Below, in pieces: positions 1 to 47,301 of a stretch of DNA of 47,301 nt. Location of the stretch: NCBI GenBank assembly GCA_903928075.1, contig CAIYPD010000114.1:1-47301 (forward strand), read 5' to 3'. Within the stretch, counting starts at the first letter, position 1. Each line of letters begins with the position of its first letter. The notes beneath the pieces are model-generated. The model worked only from the letters and a program-made list of their open reading frames with translations. It had not been told where the DNA came from and made no database searches. The position numbers were made by a program, and so were the translations under genes. Source of the DNA: Candidatus Firestoneibacteriota bacterium (GTDB taxonomy: Bacteria; Oederibacteriota; D2-FULL-39-29).

Positions 1-87
1 ATGGCGAGAATTGCGAAAGAGTCGAATTATTTGCAACCTGTTGGAATAGTAAGAAAAGATAGCTCTTTGGAACTAGCGCAACGTTAA
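1..87 (+). CDS. short reading frame at window edge, possibly the 3' end of a longer gene
   Basis: The first 28 codons of the window are open and end in TAA at 85-87. The frame begins exactly at the window edge, so the ATG at base 1 may be internal to a longer upstream gene. The product (starts MARIAKESNY, ends SSLELAQR) matches no family I recognise. It stops five bases before a pair of repeats that look like the end of an insertion sequence, so it may be the tail of a transposition gene or of a gene the element interrupted. No membrane segment or motif is visible. Confidence 0.25.
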   Translation: MARIAKESNYLQPVGIVRKDSSLELAQR

Positions 88-91
88 AAAC

Positions 92-141
92 CGGACATTT
101 CTACTTTGGTAGAAAGCGGACATTCTTACTTTGGCTTGACA
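92..141. mobile_element. putative right end of an IS21-type insertion sequence
   Basis: Two near-identical 18-bp direct repeats (cggacatttctactttgg at 92-109 and cggacattcttactttgg at 117-134) lie 25 bp apart and are followed by TTGACA at 136-141. Read inward on the minus strand the end begins TGTCAAG. Multiple internal direct repeats plus TG...CA termini are what IS21-family ends show (family knowledge). No transposase is inside the window, so the assignment is inference. The end sits about 40 bp upstream of the rpsF operon -10 box. Confidence 0.4.
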
Positions 142-157
142 TGGGCTTAAATATATC

Positions 158-185
158 TTGAAATAGCTGCTTTTTCTGGTATAAT
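158..185 (+). promoter_or_regulatory. sigma-70-type promoter of the rpsF operon
   Basis: TTGAAA at 158-163, a 16-bp spacer and a perfect TATAAT at 180-185. It is the only strong promoter seen before rpsF and leaves a leader of about 210 nt. It is close to the putative insertion-sequence end at 141. Confidence 0.6.
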
Positions 186-197
186 ACTTACTCGCTA

Positions 198-232
198 ACC
201 AAAGCGGGCGGAGTATCTACCGCCTGTTTGGT
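198..232 (+). promoter_or_regulatory. leader hairpin of rpsF mRNA, candidate S6:S18 autoregulatory site
   Basis: accaaa (198-203) pairs with tttggt (227-232), and ggcgg (207-211) with ccgcc (220-224), separated by a small internal loop (gcg opposite tg) and closed by an 8-nt loop. Many bacteria carry a CCG-containing hairpin in the rpsF leader that binds the S6:S18 complex. Position and CCG content fit, but here the CCG lies within the stem, so the match to the known motif is uncertain. Confidence 0.35.
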
Positions 233-258
233 AAGGAAGTTTGCGAGAAAACAATTGA

Positions 259-310
259 GGATGCTGTCTCAGAAGCTCTTACGCTGCTTTTGCTGACAGA
301 CGAGACATCC
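259..310 (+). other. second structured part of the rpsF leader
   Basis: ggat (259-262) plus gtctc (266-270) can pair with gagac (302-306) plus atcc (307-310), with two unpaired bases. An inner alternative pairs ctgtc (264-268) with gacag (294-298). The rest of 311-387 shows no structure or motif I can support. The function is unknown; it could be part of the leader regulation. Confidence 0.3.
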
Positions 311-402
311 GGTATTAGCGGCGCCAACCTTCTGAAGTCGCATAAAACCAAAATGGATGTTCTTTTATTAATAATTCAAATTTCTTTAAGGAGGATCTTA
401 CT

Positions 403-804
403 TTGACAGTTTATGAAACCACATTTGTAGTTGACGGAAAATATCCGGAGACGGAAGTTCTAAAGCTTTCAGAAAAGTTCACACAGCTCATTATTGCAGC
501 CAAAGGTGAGGTATTGAAGTTGGACAAACTTGGCAAAAGGGAACTGGCCTATAGGATAGGTGCCGCCAAGGAAGGCTACTATATATATATTGAAGCAAAG
601 ATGGACGGCGAAATAGTTAAAGATCTTGAAAGGAATTATAGGATAGCTGATTCCGTTTTAAGGTATTTGACTATAAAGAAAATTACATTAAAGCCGATGA
701 AGAAGAAAAAGAAAAAAACAGCGGCAGTCGCAGCACCCGCGGCCGCACCTGCAGCAGCGCCTGTAGCAACACCTGTTGCAGCACCGGTACCACCCGTAGC
801 TTAA
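403..804 (+). CDS. rpsF: 30S ribosomal protein S6
   Basis: S6 binds 16S rRNA with S18 in the platform of the small subunit. The N-terminal 100 residues show the S6 ferredoxin-like fold pattern (MTVYETTFVVDG..., then LGKRELAYRI and YYIYIEAKMDG). The last 33 residues are a Lys run followed by an Ala/Pro/Val-rich low-complexity tail, longer than the common 95-100 aa form. The start is TTG at 403, set by AAGGAGG at 388-394 with an 8-bp gap. First gene of an rpsF-ssb-rpsR-rplI-dnaB operon, a widespread order. Confidence 0.95.
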   Translation: MTVYETTFVVDGKYPETEVLKLSEKFTQLIIAAKGEVLKLDKLGKRELAYRIGAAKEGYYIYIEAKMDGEIVKDLERNYRIADSVLRYLTIKKITLKPMKKKKKKTAAVAAPAAAPAAAPVATPVAAPVPPVA

Positions 805-840
805 GCACTACAGAGAATAATTTTGACTCAAGGGGGGACT

Positions 841-1263
841 ATGGCCAGCTTTAATAAAGTGATAATAATGGGAAATCTAACCAGGGATCCGGAACTCAAA
901 TATATTCCGAGCGGTTCGGCGGTAGGAAGATTGGGTCTGGCAATGAATAGAAAATATAAAGGTACTGACGGTGAGATGAAAGAAGATGTTTGTTTTGTCA
1001 CTGTCGTAGTCTGGGGCAAGCAGGCCGAGAGTTGTAACGAATATTTAAGCAAAGGGAGCTCTGTACTGGTAGAGGGGCGCTTGCAGTCAAGCAGCTATGA
1101 GACCAAGGAAGGACAAAAAAGAAATGTGCTTGATGTCGTTGCAGATAGAGTTCAATTCTTAGGCTCAAAGAAAAAAGTAGGTTCTGATGAAGAGTCTGTT
1201 CCTGAAGAAACTACAGGTTCCAGTTCAGGTGCCGGTGAAGGAGAGGACAAGCCTCCGTTTTAA
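841..1263 (+). CDS. ssb: single-stranded DNA-binding protein
   Basis: OB-fold protein that coats single-stranded DNA in replication and repair. The body begins MASFNKVIIMGNLTRDPEL and carries the family's KQAESCNEYLSKGSSVLVEG segment. It ends in a Ser/Gly/Glu-rich linker and the acidic tip EDKPPF, a slight variant of the usual DDIPF protein-docking tip. The ATG at 841 is chosen over an in-frame TTG at 823 because the G-rich SD (831-837) lies just before it and the protein then starts as the family does. 140 aa. Lies between rpsF and rpsR as in many bacteria. Confidence 0.95.
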   Translation: MASFNKVIIMGNLTRDPELKYIPSGSAVGRLGLAMNRKYKGTDGEMKEDVCFVTVVVWGKQAESCNEYLSKGSSVLVEGRLQSSSYETKEGQKRNVLDVVADRVQFLGSKKKVGSDEESVPEETTGSSSGAGEGEDKPPF

Positions 1264-1282
1264 AAAAACGGTTTTGCAGTAA

Positions 1283-1343
1283 ATTATCAGCCGAGAGCCG
1301 ATAATACAAAATCAAAAATTGAGCCCCGACTAAGATATCGGGG
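1283..1343 (+). other. two hairpins between ssb and rpsR
   Basis: ATTATC (1283-1288) pairs with GATAAT (1300-1305), and CCCCGA (1324-1329) with TCGGGG (1338-1343). Neither is followed by a T run, so neither looks like an intrinsic terminator. They may be processing or autoregulatory structures ahead of rpsR. Confidence 0.3.
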
Positions 1344-1392
1344 ACGGTTTGCCGGATAAAAATCCCGCGCCGAATTAAAGAGGAGTAATGTA

Positions 1393-1722
1393 ATGGAAAA
1401 AAGATACGAACCAAGAGGCGATTCAAGAGGCGGAGATCGTGGCGATTCAAGAGGCCCGCGCGCTGACGGCACCGGAGGAAGAGGAGCAAGGCCCAGGGGT
1501 AAGTTTTTTAAGGGTCCGAGAAAAAAACAGTGTAGATTTTGCACCGAGGAAAACCAGGTAATAGATTATAAAAATGTTGCCATGCTCAGGCAGTTTTTGT
1601 CTGAAAAAGCAAAAATAATGCCCAGAAGAGCCACAGGCAATTGCGCAAAACACCAGAGGCATCTTACGGAAGCCCTGAAAAGAGCAAGAGTTCTGGCGTT
1701 GGTTCCTTTTACGGTAGAATAG
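1393..1722 (+). CDS. rpsR: 30S ribosomal protein S18, zinc-ligand (C+) type
   Basis: S18 partners S6 on the small-subunit platform. The first 38 residues are an Arg/Gly/Asp-rich extension (repeats of RGDSRG type), unusual in length. The conserved core follows: CRFC, then [22 protein letters not shown], then NCAKHQRHL and ALVPF at the end. The CxxC plus NCAKH cysteines indicate the zinc-binding C+ paralogue. Start ATG at 1393 follows AAAGAGGAG at about 1377-1385. 109 aa against about 75-90 usual, explained by the N-terminal tail. Confidence 0.95.
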
Positions 1723-1730
1723 GGAACCAG

Positions 1731-1883
1731 GTTTTTAAAGTTTGTAAAGTTTTTAAAGTTCGTAAGGTCTAAAATCGTGGAAGGATGTTTAGTGTAAGGC
1801 GCAACGAAGGGGTAAGGGATCAATACTGATATCTTGTCCCTTGTAGTTGTTTAATCAGATGTTCTGTAATCTGTGGAATCGTT
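1731..1883 (+). repeat. copy 1 of a bipartite intergenic repeat, upstream of rplI
   Basis: Module 1 (1731-1786) is a run of gttyrtaaag-like units ending in AAGGTCTAAAATCG, then TGGAAGGAT. Module 2 (about 1867-1881) is TGTAATCTGTGGAATCG and runs almost directly into the rplI SD. The same two modules in the same order occur at 40903-41075, 42146-42245 and 43331-43548, always between genes. No protein-coding potential is seen here. Confidence 0.7.
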
Positions 1884-1902
1884 TCTCCCAAAGGAGTGCT
1901 AT

Positions 1903-2346
1903 ATGAATGTAGTTCTTACTAAAGATGTGGAAAAAGTCGGTAAAAAAGGCGAAATTAAAAATGTTTCCGCAGGTTTTGCCAGAAACTTCCTTTTGCCTAA
2001 TAAATTTGCGGTAGAAGCTTCGGCCGCCAATGTGAAGGCCGTGGAAGAAAAAAAGAAGAGGGATAATATCAAACTCGCAAAAGAAAAAGAAGTTTTTGTT
2101 GAGTTAGCCGCCAAAATGAGCAAGCTTTCAGTGACCATTGCCACGCAGGTAGGCGAAGAAGACAAGATGTTTGGCGCGGTTACCACGGAAGATATCGCGG
2201 TGGCGCTTAAAGAACTTGGTTTTGAAGTGGATAAAAGAAAAATAGATCTCTTAGAACCGATAAAGGTCCTCGGCGTATATGAGGTTCCTGTTAAACTACA
2301 TGCTGATGTTTCTGCGACCGTAAAAGTTTGGGTCGTTAAAAAATAA
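1903..2346 (+). CDS. rplI: 50S ribosomal protein L9
   Basis: L9 bridges the L1 stalk base of the large subunit. The N-terminal domain is classic (MNVVLTKDVEKVGKKGEIKN, then GFARNFLLPN), followed by the long connecting helix rich in Lys/Glu and a C-terminal domain with FGAVTTEDIA and VHxxL-like KLHADVSATVKVWV. The start is ATG 1903 with AAGGAG at 1891-1896; an in-frame GTG at 1873 would add ten residues no L9 has. 147 aa, the usual length. A bipartite repeat separates it from rpsR. Confidence 0.95.
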   Translation: MNVVLTKDVEKVGKKGEIKNVSAGFARNFLLPNKFAVEASAANVKAVEEKKKRDNIKLAKEKEVFVELAAKMSKLSVTIATQVGEEDKMFGAVTTEDIAVALKELGFEVDKRKIDLLEPIKVLGVYEVPVKLHADVSATVKVWVVKK

Positions 2347-2406
2347 ATTGTCGGGTACAGCATTTTAGCGGATAAAGTATTAAAATCAGAGATAACCGGT
2401 AGACCA

Positions 2407-3783
2407 ATGGCAAACGAAAAATTACCACCTCAAAATATTGAAGCCGAAAAATCGGTTATAGGTTCGATGCTTATTGAACCCGACGCTCTTTCCAGCGTTA
2501 TCGAAATGCTCAAAATAGACAGTTTCTATAAGGACGCGCACAAGAAGATATTTTCCGTGGTTGTAGGGCTCTTCGATGCTAATCAGCCTGTGGACCTTAT
2601 TACGGTCTCGGAAGAACTAAAAAAGAAAAATCAACTTGATGCTGTCGGCGGTGCGGAATACATTGCCGAATTAATAAACAGCGTGCCTACCGCCGCAAAT
2701 GTCGAATATTACGCGGGCATCGTAAAAGAAAAGAGTTCGCTCAGGGATTTAATTACCATTTCCACCGGTATTATTACGGACGCCTATAACGAGACTTCGG
2801 ATGTAGATTCGCTGCTGGACCGGGCTGAAAACAAAATATTCTCAATTTCCGAAAAGCGCATCCGGCCCGGCTTTGCAAAAATGAAGGAACTGATTCATAC
2901 TGCGGTGCAGAAGATTGAGCATCTCACCTATAATCAGGCTCTTGTAACCGGAGTTGCAACCGGTTTTGATAAACTTGATGAAATGACCACCGGCTTGCAC
3001 GAAGGTGAGTTGATAGTCGTGGCTGCCAGGCCGGGCGTGGGTAAAACTTCCCTTTGTCTGTCTATCGCGCTTAATGCTTCCATTAGATATAAAAAATCCG
3101 TGGCAATATTTTCTCTTGAAATGGCTGCCGACCAGCTGGCGTTAAGAATGCTTTCCAGTGAAGCCAAAGTTTCTATGCACCGGCTCCGCTCCGGAAAAAC
3201 CTATGATAATGAATGGCCTCATATAACTATGGCGGCCAGCAATCTCTCCGAAGCCCCCATATATATAGATGATTCTTCTGTTTTGTCCGCGCTTGAGATT
3301 AAAGCAAAGTGCAGAAGGCTCAAAGCCGATAAAAAAATTGACCTAATAATAGTGGATTACCTGCAGTTGATGGAAAGCGGCAAGAGCAGTACAGAAAATA
3401 GAGTGCAGGAAGTTTCCCAGATCACCCGGAGTTTAAAAGGCCTGGCTAAAGAAATGGGGGTCCCTGTTATTGTTGCTTCCCAGCTCTCCCGGGCGACCGA
3501 AAAACAGGAAAAGTCGGAGCGCAGGCCGCTGCTTTCTCATTTACGTGAATCCGGCTCTATTGAACAGGATGCGGATGTGGTTTTGATGCTCTATAGAGAA
3601 GCCTATTACGACAGGAATATTGAAAACAAAGCTGAAACCGAATTGATAATTGCCAAGCAAAGAAACGGCCCGGTGGGTACCATAAAAGTCGCCTTCCTGG
3701 AAGAATACGCGAAATTTGACAACCTGGCTACGATACCTAATCAATTGCCGCCGGCCCCGGAAGATATGGGTCAGATTAATTAG
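2407..3783 (+). CDS. dnaB: replicative DNA helicase DnaB
   Basis: Hexameric 5'-3' helicase at the replication fork. N-terminal DnaB domain (PPQNIEAEKSVIGSMLIEPD), linker, then RecA-type ATPase with Walker A ARPGVGKTS near residues 205-214, Walker B LIIVDYLQLM, and the SQLSRATEKQ, RESGSIEQDADVV and IAKQRNGPVG motifs. 458 aa, typical; no intein. Start ATG 2407 has no obvious SD, so translational coupling or a leader-independent start is possible. Last gene of the ribosomal/replication operon. Confidence 0.96.
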   Translation: MANEKLPPQNIEAEKSVIGSMLIEPDALSSVIEMLKIDSFYKDAHKKIFSVVVGLFDANQPVDLITVSEELKKKNQLDAVGGAEYIAELINSVPTAANVEYYAGIVKEKSSLRDLITISTGIITDAYNETSDVDSLLDRAENKIFSISEKRIRPGFAKMKELIHTAVQKIEHLTYNQALVTGVATGFDKLDEMTTGLHEGELIVVAARPGVGKTSLCLSIALNASIRYKKSVAIFSLEMAADQLALRMLSSEAKVSMHRLRSGKTYDNEWPHITMAASNLSEAPIYIDDSSVLSALEIKAKCRRLKADKKIDLIIVDYLQLMESGKSSTENRVQEVSQITRSLKGLAKEMGVPVIVASQLSRATEKQEKSERRPLLSHLRESGSIEQDADVVLMLYREAYYDRNIENKAETELIIAKQRNGPVGTIKVAFLEEYAKFDNLATIPNQLPPAPEDMGQIN

Positions 3784-3811
3784 CCGTAAATCTTTTGTGA
3801 GGGATAGCTGA

Positions 3812-4804
3812 GTGAACTCAAAAGAAAGATTTTTAGCCGCAATTCAGAGAAAAAAAACAGACAGGCCCGCAATAGGCACGCCCACCTCGATAGTTTGCCT
3901 TGAACTTATGGAAAAATTAAATATTTATTTTCCGGAAGGCCATTTGAAATCCGGGAGTATGGCGGCGCTGGCTGCGGCCGGGCATTCGATTATGGGTTTT
4001 GATAATGTGATGCCGTTGTTTTCCGTTTGTCATGAGTCCGCAGCAGTTGGTGTGGAAACAAACTGGGGTGAAAAGACCATAATGCCTTCGACTTTGACCC
4101 CCATCTGGAAAAGACCGGAAGATATAAAAATATCAAAAAAGTTTCTGGACAGCCCGTTTTCCCAAACCCCTCTGGAAGCTATTAAAAAAATACGCAGGGA
4201 GTTCGGTGAAAGCATCGCGATAACCGGTAAGGCGTTTGGTCCCTGGACGCTTGCTTATCATCTGGTCGGGATGGAAGATTTTCTAATGGGAACTATTACC
4301 GACCCGGACAAAACTCTGCAGATTCTTGATAAATTAAAAGAGATTACCGTGCTCTTTTCGGAAGCCCAGATACAGGCCGGAGCGGATAATATGCTGATAG
4401 CCGATCATGCGACAAGGGATCTATGCAGTCCCGAAGCTTACCGGGATTTTGTTCTGCCTATCCATAAGGAAATGGCAAAGATAATTAAAGTTCCGACTAT
4501 CCTGCATATTTGCGGGTACACACTGGATAGAATAAAATACATCAACGAGACCGGACTCGACGGGTTCCATTACGATTCAAAGAATGACGATATTGAAATG
4601 AGAAAGACTGCCTCAAAAATTGCGCTTTTGGGCGGCACCAATAATACGCAGTTATTAAGAACCGGTACGGAAGCAGAAATAATTAAAGACATCGAAAAAA
4701 AGATAAAAGCGGGCGTCGAAGTTATCGGACCCGAATGCGCGATACCGCTGGACACACCGCTCAAAAATATGCTGGTTTTCGGAAAATACTTTAAAGCGAT
4801 ATAA
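3812..4804 (+). CDS. uroporphyrinogen decarboxylase-like cobalamin methyltransferase (MtaA/MtbA-like)
   Basis: TIM-barrel protein of the URO-D superfamily. The HICGYT motif (H232, C234) and a late Cys in GPECAIPLDTP (C309) match the His-x-Cys...Cys zinc site of MtaA/CmuA-type enzymes that move methyl groups between corrinoid proteins and thiols, and argue against true haem-pathway HemE. GTG start at 3812 with GTGAGGGA just upstream. 330 aa. No MtaB/MtaC partner is adjacent. The neighbouring B12/radical SAM gene fits a corrinoid-linked role, but the substrate is unknown. Confidence 0.8.
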   Translation: MNSKERFLAAIQRKKTDRPAIGTPTSIVCLELMEKLNIYFPEGHLKSGSMAALAAAGHSIMGFDNVMPLFSVCHESAAVGVETNWGEKTIMPSTLTPIWKRPEDIKISKKFLDSPFSQTPLEAIKKIRREFGESIAITGKAFGPWTLAYHLVGMEDFLMGTITDPDKTLQILDKLKEITVLFSEAQIQAGADNMLIADHATRDLCSPEAYRDFVLPIHKEMAKIIKVPTILHICGYTLDRIKYINETGLDGFHYDSKNDDIEMRKTASKIALLGGTNNTQLLRTGTEAEIIKDIEKKIKAGVEVIGPECAIPLDTPLKNMLVFGKYFKAI

Positions 4805-4852
4805 GAGCAGTTCAAAAGGTTTGTTTAATTCATTCCCGGGGAGGAAACGGTA

Positions 4853-6226
4853 TTGAATATTCTGCTTATCCGGACCGTTCCTAAAGGCGATGTTTTTGGA
4901 GCTGAATCCTTTCTTCCTCTCGGAATCGGCTATATTTCTGCTGTCTTAGAAATAGCCGGTCATGCGGTCAAAATCCTTGACCTGACAATACAAAAACTAA
5001 CCGACGGTCAAATAATAGAAATGGTAATTAATGAAAAAATAGAACTTGTAGGTTTCTCTTCGGTTACACTGACAGTAAAAAGCGCTTATCGGATAGCCGG
5101 GCTGCTAAAAGAAAAGACAAAGGTTATTACCGTAATCGGCGGCCCGCATGCAACGGCTTTACCCGAAGAACCGCTTCTGCATAAACTGGATTTTGTTGTC
5201 AGGGGTGAGGGCGAAGAAACGATGCAGGAACTCTGCGCCGGCTATAAAGACCCCGGAAAAATTGCAGGAATATCTTATCTGCATGACGGCAAAATTGTTC
5301 ATACGGCCTCGCGGCCTTATATTAATAATCTTGATTTACTGCCTTTTCCTGCGAGACATTTATTCCCGCCGCTTAAATTATATAAAGGCCAGCAGGCTCT
5401 CGGGAACCGTTTACCTGTAGGAAATATTCTCACCTCCCGCGGCTGTCCTTATGAATGCACCTTTTGTTTCAAGGCGGTTTTCGGGAGGCATTTCAGAGCC
5501 CGGAGTGTGGAGAGCGTTATTAGCGAGTGGAAACACCTGCTCAGCGTCCACAAAGTAAAGGAAATTTCCATAATTGATGATTCTTTTACCACTTCGACCG
5601 AAAGGGTAATGGCTATATGTAAAAGGATTGTGGAAGAGAAGCTGGTTCTGCCCTGGTGCTGTCCCAACGGCATAAGAGTCGACAATGCTTCTTTCGAACT
5701 GCTCTCGGCTATGCGCAAAGCCGGGTGCTACAGGGTCGCCTTTGGCGTGGAATCTGGCTCGCAGAGAATACTCGACAGTATAGGGAAGAAAATAACTCTG
5801 GGGCAAATTGAGGCCGCATTTCTGAATGCAAAAAAAGCGGGCATTGAAACCACCGCATTTTTGATGATGGGCAATCTGGAAGAAGATAGAGAGACGATAC
5901 AGCAGACAATTGATTTTGCAAAAAAAATTGCGCCTACCTATGTTCAGTTTCTTATCGCCATTCCCTATCCCGGCTCGCTTATCTATGAAGAGGTTAAGAG
6001 AAACGGGAAACTCATGGTCAAAGACTGGGATGAGTATGGGGAATACGACGAAAAGTTCTGCTTTGAGTATAAGAAAGTGAATGCCGTTCTAATAGATGAA
6101 ATGTATAAAAAAGCCTACAGGGAATATTATTTACGGCCCGGCTACATTATTAAGCAGTTGTTTAATCAAAACACTTACAGATACTTCGGGAAAAGAGCCC
6201 GGGCATTTTTCCGGTTCCTCAAGTAA
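4853..6226 (+). CDS. B12-binding-domain radical SAM protein
   Basis: The N-terminal about 140 residues form a cobalamin-binding-type Rossmann domain (LGIGYISAVLEIAGHAVKIL, VIGGPHATALPEE). It is followed by a radical SAM domain with the 4Fe-4S motif CPYECTFC (C198, C202, C205) and the downstream GVESGSQRILDSIGKK segment. Such proteins are methyltransferases or ring-forming enzymes; the substrate cannot be read. The classical cobalamin His motif DxHxxG is not evident. TTG start at 4853 after GGGGAGG (4838-4844). 49 bp after the MtaA-like gene, probably one operon. Confidence 0.88.
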   Translation: MNILLIRTVPKGDVFGAESFLPLGIGYISAVLEIAGHAVKILDLTIQKLTDGQIIEMVINEKIELVGFSSVTLTVKSAYRIAGLLKEKTKVITVIGGPHATALPEEPLLHKLDFVVRGEGEETMQELCAGYKDPGKIAGISYLHDGKIVHTASRPYINNLDLLPFPARHLFPPLKLYKGQQALGNRLPVGNILTSRGCPYECTFCFKAVFGRHFRARSVESVISEWKHLLSVHKVKEISIIDDSFTTSTERVMAICKRIVEEKLVLPWCCPNGIRVDNASFELLSAMRKAGCYRVAFGVESGSQRILDSIGKKITLGQIEAAFLNAKKAGIETTAFLMMGNLEEDRETIQQTIDFAKKIAPTYVQFLIAIPYPGSLIYEEVKRNGKLMVKDWDEYGEYDEKFCFEYKKVNAVLIDEMYKKAYREYYLRPGYIIKQLFNQNTYRYFGKRARAFFRFLK

Positions 6227-6276
6227 ACCCCGGATGGCAGGTATTCTTAAAGTCCGGCAAAAAAAGAGGGAAGATC

Positions 6277-7956
6277 GTGAGAAAGTTTTGCCTTGTTTGG
6301 CCGCTATTTTTAGCCTTAAATGTACTGTGTTTTTCAGAAGCAAAGATATATCCTTACAGATGGGTATATATTGCGGATAATCTGAAAGACAACATGCAGG
6401 TCAAGGATGTCGAAAGAAAAATTAAAACCGCAGCAGCCGGCGGGCTCAATGGCGTTGTTTTTTCGGGTGGTTTGGACCGTTTAAGCGGTAAGGATGTTGA
6501 TTATTTTGACAGATTAAGAACAATCAAAAACACCTGTGAAGAATTCAAGACGGAAATAATTCCTGTAATTTTTTCCGTAGGAAACAGTTCTGACTTGGGC
6601 CGCAATAAAAATCTCGCCGAAGGTCTGCCGGTTAAGGATTCATTGTTTACCGTAAAAGAAAATATAGCTGTCCTGACACCTGATTTCCCGGTAAAAATCG
6701 AAAACGGGGGCTTTGAGGATTATAAAGACAATACATTGAGCGGCTATAATTTTTGCGACCAGCCGGGCGAAGTCAGCATTGTTGATACAAAAGTATTTTA
6801 CCGGGGGAAGGCTTCTTTAAGGTTTCAAATGTTCAGGACTAACCCGTATGGAAACGGCAGGATTACGCAGGAGGTGAAGGTAAAGCAAAACAGGTTGTAC
6901 CGGCTGAGCCTGATGCTTAAAACAGATAAACTTGAGCCTGCAGATTCCTTTAAACTGCAAGTCTTCACCCTGAAAGGAAAGGCCCTTGCCCCCGTGGAGC
7001 TGAAAATAAAATCCACCCAGGACTGGAAAAAAACTGTTATAGGATTTAATAGCGGGGAAAATGAAATTGTCAAGGTTTGTGCCGGAGTTTGGGGCGGAAA
7101 ATACGGAAGGTTTTGGCTCGATGACTGGGAACTGGAAGAGCTTGGACCGGTAAATATACTAAGAAGACCGGGCACGCCTCTCACGGTAAAAGGAGAGGCA
7201 GCAGGAATTATTTATGAAGAAGGGAAGGATTTTGAGCCGGTTTTCGACCCCCTTTTGAATTTTAGATTTGAACACGAAGCGCCCTTGCTGAGAATTCCGG
7301 CGGGAAGCAGGATACAAAACGGCGAAAAATTGAGAGTAAGTTACTATCACGGCATAGCCATAACGGACGGCCGGGTCGTCTCCTGTATGTCGGAGCCTGA
7401 ATTGTATGAAACATGGAAAAGCGAATTCGAACTCCTGCATAAAACTCTAGGGGCTAACAAATATGTTTTAGGTATGGAAGAAATAAGGATGGGAGGTACC
7501 TGCGGGCGCTGCAAAGACAGGAAAATATCCATGGCAGAAATACTCGGAGATTCGATAACAAAAGCCTGCGCGATAATAAAAGGGATAAATCCAAACGCTG
7601 AAATATTTGTCTGGTCGGATATGTTTGATCCTAATCACAATGCTCATGATAACTACTTACTTGTTGACGGGGATTTTTCCGGTTCCTGGAATTATATTCC
7701 CCGCGACCTGGGCATTATATGCTGGTATTATAAGGGGCGTGAAGCATGTTTAAAGCATTTCGATACTCTGGGTTTTAAGATTCTTGCGGGGGCTTATAAT
7801 GACTCAATCAGTCTTGACAGCACCAAAGAGTGGTTGAAATCTCTTGATAAAACAAAAGGTGCAGCAGGGGTAATTTATGTCACGCGGGAAAATAGATATG
7901 AGTTTCTTACCGGCTTCGGCAGGCTGGTTTCGGGGAAGAAAGAGCAAAATAATTAA
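6277..7956 (+). CDS. secreted glycosidase-like protein with inserted carbohydrate-binding domain
   Basis: Sec signal (MRKFCLVWPLFLALNVLCFS) followed by the start of a TIM-barrel-like domain (WVYIADNL..., GLNGVVFSGGLDRL). A beta-sandwich module resembling CenC/CBM4_9 domains follows at about residues 145-290 (NGGFEDYKDNTLSGY...GKASLRFQM...WLDDWELEE). The barrel then resumes with YVLGMEEIRMGGTCGRC, IFVWSDMFDPNHNAHDN and SGSWNYIPRD. Acidic residues in GMEEIR and WSDMFD could be catalytic, as in family-20-like hexosaminidases, but no family is certain. GTG start at 6277 after AAGAGGG. Probably exported to act on a glycan. Confidence 0.55.
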   Translation: MRKFCLVWPLFLALNVLCFSEAKIYPYRWVYIADNLKDNMQVKDVERKIKTAAAGGLNGVVFSGGLDRLSGKDVDYFDRLRTIKNTCEEFKTEIIPVIFSVGNSSDLGRNKNLAEGLPVKDSLFTVKENIAVLTPDFPVKIENGGFEDYKDNTLSGYNFCDQPGEVSIVDTKVFYRGKASLRFQMFRTNPYGNGRITQEVKVKQNRLYRLSLMLKTDKLEPADSFKLQVFTLKGKALAPVELKIKSTQDWKKTVIGFNSGENEIVKVCAGVWGGKYGRFWLDDWELEELGPVNILRRPGTPLTVKGEAAGIIYEEGKDFEPVFDPLLNFRFEHEAPLLRIPAGSRIQNGEKLRVSYYHGIAITDGRVVSCMSEPELYETWKSEFELLHKTLGANKYVLGMEEIRMGGTCGRCKDRKISMAEILGDSITKACAIIKGINPNAEIFVWSDMFDPNHNAHDNYLLVDGDFSGSWNYIPRDLGIICWYYKGREACLKHFDTLGFKILAGAYNDSISLDSTKEWLKSLDKTKGAAGVIYVTRENRYEFLTGFGRLVSGKKEQNN

Positions 7957-8021
7957 AAAAATACCGCAGGGAACTTGCGCAGACTTTAAATGTACCGGGC
8001 AGATTTTCCGGTGCCTATTTA

Positions 8022-8050
8022 TTGACACCCCTCCCCAAACATGTTAGAAT
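8022..8050 (+). promoter_or_regulatory. strong promoter of the 60-aa protein gene
   Basis: TTGACA at 8022-8027, exactly 17 bp, TAGAAT at 8045-8050. The expected transcript start is near 8057, giving a 105-nt leader. An identical -35/17/-10 combination precedes the transposase at 27888-27916. Confidence 0.7.
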
Positions 8051-8161
8051 GGGATTCTGAACCGGCAAAACGAATAAATCGATAGCCGCGCAAAGATTAA
8101 TTAAGATGAGTGAGACCGCCTTTTTAAGGGTGATCCCTCAAAGCAAGAAAGGGAGGAATAC

Positions 8162-8344
8162 ATGGCTAAAGCAGTAGAAGGTGTAGCACCGGTAAAGAAA
8201 GCGGCTTTTGGGGGCAAGGTTATTAAGTGGAGTAAAGTAAAAGATGTGAAAATCGGCGAGATATTTGACAACAAAGACTGTGGTATGGGCGAGATGATAA
8301 AGTTAATCTGGACCTTTATCAAAAAGAATAAGATCAACGAATAG
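8162..8344 (+). CDS. unknown 60-aa protein in its own transcription unit
   Basis: Basic small protein starting MAKAVEGVAPVKKA and ending in an amphipathic/hydrophobic stretch MGEMIKLIWTFIKKNKINE, with one Cys in NKDCGMGE. I recognise no family. It is well supported as a gene: consensus promoter (8022-8050), SD GGGAGG at about 8151-8156 six bases before ATG, and a long terminator hairpin just after the stop. A Gly-Gly at residues 17-18 loosely recalls a leader cleavage site, but no C39 peptidase transporter is nearby. The next genes encode an ABC exporter on a separate transcript. The function cannot be assigned. Confidence 0.6.
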   Translation: MAKAVEGVAPVKKAAFGGKVIKWSKVKDVKIGEIFDNKDCGMGEMIKLIWTFIKKNKINE

Positions 8345-8352
8345 TTAAAACC

Positions 8353-8416
8353 GGACGGGTATCTTCTCTGATGGGCGCGTAAAAACGCTATAAGATGGTG
8401 CCCGTCCATTTTCATT
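8353..8416 (+). terminator. terminator after the 60-aa protein gene
   Basis: GGACGGG (8353-8359) followed by tatctt pairs with aagatgg..., CCCGTCC (8401-8407), enclosing a smaller gcg...cgc hairpin, and is followed by ATTTTCATTTTTA. The stem is long for a simple terminator, so it might also be a stable 3' RNA. Confidence 0.65.
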
Positions 8417-8500
8417 TTTAGAAGGCGTGCTTTTAAACCGAAATAATAGTTGTAGCTGCCGGACCGGTATTGTTTCAAAACAATGCAAACGGAGCTGTAG

Positions 8501-9460
8501 ATGGAGAGCATAAAAACAATTGAACTTAAAAAAACTTACGGAGAAATAAAAGCCGTAGACGGTATTAACCTCGCCGTCAGAGAGGGCGAAATCTTCGGTC
8601 TTTTAGGGCCTAATGGCGCCGGGAAGACCACTCTGCTTATGATGCTTTCCACTCTTTTAAAACCCACCTCGGGAACGGCTATCGTAAACGGCTTTAATGT
8701 TGTGACCCGGCCCGATAAGGTAAGAGAATCAATAGGGATGGTTTTTCAGGATCCAAGCTCCGATACTTTGCTTTCCGGTTATGAAAATCTGAAACTGCAC
8801 GCGCTTATGTATAACCTGCCGCTAAAAGAGATAAACAAAAAGATAGAAAAAGTGCTCGAGCTTGTTGACCTGCAAAAACGACAGCATGATGTCGTAAAAA
8901 AATATTCCGGTGGCATGAGAAGACGGCTGGAGATAGCGAGAGGGCTTCTGCATGAACCCAAGATCTTCTTTCTTGACGAGCCCACCCTCGGCCTGGACCC
9001 GCAAACCCGCCAGCATATCTGGACTTATATCAGGGCTCTGGCGGAAAAGATAAAAATGACTATTATTGTGACTACGCATTACATGGAAGAAGCGGAAAAA
9101 CTCTGCAACAGGATAGCGATTATTGACCACGGCCGTATAGTAGCACTTGATTCCCCGGAAAATCTTATACATGCTACCGGCGGGGATATAGTAAGCCTTA
9201 AAGGGCAAAAACTTAACCTTAAGGAACTCGAAAGCCTTACTTTTGTAAAGGGAATAAAGATTGTGGAAGGGAAATTCCAGTTAGCCGTTGAAAATGCGGG
9301 GAAGAACCTTCAGGAGATACTAAGCACTGCGGGAGAGGTGGAATTTGTTAAAGTGCATTCTCCGGACTTAAACGATGTATTTCTCTTTTATACCGGGCGC
9401 GAGATGCGCGAAGAAGGCGATGAAGTCGGCTTTATGCAAGATGTTACGAGGGCGACCTGA
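8501..9460 (+). CDS. ABC transporter ATP-binding protein, DrrA/ABC-2 type
   Basis: ATPase subunit of an ABC-2 exporter. Walker A GPNGAGKTT at residues 36-44, Q-loop VFQDPSSD, signature YSGGMRRR near 137-144, Walker B IFFLDEPTLGLDP and switch His in VTTHYMEEAEKL. The C-terminal about 90 residues resemble the DUF4162 domain common in daunorubicin-resistance-type ATPases. ATG 8501 follows ggag at 8491-8494. 319 aa. Overlaps the permease gene by one base (TGATG), so the two are translationally coupled. The substrate is unknown. Confidence 0.93.
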   Translation: MESIKTIELKKTYGEIKAVDGINLAVREGEIFGLLGPNGAGKTTLLMMLSTLLKPTSGTAIVNGFNVVTRPDKVRESIGMVFQDPSSDTLLSGYENLKLHALMYNLPLKEINKKIEKVLELVDLQKRQHDVVKKYSGGMRRRLEIARGLLHEPKIFFLDEPTLGLDPQTRQHIWTYIRALAEKIKMTIIVTTHYMEEAEKLCNRIAIIDHGRIVALDSPENLIHATGGDIVSLKGQKLNLKELESLTFVKGIKIVEGKFQLAVENAGKNLQEILSTAGEVEFVKVHSPDLNDVFLFYTGREMREEGDEVGFMQDVTRAT

Positions 9461-10218
9461 TGAATATCCGCAAAGTATTAAAAGGCCTGTACGCGCTCTG
9501 GTTCAGGGAGTTTCGGGTTTTTACCCGGGAAAAAAGCAGGATTATCTCTTCGGTCTGCCTGCCTCTCTTCTGGTATTTTATCTTTGGAAACGGCGTAGGT
9601 TCCGCTATGCCGGCCGGCGCGGGCAATTACCAGCATTTTATTTTTCCGGGTTTTCTGGCCATGACTATTATTTTTACCGGTCTTTTTGCCGGCGCTTATA
9701 TAGTCTGGGATAAAAAAATTGATTTTTTAAAAGAAGTACTAATTACTCCGCTCTCAAGAACTACCGTCTTCTTCGGGAAAGCCATGGGCAGTATGACCGA
9801 TGCTCTGATTCAGTCCTATTTTTTACTTTTAATCGGGATTGTTCTGGGCATCCCCTTTACCCTGTCAAGCATCCTCCTTTCAATGCTGATGCTCTTTGTT
9901 TTTGCAAACGGTCTAATTAGTCTCGGTTTAATAATCGGTTCTTTTATGGAAAGCCCGGAAGGCTACGGCCTGATTTCAAGTTTTGTAATCTATCCGATTT
10001 TTCTCCTTTCCGGTGCGCTTTATCCGCTTGATAATCTGCCGGGGTGGATGAAACTTCTTACGCGTCTCGATCCGGCGACCTATGCGGTGGACGGTCTTCG
10101 AGCCGTAATACTTGGGACCTCTTCTATGTCGTTTACCGCAAATCTTCTGGTAGTTTTGGGCTTTGATGTTATTATGATGTTTGTAGGAACCTGGGCATTT
10201 AAAAGAATGAAACTATAG
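9460..10218 (+). CDS. ABC-2 type transporter permease
   Basis: Inner-membrane partner of the preceding ATPase. Six hydrophobic segments are visible (e.g. ISSVCLPLFWYFIFGNG, FLAMTIIFTGLFAGAYIVW, FLLLIGIVLGIPFTL, LMLFVFANGLISLGLIIGS). The ABC-2 signature region reads FVIYPIFLLSGALYPLDNLP followed by DPATYAVDGLR. 252 aa, the usual size. Start ATG 9460 overlaps the upstream stop. Confidence 0.93.
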   Translation: MNIRKVLKGLYALWFREFRVFTREKSRIISSVCLPLFWYFIFGNGVGSAMPAGAGNYQHFIFPGFLAMTIIFTGLFAGAYIVWDKKIDFLKEVLITPLSRTTVFFGKAMGSMTDALIQSYFLLLIGIVLGIPFTLSSILLSMLMLFVFANGLISLGLIIGSFMESPEGYGLISSFVIYPIFLLSGALYPLDNLPGWMKLLTRLDPATYAVDGLRAVILGTSSMSFTANLLVVLGFDVIMMFVGTWAFKRMKL

Positions 10219-10271
10219 CGTTAAAAATATTCAGACAAAAGTGACAGCGTAAAAGATTATCAGGAGGGTCT

Positions 10272-10463
10272 ATGCCGTTTGTAGAGATAAAGATGTGGAA
10301 GGGCCGTACTAAGGAAGCAAAAAAGAAGATGATAGAAAAAGTCAGCGCGGCAATTGTGGAGACGCTACAGTGCCCGAGTGAAGCTGTACATGTTATCGTG
10401 CAGGAAGTGGAAAAGGATGACTGGGCGGTCGGCGGAAAACTCTGTTCAGAGCGCAACCCCTGA
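10272..10463 (+). CDS. 4-oxalocrotonate tautomerase family protein
   Basis: 63-aa tautomerase subunit. After removal of Met the catalytic amino-terminal Pro1 is exposed (MPFVEIKMWKGRTKEAK), with Arg11 also conserved, and the family pattern VHVIVQEVEKDDWAVGGKL follows. These enzymes act as small oligomers on 2-hydroxy-dienoates or related keto-enols. ATG 10272 has AGGAGG just upstream (about 10261-10266). It follows the ABC pair by 53 bp and precedes the lyase gene; its true substrate is unknown. Confidence 0.9.
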   Translation: MPFVEIKMWKGRTKEAKKKMIEKVSAAIVETLQCPSEAVHVIVQEVEKDDWAVGGKLCSERNP

Positions 10464-10542
10464 GAAAGAAAGTACAGCCGCACAGAAAAAACCCGGGAAT
10501 TTTATAGGCATATAAATAAATTGCAGGAAAGGAGACGGACAA

Positions 10543-12747
10543 ATGAGTAGATGGAAGATATTTTTTTTGATGCTGGCAGCAGTTACCTGGCTGGGAGCGG
10601 CCTCCGGACCCATTCTTCCCGAAAATGATCCCGCGGCAACAGGTGCACCGGTTAAACTCCGGGACGGTATGGAAGGAAAACATCCGCGCCTGTTGTTAAC
10701 CACCGAAAGGCTTGTCCAGCTGCGCGCTTATTACAACAGCGAAAAAGCGGCCTCCTACCGGCAGCAGATTGAAAAACTGCTTCCGGCTTGCGTGGCGCCG
10801 GCGGACCGGAAGACAAGCCCGGCCTGGGGCCAGGAGATTGGCTTGTTTAAGATGCCGACAGTGGCCCTCCATTATCTATTAACCGGGGATAAGACTTCCT
10901 TGGCCCGCTGTAAAGAGTATTTACAGTGGCTCGCCGGCACGGCTAACTGGACGAATGGCGGCGAACCTGCCGTCGAGAATACCCCCGAAGCTTATGAACG
11001 GGTAATGGAAACTATGAAAAAAATGAAGCCCGCCGGAGAGAATAACAGCGATACTACGGCTTCTTTCACCATGGTCGGTGCATCACTCATGTGGGACTGG
11101 CTCTACAACGACCTGGATCCGGCCTTTCGCGAGCAGTTTCGCCGGGTCCTCTGGCAGCACGCCCGTGCGATGTATTACGGCGGGCATCTGGCCCGGAATC
11201 CCGGTGGCAATTACTGGCGCGGAGTCCCGATGTACAATCATAGATGGTTTCGCGACTGGGGCCTGACTCTGGCGGCAGTGGCAACTATGGAAGGAAAGCC
11301 CGAAGAACAATGGCTGCTCGGTAATCTTCGTGAGGAATTAAAGTTTATGGCGGAGTGGCTGGCCCCGGATGGCAGTCAGCATGAGGGGCCCGGCTATGGC
11401 GCAAGTTCCGGAGCTCTCGGTATGACTTTTCAGGTATCTGATGAATGCCTGGGCACCCGGCATCTGGAAGAACCCTTCTTCCGCAATGTCAGCATGTTTG
11501 CGATGCAGGAATCGGCGCCCGGTATGACGGAAGCAATCTATTTTGCTGATTGTTTTACGAGGGTGAACAGCATCCATTCTTTTTATCTTAAAACGGCCTC
11601 TTATTTTAAACAAGCGGATCTTATGGACGGGGTCCGGCAGTATCTAAAATTACGGGGAAACGATTTTGGAGTCCGTGACTACGGGTGGCTCTCCTTGTTG
11701 TCTGATGACCCGGCCCTGCAGGGCGGCGACTACACCAAACTACCTACGACAATTCTTTTTCCGGATCTGGGCATCACAATTGCCAGAGAGGCCTGGAAAG
11801 AAAACGCAGTGGCTGCGATGTTCAAATGCGGGCCCCCGGGCGGCTATAAACTAAACTCCTGGCGGACGGTAAAAAATCCGGAAGCAGGAAATTTACCTTA
11901 TATCAATGTGGCGCACGACCATCCGGACGCTAATTCTTTTATAATTATCGGGGACGGAGATTATATGGCGGAGACCAACAGGTATCCCCTTAATCCCGGG
12001 AAATTATCCAACGGCAACAACACTATTCTTATTAACAAAGTTGGGCAAACACCGCAAGGGCGTAAAGAAGGAGAAGAATGGTGGCAGCCTTCGTCAAAAG
12101 ATATGACAAAGATGGGCGTAATTACCGCCTGGAAGGACGCCGGGGAAGTGGTGGTTTCCGAAGGAGAAGCTTCCGGCTCCTATGAGGTTTACAACGACTC
12201 CGCATTGAAAAAAAGCAGGCCGGCTTTAGACAGGTTCCGGCGTACTTTTATCTGGGTCAAGGGAGGATATATCCTCGTACTTGATGATATCCGTGCGCCT
12301 AAGCCGGTGGAAATAACCTGGCTGATGCAGGGATCTAAACTGGAGGCGGTGGATCAGGCCAAAAACATATACCGTCTGAGCAAGAAAAAGGCTTATTGCG
12401 AATTTCAACTTCTGGCCGATAAAGAATTCAAAACGGAAATAGGCGTTTCAGCGGCTAACGATCACAGTAAACTCTTAAATTGGCAGCAGTTGCAGGCCGG
12501 CGCCGAAGCCGAAACTATGCGCTTCGTCAGTATTTATAATCCCTGGCATATCCAGGATCTAAAATTAAACTTTACTCCCGAGGGCGCGGAAAAAGCGACT
12601 ATTATGGTTACCGGTAAGGGAATTGCAGATACCTGGAAATGGGAAGCCGCAAATGGAAAATTCGAAGCGTCAACAATTAGGGGATCTCGCGAGAAAGGAT
12701 TTAATATTCTAATAGACGCTAAAAATGCCGTGCCGCCTGTAAAATGA
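10543..12747 (+). CDS. secreted heparinase II/III / alginate-lyase-like polysaccharide lyase
   Basis: Predicted exported lyase that cleaves uronic-acid polysaccharides by beta-elimination. Signal peptide at residues 1-21 (LMLAAVTWLGAASG). An alpha-toroid N-terminal half follows (PRLLLTTERLVQLR, MVGASLMWDWLYNDL, NYWRGVPMYNHRWFRDWGLT). Then comes the beta-sandwich heparinase II/III domain with VAHDHPDANSFIIIGDGDY and a C-terminal sheet. Asn/His/Tyr residues typical of the catalytic cleft are present (PMYNHRWF, HDHPD). 734 aa, in family range. ATG 10543 after AAAGGAG. The exact substrate (alginate, heparin-like or other) cannot be read. Confidence 0.8.
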   Translation: MSRWKIFFLMLAAVTWLGAASGPILPENDPAATGAPVKLRDGMEGKHPRLLLTTERLVQLRAYYNSEKAASYRQQIEKLLPACVAPADRKTSPAWGQEIGLFKMPTVALHYLLTGDKTSLARCKEYLQWLAGTANWTNGGEPAVENTPEAYERVMETMKKMKPAGENNSDTTASFTMVGASLMWDWLYNDLDPAFREQFRRVLWQHARAMYYGGHLARNPGGNYWRGVPMYNHRWFRDWGLTLAAVATMEGKPEEQWLLGNLREELKFMAEWLAPDGSQHEGPGYGASSGALGMTFQVSDECLGTRHLEEPFFRNVSMFAMQESAPGMTEAIYFADCFTRVNSIHSFYLKTASYFKQADLMDGVRQYLKLRGNDFGVRDYGWLSLLSDDPALQGGDYTKLPTTILFPDLGITIAREAWKENAVAAMFKCGPPGGYKLNSWRTVKNPEAGNLPYINVAHDHPDANSFIIIGDGDYMAETNRYPLNPGKLSNGNNTILINKVGQTPQGRKEGEEWWQPSSKDMTKMGVITAWKDAGEVVVSEGEASGSYEVYNDSALKKSRPALDRFRRTFIWVKGGYILVLDDIRAPKPVEITWLMQGSKLEAVDQAKNIYRLSKKKAYCEFQLLADKEFKTEIGVSAANDHSKLLNWQQLQAGAEAETMRFVSIYNPWHIQDLKLNFTPEGAEKATIMVTGKGIADTWKWEAANGKFEASTIRGSREKGFNILIDAKNAVPPVK

Positions 12748-12758
12748 ACTGCATGGCC

Positions 12759-12796
12759 TCGCCGGACCGGAAATAGCGGCGAAGATTCTCTTTTGG
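12759..12796 (+). terminator. weak terminator-like hairpin after the lyase
   Basis: TCGCCG (12759-12764) pairs with CGGCGA (12777-12782), followed by agattctctttt. The T tract is interrupted, so termination would be partial. Confidence 0.35.
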
Positions 12797-12851
12797 AGCA
12801 AAATATGATCGGTGTGCCTTATTTTCATATTTTCGAAGACCGAAGAAGACT

Positions 12852-13022
12852 ATTTACGCTCAGGGCGGTCATACCAATAAAATAACCATCGGCAGGGACT
12901 GTTATCTGGGGATGAATGTAGGCGTACTCTTTTCAGCGAAGACGATAAGGGAAGGCTCGGTGACCTGCATCGATTTTGTTGCGGTTGGAGTGCCGGCTAA
13001 GGTTATAAGAAAATGGGCCTAA
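12852..13022 (+). pseudogene. relic of a hexapeptide-repeat acyltransferase, 3' end only
   Basis: In the frame ending TAA at 13020-13022 the translation carries HTNKITIGRDCYLGMNV, then IREGSV, then VAVGVPAKVIRKW. This is the C-terminal signature of left-handed beta-helix (LbH/CysE-like) acetyltransferases. Upstream in frame the sequence loses family similarity, no start with an SD is present, and the usual coil before GVPAKVI is shortened. I read it as a decayed, 5'-deleted remnant. The rest of 12783-12851 holds nothing I recognise. Confidence 0.6.
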
Positions 13023-13055
13023 GGTTGCTTTGAAATTAAAAATACGAGGGTAGAT

Positions 13056-13688
13056 ATGAAAAAAATGGTGCAACAAAAAAAAGAGGCAACCAATCATCCG
13101 CTGATAGCCGCCTACCTGAGCGGTATTGCAAATGCGGCACTGGCTATCTTAACCTTGATTATTTGTTTTTTTGGTTTCAAACAACTTAATGAGCTTGCCC
13201 AAAGTTCTCAGGAAAAATTTGCTTTTGATTTCAATAAGGACTTTAATTCGGAAAATAACAGAAAATTGATAATGCTTATAGATATGGATTGTCTTAGTTT
13301 CGACAAGGCTGACCCAAAATTTCCTGTTTTTACGGCGGAGAAAAGAGCAGAAAAGTATCTTATGGTGCTTGATGAAAATAACAAGGAAAAGCAGACAAAA
13401 ACACGGTTTTCCTCCTACGAAATAGATATGCTTTTGGACCTATTCGATCAAATCAATCATTTTGAAGAGAACGATATGATGAGCATTGAAACAATTTGTT
13501 CAGATTTTGGCTGGAAAATTACGACTGTTTGGGAACACCGGGCGATAAAAGAATATGTGGCCTGGATAAAAGAGCGATACAATAAGAACCTGTATGAAGG
13601 TTACGAAAGACTCTACAATAAAATAAAAAAATATGAAGCCAGTAAGAGCAAAGAAAACTTTAAAGATTTGAAAAGGAGTAAATTATGA
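13056..13688 (+). CDS. single-pass membrane protein, DUF4760-like
   Basis: 210-aa protein with one transmembrane helix near the N-terminus (about residues 25-42, AALAILTLIICFFGFKQL) and a charged helical cytoplasmic domain. Segments such as LLDLFDQINHFEEN, ETICSDFGWKI and VWEHRAIKEYVAWIKERYN resemble the loosely defined DUF4760-type proteins; no catalytic motif is seen. ATG 13056 with gagGGTAG upstream is plausible. Its last four bases overlap the nitroreductase start (ATGA), so the two are co-translated. Confidence 0.65.
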   Translation: MKKMVQQKKEATNHPLIAAYLSGIANAALAILTLIICFFGFKQLNELAQSSQEKFAFDFNKDFNSENNRKLIMLIDMDCLSFDKADPKFPVFTAEKRAEKYLMVLDENNKEKQTKTRFSSYEIDMLLDLFDQINHFEENDMMSIETICSDFGWKITTVWEHRAIKEYVAWIKERYNKNLYEGYERLYNKIKKYEASKSKENFKDLKRSKL

Positions 13689-14242
13689 ATGAAGTATTAA
13701 AAACTATCTCCAAGCGCAGGAGCATTAGGAAGTTTGAGGAAAATCAAATAAGCGATCAGGAATTGCAGGCTATCCTGGACGCAGGCTTACAGGCCCCGAG
13801 CGGCCATAACGACCAGTCCTGGTTTTTTTCCGTGCTGCAAGACAAGAAATTGATAAAAGAATTAAGCGACGGCAGTAAAGCCGAGATGCAGAAAATACCG
13901 GTCCCCTGGATAGCAGATTTGGGAAAAAGCGAAAATCTCAACATCTATTACAAGGCGCCGACGGTTATTATTGTTGCGGCAAAAAAAGGAGCGGTCTCGC
14001 CGCTTCCCGATGTCTGCGCGGCTATTCAAAATATTCTGCTTGCCGCAACCAGTTTGGGTATAGGCTCCTGCTGGATAGGTTTTGCCAAATTCTATTTCAC
14101 AACCCCGGAAAGAAATATAAAAATAGGCATTCCGGAAGATTATGAAGTGCATTATGCTGTTTCACTCGGTTATATTCCGGCTAAACAAAAATCAAATCCG
14201 CCGGCCCGGAAGTATGAAAAGTATTATCATATAATAAAGTAA
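13685..14242 (+). CDS. nitroreductase family protein
   Basis: FMN-dependent NAD(P)H oxidoreductase fold. N-terminal ISKRRSIRKFEENQI (FMN phosphate binding), LQAPSGHNDQSWFFSV, and C-terminal LAATSLGIGSCWIGFAKF. 185 aa, typical. AAAAGGAG at 13671-13678 precedes ATG 13685, which overlaps the upstream stop by 4 bp. Substrates in this family range from quinones to nitro-compounds and cannot be inferred. Confidence 0.92.
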   Translation: MNEVLKTISKRRSIRKFEENQISDQELQAILDAGLQAPSGHNDQSWFFSVLQDKKLIKELSDGSKAEMQKIPVPWIADLGKSENLNIYYKAPTVIIVAAKKGAVSPLPDVCAAIQNILLAATSLGIGSCWIGFAKFYFTTPERNIKIGIPEDYEVHYAVSLGYIPAKQKSNPPARKYEKYYHIIK

Positions 14243-14288
14243 AAGTCCGAGTAGAAGAATTCCGGCCCAGGGATTTTCAGGAGGCAGG

Positions 14289-15050
14289 ATGAAGAGTGTT
14301 TTTTACTTTCTAGCCGCAGCGTTTTTTTGTTGTAATAGTTTCGGTGAAGGAAAAACTTTCCAGTATTCGACTATTAATTCACTCTTAAACGGTGATTATA
14401 ACGGCAGTTTTTCGCTTAAGGATTTGAGGTCGCACGGGGATTTTGGCATAGGCACCTACCGGGACCTGGACGGTGAAATGATTTTGTTAGACGGGGTATT
14501 TTACCAGATTAAGGCGGACGGAAAAGTTTATCAACCGGAATTGGAAATTAAGACTCCTTTTGCCGTGGTCACAAATTTCAAAGAGGATATTACCTTTAAA
14601 ACAGAAGAGGCGGTGACAGATTTAAAAGTCCTGGGAAAACTGCTTGACGCAAAACTTCCGACAGAAAATATTATTTATGCGGTCAAAGTAGACGCCGATT
14701 TTAGCTATGTCAAGGTAAGAAGCGTTCCCGCGCAGGTGAAGCCCTTCAAACCTCTTGTGGCCATAACAAAAGATCAGCCGGTATTTGAATATAAAAATAT
14801 AAAAGGGACTCTGGTTTGTTTCCGGTTCCCTGCTTTTACGGAAAAAATAAATGTACCCGAGTATCATTTTCATTTTATCAGTGAAGATAAGACGGTCGGC
14901 GGTCATCTGCTTGAAGTAAAAATCAGGAAAGCCGAAGTGCGTATCAGCAAGTCGCACAATTTTGAGCTCTCCCTCCCTAAGACGGCGGAGTTTTATCGGA
15001 GTAATGTTTCCGGAAACAATAAGAGCGATATCAACCAGGCTGAAAAATAA
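14289..15050 (+). CDS. budA: acetolactate decarboxylase with signal peptide
   Basis: Converts 2-acetolactate to acetoin. Family motifs: FQYSTINSLLNGDYNG, LRSHGDFGIGTYRDLDGEM and the zinc ligands H193 and H195 in YHFHFISED plus H206 in GGHLL. 253 aa. Residues 1-19 (MKSVFYFLAAAFFCCNSFG) look like a Sec signal, so this enzyme is probably exported; exported forms are known from some Bacillus relatives. SD CAGGAGG directly upstream of ATG 14289. No acetolactate synthase is in the window. Confidence 0.9.
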   Translation: MKSVFYFLAAAFFCCNSFGEGKTFQYSTINSLLNGDYNGSFSLKDLRSHGDFGIGTYRDLDGEMILLDGVFYQIKADGKVYQPELEIKTPFAVVTNFKEDITFKTEEAVTDLKVLGKLLDAKLPTENIIYAVKVDADFSYVKVRSVPAQVKPFKPLVAITKDQPVFEYKNIKGTLVCFRFPAFTEKINVPEYHFHFISEDKTVGGHLLEVKIRKAEVRISKSHNFELSLPKTAEFYRSNVSGNNKSDINQAEK

Positions 15051-15069
15051 GTTACAACAAGGGGGAATA

Positions 15070-15195
15070 ATGGTCCGAAATAGCAGTCCAAGCAAGGTGT
15101 TTAAAGTAGTGGTTCTTTTGACCTTTATTTTTCTGGCCGGAGGGTATTTGCAGGCTTTTACTCTGACAGAGCAGGATAAAGCCCCGCTTGAATAG
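15070..15195 (+). CDS. 41-aa secreted or membrane peptide
   Basis: Short frame MVRNSSPSKVFKV followed by a hydrophobic stretch (VVLLTFIFLAGGYLQAF) and a polar tail. It looks like a signal-peptide-like or single-pass microprotein. An AAGGGGGAATA SD immediately precedes ATG 15070, which argues it is translated. A terminator hairpin overlaps its last codons and stop. It lies 19 bp after budA, so probably in the same transcript. No family recognised. Confidence 0.5.
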   Translation: MVRNSSPSKVFKVVVLLTFIFLAGGYLQAFTLTEQDKAPLE

Positions 15196-15207
15196 CAGGG
15201 CTTTTAT
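15178..15207 (+). terminator. intrinsic terminator overlapping a stop codon
   Basis: AAAGCCC-C-GCT (15178-15188) pairs with AGC-A-GGGCTTT (15194-15204), with a 5-nt loop and a following T. The TAG of the 41-aa peptide (15193-15195) lies at the loop/stem boundary, so a translating ribosome would disrupt the hairpin. Confidence 0.65.
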
Positions 15208-15228
15208 AATCCCTGTGAAAGGATAAAA

Positions 15229-16614
15229 TTGAAAAATAAAATACCGGTATTGCTGATTGCAACAATAGCTTCTTTTATAGTTCCTTTTACCATTTCCTCG
15301 GTTGTTATTGCCATTCCTACAATAAGTAAGGAGTTTTCCATGGCTGCTTCCGAGGTGGGTTGGATTCCGACCGCCTATCTGCTGGCGGCCGCAATGTTTC
15401 TGGTGCCCTTCGGGAAAATAGCGGATCTTTACGGCCGGAAAAAAATATTTCTCGCAGGTATGCTGGTTTACACGGTCGCCTCCCTGCTGCTTGCGTTTTC
15501 AAACTCCGGGCTGATGTTTATTCTGGCCCGGGCGCTTCAGGGTGTGGGGGGTTCCATGACCGCGGGAACTTCTATCGCAATGCTCATTTCCGTTTACGAG
15601 CCGAAAGAAAGGGGTTTTGTGCTCGGGATAACTATCTCCGCTGTTTATATAGGCCTTTCTTTAGGTCCGGTAATAGGCGGCTTTCTGGTTAATGCTTTCG
15701 GCTGGCGAAGTATTTTTTTAGTTAATGTCCCTCTCGGGTTAATAGTAATTCTTTTAACTTTAATTTTGCTAAAAGGGCAGGAGTGGGCTTTCTCGGACGG
15801 AAAAAAATTTGATATTTGGGGCTCGTTTATTTATTGTCTTATGCTCCCGCTTTTTATTTACGGCTTTTCTGTGATTACGACGGGTAAAGGTGTTTTTTTT
15901 GCGGCTGCAGGTTTTGCCGCTCTTATAATGTTTGTTAAATGGGAGTTAAGGTCAGAAAATCCGGTTCTGGATCTCCGGCTTTTTAAGCACAACCTGACTT
16001 TCCGGTATTCGAGTCTGGCAACCCTGATAAATTACAGCGCGGCTTCTGCTACCACCTACCTCTTGAGCCTGTATCTGCAGTATATAAAAGCTATAGGGCC
16101 CAAAGAAGCCGGGCTTATTTTAATGAGCCAGCCGGTGGTCCAGGCAATATTTTCTCCTATGGCCGGGAAACTCTCGGACAAGGTTGAACCGCGGATAATT
16201 GCCTCCATCGGTATGGGACTTACCTGCATTGGCCTATTTATTTTTTCTTTTATTTCTGAAAATACCGCCTTGCCCCTGCTCATAGCAAATCTTATGCTTA
16301 TGGGCTTCGGGTTTGCCTTATTCTCTTCTCCCAATACAAACGCCGTGATGGGCAGCGTGGGGAAAGAAAGTTACGGCGTTGCCTCGGCGATAGTTTCAAC
16401 ACTGCGGGTCACAGGACAGATGGCGAGCATGAGCGTGGCTATGCTGGTCTTCTCCGTTATTATAGGTAATATGAAAATAATTCCGGCTGCTTATCCGGCG
16501 CTTTTGAAAAGTATGAAGATCCTTTTTATGATTTTTTCGGTATTTTCTCTGGCGGGCGTTTTTGCTTCTCTGGCACGGGGTAAACTGCATAAAGCCGCCC
16601 CCGAGAAGAGTTAA
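15229..16614 (+). CDS. MFS drug-efflux-type transporter, DHA2 (14-TM) family
   Basis: Proton-driven exporter of the EmrB/QacA group. Motif A-like segment LVPFGKIADLYGRKKIFLAG, motif C-like ISAVYIGLSLGPVIGGFLVNAFGWRSIFLVN, and about 14 hydrophobic segments over 461 aa. TTG start at 15229 after GAAAGGA (15216-15222). A terminator separates it from the budA unit. Substrate unknown. Confidence 0.9.
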   Translation: MKNKIPVLLIATIASFIVPFTISSVVIAIPTISKEFSMAASEVGWIPTAYLLAAAMFLVPFGKIADLYGRKKIFLAGMLVYTVASLLLAFSNSGLMFILARALQGVGGSMTAGTSIAMLISVYEPKERGFVLGITISAVYIGLSLGPVIGGFLVNAFGWRSIFLVNVPLGLIVILLTLILLKGQEWAFSDGKKFDIWGSFIYCLMLPLFIYGFSVITTGKGVFFAAAGFAALIMFVKWELRSENPVLDLRLFKHNLTFRYSSLATLINYSAASATTYLLSLYLQYIKAIGPKEAGLILMSQPVVQAIFSPMAGKLSDKVEPRIIASIGMGLTCIGLFIFSFISENTALPLLIANLMLMGFGFALFSSPNTNAVMGSVGKESYGVASAIVSTLRVTGQMASMSVAMLVFSVIIGNMKIIPAAYPALLKSMKILFMIFSVFSLAGVFASLARGKLHKAAPEKS

Positions 16615-16739
16615 AAGTACGGGCCATGCTTGTTTTTAGGAGAAGCATATTATATACTGGTACCTGTTGACGCGAAAAAAATAAGCCCGGCTATTTTGGG
16701 AAGAAAGATATTTTAATATGAACAAAAAGGAGTAAGTTG

Positions 16740-17546
16740 ATGAGTGAAATAGAAAAAGGCCGTGTGGCTTTGGTGACCGGCGGCAGCCGTGGTATAGGCA
16801 AGGGTATTGCGCTGGTTCTGGCTAAAGCGGGCTATGATGTGGCGCTAACCTACACCAGTAAAAAGGAATTGGCTTTGGAAGTCGCGGAGCAAATACAAAA
16901 ACTTGGTCGCCGCGCCGCGGTTATTCAGGGTGAATTAACGGAAGAGCAGACACCCCAGAAGGTGGTGGATACCTGCGTGAAGGAAATGGGGAGAATAGAT
17001 GTCCTCGCTAATAATGCCGGCCGCACTATGTTCGGGCATATTCTGAAAATAGACCTTGCCACTATAAATACTCTCATAAATCTTAATTTTAAAGCTTATG
17101 TCCTGATGCTGCAGGCTGTTGCCAAACATATGGTAGAAGCAAAAATACGGGGGAATATTGTCAATATTACCTCTACCCGAGGCCAGCGCGCCTATCTGCA
17201 TGACGGGGTATACGGCGGTTTGAAAGCCGGACTTTCCCGCGCGACCCAATCGTTTGCTCTGGATCTGGCTCCTTACGGGATTCGCGTTAATTGTGTTGCC
17301 CCGGGCTCGATTCCACACGGAGACTACAACAAAGACGAGAAGCGTAAGGATGCTTATGAGGATTTCCGGCAGCGCATACCGCTAAAACGGTTTGGTACCG
17401 GTGAAGATATTGGTCAGGCCGTGGCTTGGCTGGTTTCCGAACAGGCTTCATATATTACCGGTCAGACCTTAAATATCGACGGCGGCCTTATTTTGCCCGG
17501 TATGCCGGAAATTGAACGGGGACCTGCACCGAAAGCGTGGGCTTGA
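16740..17546 (+). CDS. SDR-family oxidoreductase
   Basis: Classical short-chain dehydrogenase: cofactor motif VTGGSRGIGKGIA, NNAGRT, NITSTRG (Ser), catalytic YGGLK (Tyr-x-x-x-Lys) in VYGGLKAGL, and the C-terminal ITGQTLNIDGGLILPG. The ATG at 16740 is chosen over an adjacent in-frame TTG (16737) because AAAAGGAG (16725-16732) is then spaced 7 bp. Immediately followed by a mannonate-dehydratase-type enolase gene, so reduction of a keto-uronate (fructuronate, or the 4-deoxy-5-hexoseulose uronate made by lyases) is a reasonable guess. Confidence 0.9.
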   Translation: MSEIEKGRVALVTGGSRGIGKGIALVLAKAGYDVALTYTSKKELALEVAEQIQKLGRRAAVIQGELTEEQTPQKVVDTCVKEMGRIDVLANNAGRTMFGHILKIDLATINTLINLNFKAYVLMLQAVAKHMVEAKIRGNIVNITSTRGQRAYLHDGVYGGLKAGLSRATQSFALDLAPYGIRVNCVAPGSIPHGDYNKDEKRKDAYEDFRQRIPLKRFGTGEDIGQAVAWLVSEQASYITGQTLNIDGGLILPGMPEIERGPAPKAWA

Positions 17547-17616
17547 AGAACTACAATTCGTAAAAAATACACCGAGACAGAAAGAAAGTACGACAACGAG
17601 TGCTAAGGAGAAACCG

Positions 17617-18810
17617 ATGAAAATAACCAATGTCAAAACTATAATAACCGCGCCGGCAAAACTTAATCTGGTGGTGGTGAAAATAGAAACCTCGGAACCG
17701 GGACTCTACGGCCTGGGTTGTGCAACCTTTGCCTGGCGGTCTCTGGCGGTGAAGTCGGTTCTGGATAATTACTTCAAGCCCTTCCTTCTTGGTAAAGACC
17801 CACAGCGCATCGAAGACATCTGGCAGCAGGGCGCGGTAAGCGGGTACTGGCGCAACGGCCCGGAATTAAACAACGCACTTTCCGGCGTCGATATGGCCCT
17901 GTGGGATATTAAAGGAAAAATCGCGGGCTTACCGGCCTACCAGCTCTGGGGCGGAAAATGCCGCGAAGGCGCCCTCGTTTACCGGCATACCGGCGGAAAG
18001 ACCCCGGAAGAAGTGGAAAAACAGGTAAGAAAATTTATGCAGCAGGGCGTGATGCATCTGCGCTGTCAAATCGGCGGGTATGGCGGCGGGAAATCCCCGC
18101 TGGTAGCACCGGAAGGCGCTTTGCCCGGAGAGTACTTTGACCCGGCGGCCTATGCGCGCACCACAGTAGAGTTGTTTGCGCATCTAAGGAAAAAACTTGG
18201 CCCGGAAGTGGAGCTCCTGCATGATATACACGAAAGGCTGGCACCGATTGATGCGGTACGCCTGGCCAAACAACTTGAGCCGTTCCGGCTTTTTTTCCTG
18301 GAAGATGCTATGGCACCGGAGCAGGGCGAGTGGTTTCGCACCTTACGGCAGCAGTGCGCAACACCTTTGGCAATGGGTGAACTTTTTAATCACCCGCTCG
18401 AATGGGAAACACTAATCAAAGACCGCCTTATAGATTTTATCCGTGTACATGTCAGCCAGATTGGGGGAATTACCCCGGCGCTCAAATTGGCGAAGTTCTG
18501 CGAGCAGTTTGGCGTGCGGACCGCCTGGCACGGGCCGGGGGATGTCTCTCCGGTAGGGCAGGCGGCAAATATTCATATGGACCTGGCACTTCCGAATTTT
18601 GGCATTCAGGAATGGGGCGGCTTCAGTCCGGAGCTTGAGAAAGTATTTCCGGGTTGTCCGAAACAAAAAGGCGCCTATGTTTATCTGAATGACAAGCCGG
18701 GCCTGGGAATAGATATCAACGAACAGGAGGCCGCAAAATATCCCGGTATTCATGATGTCCCCGCTTGGACACAGACCCGTCTCCCGGACGGTACGAGCGT
18801 GCGCCCTTAA
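17617..18810 (+). CDS. enolase-superfamily sugar-acid dehydratase, ManD/RspA-like
   Basis: Mandelate racemase/enolase fold. The metal-site strand LLHDIHERLAPIDA (Asp and His) matches D-mannonate/D-gluconate dehydratases, followed by FFLEDAMAPEQ (Glu), MGELFNHP (Glu) and AWHGPGDVSPVGQAANIH (His). These enzymes turn mannonate or gluconate into 2-keto-3-deoxygluconate. The ATG at 17617 with AAGGAG at 17605-17610 is chosen; the frame is open upstream to 17512, but that part lies inside the SDR gene. 397 aa. VYRHTGG replaces the ManD VYCHANG-type segment, so mannonate specificity is not certain. Confidence 0.85.
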   Translation: MKITNVKTIITAPAKLNLVVVKIETSEPGLYGLGCATFAWRSLAVKSVLDNYFKPFLLGKDPQRIEDIWQQGAVSGYWRNGPELNNALSGVDMALWDIKGKIAGLPAYQLWGGKCREGALVYRHTGGKTPEEVEKQVRKFMQQGVMHLRCQIGGYGGGKSPLVAPEGALPGEYFDPAAYARTTVELFAHLRKKLGPEVELLHDIHERLAPIDAVRLAKQLEPFRLFFLEDAMAPEQGEWFRTLRQQCATPLAMGELFNHPLEWETLIKDRLIDFIRVHVSQIGGITPALKLAKFCEQFGVRTAWHGPGDVSPVGQAANIHMDLALPNFGIQEWGGFSPELEKVFPGCPKQKGAYVYLNDKPGLGIDINEQEAAKYPGIHDVPAWTQTRLPDGTSVRP

Positions 18811-18833
18811 AACTCTTAGTAGAAGTAAAAATT

Positions 18834-18873
18834 AATGCCCCGGAAAAATAGCGTTCCGGGGCATTTTCTTTTT
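18834..18873 (+). terminator. intrinsic terminator after the dehydratase gene
   Basis: AATGCCCCGGAA (18834-18845) pairs perfectly with TTCCGGGGCATT (18854-18865), then TTCTTTTT. A 12-bp stem with an 8-nt loop. Confidence 0.9.
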
Positions 18874-18984
18874 AAAAAAAGAAGACAGAGCAAAGACCTT
18901 GCAAGCACTGCTTGAAACAGGCTTTTTGTTTAACTCTTTGGAAAAGTAAAGTTCCTCTCATTTAAAAAAAACAGAAAAACCCGG

Positions 18985-19015
18985 TTGACAATATGATACC
19001 GCTATGGTATCATAT
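18985..19015 (+). promoter_or_regulatory. promoter with palindromic operator ahead of the hemerythrin gene
   Basis: TTGACA at 18985-18990, 17-bp spacer, TATCAT at 19008-19013. Exactly between and over the -10 lies a perfect inverted repeat, ATATGATACC (18991-19000), gctat, GGTATCATAT (19006-19015). A dimeric repressor bound there would block RNA polymerase. The regulator family (Rrf2, MarR or other) cannot be named from the site. Confidence 0.8.
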
Positions 19016-19067
19016 TAAGTAAGAGCAAGTTGGATAGTCAAAAAGCAGGTAGAAGGAGGAAAGGTTT

Positions 19068-19856
19068 ATGCAGGCATATTTAAACGCACCGATAAAAGAA
19101 GTAATTTCGAAGTTCCCGAAGGTGGCGGATATTCTAAACGGCTATGAGATTGGCTGTGTCCCCTGTTCTGTGGGGACCTGTTTGCTAAAAGATGTGGTTG
19201 CCATACATAATATCGGTGAAGAAAATAAGGCGCAATTGATGTATGAGGTGGAAAAAGCTATCTATCCGGATAGGGAGGTTAAAAGGCCGGTAATTAATAA
19301 AGCCGCTAAAGCAAAACCGGAGATTCTCCGGTACTCTCCTCCTTTAAGGATGCTGGTCAACGAGCATCTTCTTATTAAGCGTCTTTTGAACTGCGTGCCG
19401 GCGATAGTGAAAGCTCTTAAGGAAGACACTGTTATTGATAAGGAGCCGGTCATAGGGGCCGTGGATTTCATCAGGATGTATGCGGATAAATTTCATCACG
19501 CCAAGGAAGAGGATATTCTTTTCAAATACTTTGATGAAAAAGCCGATATTATTCAGGCTATGCTTAACGATCATGTTGAGGGACGAAGTCATGTTAAGGA
19601 AGTTCTTAACGGACTTAAAGATAACAAAATAGACGCAGTTTCTCAACACCTTTCCGCTTATGCGGAACTGCTAACCGGGCATATTAAAAAAGAGGATGAG
19701 ATTCTCTATCCCTGGATGGATAAGAATTTGACAGTAAAGCAGGTAGGCGAGTTATTTGATAAATTTAATGCAGTAGATAATGGCCTCCAGCGGGGAGTGG
19801 AAGAAACATACAAAGGGCGCATAGAGGACCTGGAAGCAAAATTTATTCAAAAATAG
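19068..19856 (+). CDS. DUF1858/hemerythrin-domain protein (RIC-like)
   Basis: The N-terminal about 60 residues resemble the DUF1858/ScdA_N module with cysteines C30, C33 and C38 (YEIGCVPCSVGTC). The rest is a hemerythrin four-helix bundle with EHLLIKRLL, FHHAKEEDILF, DHVEGRSHV and GHIKKEDEILYPW, supplying the His/Asp/Glu ligands of a di-iron site. Proteins of this layout repair Fe-S clusters after nitrosative or oxidative stress or sense O2/NO (family knowledge). 262 aa. GGAGGAAAGG precedes ATG 19068. Controlled by the palindromic promoter at 18985-19015 and first of a probable three-gene unit. Confidence 0.85.
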   Translation: MQAYLNAPIKEVISKFPKVADILNGYEIGCVPCSVGTCLLKDVVAIHNIGEENKAQLMYEVEKAIYPDREVKRPVINKAAKAKPEILRYSPPLRMLVNEHLLIKRLLNCVPAIVKALKEDTVIDKEPVIGAVDFIRMYADKFHHAKEEDILFKYFDEKADIIQAMLNDHVEGRSHVKEVLNGLKDNKIDAVSQHLSAYAELLTGHIKKEDEILYPWMDKNLTVKQVGELFDKFNAVDNGLQRGVEETYKGRIEDLEAKFIQK

Positions 19857-19905
19857 TTGAATCGTTAAAAGATTAATTCAAAAAAAGTTCTAAGGAGGAA
19901 ATACC

Positions 19906-20379
19906 ATGAGTAAAGAATGCGAATGTCCCGGAGCCAAAATGCAGGATTTCGGAAAAGAAGAGGTTAAAGGAGCGGAGGAGGGAAAAAGAGCGTCACAGTT
20001 AAGACAGTGGCCTGTCCAGCTTCATCTGGTTTCGCCCGAAGCGCCCTATTTTCAAAAAGCGGATGTTCTATTATCCGCCGATTGTGTCGCTTACAGTGCC
20101 GGAGATTTCCATAAGGAATATATGAAGGGTAAGACGATTGCTATAGCCTGTCCCAAGCTTGACGAAGGACAGGAGACCTATATAGAAAAGATTACCTCGC
20201 TTATTGATGACGCAAAAATAAACACTCTGACCGTAATGACTATGGAAGTCCCCTGCTGCGGAGTCCTGGTAAGTATAGCACAAAAAGGACTGCAGGCGGC
20301 TAAAAGGAAAATCCCCGTAAAATCTATAGTAATAGGTATCCGGGGCGGGAATGTCCTTTCCGAAGAATGGATCTCATAG
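19906..20379 (+). CDS. cysteine-rich protein like the C-terminal half of 4Fe-4S ferredoxin-fused proteins
   Basis: 157 aa with the pattern SQLRQWPVQLHLVSPEAPYF, LLSADCVAYSAGDFHKEY, IAIACPKLDEGQETYIEKI and MTMEVPCCGVL. I recognise this as the domain that usually follows a 2x[4Fe-4S] ferredoxin module in anaerobe proteins. Here the ferredoxin part is missing and only a short C5/C7-containing head remains. The Cys in ADC, CPK and PCC could bind a cluster or metal. SD AAGGAGG precedes ATG 19906. 49 bp after the hemerythrin gene, likely co-transcribed. Confidence 0.7.
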   Translation: MSKECECPGAKMQDFGKEEVKGAEEGKRASQLRQWPVQLHLVSPEAPYFQKADVLLSADCVAYSAGDFHKEYMKGKTIAIACPKLDEGQETYIEKITSLIDDAKINTLTVMTMEVPCCGVLVSIAQKGLQAAKRKIPVKSIVIGIRGGNVLSEEWIS

Positions 20380-20400
20380 TAGATATATGCAATACCGAGT

Positions 20401-20435
20401 GTCCCTGAGTGACAGTCACTCAGGGACTGTCACTC
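20401..20435. repeat. overlapping inverted repeats, REP-like
   Basis: Two perfect, mutually exclusive hairpins share sequence. GTCCCTGAGTGA (20401-20412) pairs with TCACTCAGGGAC (20416-20427), and GAGTGACAGTC (20407-20417) with GACTGTCACTC (20425-20435). There is no strong T tract. Words of this kind (gggac...gtcact) resemble repeats mobilised by REP-associated transposases; a related word, gactgtcacttt, occurs near 27196. It could also attenuate transcription toward the b561-like gene. Confidence 0.6.
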
Positions 20436-20554
20436 TAAAGCGGGGTATGAAGTAATGAATGTACAAGAAGGCCGGTTATTGTGGTAGAATCTATTAGAGG
20501 CAGGTAGCCGGCATTTTTAGTAACAGTATTTTTGTCGAGACAGGAGGAGTTAAA

Positions 20555-20950
20555 ATGTTTTATCTTCATATGTCTTTCATGGCTTTGATGTGTGTTTTTG
20601 TTTTGTTGGCGGCAATGACCGCAAAAAAACGGGCGGAGAACTGGCTGCCCAAACACAGATTATTTGCAGTTATAGGAGTACTTTTTGGACTCATCGGAAT
20701 TTTCTTTATGTATTACGCCAAAGTTGAATACGGCCGTCCTCACTTCAGTTCCCCGCATGCCATTGGCGGCGGTATCGCGGCATTTCTTCTGCTTTGCACG
20801 CCCACCCTGGGCTATCTGTCCCTTAAAGGGAAGGACTCTTTAAGACCTATCCATAAACTTTTTGGCAGAGTCACTTCGGGACTGGCTTTACTGGTGCTCT
20901 TTACAGGTATAGGTAAATTGCTTGAACACCTGGGGATAATAAAGAATTAG
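20555..20950 (+). CDS. cytochrome b561-like four-helix membrane protein
   Basis: 131 aa with four hydrophobic helices (LHMSFMALMCVFVLLAAM, FAVIGVLFGLIGIFFMYY, IGGGIAAFLLLCTPTLGYL, VTSGLALLVLFTGIGKLL). His residues H5, H34, H68 and H100 sit at helix ends, and PHAIGGG...PIHKLFGR resembles the haem-ligand pattern of b561/DUF4405 proteins. Probably a quinol- or electron-transfer haem protein of the inner membrane; haem binding is inference. SD CAGGAGGAG precedes ATG 20555. It follows the Fe-S-like gene after the REP-like repeat. Confidence 0.65.
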   Translation: MFYLHMSFMALMCVFVLLAAMTAKKRAENWLPKHRLFAVIGVLFGLIGIFFMYYAKVEYGRPHFSSPHAIGGGIAAFLLLCTPTLGYLSLKGKDSLRPIHKLFGRVTSGLALLVLFTGIGKLLEHLGIIKN

Positions 20951-21023
20951 ACGCGGTGCAGAAAATATTTCCACAAAAAAGGAAAGTGGTATTTTTACTC
21001 TGTAAAATGATGAGATAATGAAC

Positions 21024-21053
21024 TTGTTTTTAACTTTTTAAAAATGCTATAAT
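21024..21053 (+). promoter_or_regulatory. promoter upstream of the secreted 217-aa protein
   Basis: TTGTTT at 21024-21029, 18-bp spacer, perfect TATAAT at 21048-21053, followed 47 bp later by the start codon. Confidence 0.55.
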
Positions 21054-21099
21054 TCGTCAGGTGCATATGGGCAGGTAGAAATTGATTAAGGAGGAGAAA

Positions 21100-21753
21100 A
21101 TGCTCAGGAGAATTGTGTTGACCGTAATGGCGGTGAGTTTTGCGACTTCGATATATGCCGCAAAAATGACCGAAGGCTTCGAAGATAAAACAGTATTGAA
21201 GAAGTGGGAGATAGACGGTGATGTTGTTGTTTCCGCGGATCAGAAGCATGGAGGCAATACCGCGCTTTTTGTGCCTGCCGGCGCAACTGCAACCTGGAGA
21301 TTTGCTACGGAAAATAAATTTGGTACCATATCGATGTGGGTCTATGATTCCTTCGCTGTTAAAAAAGGTAAAGCCGGAGGAGGTCCCTATTTCGGACTTA
21401 TAAATGGGGATGATGACAAAGCTGTTGAAATGATACATTTTGCTCCTTACCTTAGCATAAATCATTATAGCAATGTATTTACCGCCGAAAACCAGTGGTA
21501 TAGTCAGGGTTATTCGGGTATTGTGAGACCTAAAGCAGCCTGGGGGAAGTTTACCTTTACTTTTACCGATAGTAAGACCTTAGGGGTAACTTATAATGAT
21601 GAGAAGGAAGATTCTATTTTTCCGACCAAACTGGAATTCTTCAACAAAGGTGCCAATGGTCTAATATTTGCCGGCGGACCGAACCTTGGGGCCAAGAACG
21701 AAACCTTCTATTATGATGATATAGAAATAGATCTTAAAGACGCGGCAAAGTAA
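21100..21753 (+). CDS. secreted beta-sandwich protein of unknown function
   Basis: 217 aa with a clear signal peptide (MLRRIVLTVMAVSFATSIYA|A), then GFEDKTVLKKWEIDGDVVVS, a pattern of alternating strands, and a C-terminal ETFYYDDIEIDLKD typical of LamG/CBM-like jelly rolls. Probably binds a carbohydrate or coats the cell; no catalytic residues are evident. The ATG at 21100 is chosen because AAGGAGGAG (21089-21096) lies just ahead. Own promoter and terminator. Confidence 0.6.
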   Translation: MLRRIVLTVMAVSFATSIYAAKMTEGFEDKTVLKKWEIDGDVVVSADQKHGGNTALFVPAGATATWRFATENKFGTISMWVYDSFAVKKGKAGGGPYFGLINGDDDKAVEMIHFAPYLSINHYSNVFTAENQWYSQGYSGIVRPKAAWGKFTFTFTDSKTLGVTYNDEKEDSIFPTKLEFFNKGANGLIFAGGPNLGAKNETFYYDDIEIDLKDAAK

Positions 21754-21793
21754 GAGCCGAAACCTAACAAATAAAACTAATTTTGACAAAATG

Positions 21794-21821
21794 GGCGCCT
21801 GTTTGAGCGGGCGCCTTTTTT
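21794..21821 (+). terminator. intrinsic terminator
   Basis: GGCGCC (21794-21799) pairs with GGCGCC (21810-21815), followed by six T. Ends the unit of the secreted 217-aa protein. Confidence 0.8.
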
Positions 21822-21897
21822 GCAGAACTTGTAATCCGGGGACAAAGTCACTTTGTTCTGTTTCAAAGAATATTAAAAAACTAACAGGGGAATAAGC

Positions 21898-23784
21898 TTG
21901 GAATTAAAAGATAAAAGTAATTATGCTTTGTCGCCTTATACGGGTTATACAAGGGAAAACTGGATTGAGCTTACCGCAAAAATTATTGCCGGTTTCATGC
22001 AGCATGCGAATCCAAAAACCGGCGTATTAACTTTAACCGGAAATCCTGAAGAAACGAGACTTCATAGGCAACTCAAAAATCCCGGTAGTTTTGTTGAAGC
22101 GTTCGAGAGGACCCATATGGCGGTGGCTGCCTATATTGCGGCGACGGGCAAGACCACAGTAGAGGGCTACCCCGGGGATATCGGAGAAATATTCAGGAAG
22201 GGAATGGCTACTTTCACTGACCCTAAAAACCCGTATGCTCCAAATTACAAGAAAGGCCAGTCTTTTGGCACCGGAACTGTAATTGCAATGTTGCTGGCGC
22301 CGGAATATTTTTTAAAGCCTTTATCGAAAGAAGTCAGGAAAAATCTGGCGGGTCAGCTTACGCATATAATTTCCAGGCAGCAAAATGATACTAATACGCT
22401 TCTTTTCTCAATGCTTCCTGCGGTTATAATGGACAGGCTCGGAGAAAAATATGACCGTGAACTTCTTGACGATTATTTTGACAGGATTTTGGGAATGTAT
22501 TGCGGTGACGGCTGGTTCATCGACGGGTGGAACCGGGGATTTGATCATTACAATTTCTGGGGATTTCAGTTTTATCTGCATTTGCTTGTTTCGCATGATA
22601 AGAAATGGGGTAAAAAGTACAAAGAGCGGATCAGAGAAATAACAGAAAAACATGAAAAGACCCTTCTTTTTTATTTTGGAAAAGACGGCGGGCCCGTCCC
22701 GAAAGGCAGGTCGCTTAATTATCGCTTTGCCTGTGTCTCCGGTATAGGGGCGGCGCAAATTTCCGGGCTTTCTTCGCTGGACCCCGGAGTTGCGCGGCGT
22801 ATCAGTTCGGGGGCTTTAAAATATTTTTGGGATAACGAGTGTTTAAGCAGCAGAGGTTTAATTGAGGCGGGGTTCAGGGCGAGTAATTCCTGTGTTGGCG
22901 AGGATTATACGGATTCCGGGGCGCCTTACTGGTCTGCCACAGGTTTAATTTCCCTTGTTTTGTCAAAGGCTCATCCCTTTTGGACGGCAAAAGAAAAACC
23001 GGCTATGGCAGACAAGACCAGAGTCAGCCGCTGCCCGGTTCGCGGAGCAAATCTGGTTTTAAAAGCAGACGGCAGGCGCGGAGAAGCGAAAATTCATTCT
23101 GCAGGAGAAATATTTAAACATCGCAGAGTATGGCAGGCCGGAAGCAAGTATTTTCAGCATACTTATTCTTCCACCGTGGGATATGCGCTGTCAGGGGATT
23201 TAGGAAGAGAACTTGCCGCAGGCCGGACCGGTATTTCCCGGGATAAAAAGCACTGGAGTTTAAGGACCTGGCCGAGGGTTATAAGCCTTGACGAAAAACA
23301 TTTGCTAAGTGAATGGGACTCCTGGCCCGGTTTAAGCGGCGAAACAGGAACGGTTGTTACAGAAACATTTATCCTGGATGACGGCGAAGTTCATGTCTTC
23401 TGGCATACTTCAAAAAAACCAAAATATTTATGTATCGGCGGGTACGCGGTTCAGGTTTCTCATATAGAAAAGCCCGAAATAGACTGTTTCAAAAACGAAA
23501 TTGAAATAAAAAGTGCGTTAATGTGGTCAAAATTGAAAGTTGTTTTAGGCCCTCCGGGCCGGCTCGAAGCGGAGGAGGTAAAACCCGCTAAAGGTTTTAA
23601 GCATTCTCATATTTTTGAGGGCTGGTCGGTCTTTACAAAATGGACAAGTAAATTGCCGGTTGCTCCGAATAAAAAAGTCGTTGTCTGGGTCGATGCTGCC
23701 CGCAGGAAGGAAGTTCCGGCAACAGCAGCCTGTCCGGTTAGTATAAAAATTGACGGAGACAATATAAAAATAATACCCGGATGA
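21898..23784 (+). CDS. DUF2264 family protein
   Basis: 628 aa. The N-terminal two thirds is an alpha/alpha-toroid (SPYTGYTRENWIELTAKII, NPKTGVLTLTGNPEETRLH, PGSFVEAFERTHMAVAAYI, DGWFIDGWNRGFDHYNFW, FWGFQFYLHLLV). The C-terminal third is beta-rich. This is the DUF2264 layout seen in polysaccharide-utilisation settings, and a glycan-related enzyme is likely though unproven. No signal peptide, so cytoplasmic. Likely TTG start at 21898 after AGGGGAATAA; no better start is close. Confidence 0.75.
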   Translation: MELKDKSNYALSPYTGYTRENWIELTAKIIAGFMQHANPKTGVLTLTGNPEETRLHRQLKNPGSFVEAFERTHMAVAAYIAATGKTTVEGYPGDIGEIFRKGMATFTDPKNPYAPNYKKGQSFGTGTVIAMLLAPEYFLKPLSKEVRKNLAGQLTHIISRQQNDTNTLLFSMLPAVIMDRLGEKYDRELLDDYFDRILGMYCGDGWFIDGWNRGFDHYNFWGFQFYLHLLVSHDKKWGKKYKERIREITEKHEKTLLFYFGKDGGPVPKGRSLNYRFACVSGIGAAQISGLSSLDPGVARRISSGALKYFWDNECLSSRGLIEAGFRASNSCVGEDYTDSGAPYWSATGLISLVLSKAHPFWTAKEKPAMADKTRVSRCPVRGANLVLKADGRRGEAKIHSAGEIFKHRRVWQAGSKYFQHTYSSTVGYALSGDLGRELAAGRTGISRDKKHWSLRTWPRVISLDEKHLLSEWDSWPGLSGETGTVVTETFILDDGEVHVFWHTSKKPKYLCIGGYAVQVSHIEKPEIDCFKNEIEIKSALMWSKLKVVLGPPGRLEAEEVKPAKGFKHSHIFEGWSVFTKWTSKLPVAPNKKVVVWVDAARRKEVPATAACPVSIKIDGDNIKIIPG

Positions 23785-23852
23785 GCGAGCTATAGATCTT
23801 CAACAAATGGCTTTAAGGTAAACTTCTGTTTAAGTTTTAGTAGAAAAACTGG

Positions 23853-23858
23853 TACAAT
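23853..23858 (+). promoter_or_regulatory. possible -10 element before the folded RNA
   Basis: TACAAT at 23853-23858 stands alone; the best -35 candidate (ttaagt at 23830-23835) is weak. A transcript from here would start at about 23865 and run into the structured RNA after about 20 nt of flanking sequence. Confidence 0.35.
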
Positions 23859-23883
23859 ATTTTAGAGTAGCTTAATTTTATGA

Positions 23884-24157
23884 AAATACCGGTGTTCTTC
23901 CGGTGCCAGCGTCGACCGGATTGTTTTCATTTTGATTCGGGCTCGCGGCCGGGAGAAACACTGGTTGTTCTATCGCGAGCTCCCTGTTTATTATGCCGGC
24001 GGTTTTGAAAACCATGGGCGTTCGAGCCCGTGGATGAAAAAACCGCGATAAATGTCGCCTCTTCTCATAAGAGGATTCCAAAGGAGGATACTCCTTTGGC
24101 TTGGGTGATAACACAAGTTAAAAAGACGCCACGTCCGTGAGGGCGTGGAGTTTCACT
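23884..24157 (+). ncRNA. highly structured RNA, HEARO/omega-RNA-like, without an adjacent nuclease gene
   Basis: This stretch has no credible protein but at least seven perfect or near-perfect hairpins in series. ACCGG/CCGGT lies at 23888-23904 and GCTCGCG/CGCGAGC at 23941-23980. GCGGTTTT/AAAACCGC (23999-24046) encloses CCATGGGC/GCCCGTGG (24012-24033). CCTCTT/AAGAGG lies at 24058-24074, CCAAAGGAG-GATA-CTCCTTTGG at 24078-24099, a bulged cttgg hairpin at 24100-24117, and CCACGTCC-gtga-GGGCGTGG at 24129-24148. It begins right after ATGA (23880-23883), the flank described for HEARO elements, and ends with a hairpin like the right end of IS200/IS605-type elements. No IscB or other HNH gene is present. 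Family assignment is inference from memory of the class. Confidence 0.5.
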
Positions 24158-24175
24158 TTGCCCGGAGAATAAAAA

Positions 24176-24784
24176 ATGGAACTGAAGAGCGAATACGAAT
24201 TACCCCGCTGGGCCCCGCGGCTGACAAAAGAGCAGATTAGGAAGTTATATACCGCTTGCGGCAAGGGTATTTTGGATGCAGAGCTTATTGATGATGCCGG
24301 CTTCTCTCTTTATGCCAGATGTGAAAGCATGCTTGAAGTTGATAAAGCGGTTTTTGGCAAGCCCATCTGTCCCAAATGTGAAACCGCGGTAGAAAAGAAA
24401 GGTGCAGAGCCGTCAATGCTTATCTGTCCGGTTTGCGCCTGGAAATGCCCGGAGAAAATATATCATAAAACATACAAACACAAAAATCTTTCCCCGGGCG
24501 GTATGAAGGGTTTTATTACCGTCTTTGTCGGGAAGTTCAAAAAAACACATTCGCATGCCGAACGCCTGGTACTTATAGATACGCTGATACATCAATTCCA
24601 TTGGGCCTCCGGCAGCGGCCGGCCTGCCGCCGTCAATTTCATTGAAGGCACAATGAAAGATATAATGCCGTTTTTAGATAGTTTAAGTTACGGGGATAAG
24701 ATACCCGCGGATATTAAACAAAAGCGCGCGGAGTGGCGAAAATTGTGGCAGAATAATCCCTGGTCCCGGGGCAGGGGGCAGTAG
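24176..24784 (+). CDS. conserved zinc-ribbon protein of unknown function
   Basis: 202 aa beginning MELKSEYELPRWAPRLTKEQ, with a treble-clef/zinc-ribbon made of CPKC and CPVC (PICPKCETAV...MLICPVCAWKC) near residues 64-84, then YHKTYKHKNL and a helical C-terminal part (LIDTLIHQFHWASG, GRPAAVNFIEGTMKDI, FLDSLSYGDK). I know this arrangement as a conserved uncharacterised family; it is not an HNH nuclease. Directly downstream of the folded RNA but probably unrelated to it. A CAGGGG/CCCCTG hairpin overlaps its stop (24772-24790). Confidence 0.7.
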   Translation: MELKSEYELPRWAPRLTKEQIRKLYTACGKGILDAELIDDAGFSLYARCESMLEVDKAVFGKPICPKCETAVEKKGAEPSMLICPVCAWKCPEKIYHKTYKHKNLSPGGMKGFITVFVGKFKKTHSHAERLVLIDTLIHQFHWASGSGRPAAVNFIEGTMKDIMPFLDSLSYGDKIPADIKQKRAEWRKLWQNNPWSRGRGQ

Positions 24785-24864
24785 CCCCTGAAACAAGTAT
24801 ATACCCGTGACTTTAAGCGTGTAATGCCTGTTTGAAAAAAATTCCGGAAATAGGAGCGTAAATA

Positions 24865-25893
24865 ATGCGTAAGTTCTATAAAATTCCTGTGGTGTTTCTT
24901 GTTTGTTGTGGTCTTATTTTTGCTGCAGACACAAAACCGGAAGATAAAAACAGCCTAGAGAAACAGTTCCCGACTAATATCGAAGATCTGGGGCTTTCCG
25001 ACAGTCCTGTTGTCAAAGAGACGACGAAAGAAGAAAAAAAACAGAAAGAAACTAACCAGAGCAATAGTCAAAATGACAAATCCGGGGCGATCTATGTCGG
25101 CGGGTATTCGGTAGACCACGAGTGGAATATTGTGACCGAGGAATGCCTGAAGATCTTAAGCACCAAAAAAATATTATACGGCAGCAGATCATGGGGGCTT
25201 GTTATCGGAAAGTATGTCGCAAGCAAAAAAGTTATAAACTGGGAGAAAGCGGCCAACAAAGTGAGCGCCAAGGATATGGTTCTGACTGCGGATGCTTTCA
25301 AAGACCCGAAAATAATTAACTTTGGCTTCGACATGGAGCCGAAAAGATGGATGTATTTTGACGAGTTTTTAAGGAAAGAACCCTGGAATTTCGGAAAAAA
25401 AATTGACGGAGCTCTGCAAACGCTCTATTATGGCGGAGATAGGGCAGATATGGCCGATTCCTATTTCCCGGTTCTTGACGCGCTGGTCAAAGATTTCCCG
25501 AATGTCAAATTTGCCATTGCTACGCATGATATCGGCGCGGACGGTACGGACCTGCGGGGAAAAGTAGTAAAAGAGGAGAGTGAATGGAATATTCGCGGAG
25601 GAGATTACAGCGAAAGGGTTATTAAAACCTACTACGGAAAACTGCCGATATTTGATATGCGGGATATTGTTTCTAGCAGGGCGGACGGAACGGTCTCTTC
25701 ATTTCAATATAAGGGAAAAACCTACAGAAAGTTATGCCGGGAATATAATTCAAATAATGACCTGATACACCCGAATAGCCCGGAGGCGCAGGCGAGAATC
25801 GGAAAAGGCTTCTTAATTCTTCTAACAAAAATGTATTGCGGCGATAAAATACCAAAAAATCTCAACACACCCAAACCCGAGATATTAAAGTAA
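24865..25893 (+). CDS. secreted protein, possibly SGNH-hydrolase-like
   Basis: 342 aa with signal peptide (VVFLVCCGLIFAADT), then a 55-residue low-complexity Lys/Glu/Asn/Ser linker, then a globular domain from about residue 75 (IYVGGYSVDHEWNIVTEECL...). The C-terminal SNNDLIHPNSPEAQARIGKGFL recalls the Asp-x-x-His end block of SGNH/GDSL hydrolases, and FAIATHDIGADG may be another block. The usual N-terminal Ser block is not clear (GYSVDHEW may stand in), so catalytic function is uncertain. ATG 24865 with AGGAGCG upstream. Confidence 0.5.
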   Translation: MRKFYKIPVVFLVCCGLIFAADTKPEDKNSLEKQFPTNIEDLGLSDSPVVKETTKEEKKQKETNQSNSQNDKSGAIYVGGYSVDHEWNIVTEECLKILSTKKILYGSRSWGLVIGKYVASKKVINWEKAANKVSAKDMVLTADAFKDPKIINFGFDMEPKRWMYFDEFLRKEPWNFGKKIDGALQTLYYGGDRADMADSYFPVLDALVKDFPNVKFAIATHDIGADGTDLRGKVVKEESEWNIRGGDYSERVIKTYYGKLPIFDMRDIVSSRADGTVSSFQYKGKTYRKLCREYNSNNDLIHPNSPEAQARIGKGFLILLTKMYCGDKIPKNLNTPKPEILK

Positions 25894-25974
25894 GAAAAGA
25901 ACGGTACCGGTTGTCGAAGCCAAAAGCGTAGAAGGACTGGCGGTTTACTGCATTTTCCTGTTGGAGAGAAAAAG

Positions 25975-26862
25975 ATGAAAAGAATATTACTGTTTTTGTG
26001 CTTCGGGTTCTGTATTTCCTCGCTTGCGGCGGGAGAAGAAATAAAAACAGAAAATATTGAAAAAAGTATGGCCTCACCGGAGAAGTTAGAGTACGGGGGT
26101 TATAAAATTGAGCGCGTCTGTAAAATGAATAGGTTTGTAACCTGCAATTATACGGTCAGTAAAGACGGGAAAAAACTTGTCACTTTTCCGGCAGAGCTTG
26201 CCGGGCAGGAAACCGGGGCAATGTTTGGCGAAGGCAAAATAGAGCACACTGATTTTTTAAAGACAGGTCTTTTAAAACTTACAGGAACTCCTTTGGAGAC
26301 AAAGGACTTGGCCTTCAAAGGCTTTGAGCCGGAGCTGGTCTTGATGACTTTTTCCGGCGGGGCGCACTGCTGCTGGGATTATAAAATATATTCTCTCTTT
26401 CCGGAGTTCAAAGAAATATTTGCGGTTGAAAAATGGGCTACCGGCTATGGTATTGCTATCGCCGACCTTGATAAGGACGGTGCTCAGGAACTAATACAGA
26501 CCTCCCTTGTCTATGATTATGGTTTTGACCGTCCCCATGTGGATTCCGCTTTTCCTTTAGTTGTCTTTAAATACAATGCAAAGTTTAAACAATATTTGCC
26601 CGCGAACAGAGAGTTTACAGAATACCTTCTGCAAGAGCTTAAAAAAATACCGTTGACTCCGGTCGATAATGAAAAAGACCCCGCTTATTCTCCCTTGATA
26701 ATGAATGTTATTACCTTGCTCTACCTGGGCCGGGATAGTGAAGCCTGGGAGAAGTTTGATAAGTACTTTAAACTAAAAAATAAAGAGGCATTAAGGAAAG
26801 AAATCCTCCGGATCATCTCAAAAGATCCTGCTTACATCTTTTTATCCTCATCAAAAAAATAA
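25975..26862 (+). CDS. secreted hypothetical protein with an FG-GAP/VCBS-like segment
   Basis: 295 aa; signal peptide ILLFLCFGFCISSLAAG. A central segment GGAHCCWDYKIYSLFPEFKEI leads into IAIADLDKDGAQELIQ, which resembles the calcium-binding loop of FG-GAP/VCBS repeats. The C-terminal 80 residues are helical (LLYLGRDSEAWEKFDKYFKLKN). Adjacent Cys-Cys in AHCCWD is notable. SD TTGGAGAG precedes ATG 25975. No known function. Confidence 0.5.
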   Translation: MKRILLFLCFGFCISSLAAGEEIKTENIEKSMASPEKLEYGGYKIERVCKMNRFVTCNYTVSKDGKKLVTFPAELAGQETGAMFGEGKIEHTDFLKTGLLKLTGTPLETKDLAFKGFEPELVLMTFSGGAHCCWDYKIYSLFPEFKEIFAVEKWATGYGIAIADLDKDGAQELIQTSLVYDYGFDRPHVDSAFPLVVFKYNAKFKQYLPANREFTEYLLQELKKIPLTPVDNEKDPAYSPLIMNVITLLYLGRDSEAWEKFDKYFKLKNKEALRKEILRIISKDPAYIFLSSSKK

Positions 26863-26868
26863 GGGTAG

Positions 26869-26918
26869 AAGTCATTTTTGTCCACCACTGCCGATGGGCT
26901 TAAAAGTCATTTTTGTCC
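26869..26918. repeat. 15-bp direct repeat pair at the truncation junction
   Basis: AAGTCATTTTTGTCC occurs at 26869-26883 and again at 26904-26918, 35 bp apart start to start. The second copy lies at the beginning of the truncated permease frame. Confidence 0.8.
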
Positions 26919-27154
26919 TTTCTCTTGTAAAACTAATAGATGATTTTTTTGTGAACCCCGTTGTATTCGGCAAATCAGTCGAGCTTCACCCTGTCGTAGT
27001 ATTGATTTGCATACTGGTTGGGAGCATGATGATGGGTGTTTTTGGTATGTTAATAGCGGTTCCGCTGTTTTGCGCTTTAAAAGCCACTTTTAAAGTTTTG
27101 CACGACGGAATAATAGGATATAGCTCTCCTGAACCGTCAGTAAAATATTTTTGA
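26894..27154 (+). pseudogene. C-terminal fragment of an AI-2E/PerM family transporter
   Basis: The translation contains VKLIDDFFVNPVVFGKSVELHP and VGSMMMGVFGMLIAVPLFCALK, the hallmark last two helices of AI-2E-family permeases (normally about 350 aa). Only about 85 residues remain. The first codons include a copy of AAGTCATTTTTGTCC (26904-26918) whose twin lies at 26869-26883 in the preceding spacer. No SD is seen. Best read as a 5'-truncated relic created at a repeat junction. Confidence 0.75.
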
Positions 27155-27331
27155 TTATAGCAACGAAGACCGAAAGAGGGAACTCTTTTGACTTGACTGT
27201 CACTTTCATAGATGTCTCTCTATCGTCCCTATCCTATTATGGCCCACAATGGTTTATGTGTTGACAAATATCAGTTGATATGCTATTTTCTATTGTACAG
27301 CATACATTAAATCTTATGAAAGGAGAAAACA
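27155..27331 (+). promoter_or_regulatory. spacer with the pilin promoter
   Basis: TTGACA at 27261-27266, 17-bp spacer, TATTTT at 27284-27289; the pilin ATG follows at 27332 with an AAAGGAG SD. Earlier in the spacer gactgtcacttt (about 27196) echoes the REP-like word at 20425-20435. Nothing else is recognised. Confidence 0.6.
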
Positions 27332-27751
27332 ATGTTCAACAAGGACAAAGGTTTCACGCTCATTGAGCTGATGATAGTTGTCGCTATCATCGGAATTCTG
27401 GCAGCTATAGCGATACCCAAATTCGCTCAGATGCTGGAAAAATCAAGAGAAGGTGCTACAAAGGGTAATTTGGGAGCTATGCGTTCAGCAGTAACTATTT
27501 ATTACTCGGAAAAAGAAGGTACCTGGCCGGGTGATTTGACAACATCTTTCACAAGCTATTTGTATCCGATTCCGCCTGCAAAAGCGACTCCGCTTGGTAA
27601 CTCAAATGCAATTTCTGCTGAATCCACTGTACCTGCAACCGTTGGTACTGGTTGGGCTTATGTAACAGATACAACATCTATATTTGCAGGCAATGTGTTT
27701 TGCCACAGCACAGCAACTGATACAAAAGGGAGTTCATTTACAACATACTAA
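27332..27751 (+). CDS. type IV pilin / type II secretion pseudopilin-like protein
   Basis: 139 aa with a class III prepilin leader MFNKDKG|FTLIELMIVVAIIGILAA, cleaved before Phe with the conserved Glu5, then a hydrophobic assembly helix. The globular part is short and Thr/Ser/Ala-rich (WPGDLTTSFTSYLYP, STVPATVGTGWAYVTD), resembling GspG-like or minor pilins. The assembly machinery (PilB/PilC/PilQ or GspE/F) is not in the window. Own promoter and terminator indicate a stand-alone, probably highly expressed structural gene. Confidence 0.85.
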   Translation: MFNKDKGFTLIELMIVVAIIGILAAIAIPKFAQMLEKSREGATKGNLGAMRSAVTIYYSEKEGTWPGDLTTSFTSYLYPIPPAKATPLGNSNAISAESTVPATVGTGWAYVTDTTSIFAGNVFCHSTATDTKGSSFTTY

Positions 27752-27761
27752 TGATTTACCA

Positions 27762-27818
27762 AATTCCTCCCGCGATGCCACAAAACTTTGCGGGAGGAAT
27801 TACTACTCTAATATCTTT
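27762..27818 (+). terminator. terminator after the pilin gene
   Basis: AATTCCTCCCGC (27762-27773) pairs perfectly with GCGGGAGGAATT (27790-27801), followed by a broken T-rich stretch (actactctaatatctttt). Confidence 0.7.
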
Positions 27819-27866
27819 TCTTAAAAATTACCCTACACGCAAATCTTGCTTTTTATTATCATTTAT

Positions 27867-27882
27867 AAGAGGGACAGCGCCC
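27867..27882 (+). repeat. left inverted repeat of the REP-associated transposase element
   Basis: AAGAGGGACAGCGCCC is the exact reverse complement of 28611-28626 downstream of the transposase gene, and of the second copy at 28640-28655. Confidence 0.85.
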
Positions 27883-27887
27883 AATTA

Positions 27888-27916
27888 TTGACAATACGGC
27901 AGTGTTATGATAGAAT
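27888..27916 (+). promoter_or_regulatory. promoter of the REP-associated transposase
   Basis: TTGACA at 27888-27893, 17-bp spacer, TAGAAT at 27911-27916, only five bases before the ATG at 27922. Transcription would begin at or beside the start codon, implying a leaderless message, or else use of the in-frame ATG at 27955. Confidence 0.65.
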
Positions 27917-27921
27917 AAAAC

Positions 27922-28611
27922 ATGCCAAGAATAGCTAGAATAACAGAATTGGGAATGCCGCACCATATAACACAACGCGGGAACTATAGACAGCGGGTTT
28001 TTGAAAAGAATGAAGATTTTGAGAAGTATGTCGAATTAGTTAATGAATGTAGCGGAAAGTTTGGTTTAAAGATCCTTGCCTATTGCCTGATGAATAACCA
28101 TGTTCACTTTGTAGCCATTCCAACGGAAAAAGAAGCGCTTGCCAAAACATTTAATACTACGCATATGAGATATGCGCAATATTGCAACAAGAAAAAGAAA
28201 GTATGCGGGCATCTATGGCAGGGGAGGTTCTTTTCAAGTATATTAGATGAACAGTATTTGCTTGAAGCTGTGCGTTATGTGGAAAGAAACCCGGTAAGAG
28301 CAAAAATGGTAAAAAAAGCATGGGAATGGAGATGGTCTAGCGCAGGAGTGCATGTAGGAAAAAAAGAGTCAGATATTAATTTGTCACAGAATGCTTTTTT
28401 AAAAGAAGTAATTAAAGATAATTGGAAACAATACATTTCTCAAAAAGACGATGAAAAGTATACCGAAGAGTTAAGAAGACTGACAAGAATAGGCAGGCCT
28501 TTTGCAGGGGAAAAGCTGCTAGACAAACTTGAAGAAAAGCTTAAAATAAAAATACGACCAAATCCAAAAGGCCGTCCAAAACAAAAGAGAGTCGATAATG
28601 ACATTAAATAG
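27922..28611 (+). CDS. REP-associated tyrosine transposase (Y1/IS200-like, RAYT)
   Basis: 229 aa. Opening PHHITQRGNYRQRVF, then YCLMNNHVHF, the His-x-His metal motif of HUH enzymes, HLWQGRFFSS, and AVRYVERNPVRAKMV with the Tyr nucleophile region, followed by WEWRWSSAGVHVG. These single-domain enzymes cut and rejoin single-stranded REP-like hairpins. The C-terminal Lys/Arg-rich tail extends to the stop, which overlaps the right repeat. Flanking perfect inverted repeats make this a self-contained element. Confidence 0.92.
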   Translation: MPRIARITELGMPHHITQRGNYRQRVFEKNEDFEKYVELVNECSGKFGLKILAYCLMNNHVHFVAIPTEKEALAKTFNTTHMRYAQYCNKKKKVCGHLWQGRFFSSILDEQYLLEAVRYVERNPVRAKMVKKAWEWRWSSAGVHVGKKESDINLSQNAFLKEVIKDNWKQYISQKDDEKYTEELRRLTRIGRPFAGEKLLDKLEEKLKIKIRPNPKGRPKQKRVDNDIK

Positions 28612-28657
28612 GGCGCTGTCCCTCTTGCTTTTGTAAATAGGGCGCTGTCCCTCTTGC
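28606..28657 (+). repeat. doubled right repeat of the transposase element
   Basis: A 23-bp unit beginning AAATAGGGCGCTGTCCC and ending CTCTTGC occurs twice (28606-28628 and 28635-28657) with a 6-bp gap, followed by a partial third (gggccctcttgc). The first copy contains the transposase stop codon. Confidence 0.85.
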
Positions 28658-28682
28658 GGGCCCTCTTGCTGAGGAGAATGTA

Positions 28683-29879
28683 ATGAAAATAATGCTGAAT
28701 ATTTTGAGAAGCGAATCTTTTTTTCAGAAAATATTATTTATATTGGTTTTTCCTGTTATTATTTGTGCTACTTCAATAGAGGATTTTACAAAAATAATAG
28801 AGGGGAATCTAAAAGATGCAGAGGCGTATAAAAATCGTGGTCTTGCATATTATACTGAAGGAAACTATGACAAGGCTATAGCAGATTACACGAAAGCAAT
28901 AGAACTGAATCCAAAATATGCAGTGACATATGACCGTCGCGGTAATGCATATTCTAAACAAGGAAACTATGACAAGGCTATGGCCGATTACACAAAAGCA
29001 ATAGGACTGGATCCAAAATATGCAGTTGCATATCACAATCGAGGTTTTGCATACAGTCTTCAAAGAAACTATGACAAGGCTATAACCGATTACACAAAAG
29101 CAATAGTACTGGACCCAAAATATGCAGTGGCATATGACCATCGCGGTAATGCATATAGTCTCCAAAGAAACTATGACAAGGCTATGGCCGATTACACAAA
29201 AGCAATAGAACTGGATCCAAAATATGCAGTTGCATATCACAATCGAGCTTTTGCATATTCTAAACAAGGAAACTATAACAAGGCTATGGCCGATTACATA
29301 AAAGCGAAAGAATATACTTTACCAAGTAAATCCGGACCGGATATTAATTTAGCGAATTCAAATAAAAAAGAAAGTCAAAAAAAGGAAGAGACAAATAACA
29401 TATTAAATAGCTCTAAGCTAAAAGCTATTTCAGATGAAAAAAAAGATTTTAATCCAAATGAAAATAAATCTACCGGTTTGAATATTGCAAACCAAGGTTT
29501 GTCGGATTCTTTTAGAACTTTTCTTTTTAAAACTGGAAAATTTAAGGTTGTTGATAGGACGCAAATGGAAGAAATAATGAAAGAACAGAAATTTCAACTT
29601 ACCGGATGCACTGAAACAGAATGTGCTGTTGAAATAGGGAAAATACTCAATGCAAAATATATGTTAACCGGCAGCATCTCTAAAATTAGCAATGAATACA
29701 TAATAAACATAAAAATTGCCAGTGTAGAGACAGCACAAATAAAGTTAGCAGAGATTGAAAAATGCAAGGAAAGTGATTTATTATCTGCGTTAAAAATAAT
29801 TGCATCCAGAATAGCGTCGAATGAGAAATTTCAACAGGCTACAACTATGGAAACAATTGCTGTGCTTGATTTAAAATAA
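28683..29879 (+). CDS. TPR-repeat protein with CsgG/LpoB-like C-terminal domain
   Basis: 398 aa. Signal-like hydrophobic head (ILFILVFPVIICATS), then about six TPR motifs. Five units start at 28860, 28962, 29064, 29166 and 29268 with a 102-bp period, and their DNA is nearly identical. A Lys/Asn-rich linker leads to SFRTFLFKTGKFKVVDRTQM, EIMKEQKFQLTGCTETECA and LNAKYMLTGSISKI, the core of CsgG/LpoB-like lipoprotein domains. It ends in TMETIAVLDLK, which is how such domains normally begin, so a second domain seems to be cut off. Probably an envelope protein. SD GAGGAG before ATG 28683. Confidence 0.8.
   Translation: MKIMLNILRSESFFQKILFILVFPVIICATSIEDFTKIIEGNLKDAEAYKNRGLAYYTEGNYDKAIADYTKAIELNPKYAVTYDRRGNAYSKQGNYDKAMADYTKAIGLDPKYAVAYHNRGFAYSLQRNYDKAITDYTKAIVLDPKYAVAYDHRGNAYSLQRNYDKAMADYTKAIELDPKYAVAYHNRAFAYSKQGNYNKAMADYIKAKEYTLPSKSGPDINLANSNKKESQKKEETNNILNSSKLKAISDEKKDFNPNENKSTGLNIANQGLSDSFRTFLFKTGKFKVVDRTQMEEIMKEQKFQLTGCTETECAVEIGKILNAKYMLTGSISKISNEYIINIKIASVETAQIKLAEIEKCKESDLLSALKIIASRIASNEKFQQATTMETIAVLDLK
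28860..29298 (+). repeat. 102-bp tandem repeats inside the TPR region
   Basis: Units opening with ggaaactatgacaaggct recur every 102 bp (34 codons), the last with one change (aactataac). Near-identity at the DNA level, including silent positions, points to recent expansion or gene-conversion-like homogenisation. Confidence 0.9.
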
Positions 29880-30161
29880 AAGTATTTAATTTAAACTGAC
29901 ATGGCACAAAAAATTGTATTGTATCCAATATAGTCATAACCAAAACCAGGATGTCATCCTTTTTAGGTGCTTAAAAAAAAGAATTTTATCTTGCATTTAA
30001 TATTTTTCTGAATCTAGCAAGGCTTTTTAAAAACATAATTTCATAATCTATTTAAATCAGCACTCTAGTTTGCCACAAATCTGCCACAAAAGAAGTTTGT
30101 GAAAAACGCTCAAAAATTAAACTTGATAAAACCCTTTATGGGTGCTCCAATATTTTTAGCT
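29880..30161. other. AT-rich spacer before the decayed tRNA locus
   Basis: No frame with an SD, no strong hairpin and no repeat was found up to 30119. From 30120 the sequence is a diverged copy of the tRNA-Gly upstream region: TTGATA at 30123-30128 and, 17 bp on, TCCAAT where the intact copy has TACGAT. Confidence 0.5.
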
Positions 30162-30221
30162 GCGGGCGTAACTCTTGCTTAAGCAAGCAAAAGCGCCAGC
30201 GGTAGAATGCCACCTTCCCAA
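30162..30221 (+). pseudogene. decayed tRNA-Gly copy
   Basis: gcgggcgtaa (30162-30171) equals the first ten bases of the intact tRNA-Gly at 31879. After about 25 foreign bases containing a cttgct/aagcaag hairpin, cagcggtagaatgcc and accttcccaa (30197-30221) match its D-arm and anticodon arm with one change. The 3' half is absent. A non-functional partial duplicate. Confidence 0.75.
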
Positions 30222-30518
30222 AGCATATAGAACGATAGCTGTCCCGCTGAAGCAAAAGCGTAGTAGGATATCCGTTCTCCTTGTATCTAAATGTTTTTCT
30301 GAATGCAAAAGGGTTTTTCTCGAAATCATGATTCTATTATTTGCCGTATTCGCTCATATGGCAGGCAAGAAATTGGCAAGAAAAGTTATTTTCAAAGGTA
30401 CTTATTCCGCCTGCAAAAGACGACTAATATTATGATAATAACAAATGAAAATATAGATATTTATACTTTCAGTTTGACATTTAAGTGCAAATATGATATT
30501 TTATACTCTCAGATAACC
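30222..30518 (+). promoter_or_regulatory. spacer and promoter of the Fic gene
   Basis: TTGACA at 30474-30479, 17-bp spacer, TATTTT at 30497-30502, the same hexamers as the pilin promoter. It lies inside the open frame that extends upstream of the Fic start and so rules out the longer protein. agcaaaagcg occurs at about 30186 and 30249. Nothing else is recognised. Confidence 0.55.
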
Positions 30519-31646
30519 ATGGAAAACTTTATAGCAGGGACATATAAGCAGCAATATCAATATAAGAGTTTTAGCCCATCTTTTATCAATAAGCCATTTG
30601 AGTGGAAAGATAAAAAGATTAATATTTTATTGGAAGAAGCTGTAAGATTTTTGGGTGAGTTAAATGCTTATTCAATGCTTGTTCCCGATGTAGATTATTT
30701 TATTCAAATGCATGTTACAAAAGAAGCAACTACATCAAGCCGTATTGAAGGTACGAAAACAGAACTTGATGAAGCTTTATTGTTAAAAAAGGAAATTAGC
30801 CCGGAAAGACAGGATGATTGGCAGGAAGTTAACAACTATGTTAAGGCGATAAATTATGCTATATCGGAATTAAAAAATTTGCCTATTTCTATAAGACTAA
30901 TAAAACAAACCCATAAAGTGCTATTATCAGGATCAAGGGGTGAACATAAAAATCCAGGAGAAATACGCACCAGTCAGAATTGGATAGGTGGATCAAATTT
31001 GCAGGATGCTTTTTTCATTCCGCCGCATCAAAATGAGTTACCCGAACTTTTATCGGATTTGGAAAAATATTGGCATAATGAAGATTTTAATATACCTTTT
31101 TTAATAAAAGTTGCTATGAGTCATTATCAGTTTGAAACAATCCATCCTTTTTGTGATGGTAACGGAAGAATAGGCAGACTGATAATAACATTGCATTTGG
31201 TTGAACAAGGGGTTTTGCAAAAGCCAACTTTATATTTATCTGACTATTTTGCTCGCAATAAAGGGTCTTATTATGATGCTTTGACATTAGTCAGGGCATC
31301 AAATAATATTGACCACTGGGTTAAGTTTTTCCTTTCCGGTGTTATAGAAACGTCCAAGAAAAGTAAGGTCACATTAGAAAAAATAATCAATATCAGGCAG
31401 AAGTATGAACAAAATTTTGTAGAGTTGGGCAGGCGGGCAAAACTTGGACAAGCATTGGTGTATAAAATGTTTTCACATCCCATTACAAATACACATCGGA
31501 TTTCAAAAGACTTAGGCGTTTCTTTTGTAACGGCTACTCGATTGATAAAAGATTTAGAATCCGTCGGAATATTGAAAGAAATAACGGGATTTGCCCGTAA
31601 CAGATCCTTTGAGCTGCATGAATATTTAAATTTGTTCAGGAAATGA
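30519..31646 (+). CDS. Fic domain protein (class II, N-terminal inhibitory helix) with winged-helix tail
   Basis: Fic enzymes transfer AMP or other nucleotides to target proteins. The active motif [12 protein letters not shown] starts at H209 and is complete. The N-terminal inhibitory motif SSRIEG (S73-G78) supplies the Glu that blocks ATP, marking class II autoinhibition. The C-terminal 80 residues form a helix-turn-helix ([31 protein letters not shown]). ATG 30519 is preferred because a promoter lies just upstream; no SD is visible and the leader would be about 10 nt. 375 aa. Sits between two copies of a tRNA-Gly locus, a sign of transfer. Confidence 0.9.
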
Positions 31647-31780
31647 TAGATTAATTTAAGAAAATATTTCAACAAGTTCAGAAAAGTGTTAAGGCACAGG
31701 ATATATCTTAAGACGCCAATAATGTCGCAAATTTAACACGGTATTTGCTCCTAAAATCTGAAGAATTTATTACAATTTTG
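31647..31780. other. spacer without recognisable content
   Basis: AT-rich, no SD-preceded frame and no strong hairpin before the tRNA promoter. Confidence 0.5.
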
Positions 31781-31783
31781 AAC

Positions 31784-31812
31784 TTGATAAAACTCTTTAT
31801 GGATGCTACGAT
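31784..31812 (+). promoter_or_regulatory. promoter of tRNA-Gly
   Basis: TTGATA at 31784-31789, 17-bp spacer, TACGAT at 31807-31812. Confidence 0.6.
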
Positions 31813-31820
31813 ATATTAAC

Positions 31821-31858
31821 GCGGGCGTAGTGGTGACCCAAAGGTCACGAATTACGCC
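31821..31858 (+). other. hairpin in the tRNA-Gly leader that mimics the acceptor stem
   Basis: gcgggcgta (31821-31829) repeats the tRNA 5' end. GGCGTA...TACGCC encloses GTGACC-caaa-GGTCAC, forming a long hairpin 20 bp before the tRNA. It may be a second partial duplicate of the tRNA start or a processing signal. Confidence 0.5.
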
Positions 31859-31878
31859 TTCTAAATGTTAATGCCTGA

Positions 31879-31953
31879 GCGGGCGTAATTCAGTGGTAGA
31901 ATGCCACCTTCCCAAGGTGGACGTCGAGGGTTCAAGTCCCTTCGCCCGCTCCA
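31879..31953 (+). tRNA. tRNA-Gly (anticodon CCC)
   Basis: Acceptor stem GCGGGCG/CGCCCGC, D-arm ATTCAGTGGTAGAAT, anticodon stem CCACC/GGTGG with loop TTCCCAA (anticodon CCC), T-arm GAGGG-TTCAAGT-CCCTT, discriminator T and encoded CCA at 31951-31953. All stems pair. It reads GGG codons. Confidence 0.95.
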
Positions 31954-31975
31954 TAATTTTGCACCTGCAAAATTA
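31954..31975 (+). terminator. hairpin immediately after the tRNA CCA
   Basis: TAATTTTGC (31954-31962), loop acct, GCAAAATTA (31967-31975): a perfect 9-bp stem starting at the base after CCA. No T tract follows, so it may serve in 3' processing or rho-independent-like pausing. Confidence 0.45.
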
Positions 31976-32183
31976 GAGCAATAGAACAATTGAGCAATCG
32001 AGAATAGATGCGAATCATTTCTAATTATTAAAAGCCGCTTTATTTCCCTTCCTTGACTAATTTTCTTTACATATAGATTTTCATATTGTATGCTACGAAT
32101 ACAAATGTTTATTTTAAAAACGCGAGTGAGACACTAATTTTTCCGGTGGACTTGCCGGTTTTAATGAAACGAAAGGTGCGCAC
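31975..32183. other. spacer upstream of the PreA fusion
   Basis: Begins with a degenerate word repeat (agagcaatagaacaattgag, then caatcgagaatag). Further on, TTGACT (32053-32058) is a possible -35 without a convincing -10. The start codon at 32184 is preceded by GAAAGGTG. Confidence 0.4.
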
Positions 32184-34826
32184 ATGCCAAAATATACCGA
32201 TTTTGCTTTACCTGTTAAAATAGCCGGCGTCAAATTCCGGAATCCTTTTTATGTCTCCTCCGGGCCGACCACTATGAACATTGAACAACTGGAGAAGATA
32301 CGCGATTGCGGTTGGGGCGCTGCCAGCTTGAAGCTCACGGTGTTTCCTCTTCCCTATATTAACCGTAAACCGCGGTACGGTTATTATCCCGATAGAAATT
32401 TCCTTACCTTTACGGCCGAAAAAAGACTCTTACTCGACGAACTCTTAAAACTTATTGAAGAGGGGAAAAAGCGCACTCCGGAGATAGTCCTGTTTGCCAA
32501 TATAACCTATGCCGGAGAAGACGGCCCGGCCGGCTGGGTGAAGATGGCCAAGGCATGCGAGGCAGCAGGCGTGGATATTGTAGAATTAAATATGTGCTGT
32601 CCGAATATGTCCTTTAATGTGGAAGTATCGGGAATCGATACCGGCGGGCCCAAAACCGGGGCCAGCATGGGCAAGCAAAAGAAAATTGCGACAGATATTG
32701 TGAGCGCTGTAAAAAAGTCCTTGAAGATACCACTATTTGTTAAACTGACGCCTGAAGGCGGGCAGATTGCGGAAATAGCAAAATCTCTTTTTGAGGTCGG
32801 CGCCGATGCCGTAGGCGGCACCGCTAACCGTCTGGGAGTGCCGCCGATAAATCTTGACGAGCCTGCCCGTTCCAGTTACTACTTACAAAAAGAAATTGGT
32901 ATGGCCTGTATGAACGGCCCCTGGCTCAAGCCCTTAGCGCTTCGCGATGTATATGAGATTAGAAAAGCTGTCGGGTCCGCTAAAGTATTAACAGCCCCGG
33001 GCGGGGTGACCACCTGGGAGGACGCTGTGGAGATGGCTATGTGCGGCGCGGACCTGGTGGGTATTTGTGCCGCCACAATAATCCATGGTTTTGGTTTTAT
33101 GCCCGAGTTTATTCACGGCGTTAAGAAATATATGAAAGAAAAAGGCTATAAGGATTTCCGCGCTATGCGGGATATTCTTATCCCGGTGATAACTTCCGCA
33201 CCGAAGCTTACTATATATGACGGCAATGCCCGCCTGAAAGCAGAAAGGCCGGTTGCGCCTTGTATTTCTGCCTGTCCTAACTCTGTTCCTGCGCAGGGAT
33301 ATATAAGAAGAGTGGCAGAGGAAGAGTTTGAGTCCGCTTACCGGCTTATAATGTCAAAATCGCCTCTCCAATCTATTTGCGGCGAAATCTGCGACCATCC
33401 CTGTGAATCCGAATGCACCCGGGGTTTAAAAGACGAACCGGTGATGATAAGGGCCATTAAACGCTTTGTTTTAAATATGGCGGAAAAAGAAGGTTGGAAG
33501 CCGGAAATATTATGCAAAAAAGATAAGAGCCAAGCCGCAAAAGTCGCGGTTATCGGCGCCGGACCGGCAGGCCTCTCTTCTGCTTATGACCTGGCCAGGG
33601 CCGGGTACGAGGTCACTGTTTTTGAGGCTGCAAAAAAAGCAGGCGGCATGCTTCGCTATGGGGTCCCTGCTTTCCGGCTTAAAGAGAAGACTCTGGACAA
33701 AGAAATTAAAGTCATAAAAGATTTGGGCGTGAAAATACTGACGGACCGGGTTTTTGGAAAAGATGTGACCTTTGCTTCTCTAAAAAAAGAAGGTTTTAAA
33801 GCGTTCTTTCTCGGAGTGGGCGCAGGTCACGGTGTCAGGGCCGGGATTCCCGGTGAAGATGCTAAGGGCTGTTTTAGCGCTATAGATTTTTTAAAGGCGG
33901 TGGCGGAAGATAAAGCCTCCGTAATAGGCAAGACCGTTGCCGTGATAGGCGGCGGATTTACCGCCATTGATTCTGCCCGGACCGCAAAGAGACTCGGAGC
34001 AAAAGAGGTCTTTGTATTGTATAGAAGGACGAAGGATGAGATGCCCGCCACGCAAGAAGAGGTTTCTGAAGCCGAGGAAGAGGGCGTGAAGATTATGTAT
34101 CTGGTTGCGGCCAAAAATGTCAATGTAGAAAAAGGCCGGGTAAAATCCGTCTGGCTTTTAAATTATGTGCTGGGCCCCAAAGATCCGGCGAGCAGAAGAA
34201 AGCCTCTCGAGGTGCCGGGGACAGAATTTAAGCTGGAAGTGGATTCACTTATTTTTGCCGTCGGGCAGCAAACAGTTTTTGAGGAACTTAAATTATCAAA
34301 AAAAGGCGTCATAGAAGTTGACGAAAAAACCTGCCGGACTTTCCTGGAAGGCGTCTATGCCGGCGGAGATTGCGTGCTGGGGCCGAAAGATGTTATAAGC
34401 GCCGTAGCCCTGGGCAAACGCGCTGCTGTTTCCATAGATAAATATCTTTCAGGAAAAGATGCCTTTCTAAAATATTCACCGGCTACGAAACCCGCGGATA
34501 AAGAAGCCGCGCTGATGAGGCATGGCGGCGAGCCCCGCGTTATGAGGCAAAAAGAAAAAAAGACCGCCGCGGAAAAACGCGCGCAAAATTTCACCGGTTA
34601 CACGGAAGTCCTGACAAAGGAAGAGGCCGTTAAAGAGGCCGAACGGTGTATGGCTTGCGGCTGTGGCGCCGGCTGTCAGATTTGTCATGACATTTGTAAG
34701 ATGTTTGCCTACAGTATTAATGAGTCTGGCAGGATGGAACTGGATGAAGATAAATGTGTCGGTTGCGGTATGTGTCTTCACCGTTGCCCGAACGAGGCCC
34801 TTGAGATGATACAACTGCAGGGATAG
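32184..34826 (+). CDS. PreA-PreT-ferredoxin fusion, dihydropyrimidine-dehydrogenase-like
   Basis: 880 aa in three parts. Residues 1-340 are a dihydroorotate-dehydrogenase-type FMN barrel (PreA-like; MPKYTDFALPVKIAGVKFRN, ELNMCCPNMSFN). Residues 350-790 are a glutamate-synthase-small-subunit/PreT-like NAD(P)H-FAD unit, with Cys-rich Fe-S loops (CISACPNSVPAQGYI, CGEICDHPCESECTRG) and two GxGxxG motifs (VIGAGPAGL near 454; VIGGGFTAI near 586). Residues 820-880 hold Fe-S cysteines (about 822-838) and CVGCGMCLHRCP (C858, C861, C864, C868). It could reduce uracil/thymine with NAD(P)H or ferredoxin, but the active-site loop is not the canonical NLSCPHG, so the substrate is open. Confidence 0.85.
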   Translation: MPKYTDFALPVKIAGVKFRNPFYVSSGPTTMNIEQLEKIRDCGWGAASLKLTVFPLPYINRKPRYGYYPDRNFLTFTAEKRLLLDELLKLIEEGKKRTPEIVLFANITYAGEDGPAGWVKMAKACEAAGVDIVELNMCCPNMSFNVEVSGIDTGGPKTGASMGKQKKIATDIVSAVKKSLKIPLFVKLTPEGGQIAEIAKSLFEVGADAVGGTANRLGVPPINLDEPARSSYYLQKEIGMACMNGPWLKPLALRDVYEIRKAVGSAKVLTAPGGVTTWEDAVEMAMCGADLVGICAATIIHGFGFMPEFIHGVKKYMKEKGYKDFRAMRDILIPVITSAPKLTIYDGNARLKAERPVAPCISACPNSVPAQGYIRRVAEEEFESAYRLIMSKSPLQSICGEICDHPCESECTRGLKDEPVMIRAIKRFVLNMAEKEGWKPEILCKKDKSQAAKVAVIGAGPAGLSSAYDLARAGYEVTVFEAAKKAGGMLRYGVPAFRLKEKTLDKEIKVIKDLGVKILTDRVFGKDVTFASLKKEGFKAFFLGVGAGHGVRAGIPGEDAKGCFSAIDFLKAVAEDKASVIGKTVAVIGGGFTAIDSARTAKRLGAKEVFVLYRRTKDEMPATQEEVSEAEEEGVKIMYLVAAKNVNVEKGRVKSVWLLNYVLGPKDPASRRKPLEVPGTEFKLEVDSLIFAVGQQTVFEELKLSKKGVIEVDEKTCRTFLEGVYAGGDCVLGPKDVISAVALGKRAAVSIDKYLSGKDAFLKYSPATKPADKEAALMRHGGEPRVMRQKEKKTAAEKRAQNFTGYTEVLTKEEAVKEAERCMACGCGAGCQICHDICKMFAYSINESGRMELDEDKCVGCGMCLHRCPNEALEMIQLQG

Positions 34827-34831
34827 AAGCT

Positions 34832-34874
34832 TGTCCGCCTTCGGCGAGATCTCGCCAAGCAAACTTGGCGGAGA
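34832..34874 (+). repeat. CCGCC/GGCGG hairpin repeat with GAGATCTCGCC
   Basis: TGTCCGCCTTCGG, then CGAGATCTCGCC, then the tail hairpin TCTCGCCAAG-caaa-CTTGGCGGAGA (34850-34874, one bulge). A close relative lies at 42243-42278. No T tract follows. The remainder up to the nrdJ promoter holds A/T runs only. Confidence 0.55.
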
Positions 34875-35001
34875 GGGTTGGCAAGTGGAGTACGAAAAAG
34901 CTAAAATCAGAAGGGAAAAAGACGGAGAATTGGGTTAAAATTGGGGTAAAAAGTGCTAATAAAGTGCAAAAAAATATATTTTTTAAAAGGGACTTTTTTT
35001 C

Positions 35002-35030
35002 TTGACACCAACTACATATAGTAGTATATT
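35002..35030 (+). promoter_or_regulatory. nrdJ promoter with NrdR-box-like palindrome
   Basis: TTGACA at 35002-35007, 17-bp spacer, TATATT at 35025-35030. Within the spacer ACTAC-atata-GTAGT (35011-35025) is a perfect inverted repeat centred on ATATA, similar in shape to NrdR boxes. A second A/T palindrome (aaaaaatatatttttt) lies about 40 bp upstream. No NrdR gene is in the window. Confidence 0.55.
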
Positions 35031-35118
35031 TGGTTCGGTCAACAACAGGTAGTATGGTTCAGGGTTTACGAAAAATTTTAAAGCCGCGAAAACCGGATAA
35101 TTTTATAGGGGTGACAGG

Positions 35119-37521
35119 ATGATACAAAAGACATTTTTGGAAGAAGAAGCGAAGGCAGGCCAGGACGAAGCAAAGAAGGAAACAAGAGCGGCAAGGAAGC
35201 TCCCCGAGTTGAAGCTCTCACCGAACTCACTCACCGTCTTAAAGAAAAGATACTTGAAAAGAATCGGCGAGAAGGAAACGGAACAACCGGAAGAGATGTT
35301 CTGGCGGGTCGCTGAAAATATAGCACAGGCAGAAAAAAAATATACACCCCTTATGTCGCCGGACCGGCTCCGGGAGATTGCGGAAGATTTTTACGCTCTC
35401 ATGGTCAATATGTATTTTCTCCCCAACTCACCGACGCTTATGAATGCCGGGCGCGATTTGCAGCAGCTCTCCGCCTGTTTCGTTTTGCCGGTGGAAGACA
35501 AGATGGACGGGATATTTGAATCTATCAAGAACGCAGCGCTCATCCATAAGAGCGGTGGCGGTACCGGTTTTTCTTTCTCAAGATTAAGACCCAAAGATGA
35601 TAAAGTAAAATCGACCGGCGGCGTGGCTTCCGGCCCGATATCTTTTATGAAAGTTTTTAATGCCGCAACCGAAGCCGTTAAACAGGGCGGCACCAGGCGC
35701 GGCGCGAACATGGGAATTCTTTCCGTGGAGCATCCCGACATTCTTGAATTTATTACCGCCAAGAACAATACCGGAGAGCTTAATAACTTTAATATTTCCG
35801 TGGCGATAACCGATAAATTCATGGACGCGCTTTTCAAGGACGAAAACTACGACCTTTGCAATCCGCATACGCACGCGCCGGTCAAGCAGCTCAAAGCCAA
35901 AGAGGTTTTCAATCTGGTCGTGGACTCGGCCTGGAAAAACGGCGAGCCGGGCGTTATCTTTATAGACAGAATGAATGCGGATAATCCCACACCCTCTCTC
36001 GGCAAAATAGAGAGTACAAATCCCTGCGGTGAACAACCTTTGCTCCCTTATGAGGCCTGCAATCTGGGCTCCATAAATATGGCGAGGATGGTCTCACGGA
36101 GCAACGGCCGGGCCGAAGTTAACTACGGCCTTTTAAGAGAAACAATAAATACCTCGGTCAGATTTTTGGACGATGTAATTGATATGAATAAATATCCTCT
36201 GCCCGAAATAGACGCCATGGTAAAGTCCAACAGAAAGATAGGCCTGGGCGTAATGGGCTTTGCGGATATGCTTATTGAGCTCGGCGTGCCTTATAACTCC
36301 GAACAGGCGCTAAAAACCGGCGATGAAATAATGAAATTCATCGATGAGGAATCTAAAAAGGCCTCTGCGGCTTTGGCCAAAGAAAGGGGCCCTTTTCCCA
36401 ACTTTGACAAGTCTATCTACAGCAAGTACACCCCGCTTAGAAACGCGACTACCACCACTATCGCGCCGACCGGCACACTTTCGATTATCAGCAATGTTTC
36501 GAGCGGTGTCGAACCTATCTTTGCCATAACTTATGTCAGAAATGTTATGGATGGCACCAAAATGATAGAAGTTAATCCGGTCTTCGAGAAAATCGCGAGA
36601 GAAAGGGGTTTTTATTCCGACGCGCTTATGGAAAAGATTGCGGAGAAGAGTACCATCGCGGATATGGACGAAATCCCGGCGGATGTAAGAAGAGTTTTTG
36701 TTACCTCGCATGATATTGCGCCGGAATGGCATGTGCGTATGCAGGCCTCTTTCCAGAAATCCACCGATAATGCGGTTTCCAAAACCATTAACTTCTCGCA
36801 TGAAGCCACCAGAGATGATGTGAGGATGGCGTATGTGCTGGCTTTCAAGGAAGGCTGTAAAGGTCTTACCGTCTACCGTGACGGGAGCCGCGATGAACAG
36901 GTATTAAGCACCGGTTCCACCTCGACCTCGGCTGCAGTTGCGGCAACCGCGGCGGCGCAGGCAAAAGACGGTATGCGTGAAAAAATAATTCCCCGCTCCA
37001 GACCGGCTATGACTATGGGTGTAACCCAGAAGGTCAGCACCGGCTGCGGCAGTTTGTATGTGACTATCAATTCCGACGAGAAGGGCCTCTGTGAAATCTT
37101 TGCGCAGATGGGTAAGTCCGGCGGCTGCGCGGCTTCGCAATCAGAAGCGGTGAGCCGGCTGATTTCTCTGGCGCTTAGGACAGGCGTTGATATTGAGTCG
37201 GTGCTAAAACAGATAAAGGGTATCCGTTGCCCGTCGCCTCTTTGGGATAAGGGCAATATGGTACTTTCCTGTCCGGATGCCATCGCTAAGGCCATAGAAA
37301 GATACATTCAGTCAGGCGGCGTTACAAAATCAGCGGCGCGCGCCGGAGCGTTAGCAGCCAGCGCTCCTATGGTAAAAAAAACAGATTCCGAAAGTCTTGC
37401 GGCCAAGGTAACTACCGGGACGAAAGAACTTGCCGGAATGTGTCAGGATTGCGGGAATATACTTGAATATGTCGAAGATTGCGTGCTTTGCAGATTCTGC
37501 GGCTATTCTAAATGCGGTTAA
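35119..37521 (+). CDS. nrdJ: adenosylcobalamin-dependent ribonucleoside-diphosphate reductase (class II)
   Basis: Makes deoxyribonucleotides using B12, with no oxygen requirement. Domains: N-terminal segment (NSLTVLKKRYL), ten-stranded barrel with QQLSACFVLPVEDKMDGI, HKSGGGTGFSFSRLRP, GGTRRGANMG, STNPCGEQPLLPYEACNLGS near residue 300 (active Cys/Glu) and TIAPTGTLSIISNVSSG. A TSCPD domain follows (STGCGSLYVTINSDEKG), and the tail is a zinc ribbon (MCQDCGNI...CVLCRFCGYSKCG). 800 aa, no intein. ATG 35119 after AGGGGTGACAGG. Own promoter and terminator. Confidence 0.95.
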   Translation: MIQKTFLEEEAKAGQDEAKKETRAARKLPELKLSPNSLTVLKKRYLKRIGEKETEQPEEMFWRVAENIAQAEKKYTPLMSPDRLREIAEDFYALMVNMYFLPNSPTLMNAGRDLQQLSACFVLPVEDKMDGIFESIKNAALIHKSGGGTGFSFSRLRPKDDKVKSTGGVASGPISFMKVFNAATEAVKQGGTRRGANMGILSVEHPDILEFITAKNNTGELNNFNISVAITDKFMDALFKDENYDLCNPHTHAPVKQLKAKEVFNLVVDSAWKNGEPGVIFIDRMNADNPTPSLGKIESTNPCGEQPLLPYEACNLGSINMARMVSRSNGRAEVNYGLLRETINTSVRFLDDVIDMNKYPLPEIDAMVKSNRKIGLGVMGFADMLIELGVPYNSEQALKTGDEIMKFIDEESKKASAALAKERGPFPNFDKSIYSKYTPLRNATTTTIAPTGTLSIISNVSSGVEPIFAITYVRNVMDGTKMIEVNPVFEKIARERGFYSDALMEKIAEKSTIADMDEIPADVRRVFVTSHDIAPEWHVRMQASFQKSTDNAVSKTINFSHEATRDDVRMAYVLAFKEGCKGLTVYRDGSRDEQVLSTGSTSTSAAVAATAAAQAKDGMREKIIPRSRPAMTMGVTQKVSTGCGSLYVTINSDEKGLCEIFAQMGKSGGCAASQSEAVSRLISLALRTGVDIESVLKQIKGIRCPSPLWDKGNMVLSCPDAIAKAIERYIQSGGVTKSAARAGALAASAPMVKKTDSESLAAKVTTGTKELAGMCQDCGNILEYVEDCVLCRFCGYSKCG

Positions 37522-37570
37522 CGCCTGATCAGAAAATGAGATTTTAAAAGAGATGGCACAGATAAAAACA

Positions 37571-37602
37571 AGGGCGGTTTAACAGACCGCCCTTTTAATT
37601 TT
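37571..37602 (+). terminator. intrinsic terminator after nrdJ
   Basis: AGGGCGGT (37571-37578) pairs with ACCGCCCT (37586-37593), followed by TTTAATTTT. Confidence 0.85.
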
Positions 37603-37659
37603 CGCAAGGATGGCAGAAAAACACCTGATTCCCTTTAGAAACAAGGGCTTAAACGATTC

Positions 37660-37689
37660 TTGACAAGGGCTGAAACAAAATATTATACT
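37660..37689 (+). promoter_or_regulatory. promoter of the Gfo/Idh/MocA gene
   Basis: TTGACA at 37660-37665, 18-bp spacer, TATACT at 37684-37689, 37 bp before the ATG. Confidence 0.55.
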
Positions 37690-37725
37690 ACTTGGGCATG
37701 ATTTTATAGAGCGGCCGGAGGAACC

Positions 37726-38778
37726 ATGGGCGGAAAAAAATTTGGAGTTGCGATAATCGGAGCAAAATTTGCGGCAGGTTTGCACGCCGAAGCTTACAAG
37801 CGCCTTCCCGATGTGGAAATTATAGCGGTTGCCGATATTAATCCTGAAGCCGCCGGCGCTTTTGCAAAAAAATACGGGATTAAAAAAACCTTTACCGACT
37901 ATAAAGAGATGATAAAACTCCCGGAAGTTGATCTCGTCAGTATTTGCGCGCCCAATTTTCTCCATAAAGACCTGGGCGTTGAAATAGCCAAAGCCGGCAA
38001 ACCTATGATTTGCGAAAAGCCTTTGGCTACCACACTGGAAGACGGAAGAACTCTGCTTAAGGCCGTAGAAAAAAGCAAAGTAAAACTTTATTATGCCGAG
38101 GACTGGATTTTCGCACCGGCTTTAAAGAGAGCCAAAGCCATCTATGACGAAGGGGCTATCGGAGAAGTATTATTTTTAAAGGCCAAAGAAACGCATTCCG
38201 GGACGCATTCACCTTTTGCGCAGAAGAAGAAAACCTGCGGCGGGGGTTCAATGATACATCTTGGTATCCATCCGGTCGGCTGGGCGAGATGGTTTAAAGA
38301 AAAAGAAGTTGTAGAAGTCACAGCCAAGACCAGCGGGGGCGGTAATACCAACCTGAAACATAAAAACTACGAAGGGGAAGACTGGGCCTGCGGAATTTTA
38401 AAATTTTCAGACGGGAGCTTTGCGCTGGTTGAAGGTAACTATGTAACTGTGGGCGGTTTGGACGATATTGTGGAGCTATACGGGACAAAAGGTGTTATAA
38501 AGATAAATCTATCCCAGGGCTCGCCTGTTTCCGCTTTCAGTCTTGAGGGTATGAGTTATGCGATTGAAAAGGCGGAGATGACAAACGGCTGGACCCGGCC
38601 GGCGGTGGATGAAGAGAATGAACTCGGGTATGTCAGCGAGATAAGTCATTTTGTGGAATCTGCCAAGGCAAAGAAAGAGTCCGTCTTCGGGAGTAACGGT
38701 ATTGACGGTTTGAAAGCCCTGGAAGTTATAGATGCTATTTACAGGTCGTCGGAAACAGGCCGGGCGGTTAAACTCTAA
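37726..38778 (+). CDS. Gfo/Idh/MocA-family oxidoreductase
   Basis: 350 aa NAD(P)-dependent sugar or cyclitol dehydrogenase type. Rossmann start FGVAIIGAKFAAGLHAEAYK (GAKFAAG in place of GxGxxG), CAPNFLHKDL, ICEKPLATTLEDG (the conserved EKP), then the beta-sheet substrate domain with MIHLGIHPVGWARWF carrying the His. SD GGAGG before ATG 37726. First of a run of sugar genes; the substrate is unknown. Confidence 0.9.
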   Translation: MGGKKFGVAIIGAKFAAGLHAEAYKRLPDVEIIAVADINPEAAGAFAKKYGIKKTFTDYKEMIKLPEVDLVSICAPNFLHKDLGVEIAKAGKPMICEKPLATTLEDGRTLLKAVEKSKVKLYYAEDWIFAPALKRAKAIYDEGAIGEVLFLKAKETHSGTHSPFAQKKKTCGGGSMIHLGIHPVGWARWFKEKEVVEVTAKTSGGGNTNLKHKNYEGEDWACGILKFSDGSFALVEGNYVTVGGLDDIVELYGTKGVIKINLSQGSPVSAFSLEGMSYAIEKAEMTNGWTRPAVDEENELGYVSEISHFVESAKAKKESVFGSNGIDGLKALEVIDAIYRSSETGRAVKL

Positions 38779-38788
38779 CCGCTGAAGG

Positions 38789-38846
38789 AAGGGCGGAGGA
38801 CGGAAGACAGAGGACGGAAGACGGAAGGCGGAGGACAGAGGGCGGT
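38789..38846. repeat. degenerate ggacggaagac tandem patch
   Basis: About seven imperfect copies of a 7-8 bp word (gaggacg, gaagaca, gaggacg, gaagacg ...). Purine-rich, non-coding, confined to the spacer after the dehydrogenase gene. Similar in kind to the ataatag patch at 44622-44690. Confidence 0.7.
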
Positions 38847-38933
38847 AAGTAAAAAGAAGTATTTAAATCTGTGACATCTTGCTTCCTATCCATGCCCGCC
38901 AATCTTTAGGGAGGGTGTGTCATCAAGCGCCGC

Positions 38934-38950
38934 TTTTGGCGCCAAAAGGA
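38934..38950 (+). promoter_or_regulatory. palindrome overlapping the SD of the creatininase-family gene
   Basis: TTTTGGCGCCAAAA (38934-38947) is a perfect palindrome whose right end is part of the SD AAAAGGAG. A competing hairpin, GCGCC/GGCGC, lies just before. Either an operator or an SD-masking structure is possible. Confidence 0.4.
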
Positions 38951-38954
38951 GAAT

Positions 38955-39656
38955 ATGGTAAATAAAGAAAATACAAGCCCGGAAATTAAAAACTTTAAAA
39001 CCGATATTGCTTTTCTTGCCGTCGGCGCGACGGAACAGCATTCTTTTCACCTGCCGGTCAAGACCGATGCTTTTATTGCCGAGAAAGTTTGCGAAAAAGC
39101 GGCCAAAGAGATTGGCGCCTATCTTCTGCCTGTTATGCCTTTTGGAAATTCAATTGAAAATATGGACGGCGCGGGGACGGTGACTTTACGGCCTCTGACA
39201 CTCCGGGCGGTTGTTATGGATCTTACGGAGTCCCTCTTCAGACAGGGTTACAAAAAAATATTTGTCTTTAATTTCCACGGTGCAAATTTTATTTTAAAAC
39301 CCACCGTCCGGGAAATAAATTATGAGGGAAAGTATGACGGCAAAGTTTTTTTTGTGGATGCGGCCTACGGGAAGACCGTAGGGACAAATTTGGATTTGCA
39401 TTCAGGTGATGAAGAGACCTCCTTGATGCTTTACTTATGGAAAAAGAAGATAAATCTGAAAAAAGTTAAAAATTGCTCTCCGGTTTATCACCGGGCCGAC
39501 CTGGACTGGGTAGGCATGGTGGGCGCCACCGGCGGCACCGGCTGCTGGGGTTTTCCAAAAGCCGCAACTTTAAAAAAAGGAAAAAAAGAGTTTGAGAACC
39601 GTGTGGCTTTTGTCGTGAAAGAAGTTAGAAGAATACTGGAATTAAATCAAAAATAA
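38955..39656 (+). CDS. creatininase-family metal-dependent amidohydrolase
   Basis: 233 aa. Metal-site motifs of the family: FLAVGATEQHSFHLPVKTDAFIAE (Glu, His, Asp), FNFHGANF (His) and LHSGDEETSL (His/Glu). Members hydrolyse cyclic amides or act in cofactor and sugar pathways; creatinine itself is unlikely here. ATG 38955 is preceded by AAAAGGAG. Located among sugar-acid genes, where such proteins recur as lactonase/amidase-like partners (inference). Confidence 0.85.
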   Translation: MVNKENTSPEIKNFKTDIAFLAVGATEQHSFHLPVKTDAFIAEKVCEKAAKEIGAYLLPVMPFGNSIENMDGAGTVTLRPLTLRAVVMDLTESLFRQGYKKIFVFNFHGANFILKPTVREINYEGKYDGKVFFVDAAYGKTVGTNLDLHSGDEETSLMLYLWKKKINLKKVKNCSPVYHRADLDWVGMVGATGGTGCWGFPKAATLKKGKKEFENRVAFVVKEVRRILELNQK

Positions 39657-39689
39657 ATTAAGGATAAGTTAAGAATAAACTTTAAGATC

Positions 39690-39740
39690 AAAATTCTAAG
39701 CACTAAACAGAAGCGTTGAAGGATATATTTTAGGTACAAT
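39690..39740 (+). repeat. partial copy of the bipartite intergenic repeat
   Basis: Contains aaattctaag... and GCGTTGAAGGATATATTTTA (about 39713-39732), matching the end of module 1 of the repeat family. The first part is heavily diverged and module 2 is not evident. Confidence 0.45.
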
Positions 39741-39864
39741 GAAAAGCCTCAAGCTTGTTGTATTGTATTCTATAAAGAGTTATAAGGGCCCCGACCATAC
39801 CTTCCCCGGGGTAGAGCAATGGAGAATAGAAGGTGAAACAGGGGGAGAGAACAAAGGAAAAAAT

Positions 39865-40896
39865 ATGAAAGCAGTCGTAAAGATAAAGAAAGGGAAGGGT
39901 TTTGTGGAGTACAAAGAAATGCCCAGACCCCAAATTACCGAAGACGAAGTTCTTATAGGAGTTAAAGCGGTTTCCGTCTGCGGTTCTGACATACATATAT
40001 ATCATGACGAGCATCCCAACTGGCCGCCGATGATTATGGGTCATGAACTCTCCGGGGTAATTGCGGAAGTCGGAAGCCGGGTTAAAAACAGGAAAACCGG
40101 AGACCGGGTAGTTACCGAGACCCGGACCAAATCTTGTGGAATCTGCTTATACTGCGAAACTGGAAAACCCCATATATGTCCTGACAAAAGGCCCTTGGGC
40201 ATAGGCGTTGACGGCGCAATGGCAAAGTATGTTGCTGTGCCGGGAAAACTTATACACCGGCTCCCGGAAACTATAGGTTTTGTGGAAGCAAGTTTATGCG
40301 AGCCCCTGGCGGTTTGCGTGCACGGCCTTATTGAGCGGACCGGAATAAACGCCGGAGATACCGTGCTTATAAGCGGGCCCGGACCGATAGGTTTGATCTG
40401 CTTGCAGCTTGCGAAGGCGGCAGGCGCTTATGTCCTGGTTGCCGGTACTTCGAGAAGCGCGGACTTAAAATTAAAAAGAGCCATGGAACTCGGCGCGGAT
40501 GAAATTATAGATGCAGGTAAAGAAAATGTTGTCGAAAGAGTAAAAAAGGCTTCCGGCGGATACGGAGCGGATGTAGTTGTTGAGGCCTCCGGCGCGCCTT
40601 TAGCCATTAAAACAGCTTTTGAGTCGTTAAGAAGGCAGGGTAAATTGTGCGCTATGGGGATAACCGGAAAACCGGCGGCGGAAATGCCCTGGGATACCGC
40701 AATCTTCAAAGCGGCGCAGGTGACCTTCTGTTTTTCCTCCAGCTGGTCAGGCTGGGAGACCGGAATAAAAATGCTTGAAAGAAAACAAATCAATCTGGCA
40801 AAACTTGTTACGCACGAACTACCGCTTGAAAAATGGAAAGAAGGTTTTGAAGCCATGGAAGCAGGGAAGGCGATTAAAGTTGTGCTAATACCGTAG
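39865..40896 (+). CDS. zinc-dependent alcohol/polyol dehydrogenase (MDR family)
   Basis: 343 aa. Catalytic zinc site in VSVCGSDIHIY and MGHELSGVIAEVG, structural zinc cysteines in SCGICLYCETGKPHIC, and NAD-binding VLISGPGPIGLICLQLAKAAGA. Resembles sorbitol/threonine/L-idonate dehydrogenases; probably oxidises a sugar, polyol or sugar acid at a secondary alcohol. The ATG at 39865 with AAAGGA at 39853-39858 is chosen; the frame is open further up to 39739 without an SD. Confidence 0.92.
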   Translation: MKAVVKIKKGKGFVEYKEMPRPQITEDEVLIGVKAVSVCGSDIHIYHDEHPNWPPMIMGHELSGVIAEVGSRVKNRKTGDRVVTETRTKSCGICLYCETGKPHICPDKRPLGIGVDGAMAKYVAVPGKLIHRLPETIGFVEASLCEPLAVCVHGLIERTGINAGDTVLISGPGPIGLICLQLAKAAGAYVLVAGTSRSADLKLKRAMELGADEIIDAGKENVVERVKKASGGYGADVVVEASGAPLAIKTAFESLRRQGKLCAMGITGKPAAEMPWDTAIFKAAQVTFCFSSSWSGWETGIKMLERKQINLAKLVTHELPLEKWKEGFEAMEAGKAIKVVLIP

Positions 40897-40902
40897 GAAA
40901 AT

Positions 40903-41075
40903 TTTAAGTTTGTAAGGTTTTTAAGGTTTGTAAAGTTTGTAAGGTCTTAGAATCGTTGAAGGATATTTATGTAAGTGCTAAGCTTATCCTGCGAAGCAGC
41001 CCGCCTCAGGAGGGTTGTATTCTTGTTCTCTGACTTTAATCTGTGGAATCAGATGTTATGCAATCTGTGGAATCT
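40903..41075 (+). repeat. copy 2 of the bipartite intergenic repeat, upstream of kdgK
   Basis: Module 1 at 40903-40965 (tttgtaagg-type units, then AAGGTCTTAGAATCGTTGAA, then GGAT). Module 2 (aatctgtggaatc) occurs twice, at about 41038-41050 and 41062-41074, and runs into the strong kdgK SD. The middle part has cccgcctcaggaggg, another CCGCC hairpin word. Confidence 0.7.
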
Positions 41076-41096
41076 ATTTCAAAAGGAGGGAATATT

Positions 41097-42134
41097 ATGG
41101 TTAAGAAAGTTGTAACATTCGGGGAAGTGATGCTCCGGCTCTGCCCGCCCGGTTATTTGAGATTCCGCCAGGCGACATCCTTTGATGTGGTTTTCGGAGG
41201 AGGGGAGGCCAATGTCGCGGCTTCTCTCGCAAATTTCAAAATACCTGTGGACTTTGTGACCAGAATACCTAAAAATGATATCGGCGAAGCGTGCCTGAGT
41301 TTTATGCAGGGTTACGGAATTGGCACGGAACATATAGTAAGAGGCGGCGACCGGCTGGGAATTTATTTTCTGGAGAACGGCGCAATGCAGAGGGGAAGTA
41401 AAGTGGTCTATGACCGGGCGAACTCCGGGCTGGCCACGATAGAAAAAGGCATGATAGATTGGGACAAGGCGTTCGAGAATGCTGACTGGTTTCATTGGAC
41501 CGGTATTACCCCTGCGGTAAGTCAGGGCGCAGCGGAGGCCTGTTTGGAAGGAGTTAAAAAAGCAAAGGAAAAGGGTTTGATAGTTTCCTGTGACTTGAAT
41601 TTTAGAGCCAAACTCTGGAAATGGGGCAAAAAAGCCGGCGAGGTAATGCCGGAATTGCTTAAGTACTGCGATGTGGCGCTCGGTAATGAAGAAGACGCCG
41701 AAAAGGTCTTTGGCATAAAAGCACCCGAATCAGATGTCTCTTCAGGAAAAGTCGAAGCCGAACAATATAGATTTGTGGTAGAAGAATTGAAAAAGAAGTT
41801 CCCCAATTTAAAAAAAATAATCATTACACTCCGGGGCAGTGTGAGCGCCAGCCATAACAGCTGGTCGGGCCTGCTTTATGACGGCAGTAAAATATATGTG
41901 GGGCCGGTTTACCAGATAACGCATATTGTAGACAGAGTTGGTGGCGGGGATTCTTTCATGGGCGGGCTTATCTACGGACTTCGAACTTACGGGGAAGACC
42001 TGCAGAAGGCGCTTAACTTTGCTGTCGCCGCTTCCTGTTTGAAACACTCCATTATGGGTGATTTTAATATAGTAACGGTAGCGGAAGTAGAAGGGATTAT
42101 GAAAGGGGCAACGGCGGGAAGGGTGTCGAGATAG
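41097..42134 (+). CDS. kdgK: PfkB-family sugar kinase, 2-keto-3-deoxygluconate kinase-like
   Basis: Phosphorylates 2-keto-3-deoxygluconate to KDPG (inferred). Features: TFGEVMLRLCPPGYLRF, the PfkB motif GGGEANVAASLANF, SCDLNFRAKLW, VALGNEEDAEKVFG, and the anion-hole/base motif VDRVGGGDSFMGGLIYGL with the catalytic Asp. 345 aa. AAAGGAGGG (41082-41090) fixes ATG 41097. Followed 171 bp later by a KDPG-aldolase-like gene, which supports the substrate. Confidence 0.9.
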   Translation: MVKKVVTFGEVMLRLCPPGYLRFRQATSFDVVFGGGEANVAASLANFKIPVDFVTRIPKNDIGEACLSFMQGYGIGTEHIVRGGDRLGIYFLENGAMQRGSKVVYDRANSGLATIEKGMIDWDKAFENADWFHWTGITPAVSQGAAEACLEGVKKAKEKGLIVSCDLNFRAKLWKWGKKAGEVMPELLKYCDVALGNEEDAEKVFGIKAPESDVSSGKVEAEQYRFVVEELKKKFPNLKKIIITLRGSVSASHNSWSGLLYDGSKIYVGPVYQITHIVDRVGGGDSFMGGLIYGLRTYGEDLQKALNFAVAASCLKHSIMGDFNIVTVAEVEGIMKGATAGRVSR

Positions 42135-42145
42135 AGGGAAACTCT

Positions 42146-42278
42146 GTTCATAAGGTTTTTAAGGTTCGTAAAGTTAATAAAGTCTAAAATCGTTGAAGGA
42201 TTGTTTTTGTAAATCAGTGAAATCCAAAGGTTTTGGAATCTGTGTCCACCTGCGGTGAGATCTCGCCGAGGGCGGAGA
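42146..42278 (+). repeat. copy 3 of the bipartite intergenic repeat plus CCGCC hairpin
   Basis: Module 1 at 42146-42201 (gttcataagg, ttttaaggttcg..., AAAGTCTAAAATCGTTGAAG, GAT), a reduced module 2 (tttggaatctgtg, about 42231-42243), then TGTCCACCTGCGG and TGAGATCTCGCC (42243-42267), the relative of 34832-34874. Confidence 0.7.
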
Positions 42279-42305
42279 ATCTATTTTAAAAAGGGGGAAT
42301 TAAAA

Positions 42306-43325
42306 ATGGCTAGGTACAAAAGGATACAGGTTAATAACGCGATTATTGAGAGCGGGTTGGTGCCGGTGTTTTTCAATAAGGACATAGAAGTAGCGAAGAA
42401 TGTGGCGAAGGCCGTCGCAGCGGGCGGGTCCAGAGTATTGGAGTTTACCAACCGCGGTGAGTTTGCTTACCAGATCTTCGGTGACCTTGTAAAATTTTGC
42501 GAAAAAGAAGTTCCGGGTCTGATACTCGGCGTGGGTTCAGTGGGCGATCCCTATACCGCTTCACTTTTTATAAACAACGGCGCCAATTTTATCGTAGGAC
42601 CTATGCTCAATACTGAAGTCGCAAAAATTTGTAACCGTAAAAAAATTCCCTATTCTCCGGGCTGCGGCACGGCCACCGAAATAGCCAACGCGGAAGAGAT
42701 GGGCGTGGAAATCTGCAAGATTTTCCCCGGCGCAGAAGTCGGGGGACCCGGCTTTGTGAAAAACTTACTCGGCCCTATGCCGTGGAGTTCAATAATGCCG
42801 ACAGGAGGCGTTGAAGGGACAAAAGAATCCATCGACAAATGGTTTAAAGCCGGCGTAGTGGCGGTCGGTATGGGTTCGAATTTAATTTCAAAAGAAGTTC
42901 TTGAAAAACAGGACTGGGAAACGCTTACGAAGACAACCGCAAAACTTCTCGGCTGGATAAGGGAAGCGAAAGGTGTCCCGGTATTTACGGGCATTGAGCA
43001 TTTAGGGCTTTATCCGAGTGCCAAAGCAGACGGGAAGAAGGTTACGGATTTTTATGCCGAAACTTTCGGGCTTAAAGCGAAAGAAGGTAACTCATCTTTC
43101 TTTTTATCGTCAAGCGGCCCCGGCAGGATAGAGGTAATGAAAGATCCGCAGAGCGACAAGGTGCATGTGGCTATTAAGGTCTCGGATTTTGAACTTGCCT
43201 GCAAAATACTTACGGACAAGGGCATTGAACTCGAAGAGCCGAAGGTGAAGCCGGAGCTTAAAGCGGTTTTTCTTAAAAAGCTCGACCCGCTGGGCAACAA
43301 GATACATTTGCTGTGGGTGAGGTAG
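42306..43325 (+). CDS. KDPG aldolase fused to a C-terminal VOC/glyoxalase-like domain
   Basis: 339 aa. Residues 1-215 are an Eda-type aldolase: GLVPVFFNKDIEVAKNVAKA, VLEFTNRG (E46), SPGCGTATEIANA and the Schiff-base Lys in CKIFPGAEVGG (K138), GPMPWSSIMPTGGV. Residues about 228-339 match a vicinal-oxygen-chelate fold (GIEHLGLYPSA...VTDFYAETFGL...KKLDPLGNKIHLLWV). The aldolase splits KDPG to pyruvate and glyceraldehyde 3-phosphate. The VOC domain is unusual here and its role (metal-dependent lyase, isomerase or ligand sensing) is open. ATG 42306 after AAAAAGGGGG. Confidence 0.85.
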   Translation: MARYKRIQVNNAIIESGLVPVFFNKDIEVAKNVAKAVAAGGSRVLEFTNRGEFAYQIFGDLVKFCEKEVPGLILGVGSVGDPYTASLFINNGANFIVGPMLNTEVAKICNRKKIPYSPGCGTATEIANAEEMGVEICKIFPGAEVGGPGFVKNLLGPMPWSSIMPTGGVEGTKESIDKWFKAGVVAVGMGSNLISKEVLEKQDWETLTKTTAKLLGWIREAKGVPVFTGIEHLGLYPSAKADGKKVTDFYAETFGLKAKEGNSSFFLSSSGPGRIEVMKDPQSDKVHVAIKVSDFELACKILTDKGIELEEPKVKPELKAVFLKKLDPLGNKIHLLWVR

Positions 43326-43330
43326 AAATA

Positions 43331-43548
43331 AGGTTCATAAAGTTTTTAAGCAAAGCTTTTCTCGAGAGGAAGGATATATAGATGTCAACAAATGTTGACA
43401 TAGCGAGATAAGGTTCGTAAGGTCTAAAATCTTGGAAGGATATTGCTTTTGTTTTAATCTGACTTTCAAAAGTGTACATTCTAATATTTAGTCGTCTGCC
43501 GAAGCTTTTTGGCGGAAGGGCAATCCCTTAGTATTGTAATCTGTGAAA
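43331..43548 (+). repeat. copy 4 of the bipartite intergenic repeat
   Basis: A split module 1 (ggttcataaagtttttaagc at 43331, then aaggttcgtaaggtct and aaaatcttggaagga at 43410-43440) and module 2 (tgtaatctgtgaaatcg, about 43532-43548) just ahead of the next gene's SD. The middle holds a tgtcaacaaatgttgaca palindrome (43383-43400) and gtctgccgaagctttttggcgg. Confidence 0.65.
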
Positions 43549-43569
43549 TCGTTTTAGCAAAGGATGAAA

Positions 43570-44622
43570 ATGAGCGACAGAGTGATAGATTCCAAGAAAA
43601 TAAATGCGTTTATTTTTAAGGTGTTGGCTAAGGCCGGGGTTAATAAGGCTGATTCTAAGATAGTGGCTAACTCTCTGGTGGAGGGGGAGCTCTATGGCTT
43701 TTATTCGCACGGGGTTATGCGCCTGGCGCATTATCTGAAAAGGGTAAAAGCGGGGACGATTAAGAAAAACCCGAAGATTAAGATAGAGAAGAAAAACGGG
43801 TGTACTTCTTTAGTCGACGGTGGTCACGGTTTTGGCCATGCTATTTCTATGACAGCGGTAAAGCAGGCTATTAAACTTGCCGGGAAATTCGGGGTAGGCA
43901 TGGTGGGCGTGAAGAATAGTTCCCATTTCGGTATGGCCGGGGTTATCGCGCTGGAAGCTGTAAAGAAAGACATGATTTGTATAGCCATAAGCCACACGGA
44001 CGCTTCGGTCGTACCTTTTGGCGGAAGAATTCCGGCAATCGGCACCAATCCTATATGCGTCGCCGTTCCCTGCAATAAGAAATACCCGGTGTTACTGGAT
44101 ATGGCGACAAGTGTTGCCTCTTTAGGCAAAATAATAGTCGCGAGAAAAAAAGGTGAACCAATTCCGTCTGACTGGGGCGTTGACGAAGAAGGTGTGCCGA
44201 CGACAGATGCCAACAAAATTAAATATCTGCTGCCGATGGCGGGACCGAAAGGTTATGGCCTCGCTTTTATCGTGGATATTCTTTGCGGCCCTTTGACCGG
44301 TGCTCTTTTTGGCATAAGGCTCCCCAAAATGTACGGGGATTATGATAAATTCAGAATGCTCGGTCATATGTTTATAGTGATAAATATCAAAAACTTTGTA
44401 CCGCTAAAAGAGTTCAAAAAAAATGTGGCTTTGATGGTTGATGATATACATTCCATCCCGCCAGCAAAAGGCTTCTCTTCGGTCATGGTACCTGGTGAAA
44501 GGGAGTTCGCCTCTTATGAGAAAAACATAAAAAACGGTTTTTCTTTGGCGGAAGAAACCTATGCGGACCTGGAAAGTATTGCTAAGGAATACGGGGTGGC
44601 GTTGGAGATAGAAAAACAATAA
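43570..44622 (+). CDS. Ldh2/YlbC-family malate/lactate/ureidoglycolate-type dehydrogenase
   Basis: 350 aa NAD(P)-dependent 2-hydroxyacid dehydrogenase of the non-Rossmann Ldh2 group: LVEGELYGFYSHGVMRL, SLVDGGHGFGHAIS, GVKNSSHFGMAGVIAL (catalytic His), IGTNPICVAVP and MAGPKGYGLAFIVDILCG. A sugar-acid substrate such as 2,3-diketogulonate or a keto-gluconate is plausible from context. ATG 43570 is chosen over ATG 43564 because AAAGG at 43558-43562 would have no spacing to the latter. Confidence 0.9.
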   Translation: MSDRVIDSKKINAFIFKVLAKAGVNKADSKIVANSLVEGELYGFYSHGVMRLAHYLKRVKAGTIKKNPKIKIEKKNGCTSLVDGGHGFGHAISMTAVKQAIKLAGKFGVGMVGVKNSSHFGMAGVIALEAVKKDMICIAISHTDASVVPFGGRIPAIGTNPICVAVPCNKKYPVLLDMATSVASLGKIIVARKKGEPIPSDWGVDEEGVPTTDANKIKYLLPMAGPKGYGLAFIVDILCGPLTGALFGIRLPKMYGDYDKFRMLGHMFIVINIKNFVPLKEFKKNVALMVDDIHSIPPAKGFSSVMVPGEREFASYEKNIKNGFSLAEETYADLESIAKEYGVALEIEKQ

Positions 44623-44690
44623 GACAATAGATGATGGATAATAGATAATAAATAATAAATAATTGATGATGGGCGATAAATAATAAAAAT
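44622..44690. repeat. degenerate ataatag tandem patch
   Basis: Imperfect copies of gat(a/g)atagataataaat-type words, about nine units, filling the spacer before the cyclophilin gene. Non-coding. Confidence 0.7.
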
Positions 44691-44757
44691 GGAAAATACT
44701 ATTTCAGGTAACCAGTAATGCGAAATCTTGAGACAAAATGGTCAAGGAGAGGTTAGT

Positions 44758-45396
44758 ATGAAAAAGTTTGTTTTGGCGGTCATAGCATTAGTTTTTTGCA
44801 GTTTAAGTCCGGTGTTAGCGCAGGAGTCGGGAAAAAATTTAAAGGAGAATAAGAAAATGAGCAGTGAAGCGAAGTTATACGCTACTTTTGATACTTCCAT
44901 GGGAAAGATAGTCTGTGAATTGTTTCCCAGGGAAGCGCCCCTGACAGTTAAGAATTTTGTAGAACTGGCAAACGGGACAAAAGAATGGCTGGACCCAAAG
45001 ACCGGAGAGAAAGTGAAGAAACCTTTTTATGACGGCTTGATATTTCACCGGATTATTGATAATTTTATGATTCAGGGTGGTTGTCCCAACGGGATAGGTA
45101 ACGGTGGCCCCGGCTATAAGTTTAACGATGAATTTAGTTCAGGTCTGAAGTTCGACAAACCCGGGCGCCTGGCTATGGCCAACAGCGGTCCGAATACCAA
45201 CGGCAGTCAATTCTTTATCACGCATGTCCCTACAGACTGGCTGAATAATAAACACACAATCTTTGGCCAGGTTGTTGAGGGGCAGGATGTGGTAGATGCG
45301 ATGGGCAAAGTTGAAATGGACGCCAGAGGAAAGCCGGTAAAACCGGTAGTACTTAAAAAGGTACTTGTGAGTGAGGCGCTTCCCGGGAAGAAATAA
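44758..45396 (+). CDS. peptidyl-prolyl cis-trans isomerase, cyclophilin type, with signal peptide
   Basis: 212 aa. Signal MKKFVLAVIALVFCSLSPVLA|Q, a 13-residue linker, then the cyclophilin domain: FDTSMGKIVCELFPREAPLTVKNF, LIFHRIIDNFMIQGG (catalytic Arg), AMANSGPNTNGSQFFITHV, WLNNKHTIFGQVVEG. Folds exported proteins by isomerising prolyl bonds. SD AGGAGAGG ahead of ATG 44758. An in-frame ATG at 44857 has its own SD (AAAGGAG at 44841-44847), so a cytoplasmic form without the signal may also be made. Confidence 0.93.
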   Translation: MKKFVLAVIALVFCSLSPVLAQESGKNLKENKKMSSEAKLYATFDTSMGKIVCELFPREAPLTVKNFVELANGTKEWLDPKTGEKVKKPFYDGLIFHRIIDNFMIQGGCPNGIGNGGPGYKFNDEFSSGLKFDKPGRLAMANSGPNTNGSQFFITHVPTDWLNNKHTIFGQVVEGQDVVDAMGKVEMDARGKPVKPVVLKKVLVSEALPGKK

Positions 45397-45446
45397 GGTT
45401 CTAAGGCAGCACGGTCCTTCAGTCTGCATAATTAGCAAGAAAATAA

Positions 45447-45485
45447 AAAAAGGGTGCTGTGTTTTTCTGCAGCACCCTTTTTTAA
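45447..45485 (+). terminator. intrinsic terminator after the cyclophilin gene
   Basis: AAAAAGGGTGCTG (45447-45459) pairs with CAGCACCCTTTTT (45470-45482), a T-rich 3' arm. A 13-bp stem. Confidence 0.92.
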
Positions 45486-45611
45486 TTACCGGCTATTGAT
45501 GGCCTAAAATGTCTTAAAAAGCAAAATACAGACCCGCCTAAATAACCCTTTAATATTACCTGCCTGTCTGCTACAATACCTTTAGAAAATAAATTCACTG
45601 AGGGGTGAAAA

Positions 45612-47138
45612 ATGCTGTCAAAAATATATTCTGCTACCACTTATGGTATTGATGCGTTTGTTGTCGAAGTGGAGGTGGACCTTTCTCCCGGCCTGGCAAT
45701 TCATTCCACGATAGTGGGCCTTCCCGATATCTCGGTAAAGGAAAGCCGCGACCGGGTAAAAGCCGCTATTAGGAATTCCGGCTATGATTTTCCGTATCTT
45801 AGAATGACGGTCAACCTGGCGCCGGCAGATATAAAGAAAGAAGGCGTGGGTTTTGATTTGCCTATTGCTATAGGCGTGCTAAAAGCAAATGAAGACATAA
45901 CCGGGGCTACGAATGATTATATTCTTGTGGGCGAACTTTCGCTGGATGGGGAGCTAAAGCCCGTAAAAGGCGTGATCTCTATCGCGATGGCCGTTAAAGA
46001 AAGTAAACAAAAGAAACTGATTCTCCCGTCTGCGAATGCGGATGAGGCGGCGATAATCTCCGAGATAGAGGTTTATCCCGTAAAAACATTGAAAGAAGTA
46101 GTAGCCATACTTAACGGTCTGCTGAAGCCGGAAAAACATAAGATAAATATTTCCGACACCTTTAACAAAGCTCATAGTTACGAGATAGACTATAACGAGG
46201 TTAAGGGGCAGGAACATGCGAAGAGGGCTTCCGAAATAGCCGCGGCCGGCGGGCATAATATTGTAATGGTCGGGAGTCCGGGTTCGGGTAAGACGATGCT
46301 GGCAAGGCGCCTCCCGACAATTCTGCCGGATATAACCCTTGAAGAAGCCATAGAGACTACGCGGATACACAGTGTTGCCGGGCTGCTTGGGAAAAAGAAA
46401 TCCATCATCGCGGTCCGGCCTTTTAGAAGTCCGCATCATACGGCCAGTGATGTTTCGCTGGTAGGCGGCGGGACTTTTCCGAGACCGGGGGAAGTTTCTC
46501 TGGCGCATAACGGCGTCTTATTCTTAGATGAACTTCCTGAATTTGGTAAAAGCGTGTTAGAAGTTTTGCGCCAGCCGCTTGAAGACGGTTTTGTGACCGT
46601 CACCAGGGCGGCCGCCTCGGTAACCTATCCTGCAAGATTTATGCTCGTAGCCGCGCTTAATCCTTGCCCATGCGGGTACTACGGCGACGGAAGAAAAGGA
46701 TGCAAGTGCAGTATGTACGAAATACAAAGGTATTTGAAAAAGATTTCCGGCCCGCTTTTGGACAGGATAGATATACATATAGAAGTGCCGGCGGTAAAAT
46801 ACCAGCAATTATCCGCGGAAGCCACAGGAGACAGTTCAGAGACTATTAAAAAAAGAGTTGATGCTTCAAGAACCCTGCAAAGAGAAAGATTTAAAGGGCT
46901 TAAGGTCTTTTGCAACGCGCATATGAGTTCCCGTCATATAAAGAAGTTTTGCGCCCTGGATGAAGAGAGCCATAATCTTTTAAAGACCGCGATAGATAAA
47001 TTTAACCTAAGCGGGCGCGCTTATGACAAAGTGTTGAAAGTTTCCCGCACCATCGCCGACCTGGAAAGTTCCGAGAATATAAAGGTGGAACATATAGCGG
47101 AAGCCCTGCAGTACCGCGGACTAGACCGCTATTTTTAA
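45612..47138 (+). CDS. comM: YifB/ComM-family Mg-chelatase-like AAA+ ATPase
   Basis: 508 aa. N-terminal ChlI-like Lon-fold domain (YGIDAFVVEVEVDLSPGL, FDLPIAIGVLKA), central AAA+ with Walker A MVGSPGSGKTMLARRLP, Walker B VLFLDELPEF, sensor region VAALNPCPCGYYGD, the FRSPHHTASDVSLVGGG motif, and a C-terminal lid (NLSGRAYDKVLKVSRTIADLE). ComM is a hexameric branch-migration helicase that aids integration of transforming DNA (established for Vibrio ComM). ATG 45612 after TGAGGGG. Usually near dprA, which could lie beyond the window. Confidence 0.92.
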   Translation: MLSKIYSATTYGIDAFVVEVEVDLSPGLAIHSTIVGLPDISVKESRDRVKAAIRNSGYDFPYLRMTVNLAPADIKKEGVGFDLPIAIGVLKANEDITGATNDYILVGELSLDGELKPVKGVISIAMAVKESKQKKLILPSANADEAAIISEIEVYPVKTLKEVVAILNGLLKPEKHKINISDTFNKAHSYEIDYNEVKGQEHAKRASEIAAAGGHNIVMVGSPGSGKTMLARRLPTILPDITLEEAIETTRIHSVAGLLGKKKSIIAVRPFRSPHHTASDVSLVGGGTFPRPGEVSLAHNGVLFLDELPEFGKSVLEVLRQPLEDGFVTVTRAAASVTYPARFMLVAALNPCPCGYYGDGRKGCKCSMYEIQRYLKKISGPLLDRIDIHIEVPAVKYQQLSAEATGDSSETIKKRVDASRTLQRERFKGLKVFCNAHMSSRHIKKFCALDEESHNLLKTAIDKFNLSGRAYDKVLKVSRTIADLESSENIKVEHIAEALQYRGLDRYF

Positions 47139-47301
47139 AGAAAAGTGCGATATAAAATAATAGATCAAAAGAAATTTGCTATTAAAAAACTGTCATCTAT
47201 GTAAAAGTTTGTCAAGACGCAACAATCCTACCAGGGCAAAAATAAATGCGTTTGCCAAAACTCCTTCCATAGCCAATTAGCAAGTTTCACTTTTTGTTTT
47301 G
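47139..47301. other. terminal spacer of the window
   Basis: No convincing gene. A 26-codon minus-strand frame (ATG at about 47270, hydrophobic, ends near 47193) has no SD. A gene could begin beyond the window edge. Confidence 0.4.

Follow-up and report, generated by a model that had tools for sequence, protein, structure and literature searches.

A very probable PATE, a non-autonomous IS200/IS605-type element with a conserved internal structured module, in a Candidatus Firestoneibacteriota bacterium

A densely folded non-coding stretch in a 47,301-nt piece of DNA from a Candidatus Firestoneibacteriota bacterium (this whole piece is called the window below) contains what is very probably a PATE (palindrome-associated transposable element), a non-autonomous, non-coding element of the IS200/IS605 type, at 23992-24156. 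PATEs are elements related to IS605-type transposons (PMC3119063; also PMC7290912). By definition they have palindromes close to their termini but no inverted repeats there, leave the target unduplicated and are of a length that makes them non-coding (PMC3119063). We make the assignment because the target pentanucleotide, the near-terminal palindromes, the missing duplication and the lack of an ORF fit this published definition. The element is thus an ordinary kind of object, a member of a bacterial PATE family, and the residual interest lies in its conserved internal module. The features of the element and its flank are collected in Table 1.

Table 1. Features of the element and its surroundings (positions within the window).
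Feature	Position	Strand	Evidence
Single-copy flank outside the element, holding the ATGA of the preliminary description	23880-23986	+	No convincing match in the own genome or relatives
Target pentanucleotide TTTAT, left of the element	23987-23991	+	Aligned copies; empty sites join here
Element, 165-nt very probable PATE, TATGC...GTTTCAC	23992-24156	+	Sharply bounded copies in unrelated surroundings; empty sites of other copies
Left-end palindrome, GCGGTTTT/AAAACCGC around GAAAACC-(CATGGGC..GCCCGTG)-GGATGA	23999-24046	+	
Internal structured module, CCTCTT..AAGAGG, ATTCC, GATA-loop hairpin and second hairpin	24058-24117	+	Model R2
Hairpin S4, CCAAAGGAG-GATA-CTCCTTTGG	24078-24099	+	Both-side changes in 5 of 9 pairs
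Hairpin S5, CTTGGGT-GATA-ACACAAG	24100-24117	+	Compensatory variants among copies
Right-end palindrome, CCACGTC-CGTGAG-GGCGTGG	24129-24148	+	Both-side change in one copy
Right terminus GTTTCAC	24150-24156	+	Alignment boundary in copies; empty sites

The preliminary description had treated 23884-24157 as one folded unit. Folding of this stretch is indeed significant, with an MFE of -116 kcal/mol on the plus strand against -85.5 +/- 5.3 in 200 dinucleotide shuffles (z -5.77; 0/200 shuffles as stable) and a z of -3.8 against dinucleotide shuffles on the minus strand. The individual stems are also where they had been placed, including the 9-bp stem of 24078-24099, which has a GATA loop, and the hairpin enclosed by GCGGTTTT/AAAACCGC (23999-24046), while the hairpin at 24129-24148 does resemble IS200/IS605 ends. 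As a unit, however, the stretch proved composite, the real one being 23992-24156, 3' of TTTAT. When the genome was searched by BLAST with 23860-24160, other copies aligned only from query base 127 (23986-23987) onward, and 23800-23990 had no convincing match elsewhere in the own genome or in eight relatives. The 107 bases of the flank at 23880-23986 are unrelated to the element and form a long hairpin of their own, folding to -41 kcal/mol. A second TTTAT (23877-23881) precedes this long imperfect hairpin, and the TTTAT of the element follows it. Possibly 23877-23986 is a Y1-type element in its own right, older than the PATE and unrelated to it, whose right end received the PATE; we found no second copy of it.

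Dense hairpins, an upstream ATGA and an IS605-like right end had suggested a solo HEARO (omega) RNA that guides IscB in trans, with its guide at 23864-23879, and IscB with HEARO is known to occur in this phylum (genome G009). Covariance model, gene and ATGA all spoke against it. The HEARO model (RF02033, Rfam gathering threshold 83 bits) gave no match at E<=10 in 23780-24200 and none in the whole own genome, and no Rfam family matched the region at its threshold. This negative result is informative because the model does recognise a true HEARO RNA in G009, next to an IscB gene (136.4 bits; locus L133, positions 2097-2317). The IscB domain (PF14239) was absent from G000-G008, which include the own genome (G000) and its family mates, and exceeded the cut-off only in G009. 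The ATGA at 23880 falls in the unshared flank, the copies having TTTAT at 23987 in common instead, and the supposed guide is likewise outside the mobile unit, in sequence that differs between copies. We consider an IscB guide RNA here to be extremely improbable, and an attractive reading is thereby corrected.

The own genome carries five near-full-length copies of the element, on contigs C114 (the window), C37, C35, C54 and C131, as well as a decayed copy on contig C20. Its genus mate G001 (Cand. Firestonebacteria) has one near-full-length copy, and the family mate G002 has six plus several truncated ones. The flanks of the near-full-length copies in these three genomes are unrelated to each other, and alignment of the copies with their flanks places the boundaries sharply: TTTAT (once GTTAT), then TATGC to GTTTCAC, then T. 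The span from TTATT to TTCAC is 169 nt in most undisrupted copies. TATGC at the left terminus and TTCAC at the right do not form an inverted repeat; palindromes lie near both ends instead (23999-24046 and 24129-24148). The inner stem of the left one covaries among copies, and the right one is altered on both sides in a G002 copy (CTACGTC/GGACGTAG; locus L039). At 165 nt the element is too short for a transposase, and none of its six frames holds a long open frame. In the C35, C54 and C131 copies, a 42-nt palindromic insert is found inside the left palindrome (the double palindrome CCCGCCCTTAAGCTTGGCGGGTAATTGTCCGCCTMAGGCGGA in the left palindrome of loci L003, L017 and L018), recalling the small mobile repeats of Haloquadratum whose targets are the palindromes of PATEs. 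Two G002 loci (L041 and L046) have a different repeat (GAGGCTGTGCCAAAAG...CTTTTGGCACAGCC) inserted within element copies.

Mobility is evident from empty sites. We joined the flanks of six copies, searched for them in relatives and found three contiguous empty orthologous sites. The G001 copy has its empty counterpart at G000:C118, where the sequence spanning the joint is 82% identical; for the C37 and C35 copies the empty sites are in G001:C12 and G001:C63, so presence and absence differ between genus mates. The joints read ..TAT/TC.., ..TTAT/TCC.. and ..TTT-TTTG.. (the slash marking the junction). Insertion is 3' of a TTTAT-like site, in keeping with the fixed 4-5 nt target of PATEs, and there is no target duplication. 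For the window copy we found no empty orthologue, and its flanks have no match in G001. Several copies (C35, C131, L040 and L140) sit exactly in the T-tract of an apparent rho-independent terminator. The earlier suggestion that the element is non-autonomous and has a right end like that of IS200/IS605 is supported.

These empty sites also bear on another conceivable origin of the region, either as an independent non-coding RNA of the host or as a gene in decay. The significant folding would suit such an origin, as would a short open frame (KRIPKEDTPLAWVITQ) that spans the module, but copies lie at unrelated places, orthologous sites are empty, and elsewhere among the copies the frame is broken by length changes that leave the stem intact. 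We judge this origin very improbable. We also considered the module as the 3' end of a gene, given a frame (KRIPKEDTPLAW...) that is continuous with an ORF in locus L140, and rejected it: that ORF is within an insertion, and other copies vary in module length with the stem retained. The insertion itself (L140, 1184-1510) is about 320 bp long, has inverted-repeat ends (GTAATAGTT...AACTATTAC) and an apparent 8-bp duplication (ACTTTACC), and interrupts a module-bearing element of G040.

By analogy with the IS200/IS605 mechanism, the PATE would move as single-stranded DNA through a Y1 (HUH) transposase supplied in trans. On the single strand, the enzyme would recognise the hairpin near either end and excise the element by cutting after TTTAT on the left and after TTCAC, the proposed cleavage site, on the right. 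Reinsertion would then take place 3' of a new TTTAT, frequently within a terminator's T-tract, and would leave the target unduplicated.

There are four Y1 transposase genes in the own genome, all encoding 190-235 aa. One is in the window itself (27922-28611), a RAYT-like gene (PF01797) flanked by the REP-like palindromes GGGACAGCGCCC / GGGCGCTGTCCC, with two copies downstream. A pattern search of the own genome and its nearest relatives, which are drafts (the own one in 148 contigs), found no Y1 or TnpB gene bearing the element's ends among the loci examined. Where flanking palindromes were visible beside the Y1 genes that we inspected, these were their own and different, mostly GGGACAG...CTGTCCC. 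We rejected the genome's Y1 genes as a linked transposase, having found no ends in common with the element; the mobilising enzyme may nevertheless be among these four, or its gene may have been lost or be missing from the assembly.

If RAYT enzymes mobilised it, the element would be a large REP/REPIN-like element. Those Y1 genes of the own genome and its nearest relatives whose whole length was read are RAYT-sized, including the one in the window, which would fit. However, the visible flanking palindromes are short, REP-like and unlike the element's ends, no element end occurs near any Y1 gene in the pattern search, and the RAYT flanks carry GGGACAG../GTGACAGTCACAG.. rather than palindromes identical to those of the element. 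We regard mobilisation by RAYT enzymes as a minor possibility.

The PATE belongs to a wider family. When 45 genomes of the phylum were scanned with a covariance model built from 12 copies (R1), relatives of the element turned up in 15 of them, many of these relatives being shorter (117-130 nt) and without the middle. The shorter relatives have a common plan of TTTAT, a left GAAAACC-hairpin-GGATGAA and, on the right, a hairpin that comes with either GGAGTTTCAT or an end resembling TTTAT, and this left-end arrangement is found again in distant elements. TTTAT too recurs in distant shorter elements of the order and phylum, a recurrence partly helped by the first five positions being within R1, although several matches deviate there. 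Blastn against plasmid and phage collections gave no useful match, and a pattern search of viral contigs did not find the element. A deltaproteobacterial MAG has a 25-nt exact match to the right end (CGTCCGTGAGGGCGTGGAGTTTCAC; L079, 856-880), and a pattern scan found the rest of the element absent beside it.

What distinguishes the window copy from these shorter relatives is the module at 24058-24117, which consists of AAGAGGATTCC and two hairpins. The preliminary description had proposed looking for covarying base pairs in relatives, and compensatory changes were found. For a six-helix structure on the 12-copy alignment, 12 cells had changed on both sides, compared with 3.0 +/- 1.4 after shuffling, and slid versions of the structure were all far worse than the true register. 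The GATA-loop stem S4 changed on both sides in 5 of its 9 pairs across 17 aligned copies (13 cells vs 3.5 +/- 1.5 shuffled). These counts are possibly inflated by the shared descent of the copies, although the slid controls are low. Hairpin S5, which has one mismatch in the window copy, occurs as CTTGGGT/ACCCAAG, CTTGGTC/GACCAAG, CTTGGGC/GCCCAAG and CTTGAGC/GCTCAAG. Searched for as a model of its own (R2), the module was present in 6 of 384 genomes, all from families f1, f13 and f14 of the phylum, inside elements whose ends differ and again with compensatory changes. A weak R2 match also lies at L145 (1440-1695, in G001) between a 21-nt copy of the 5' end of tRNA-Ser(GGA) and the tRNA-Ser gene (1607-1695), as if an element had duplicated the start of the gene. 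Since related elements without the module also spread, transposition does not require it, yet it is conserved. The module may be a decayed or still-used scaffold resembling that of a guide RNA, or only a hairpin of single-stranded DNA.

One proposal that is compatible with the PATE explanation, and adds to it, is that the PATE has kept, or is, a TnpB-type scaffold; the module and right hairpin would then be what is left of the 3' part of an IS605 element that once carried tnpB, and a TnpB might use the RNA in trans with a guide taken from just after 24156. The module covaries, is kept across three families despite different ends, and lies just inside the right end, the place of TnpB guide RNAs, in elements that can spread without it. 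TTTAT is moreover a known left-end motif and TAM of TnpB elements, described for solo-tnpB elements of Sulfolobus islandicus (PMC10640517), which speaks for the PATE reading as well, and some Haloquadratum PATEs are IS605 elements after internal deletion (PMC3119063). Against this, TnpB (PF07282) had no match above the cut-off in the own genome and family, so there is no tnpB at the right end, and two intact TnpB genes of the phylum (G018) have no module downstream. The module also has no Rfam match, and folding of single-stranded DNA explains hairpin conservation equally well. A TnpB scaffold is, on balance, unlikely.

It is alternatively conceivable, though we think decidedly unlikely, that selection maintains the module as a structured RNA or guide-RNA scaffold, travelling as a passenger on otherwise dissimilar miniature Y1 elements in the three families and acting in trans with a protein encoded by the host or by an element. 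If the module is indeed an RNA used in trans, the PATE would be carrying a guide-like RNA without its nuclease. Apart from the module, this work documents a family of mobile elements, its exact ends and its empty sites, from a candidate phylum that has been little studied.

Among known systems, HEARO, the omega RNA of IscB (RF02033), resembles the PATE in being a structured RNA-like stretch adjoining an IS200/IS605-type end, but the element fails its covariance model and has neither IscB nor a conserved ATGA. The REP/REPIN sequences of RAYT transposases are similarly palindromic, non-coding and intergenic and rely on a Y1-type enzyme in trans; the present element differs in its 165-nt length, two different ends and pentanucleotide target, and the RAYT genes carry other palindromes. 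The PATE-like element of Halanaerobium hydrogeniformans (PMC7290912) is likewise an ends-only IS605 derivative without a transposase; the genome that carries it also has the parent IS605, complete with tnpA/tnpB, whereas none was found here. The PATEs of Haloquadratum walsbyi (PMC3119063) differ from the present element in that ours is bacterial, has a conserved internal structured module and comes without a parental IS605 transposon among the genomes searched. In architecture the two are alike: both have palindromes near their ends, lack terminal inverted repeats and target duplications, and show a 4-5 nt target at the 5' end, a non-coding length and many copies, and in both, some copies carry small palindromic inserts in a near-terminal palindrome.
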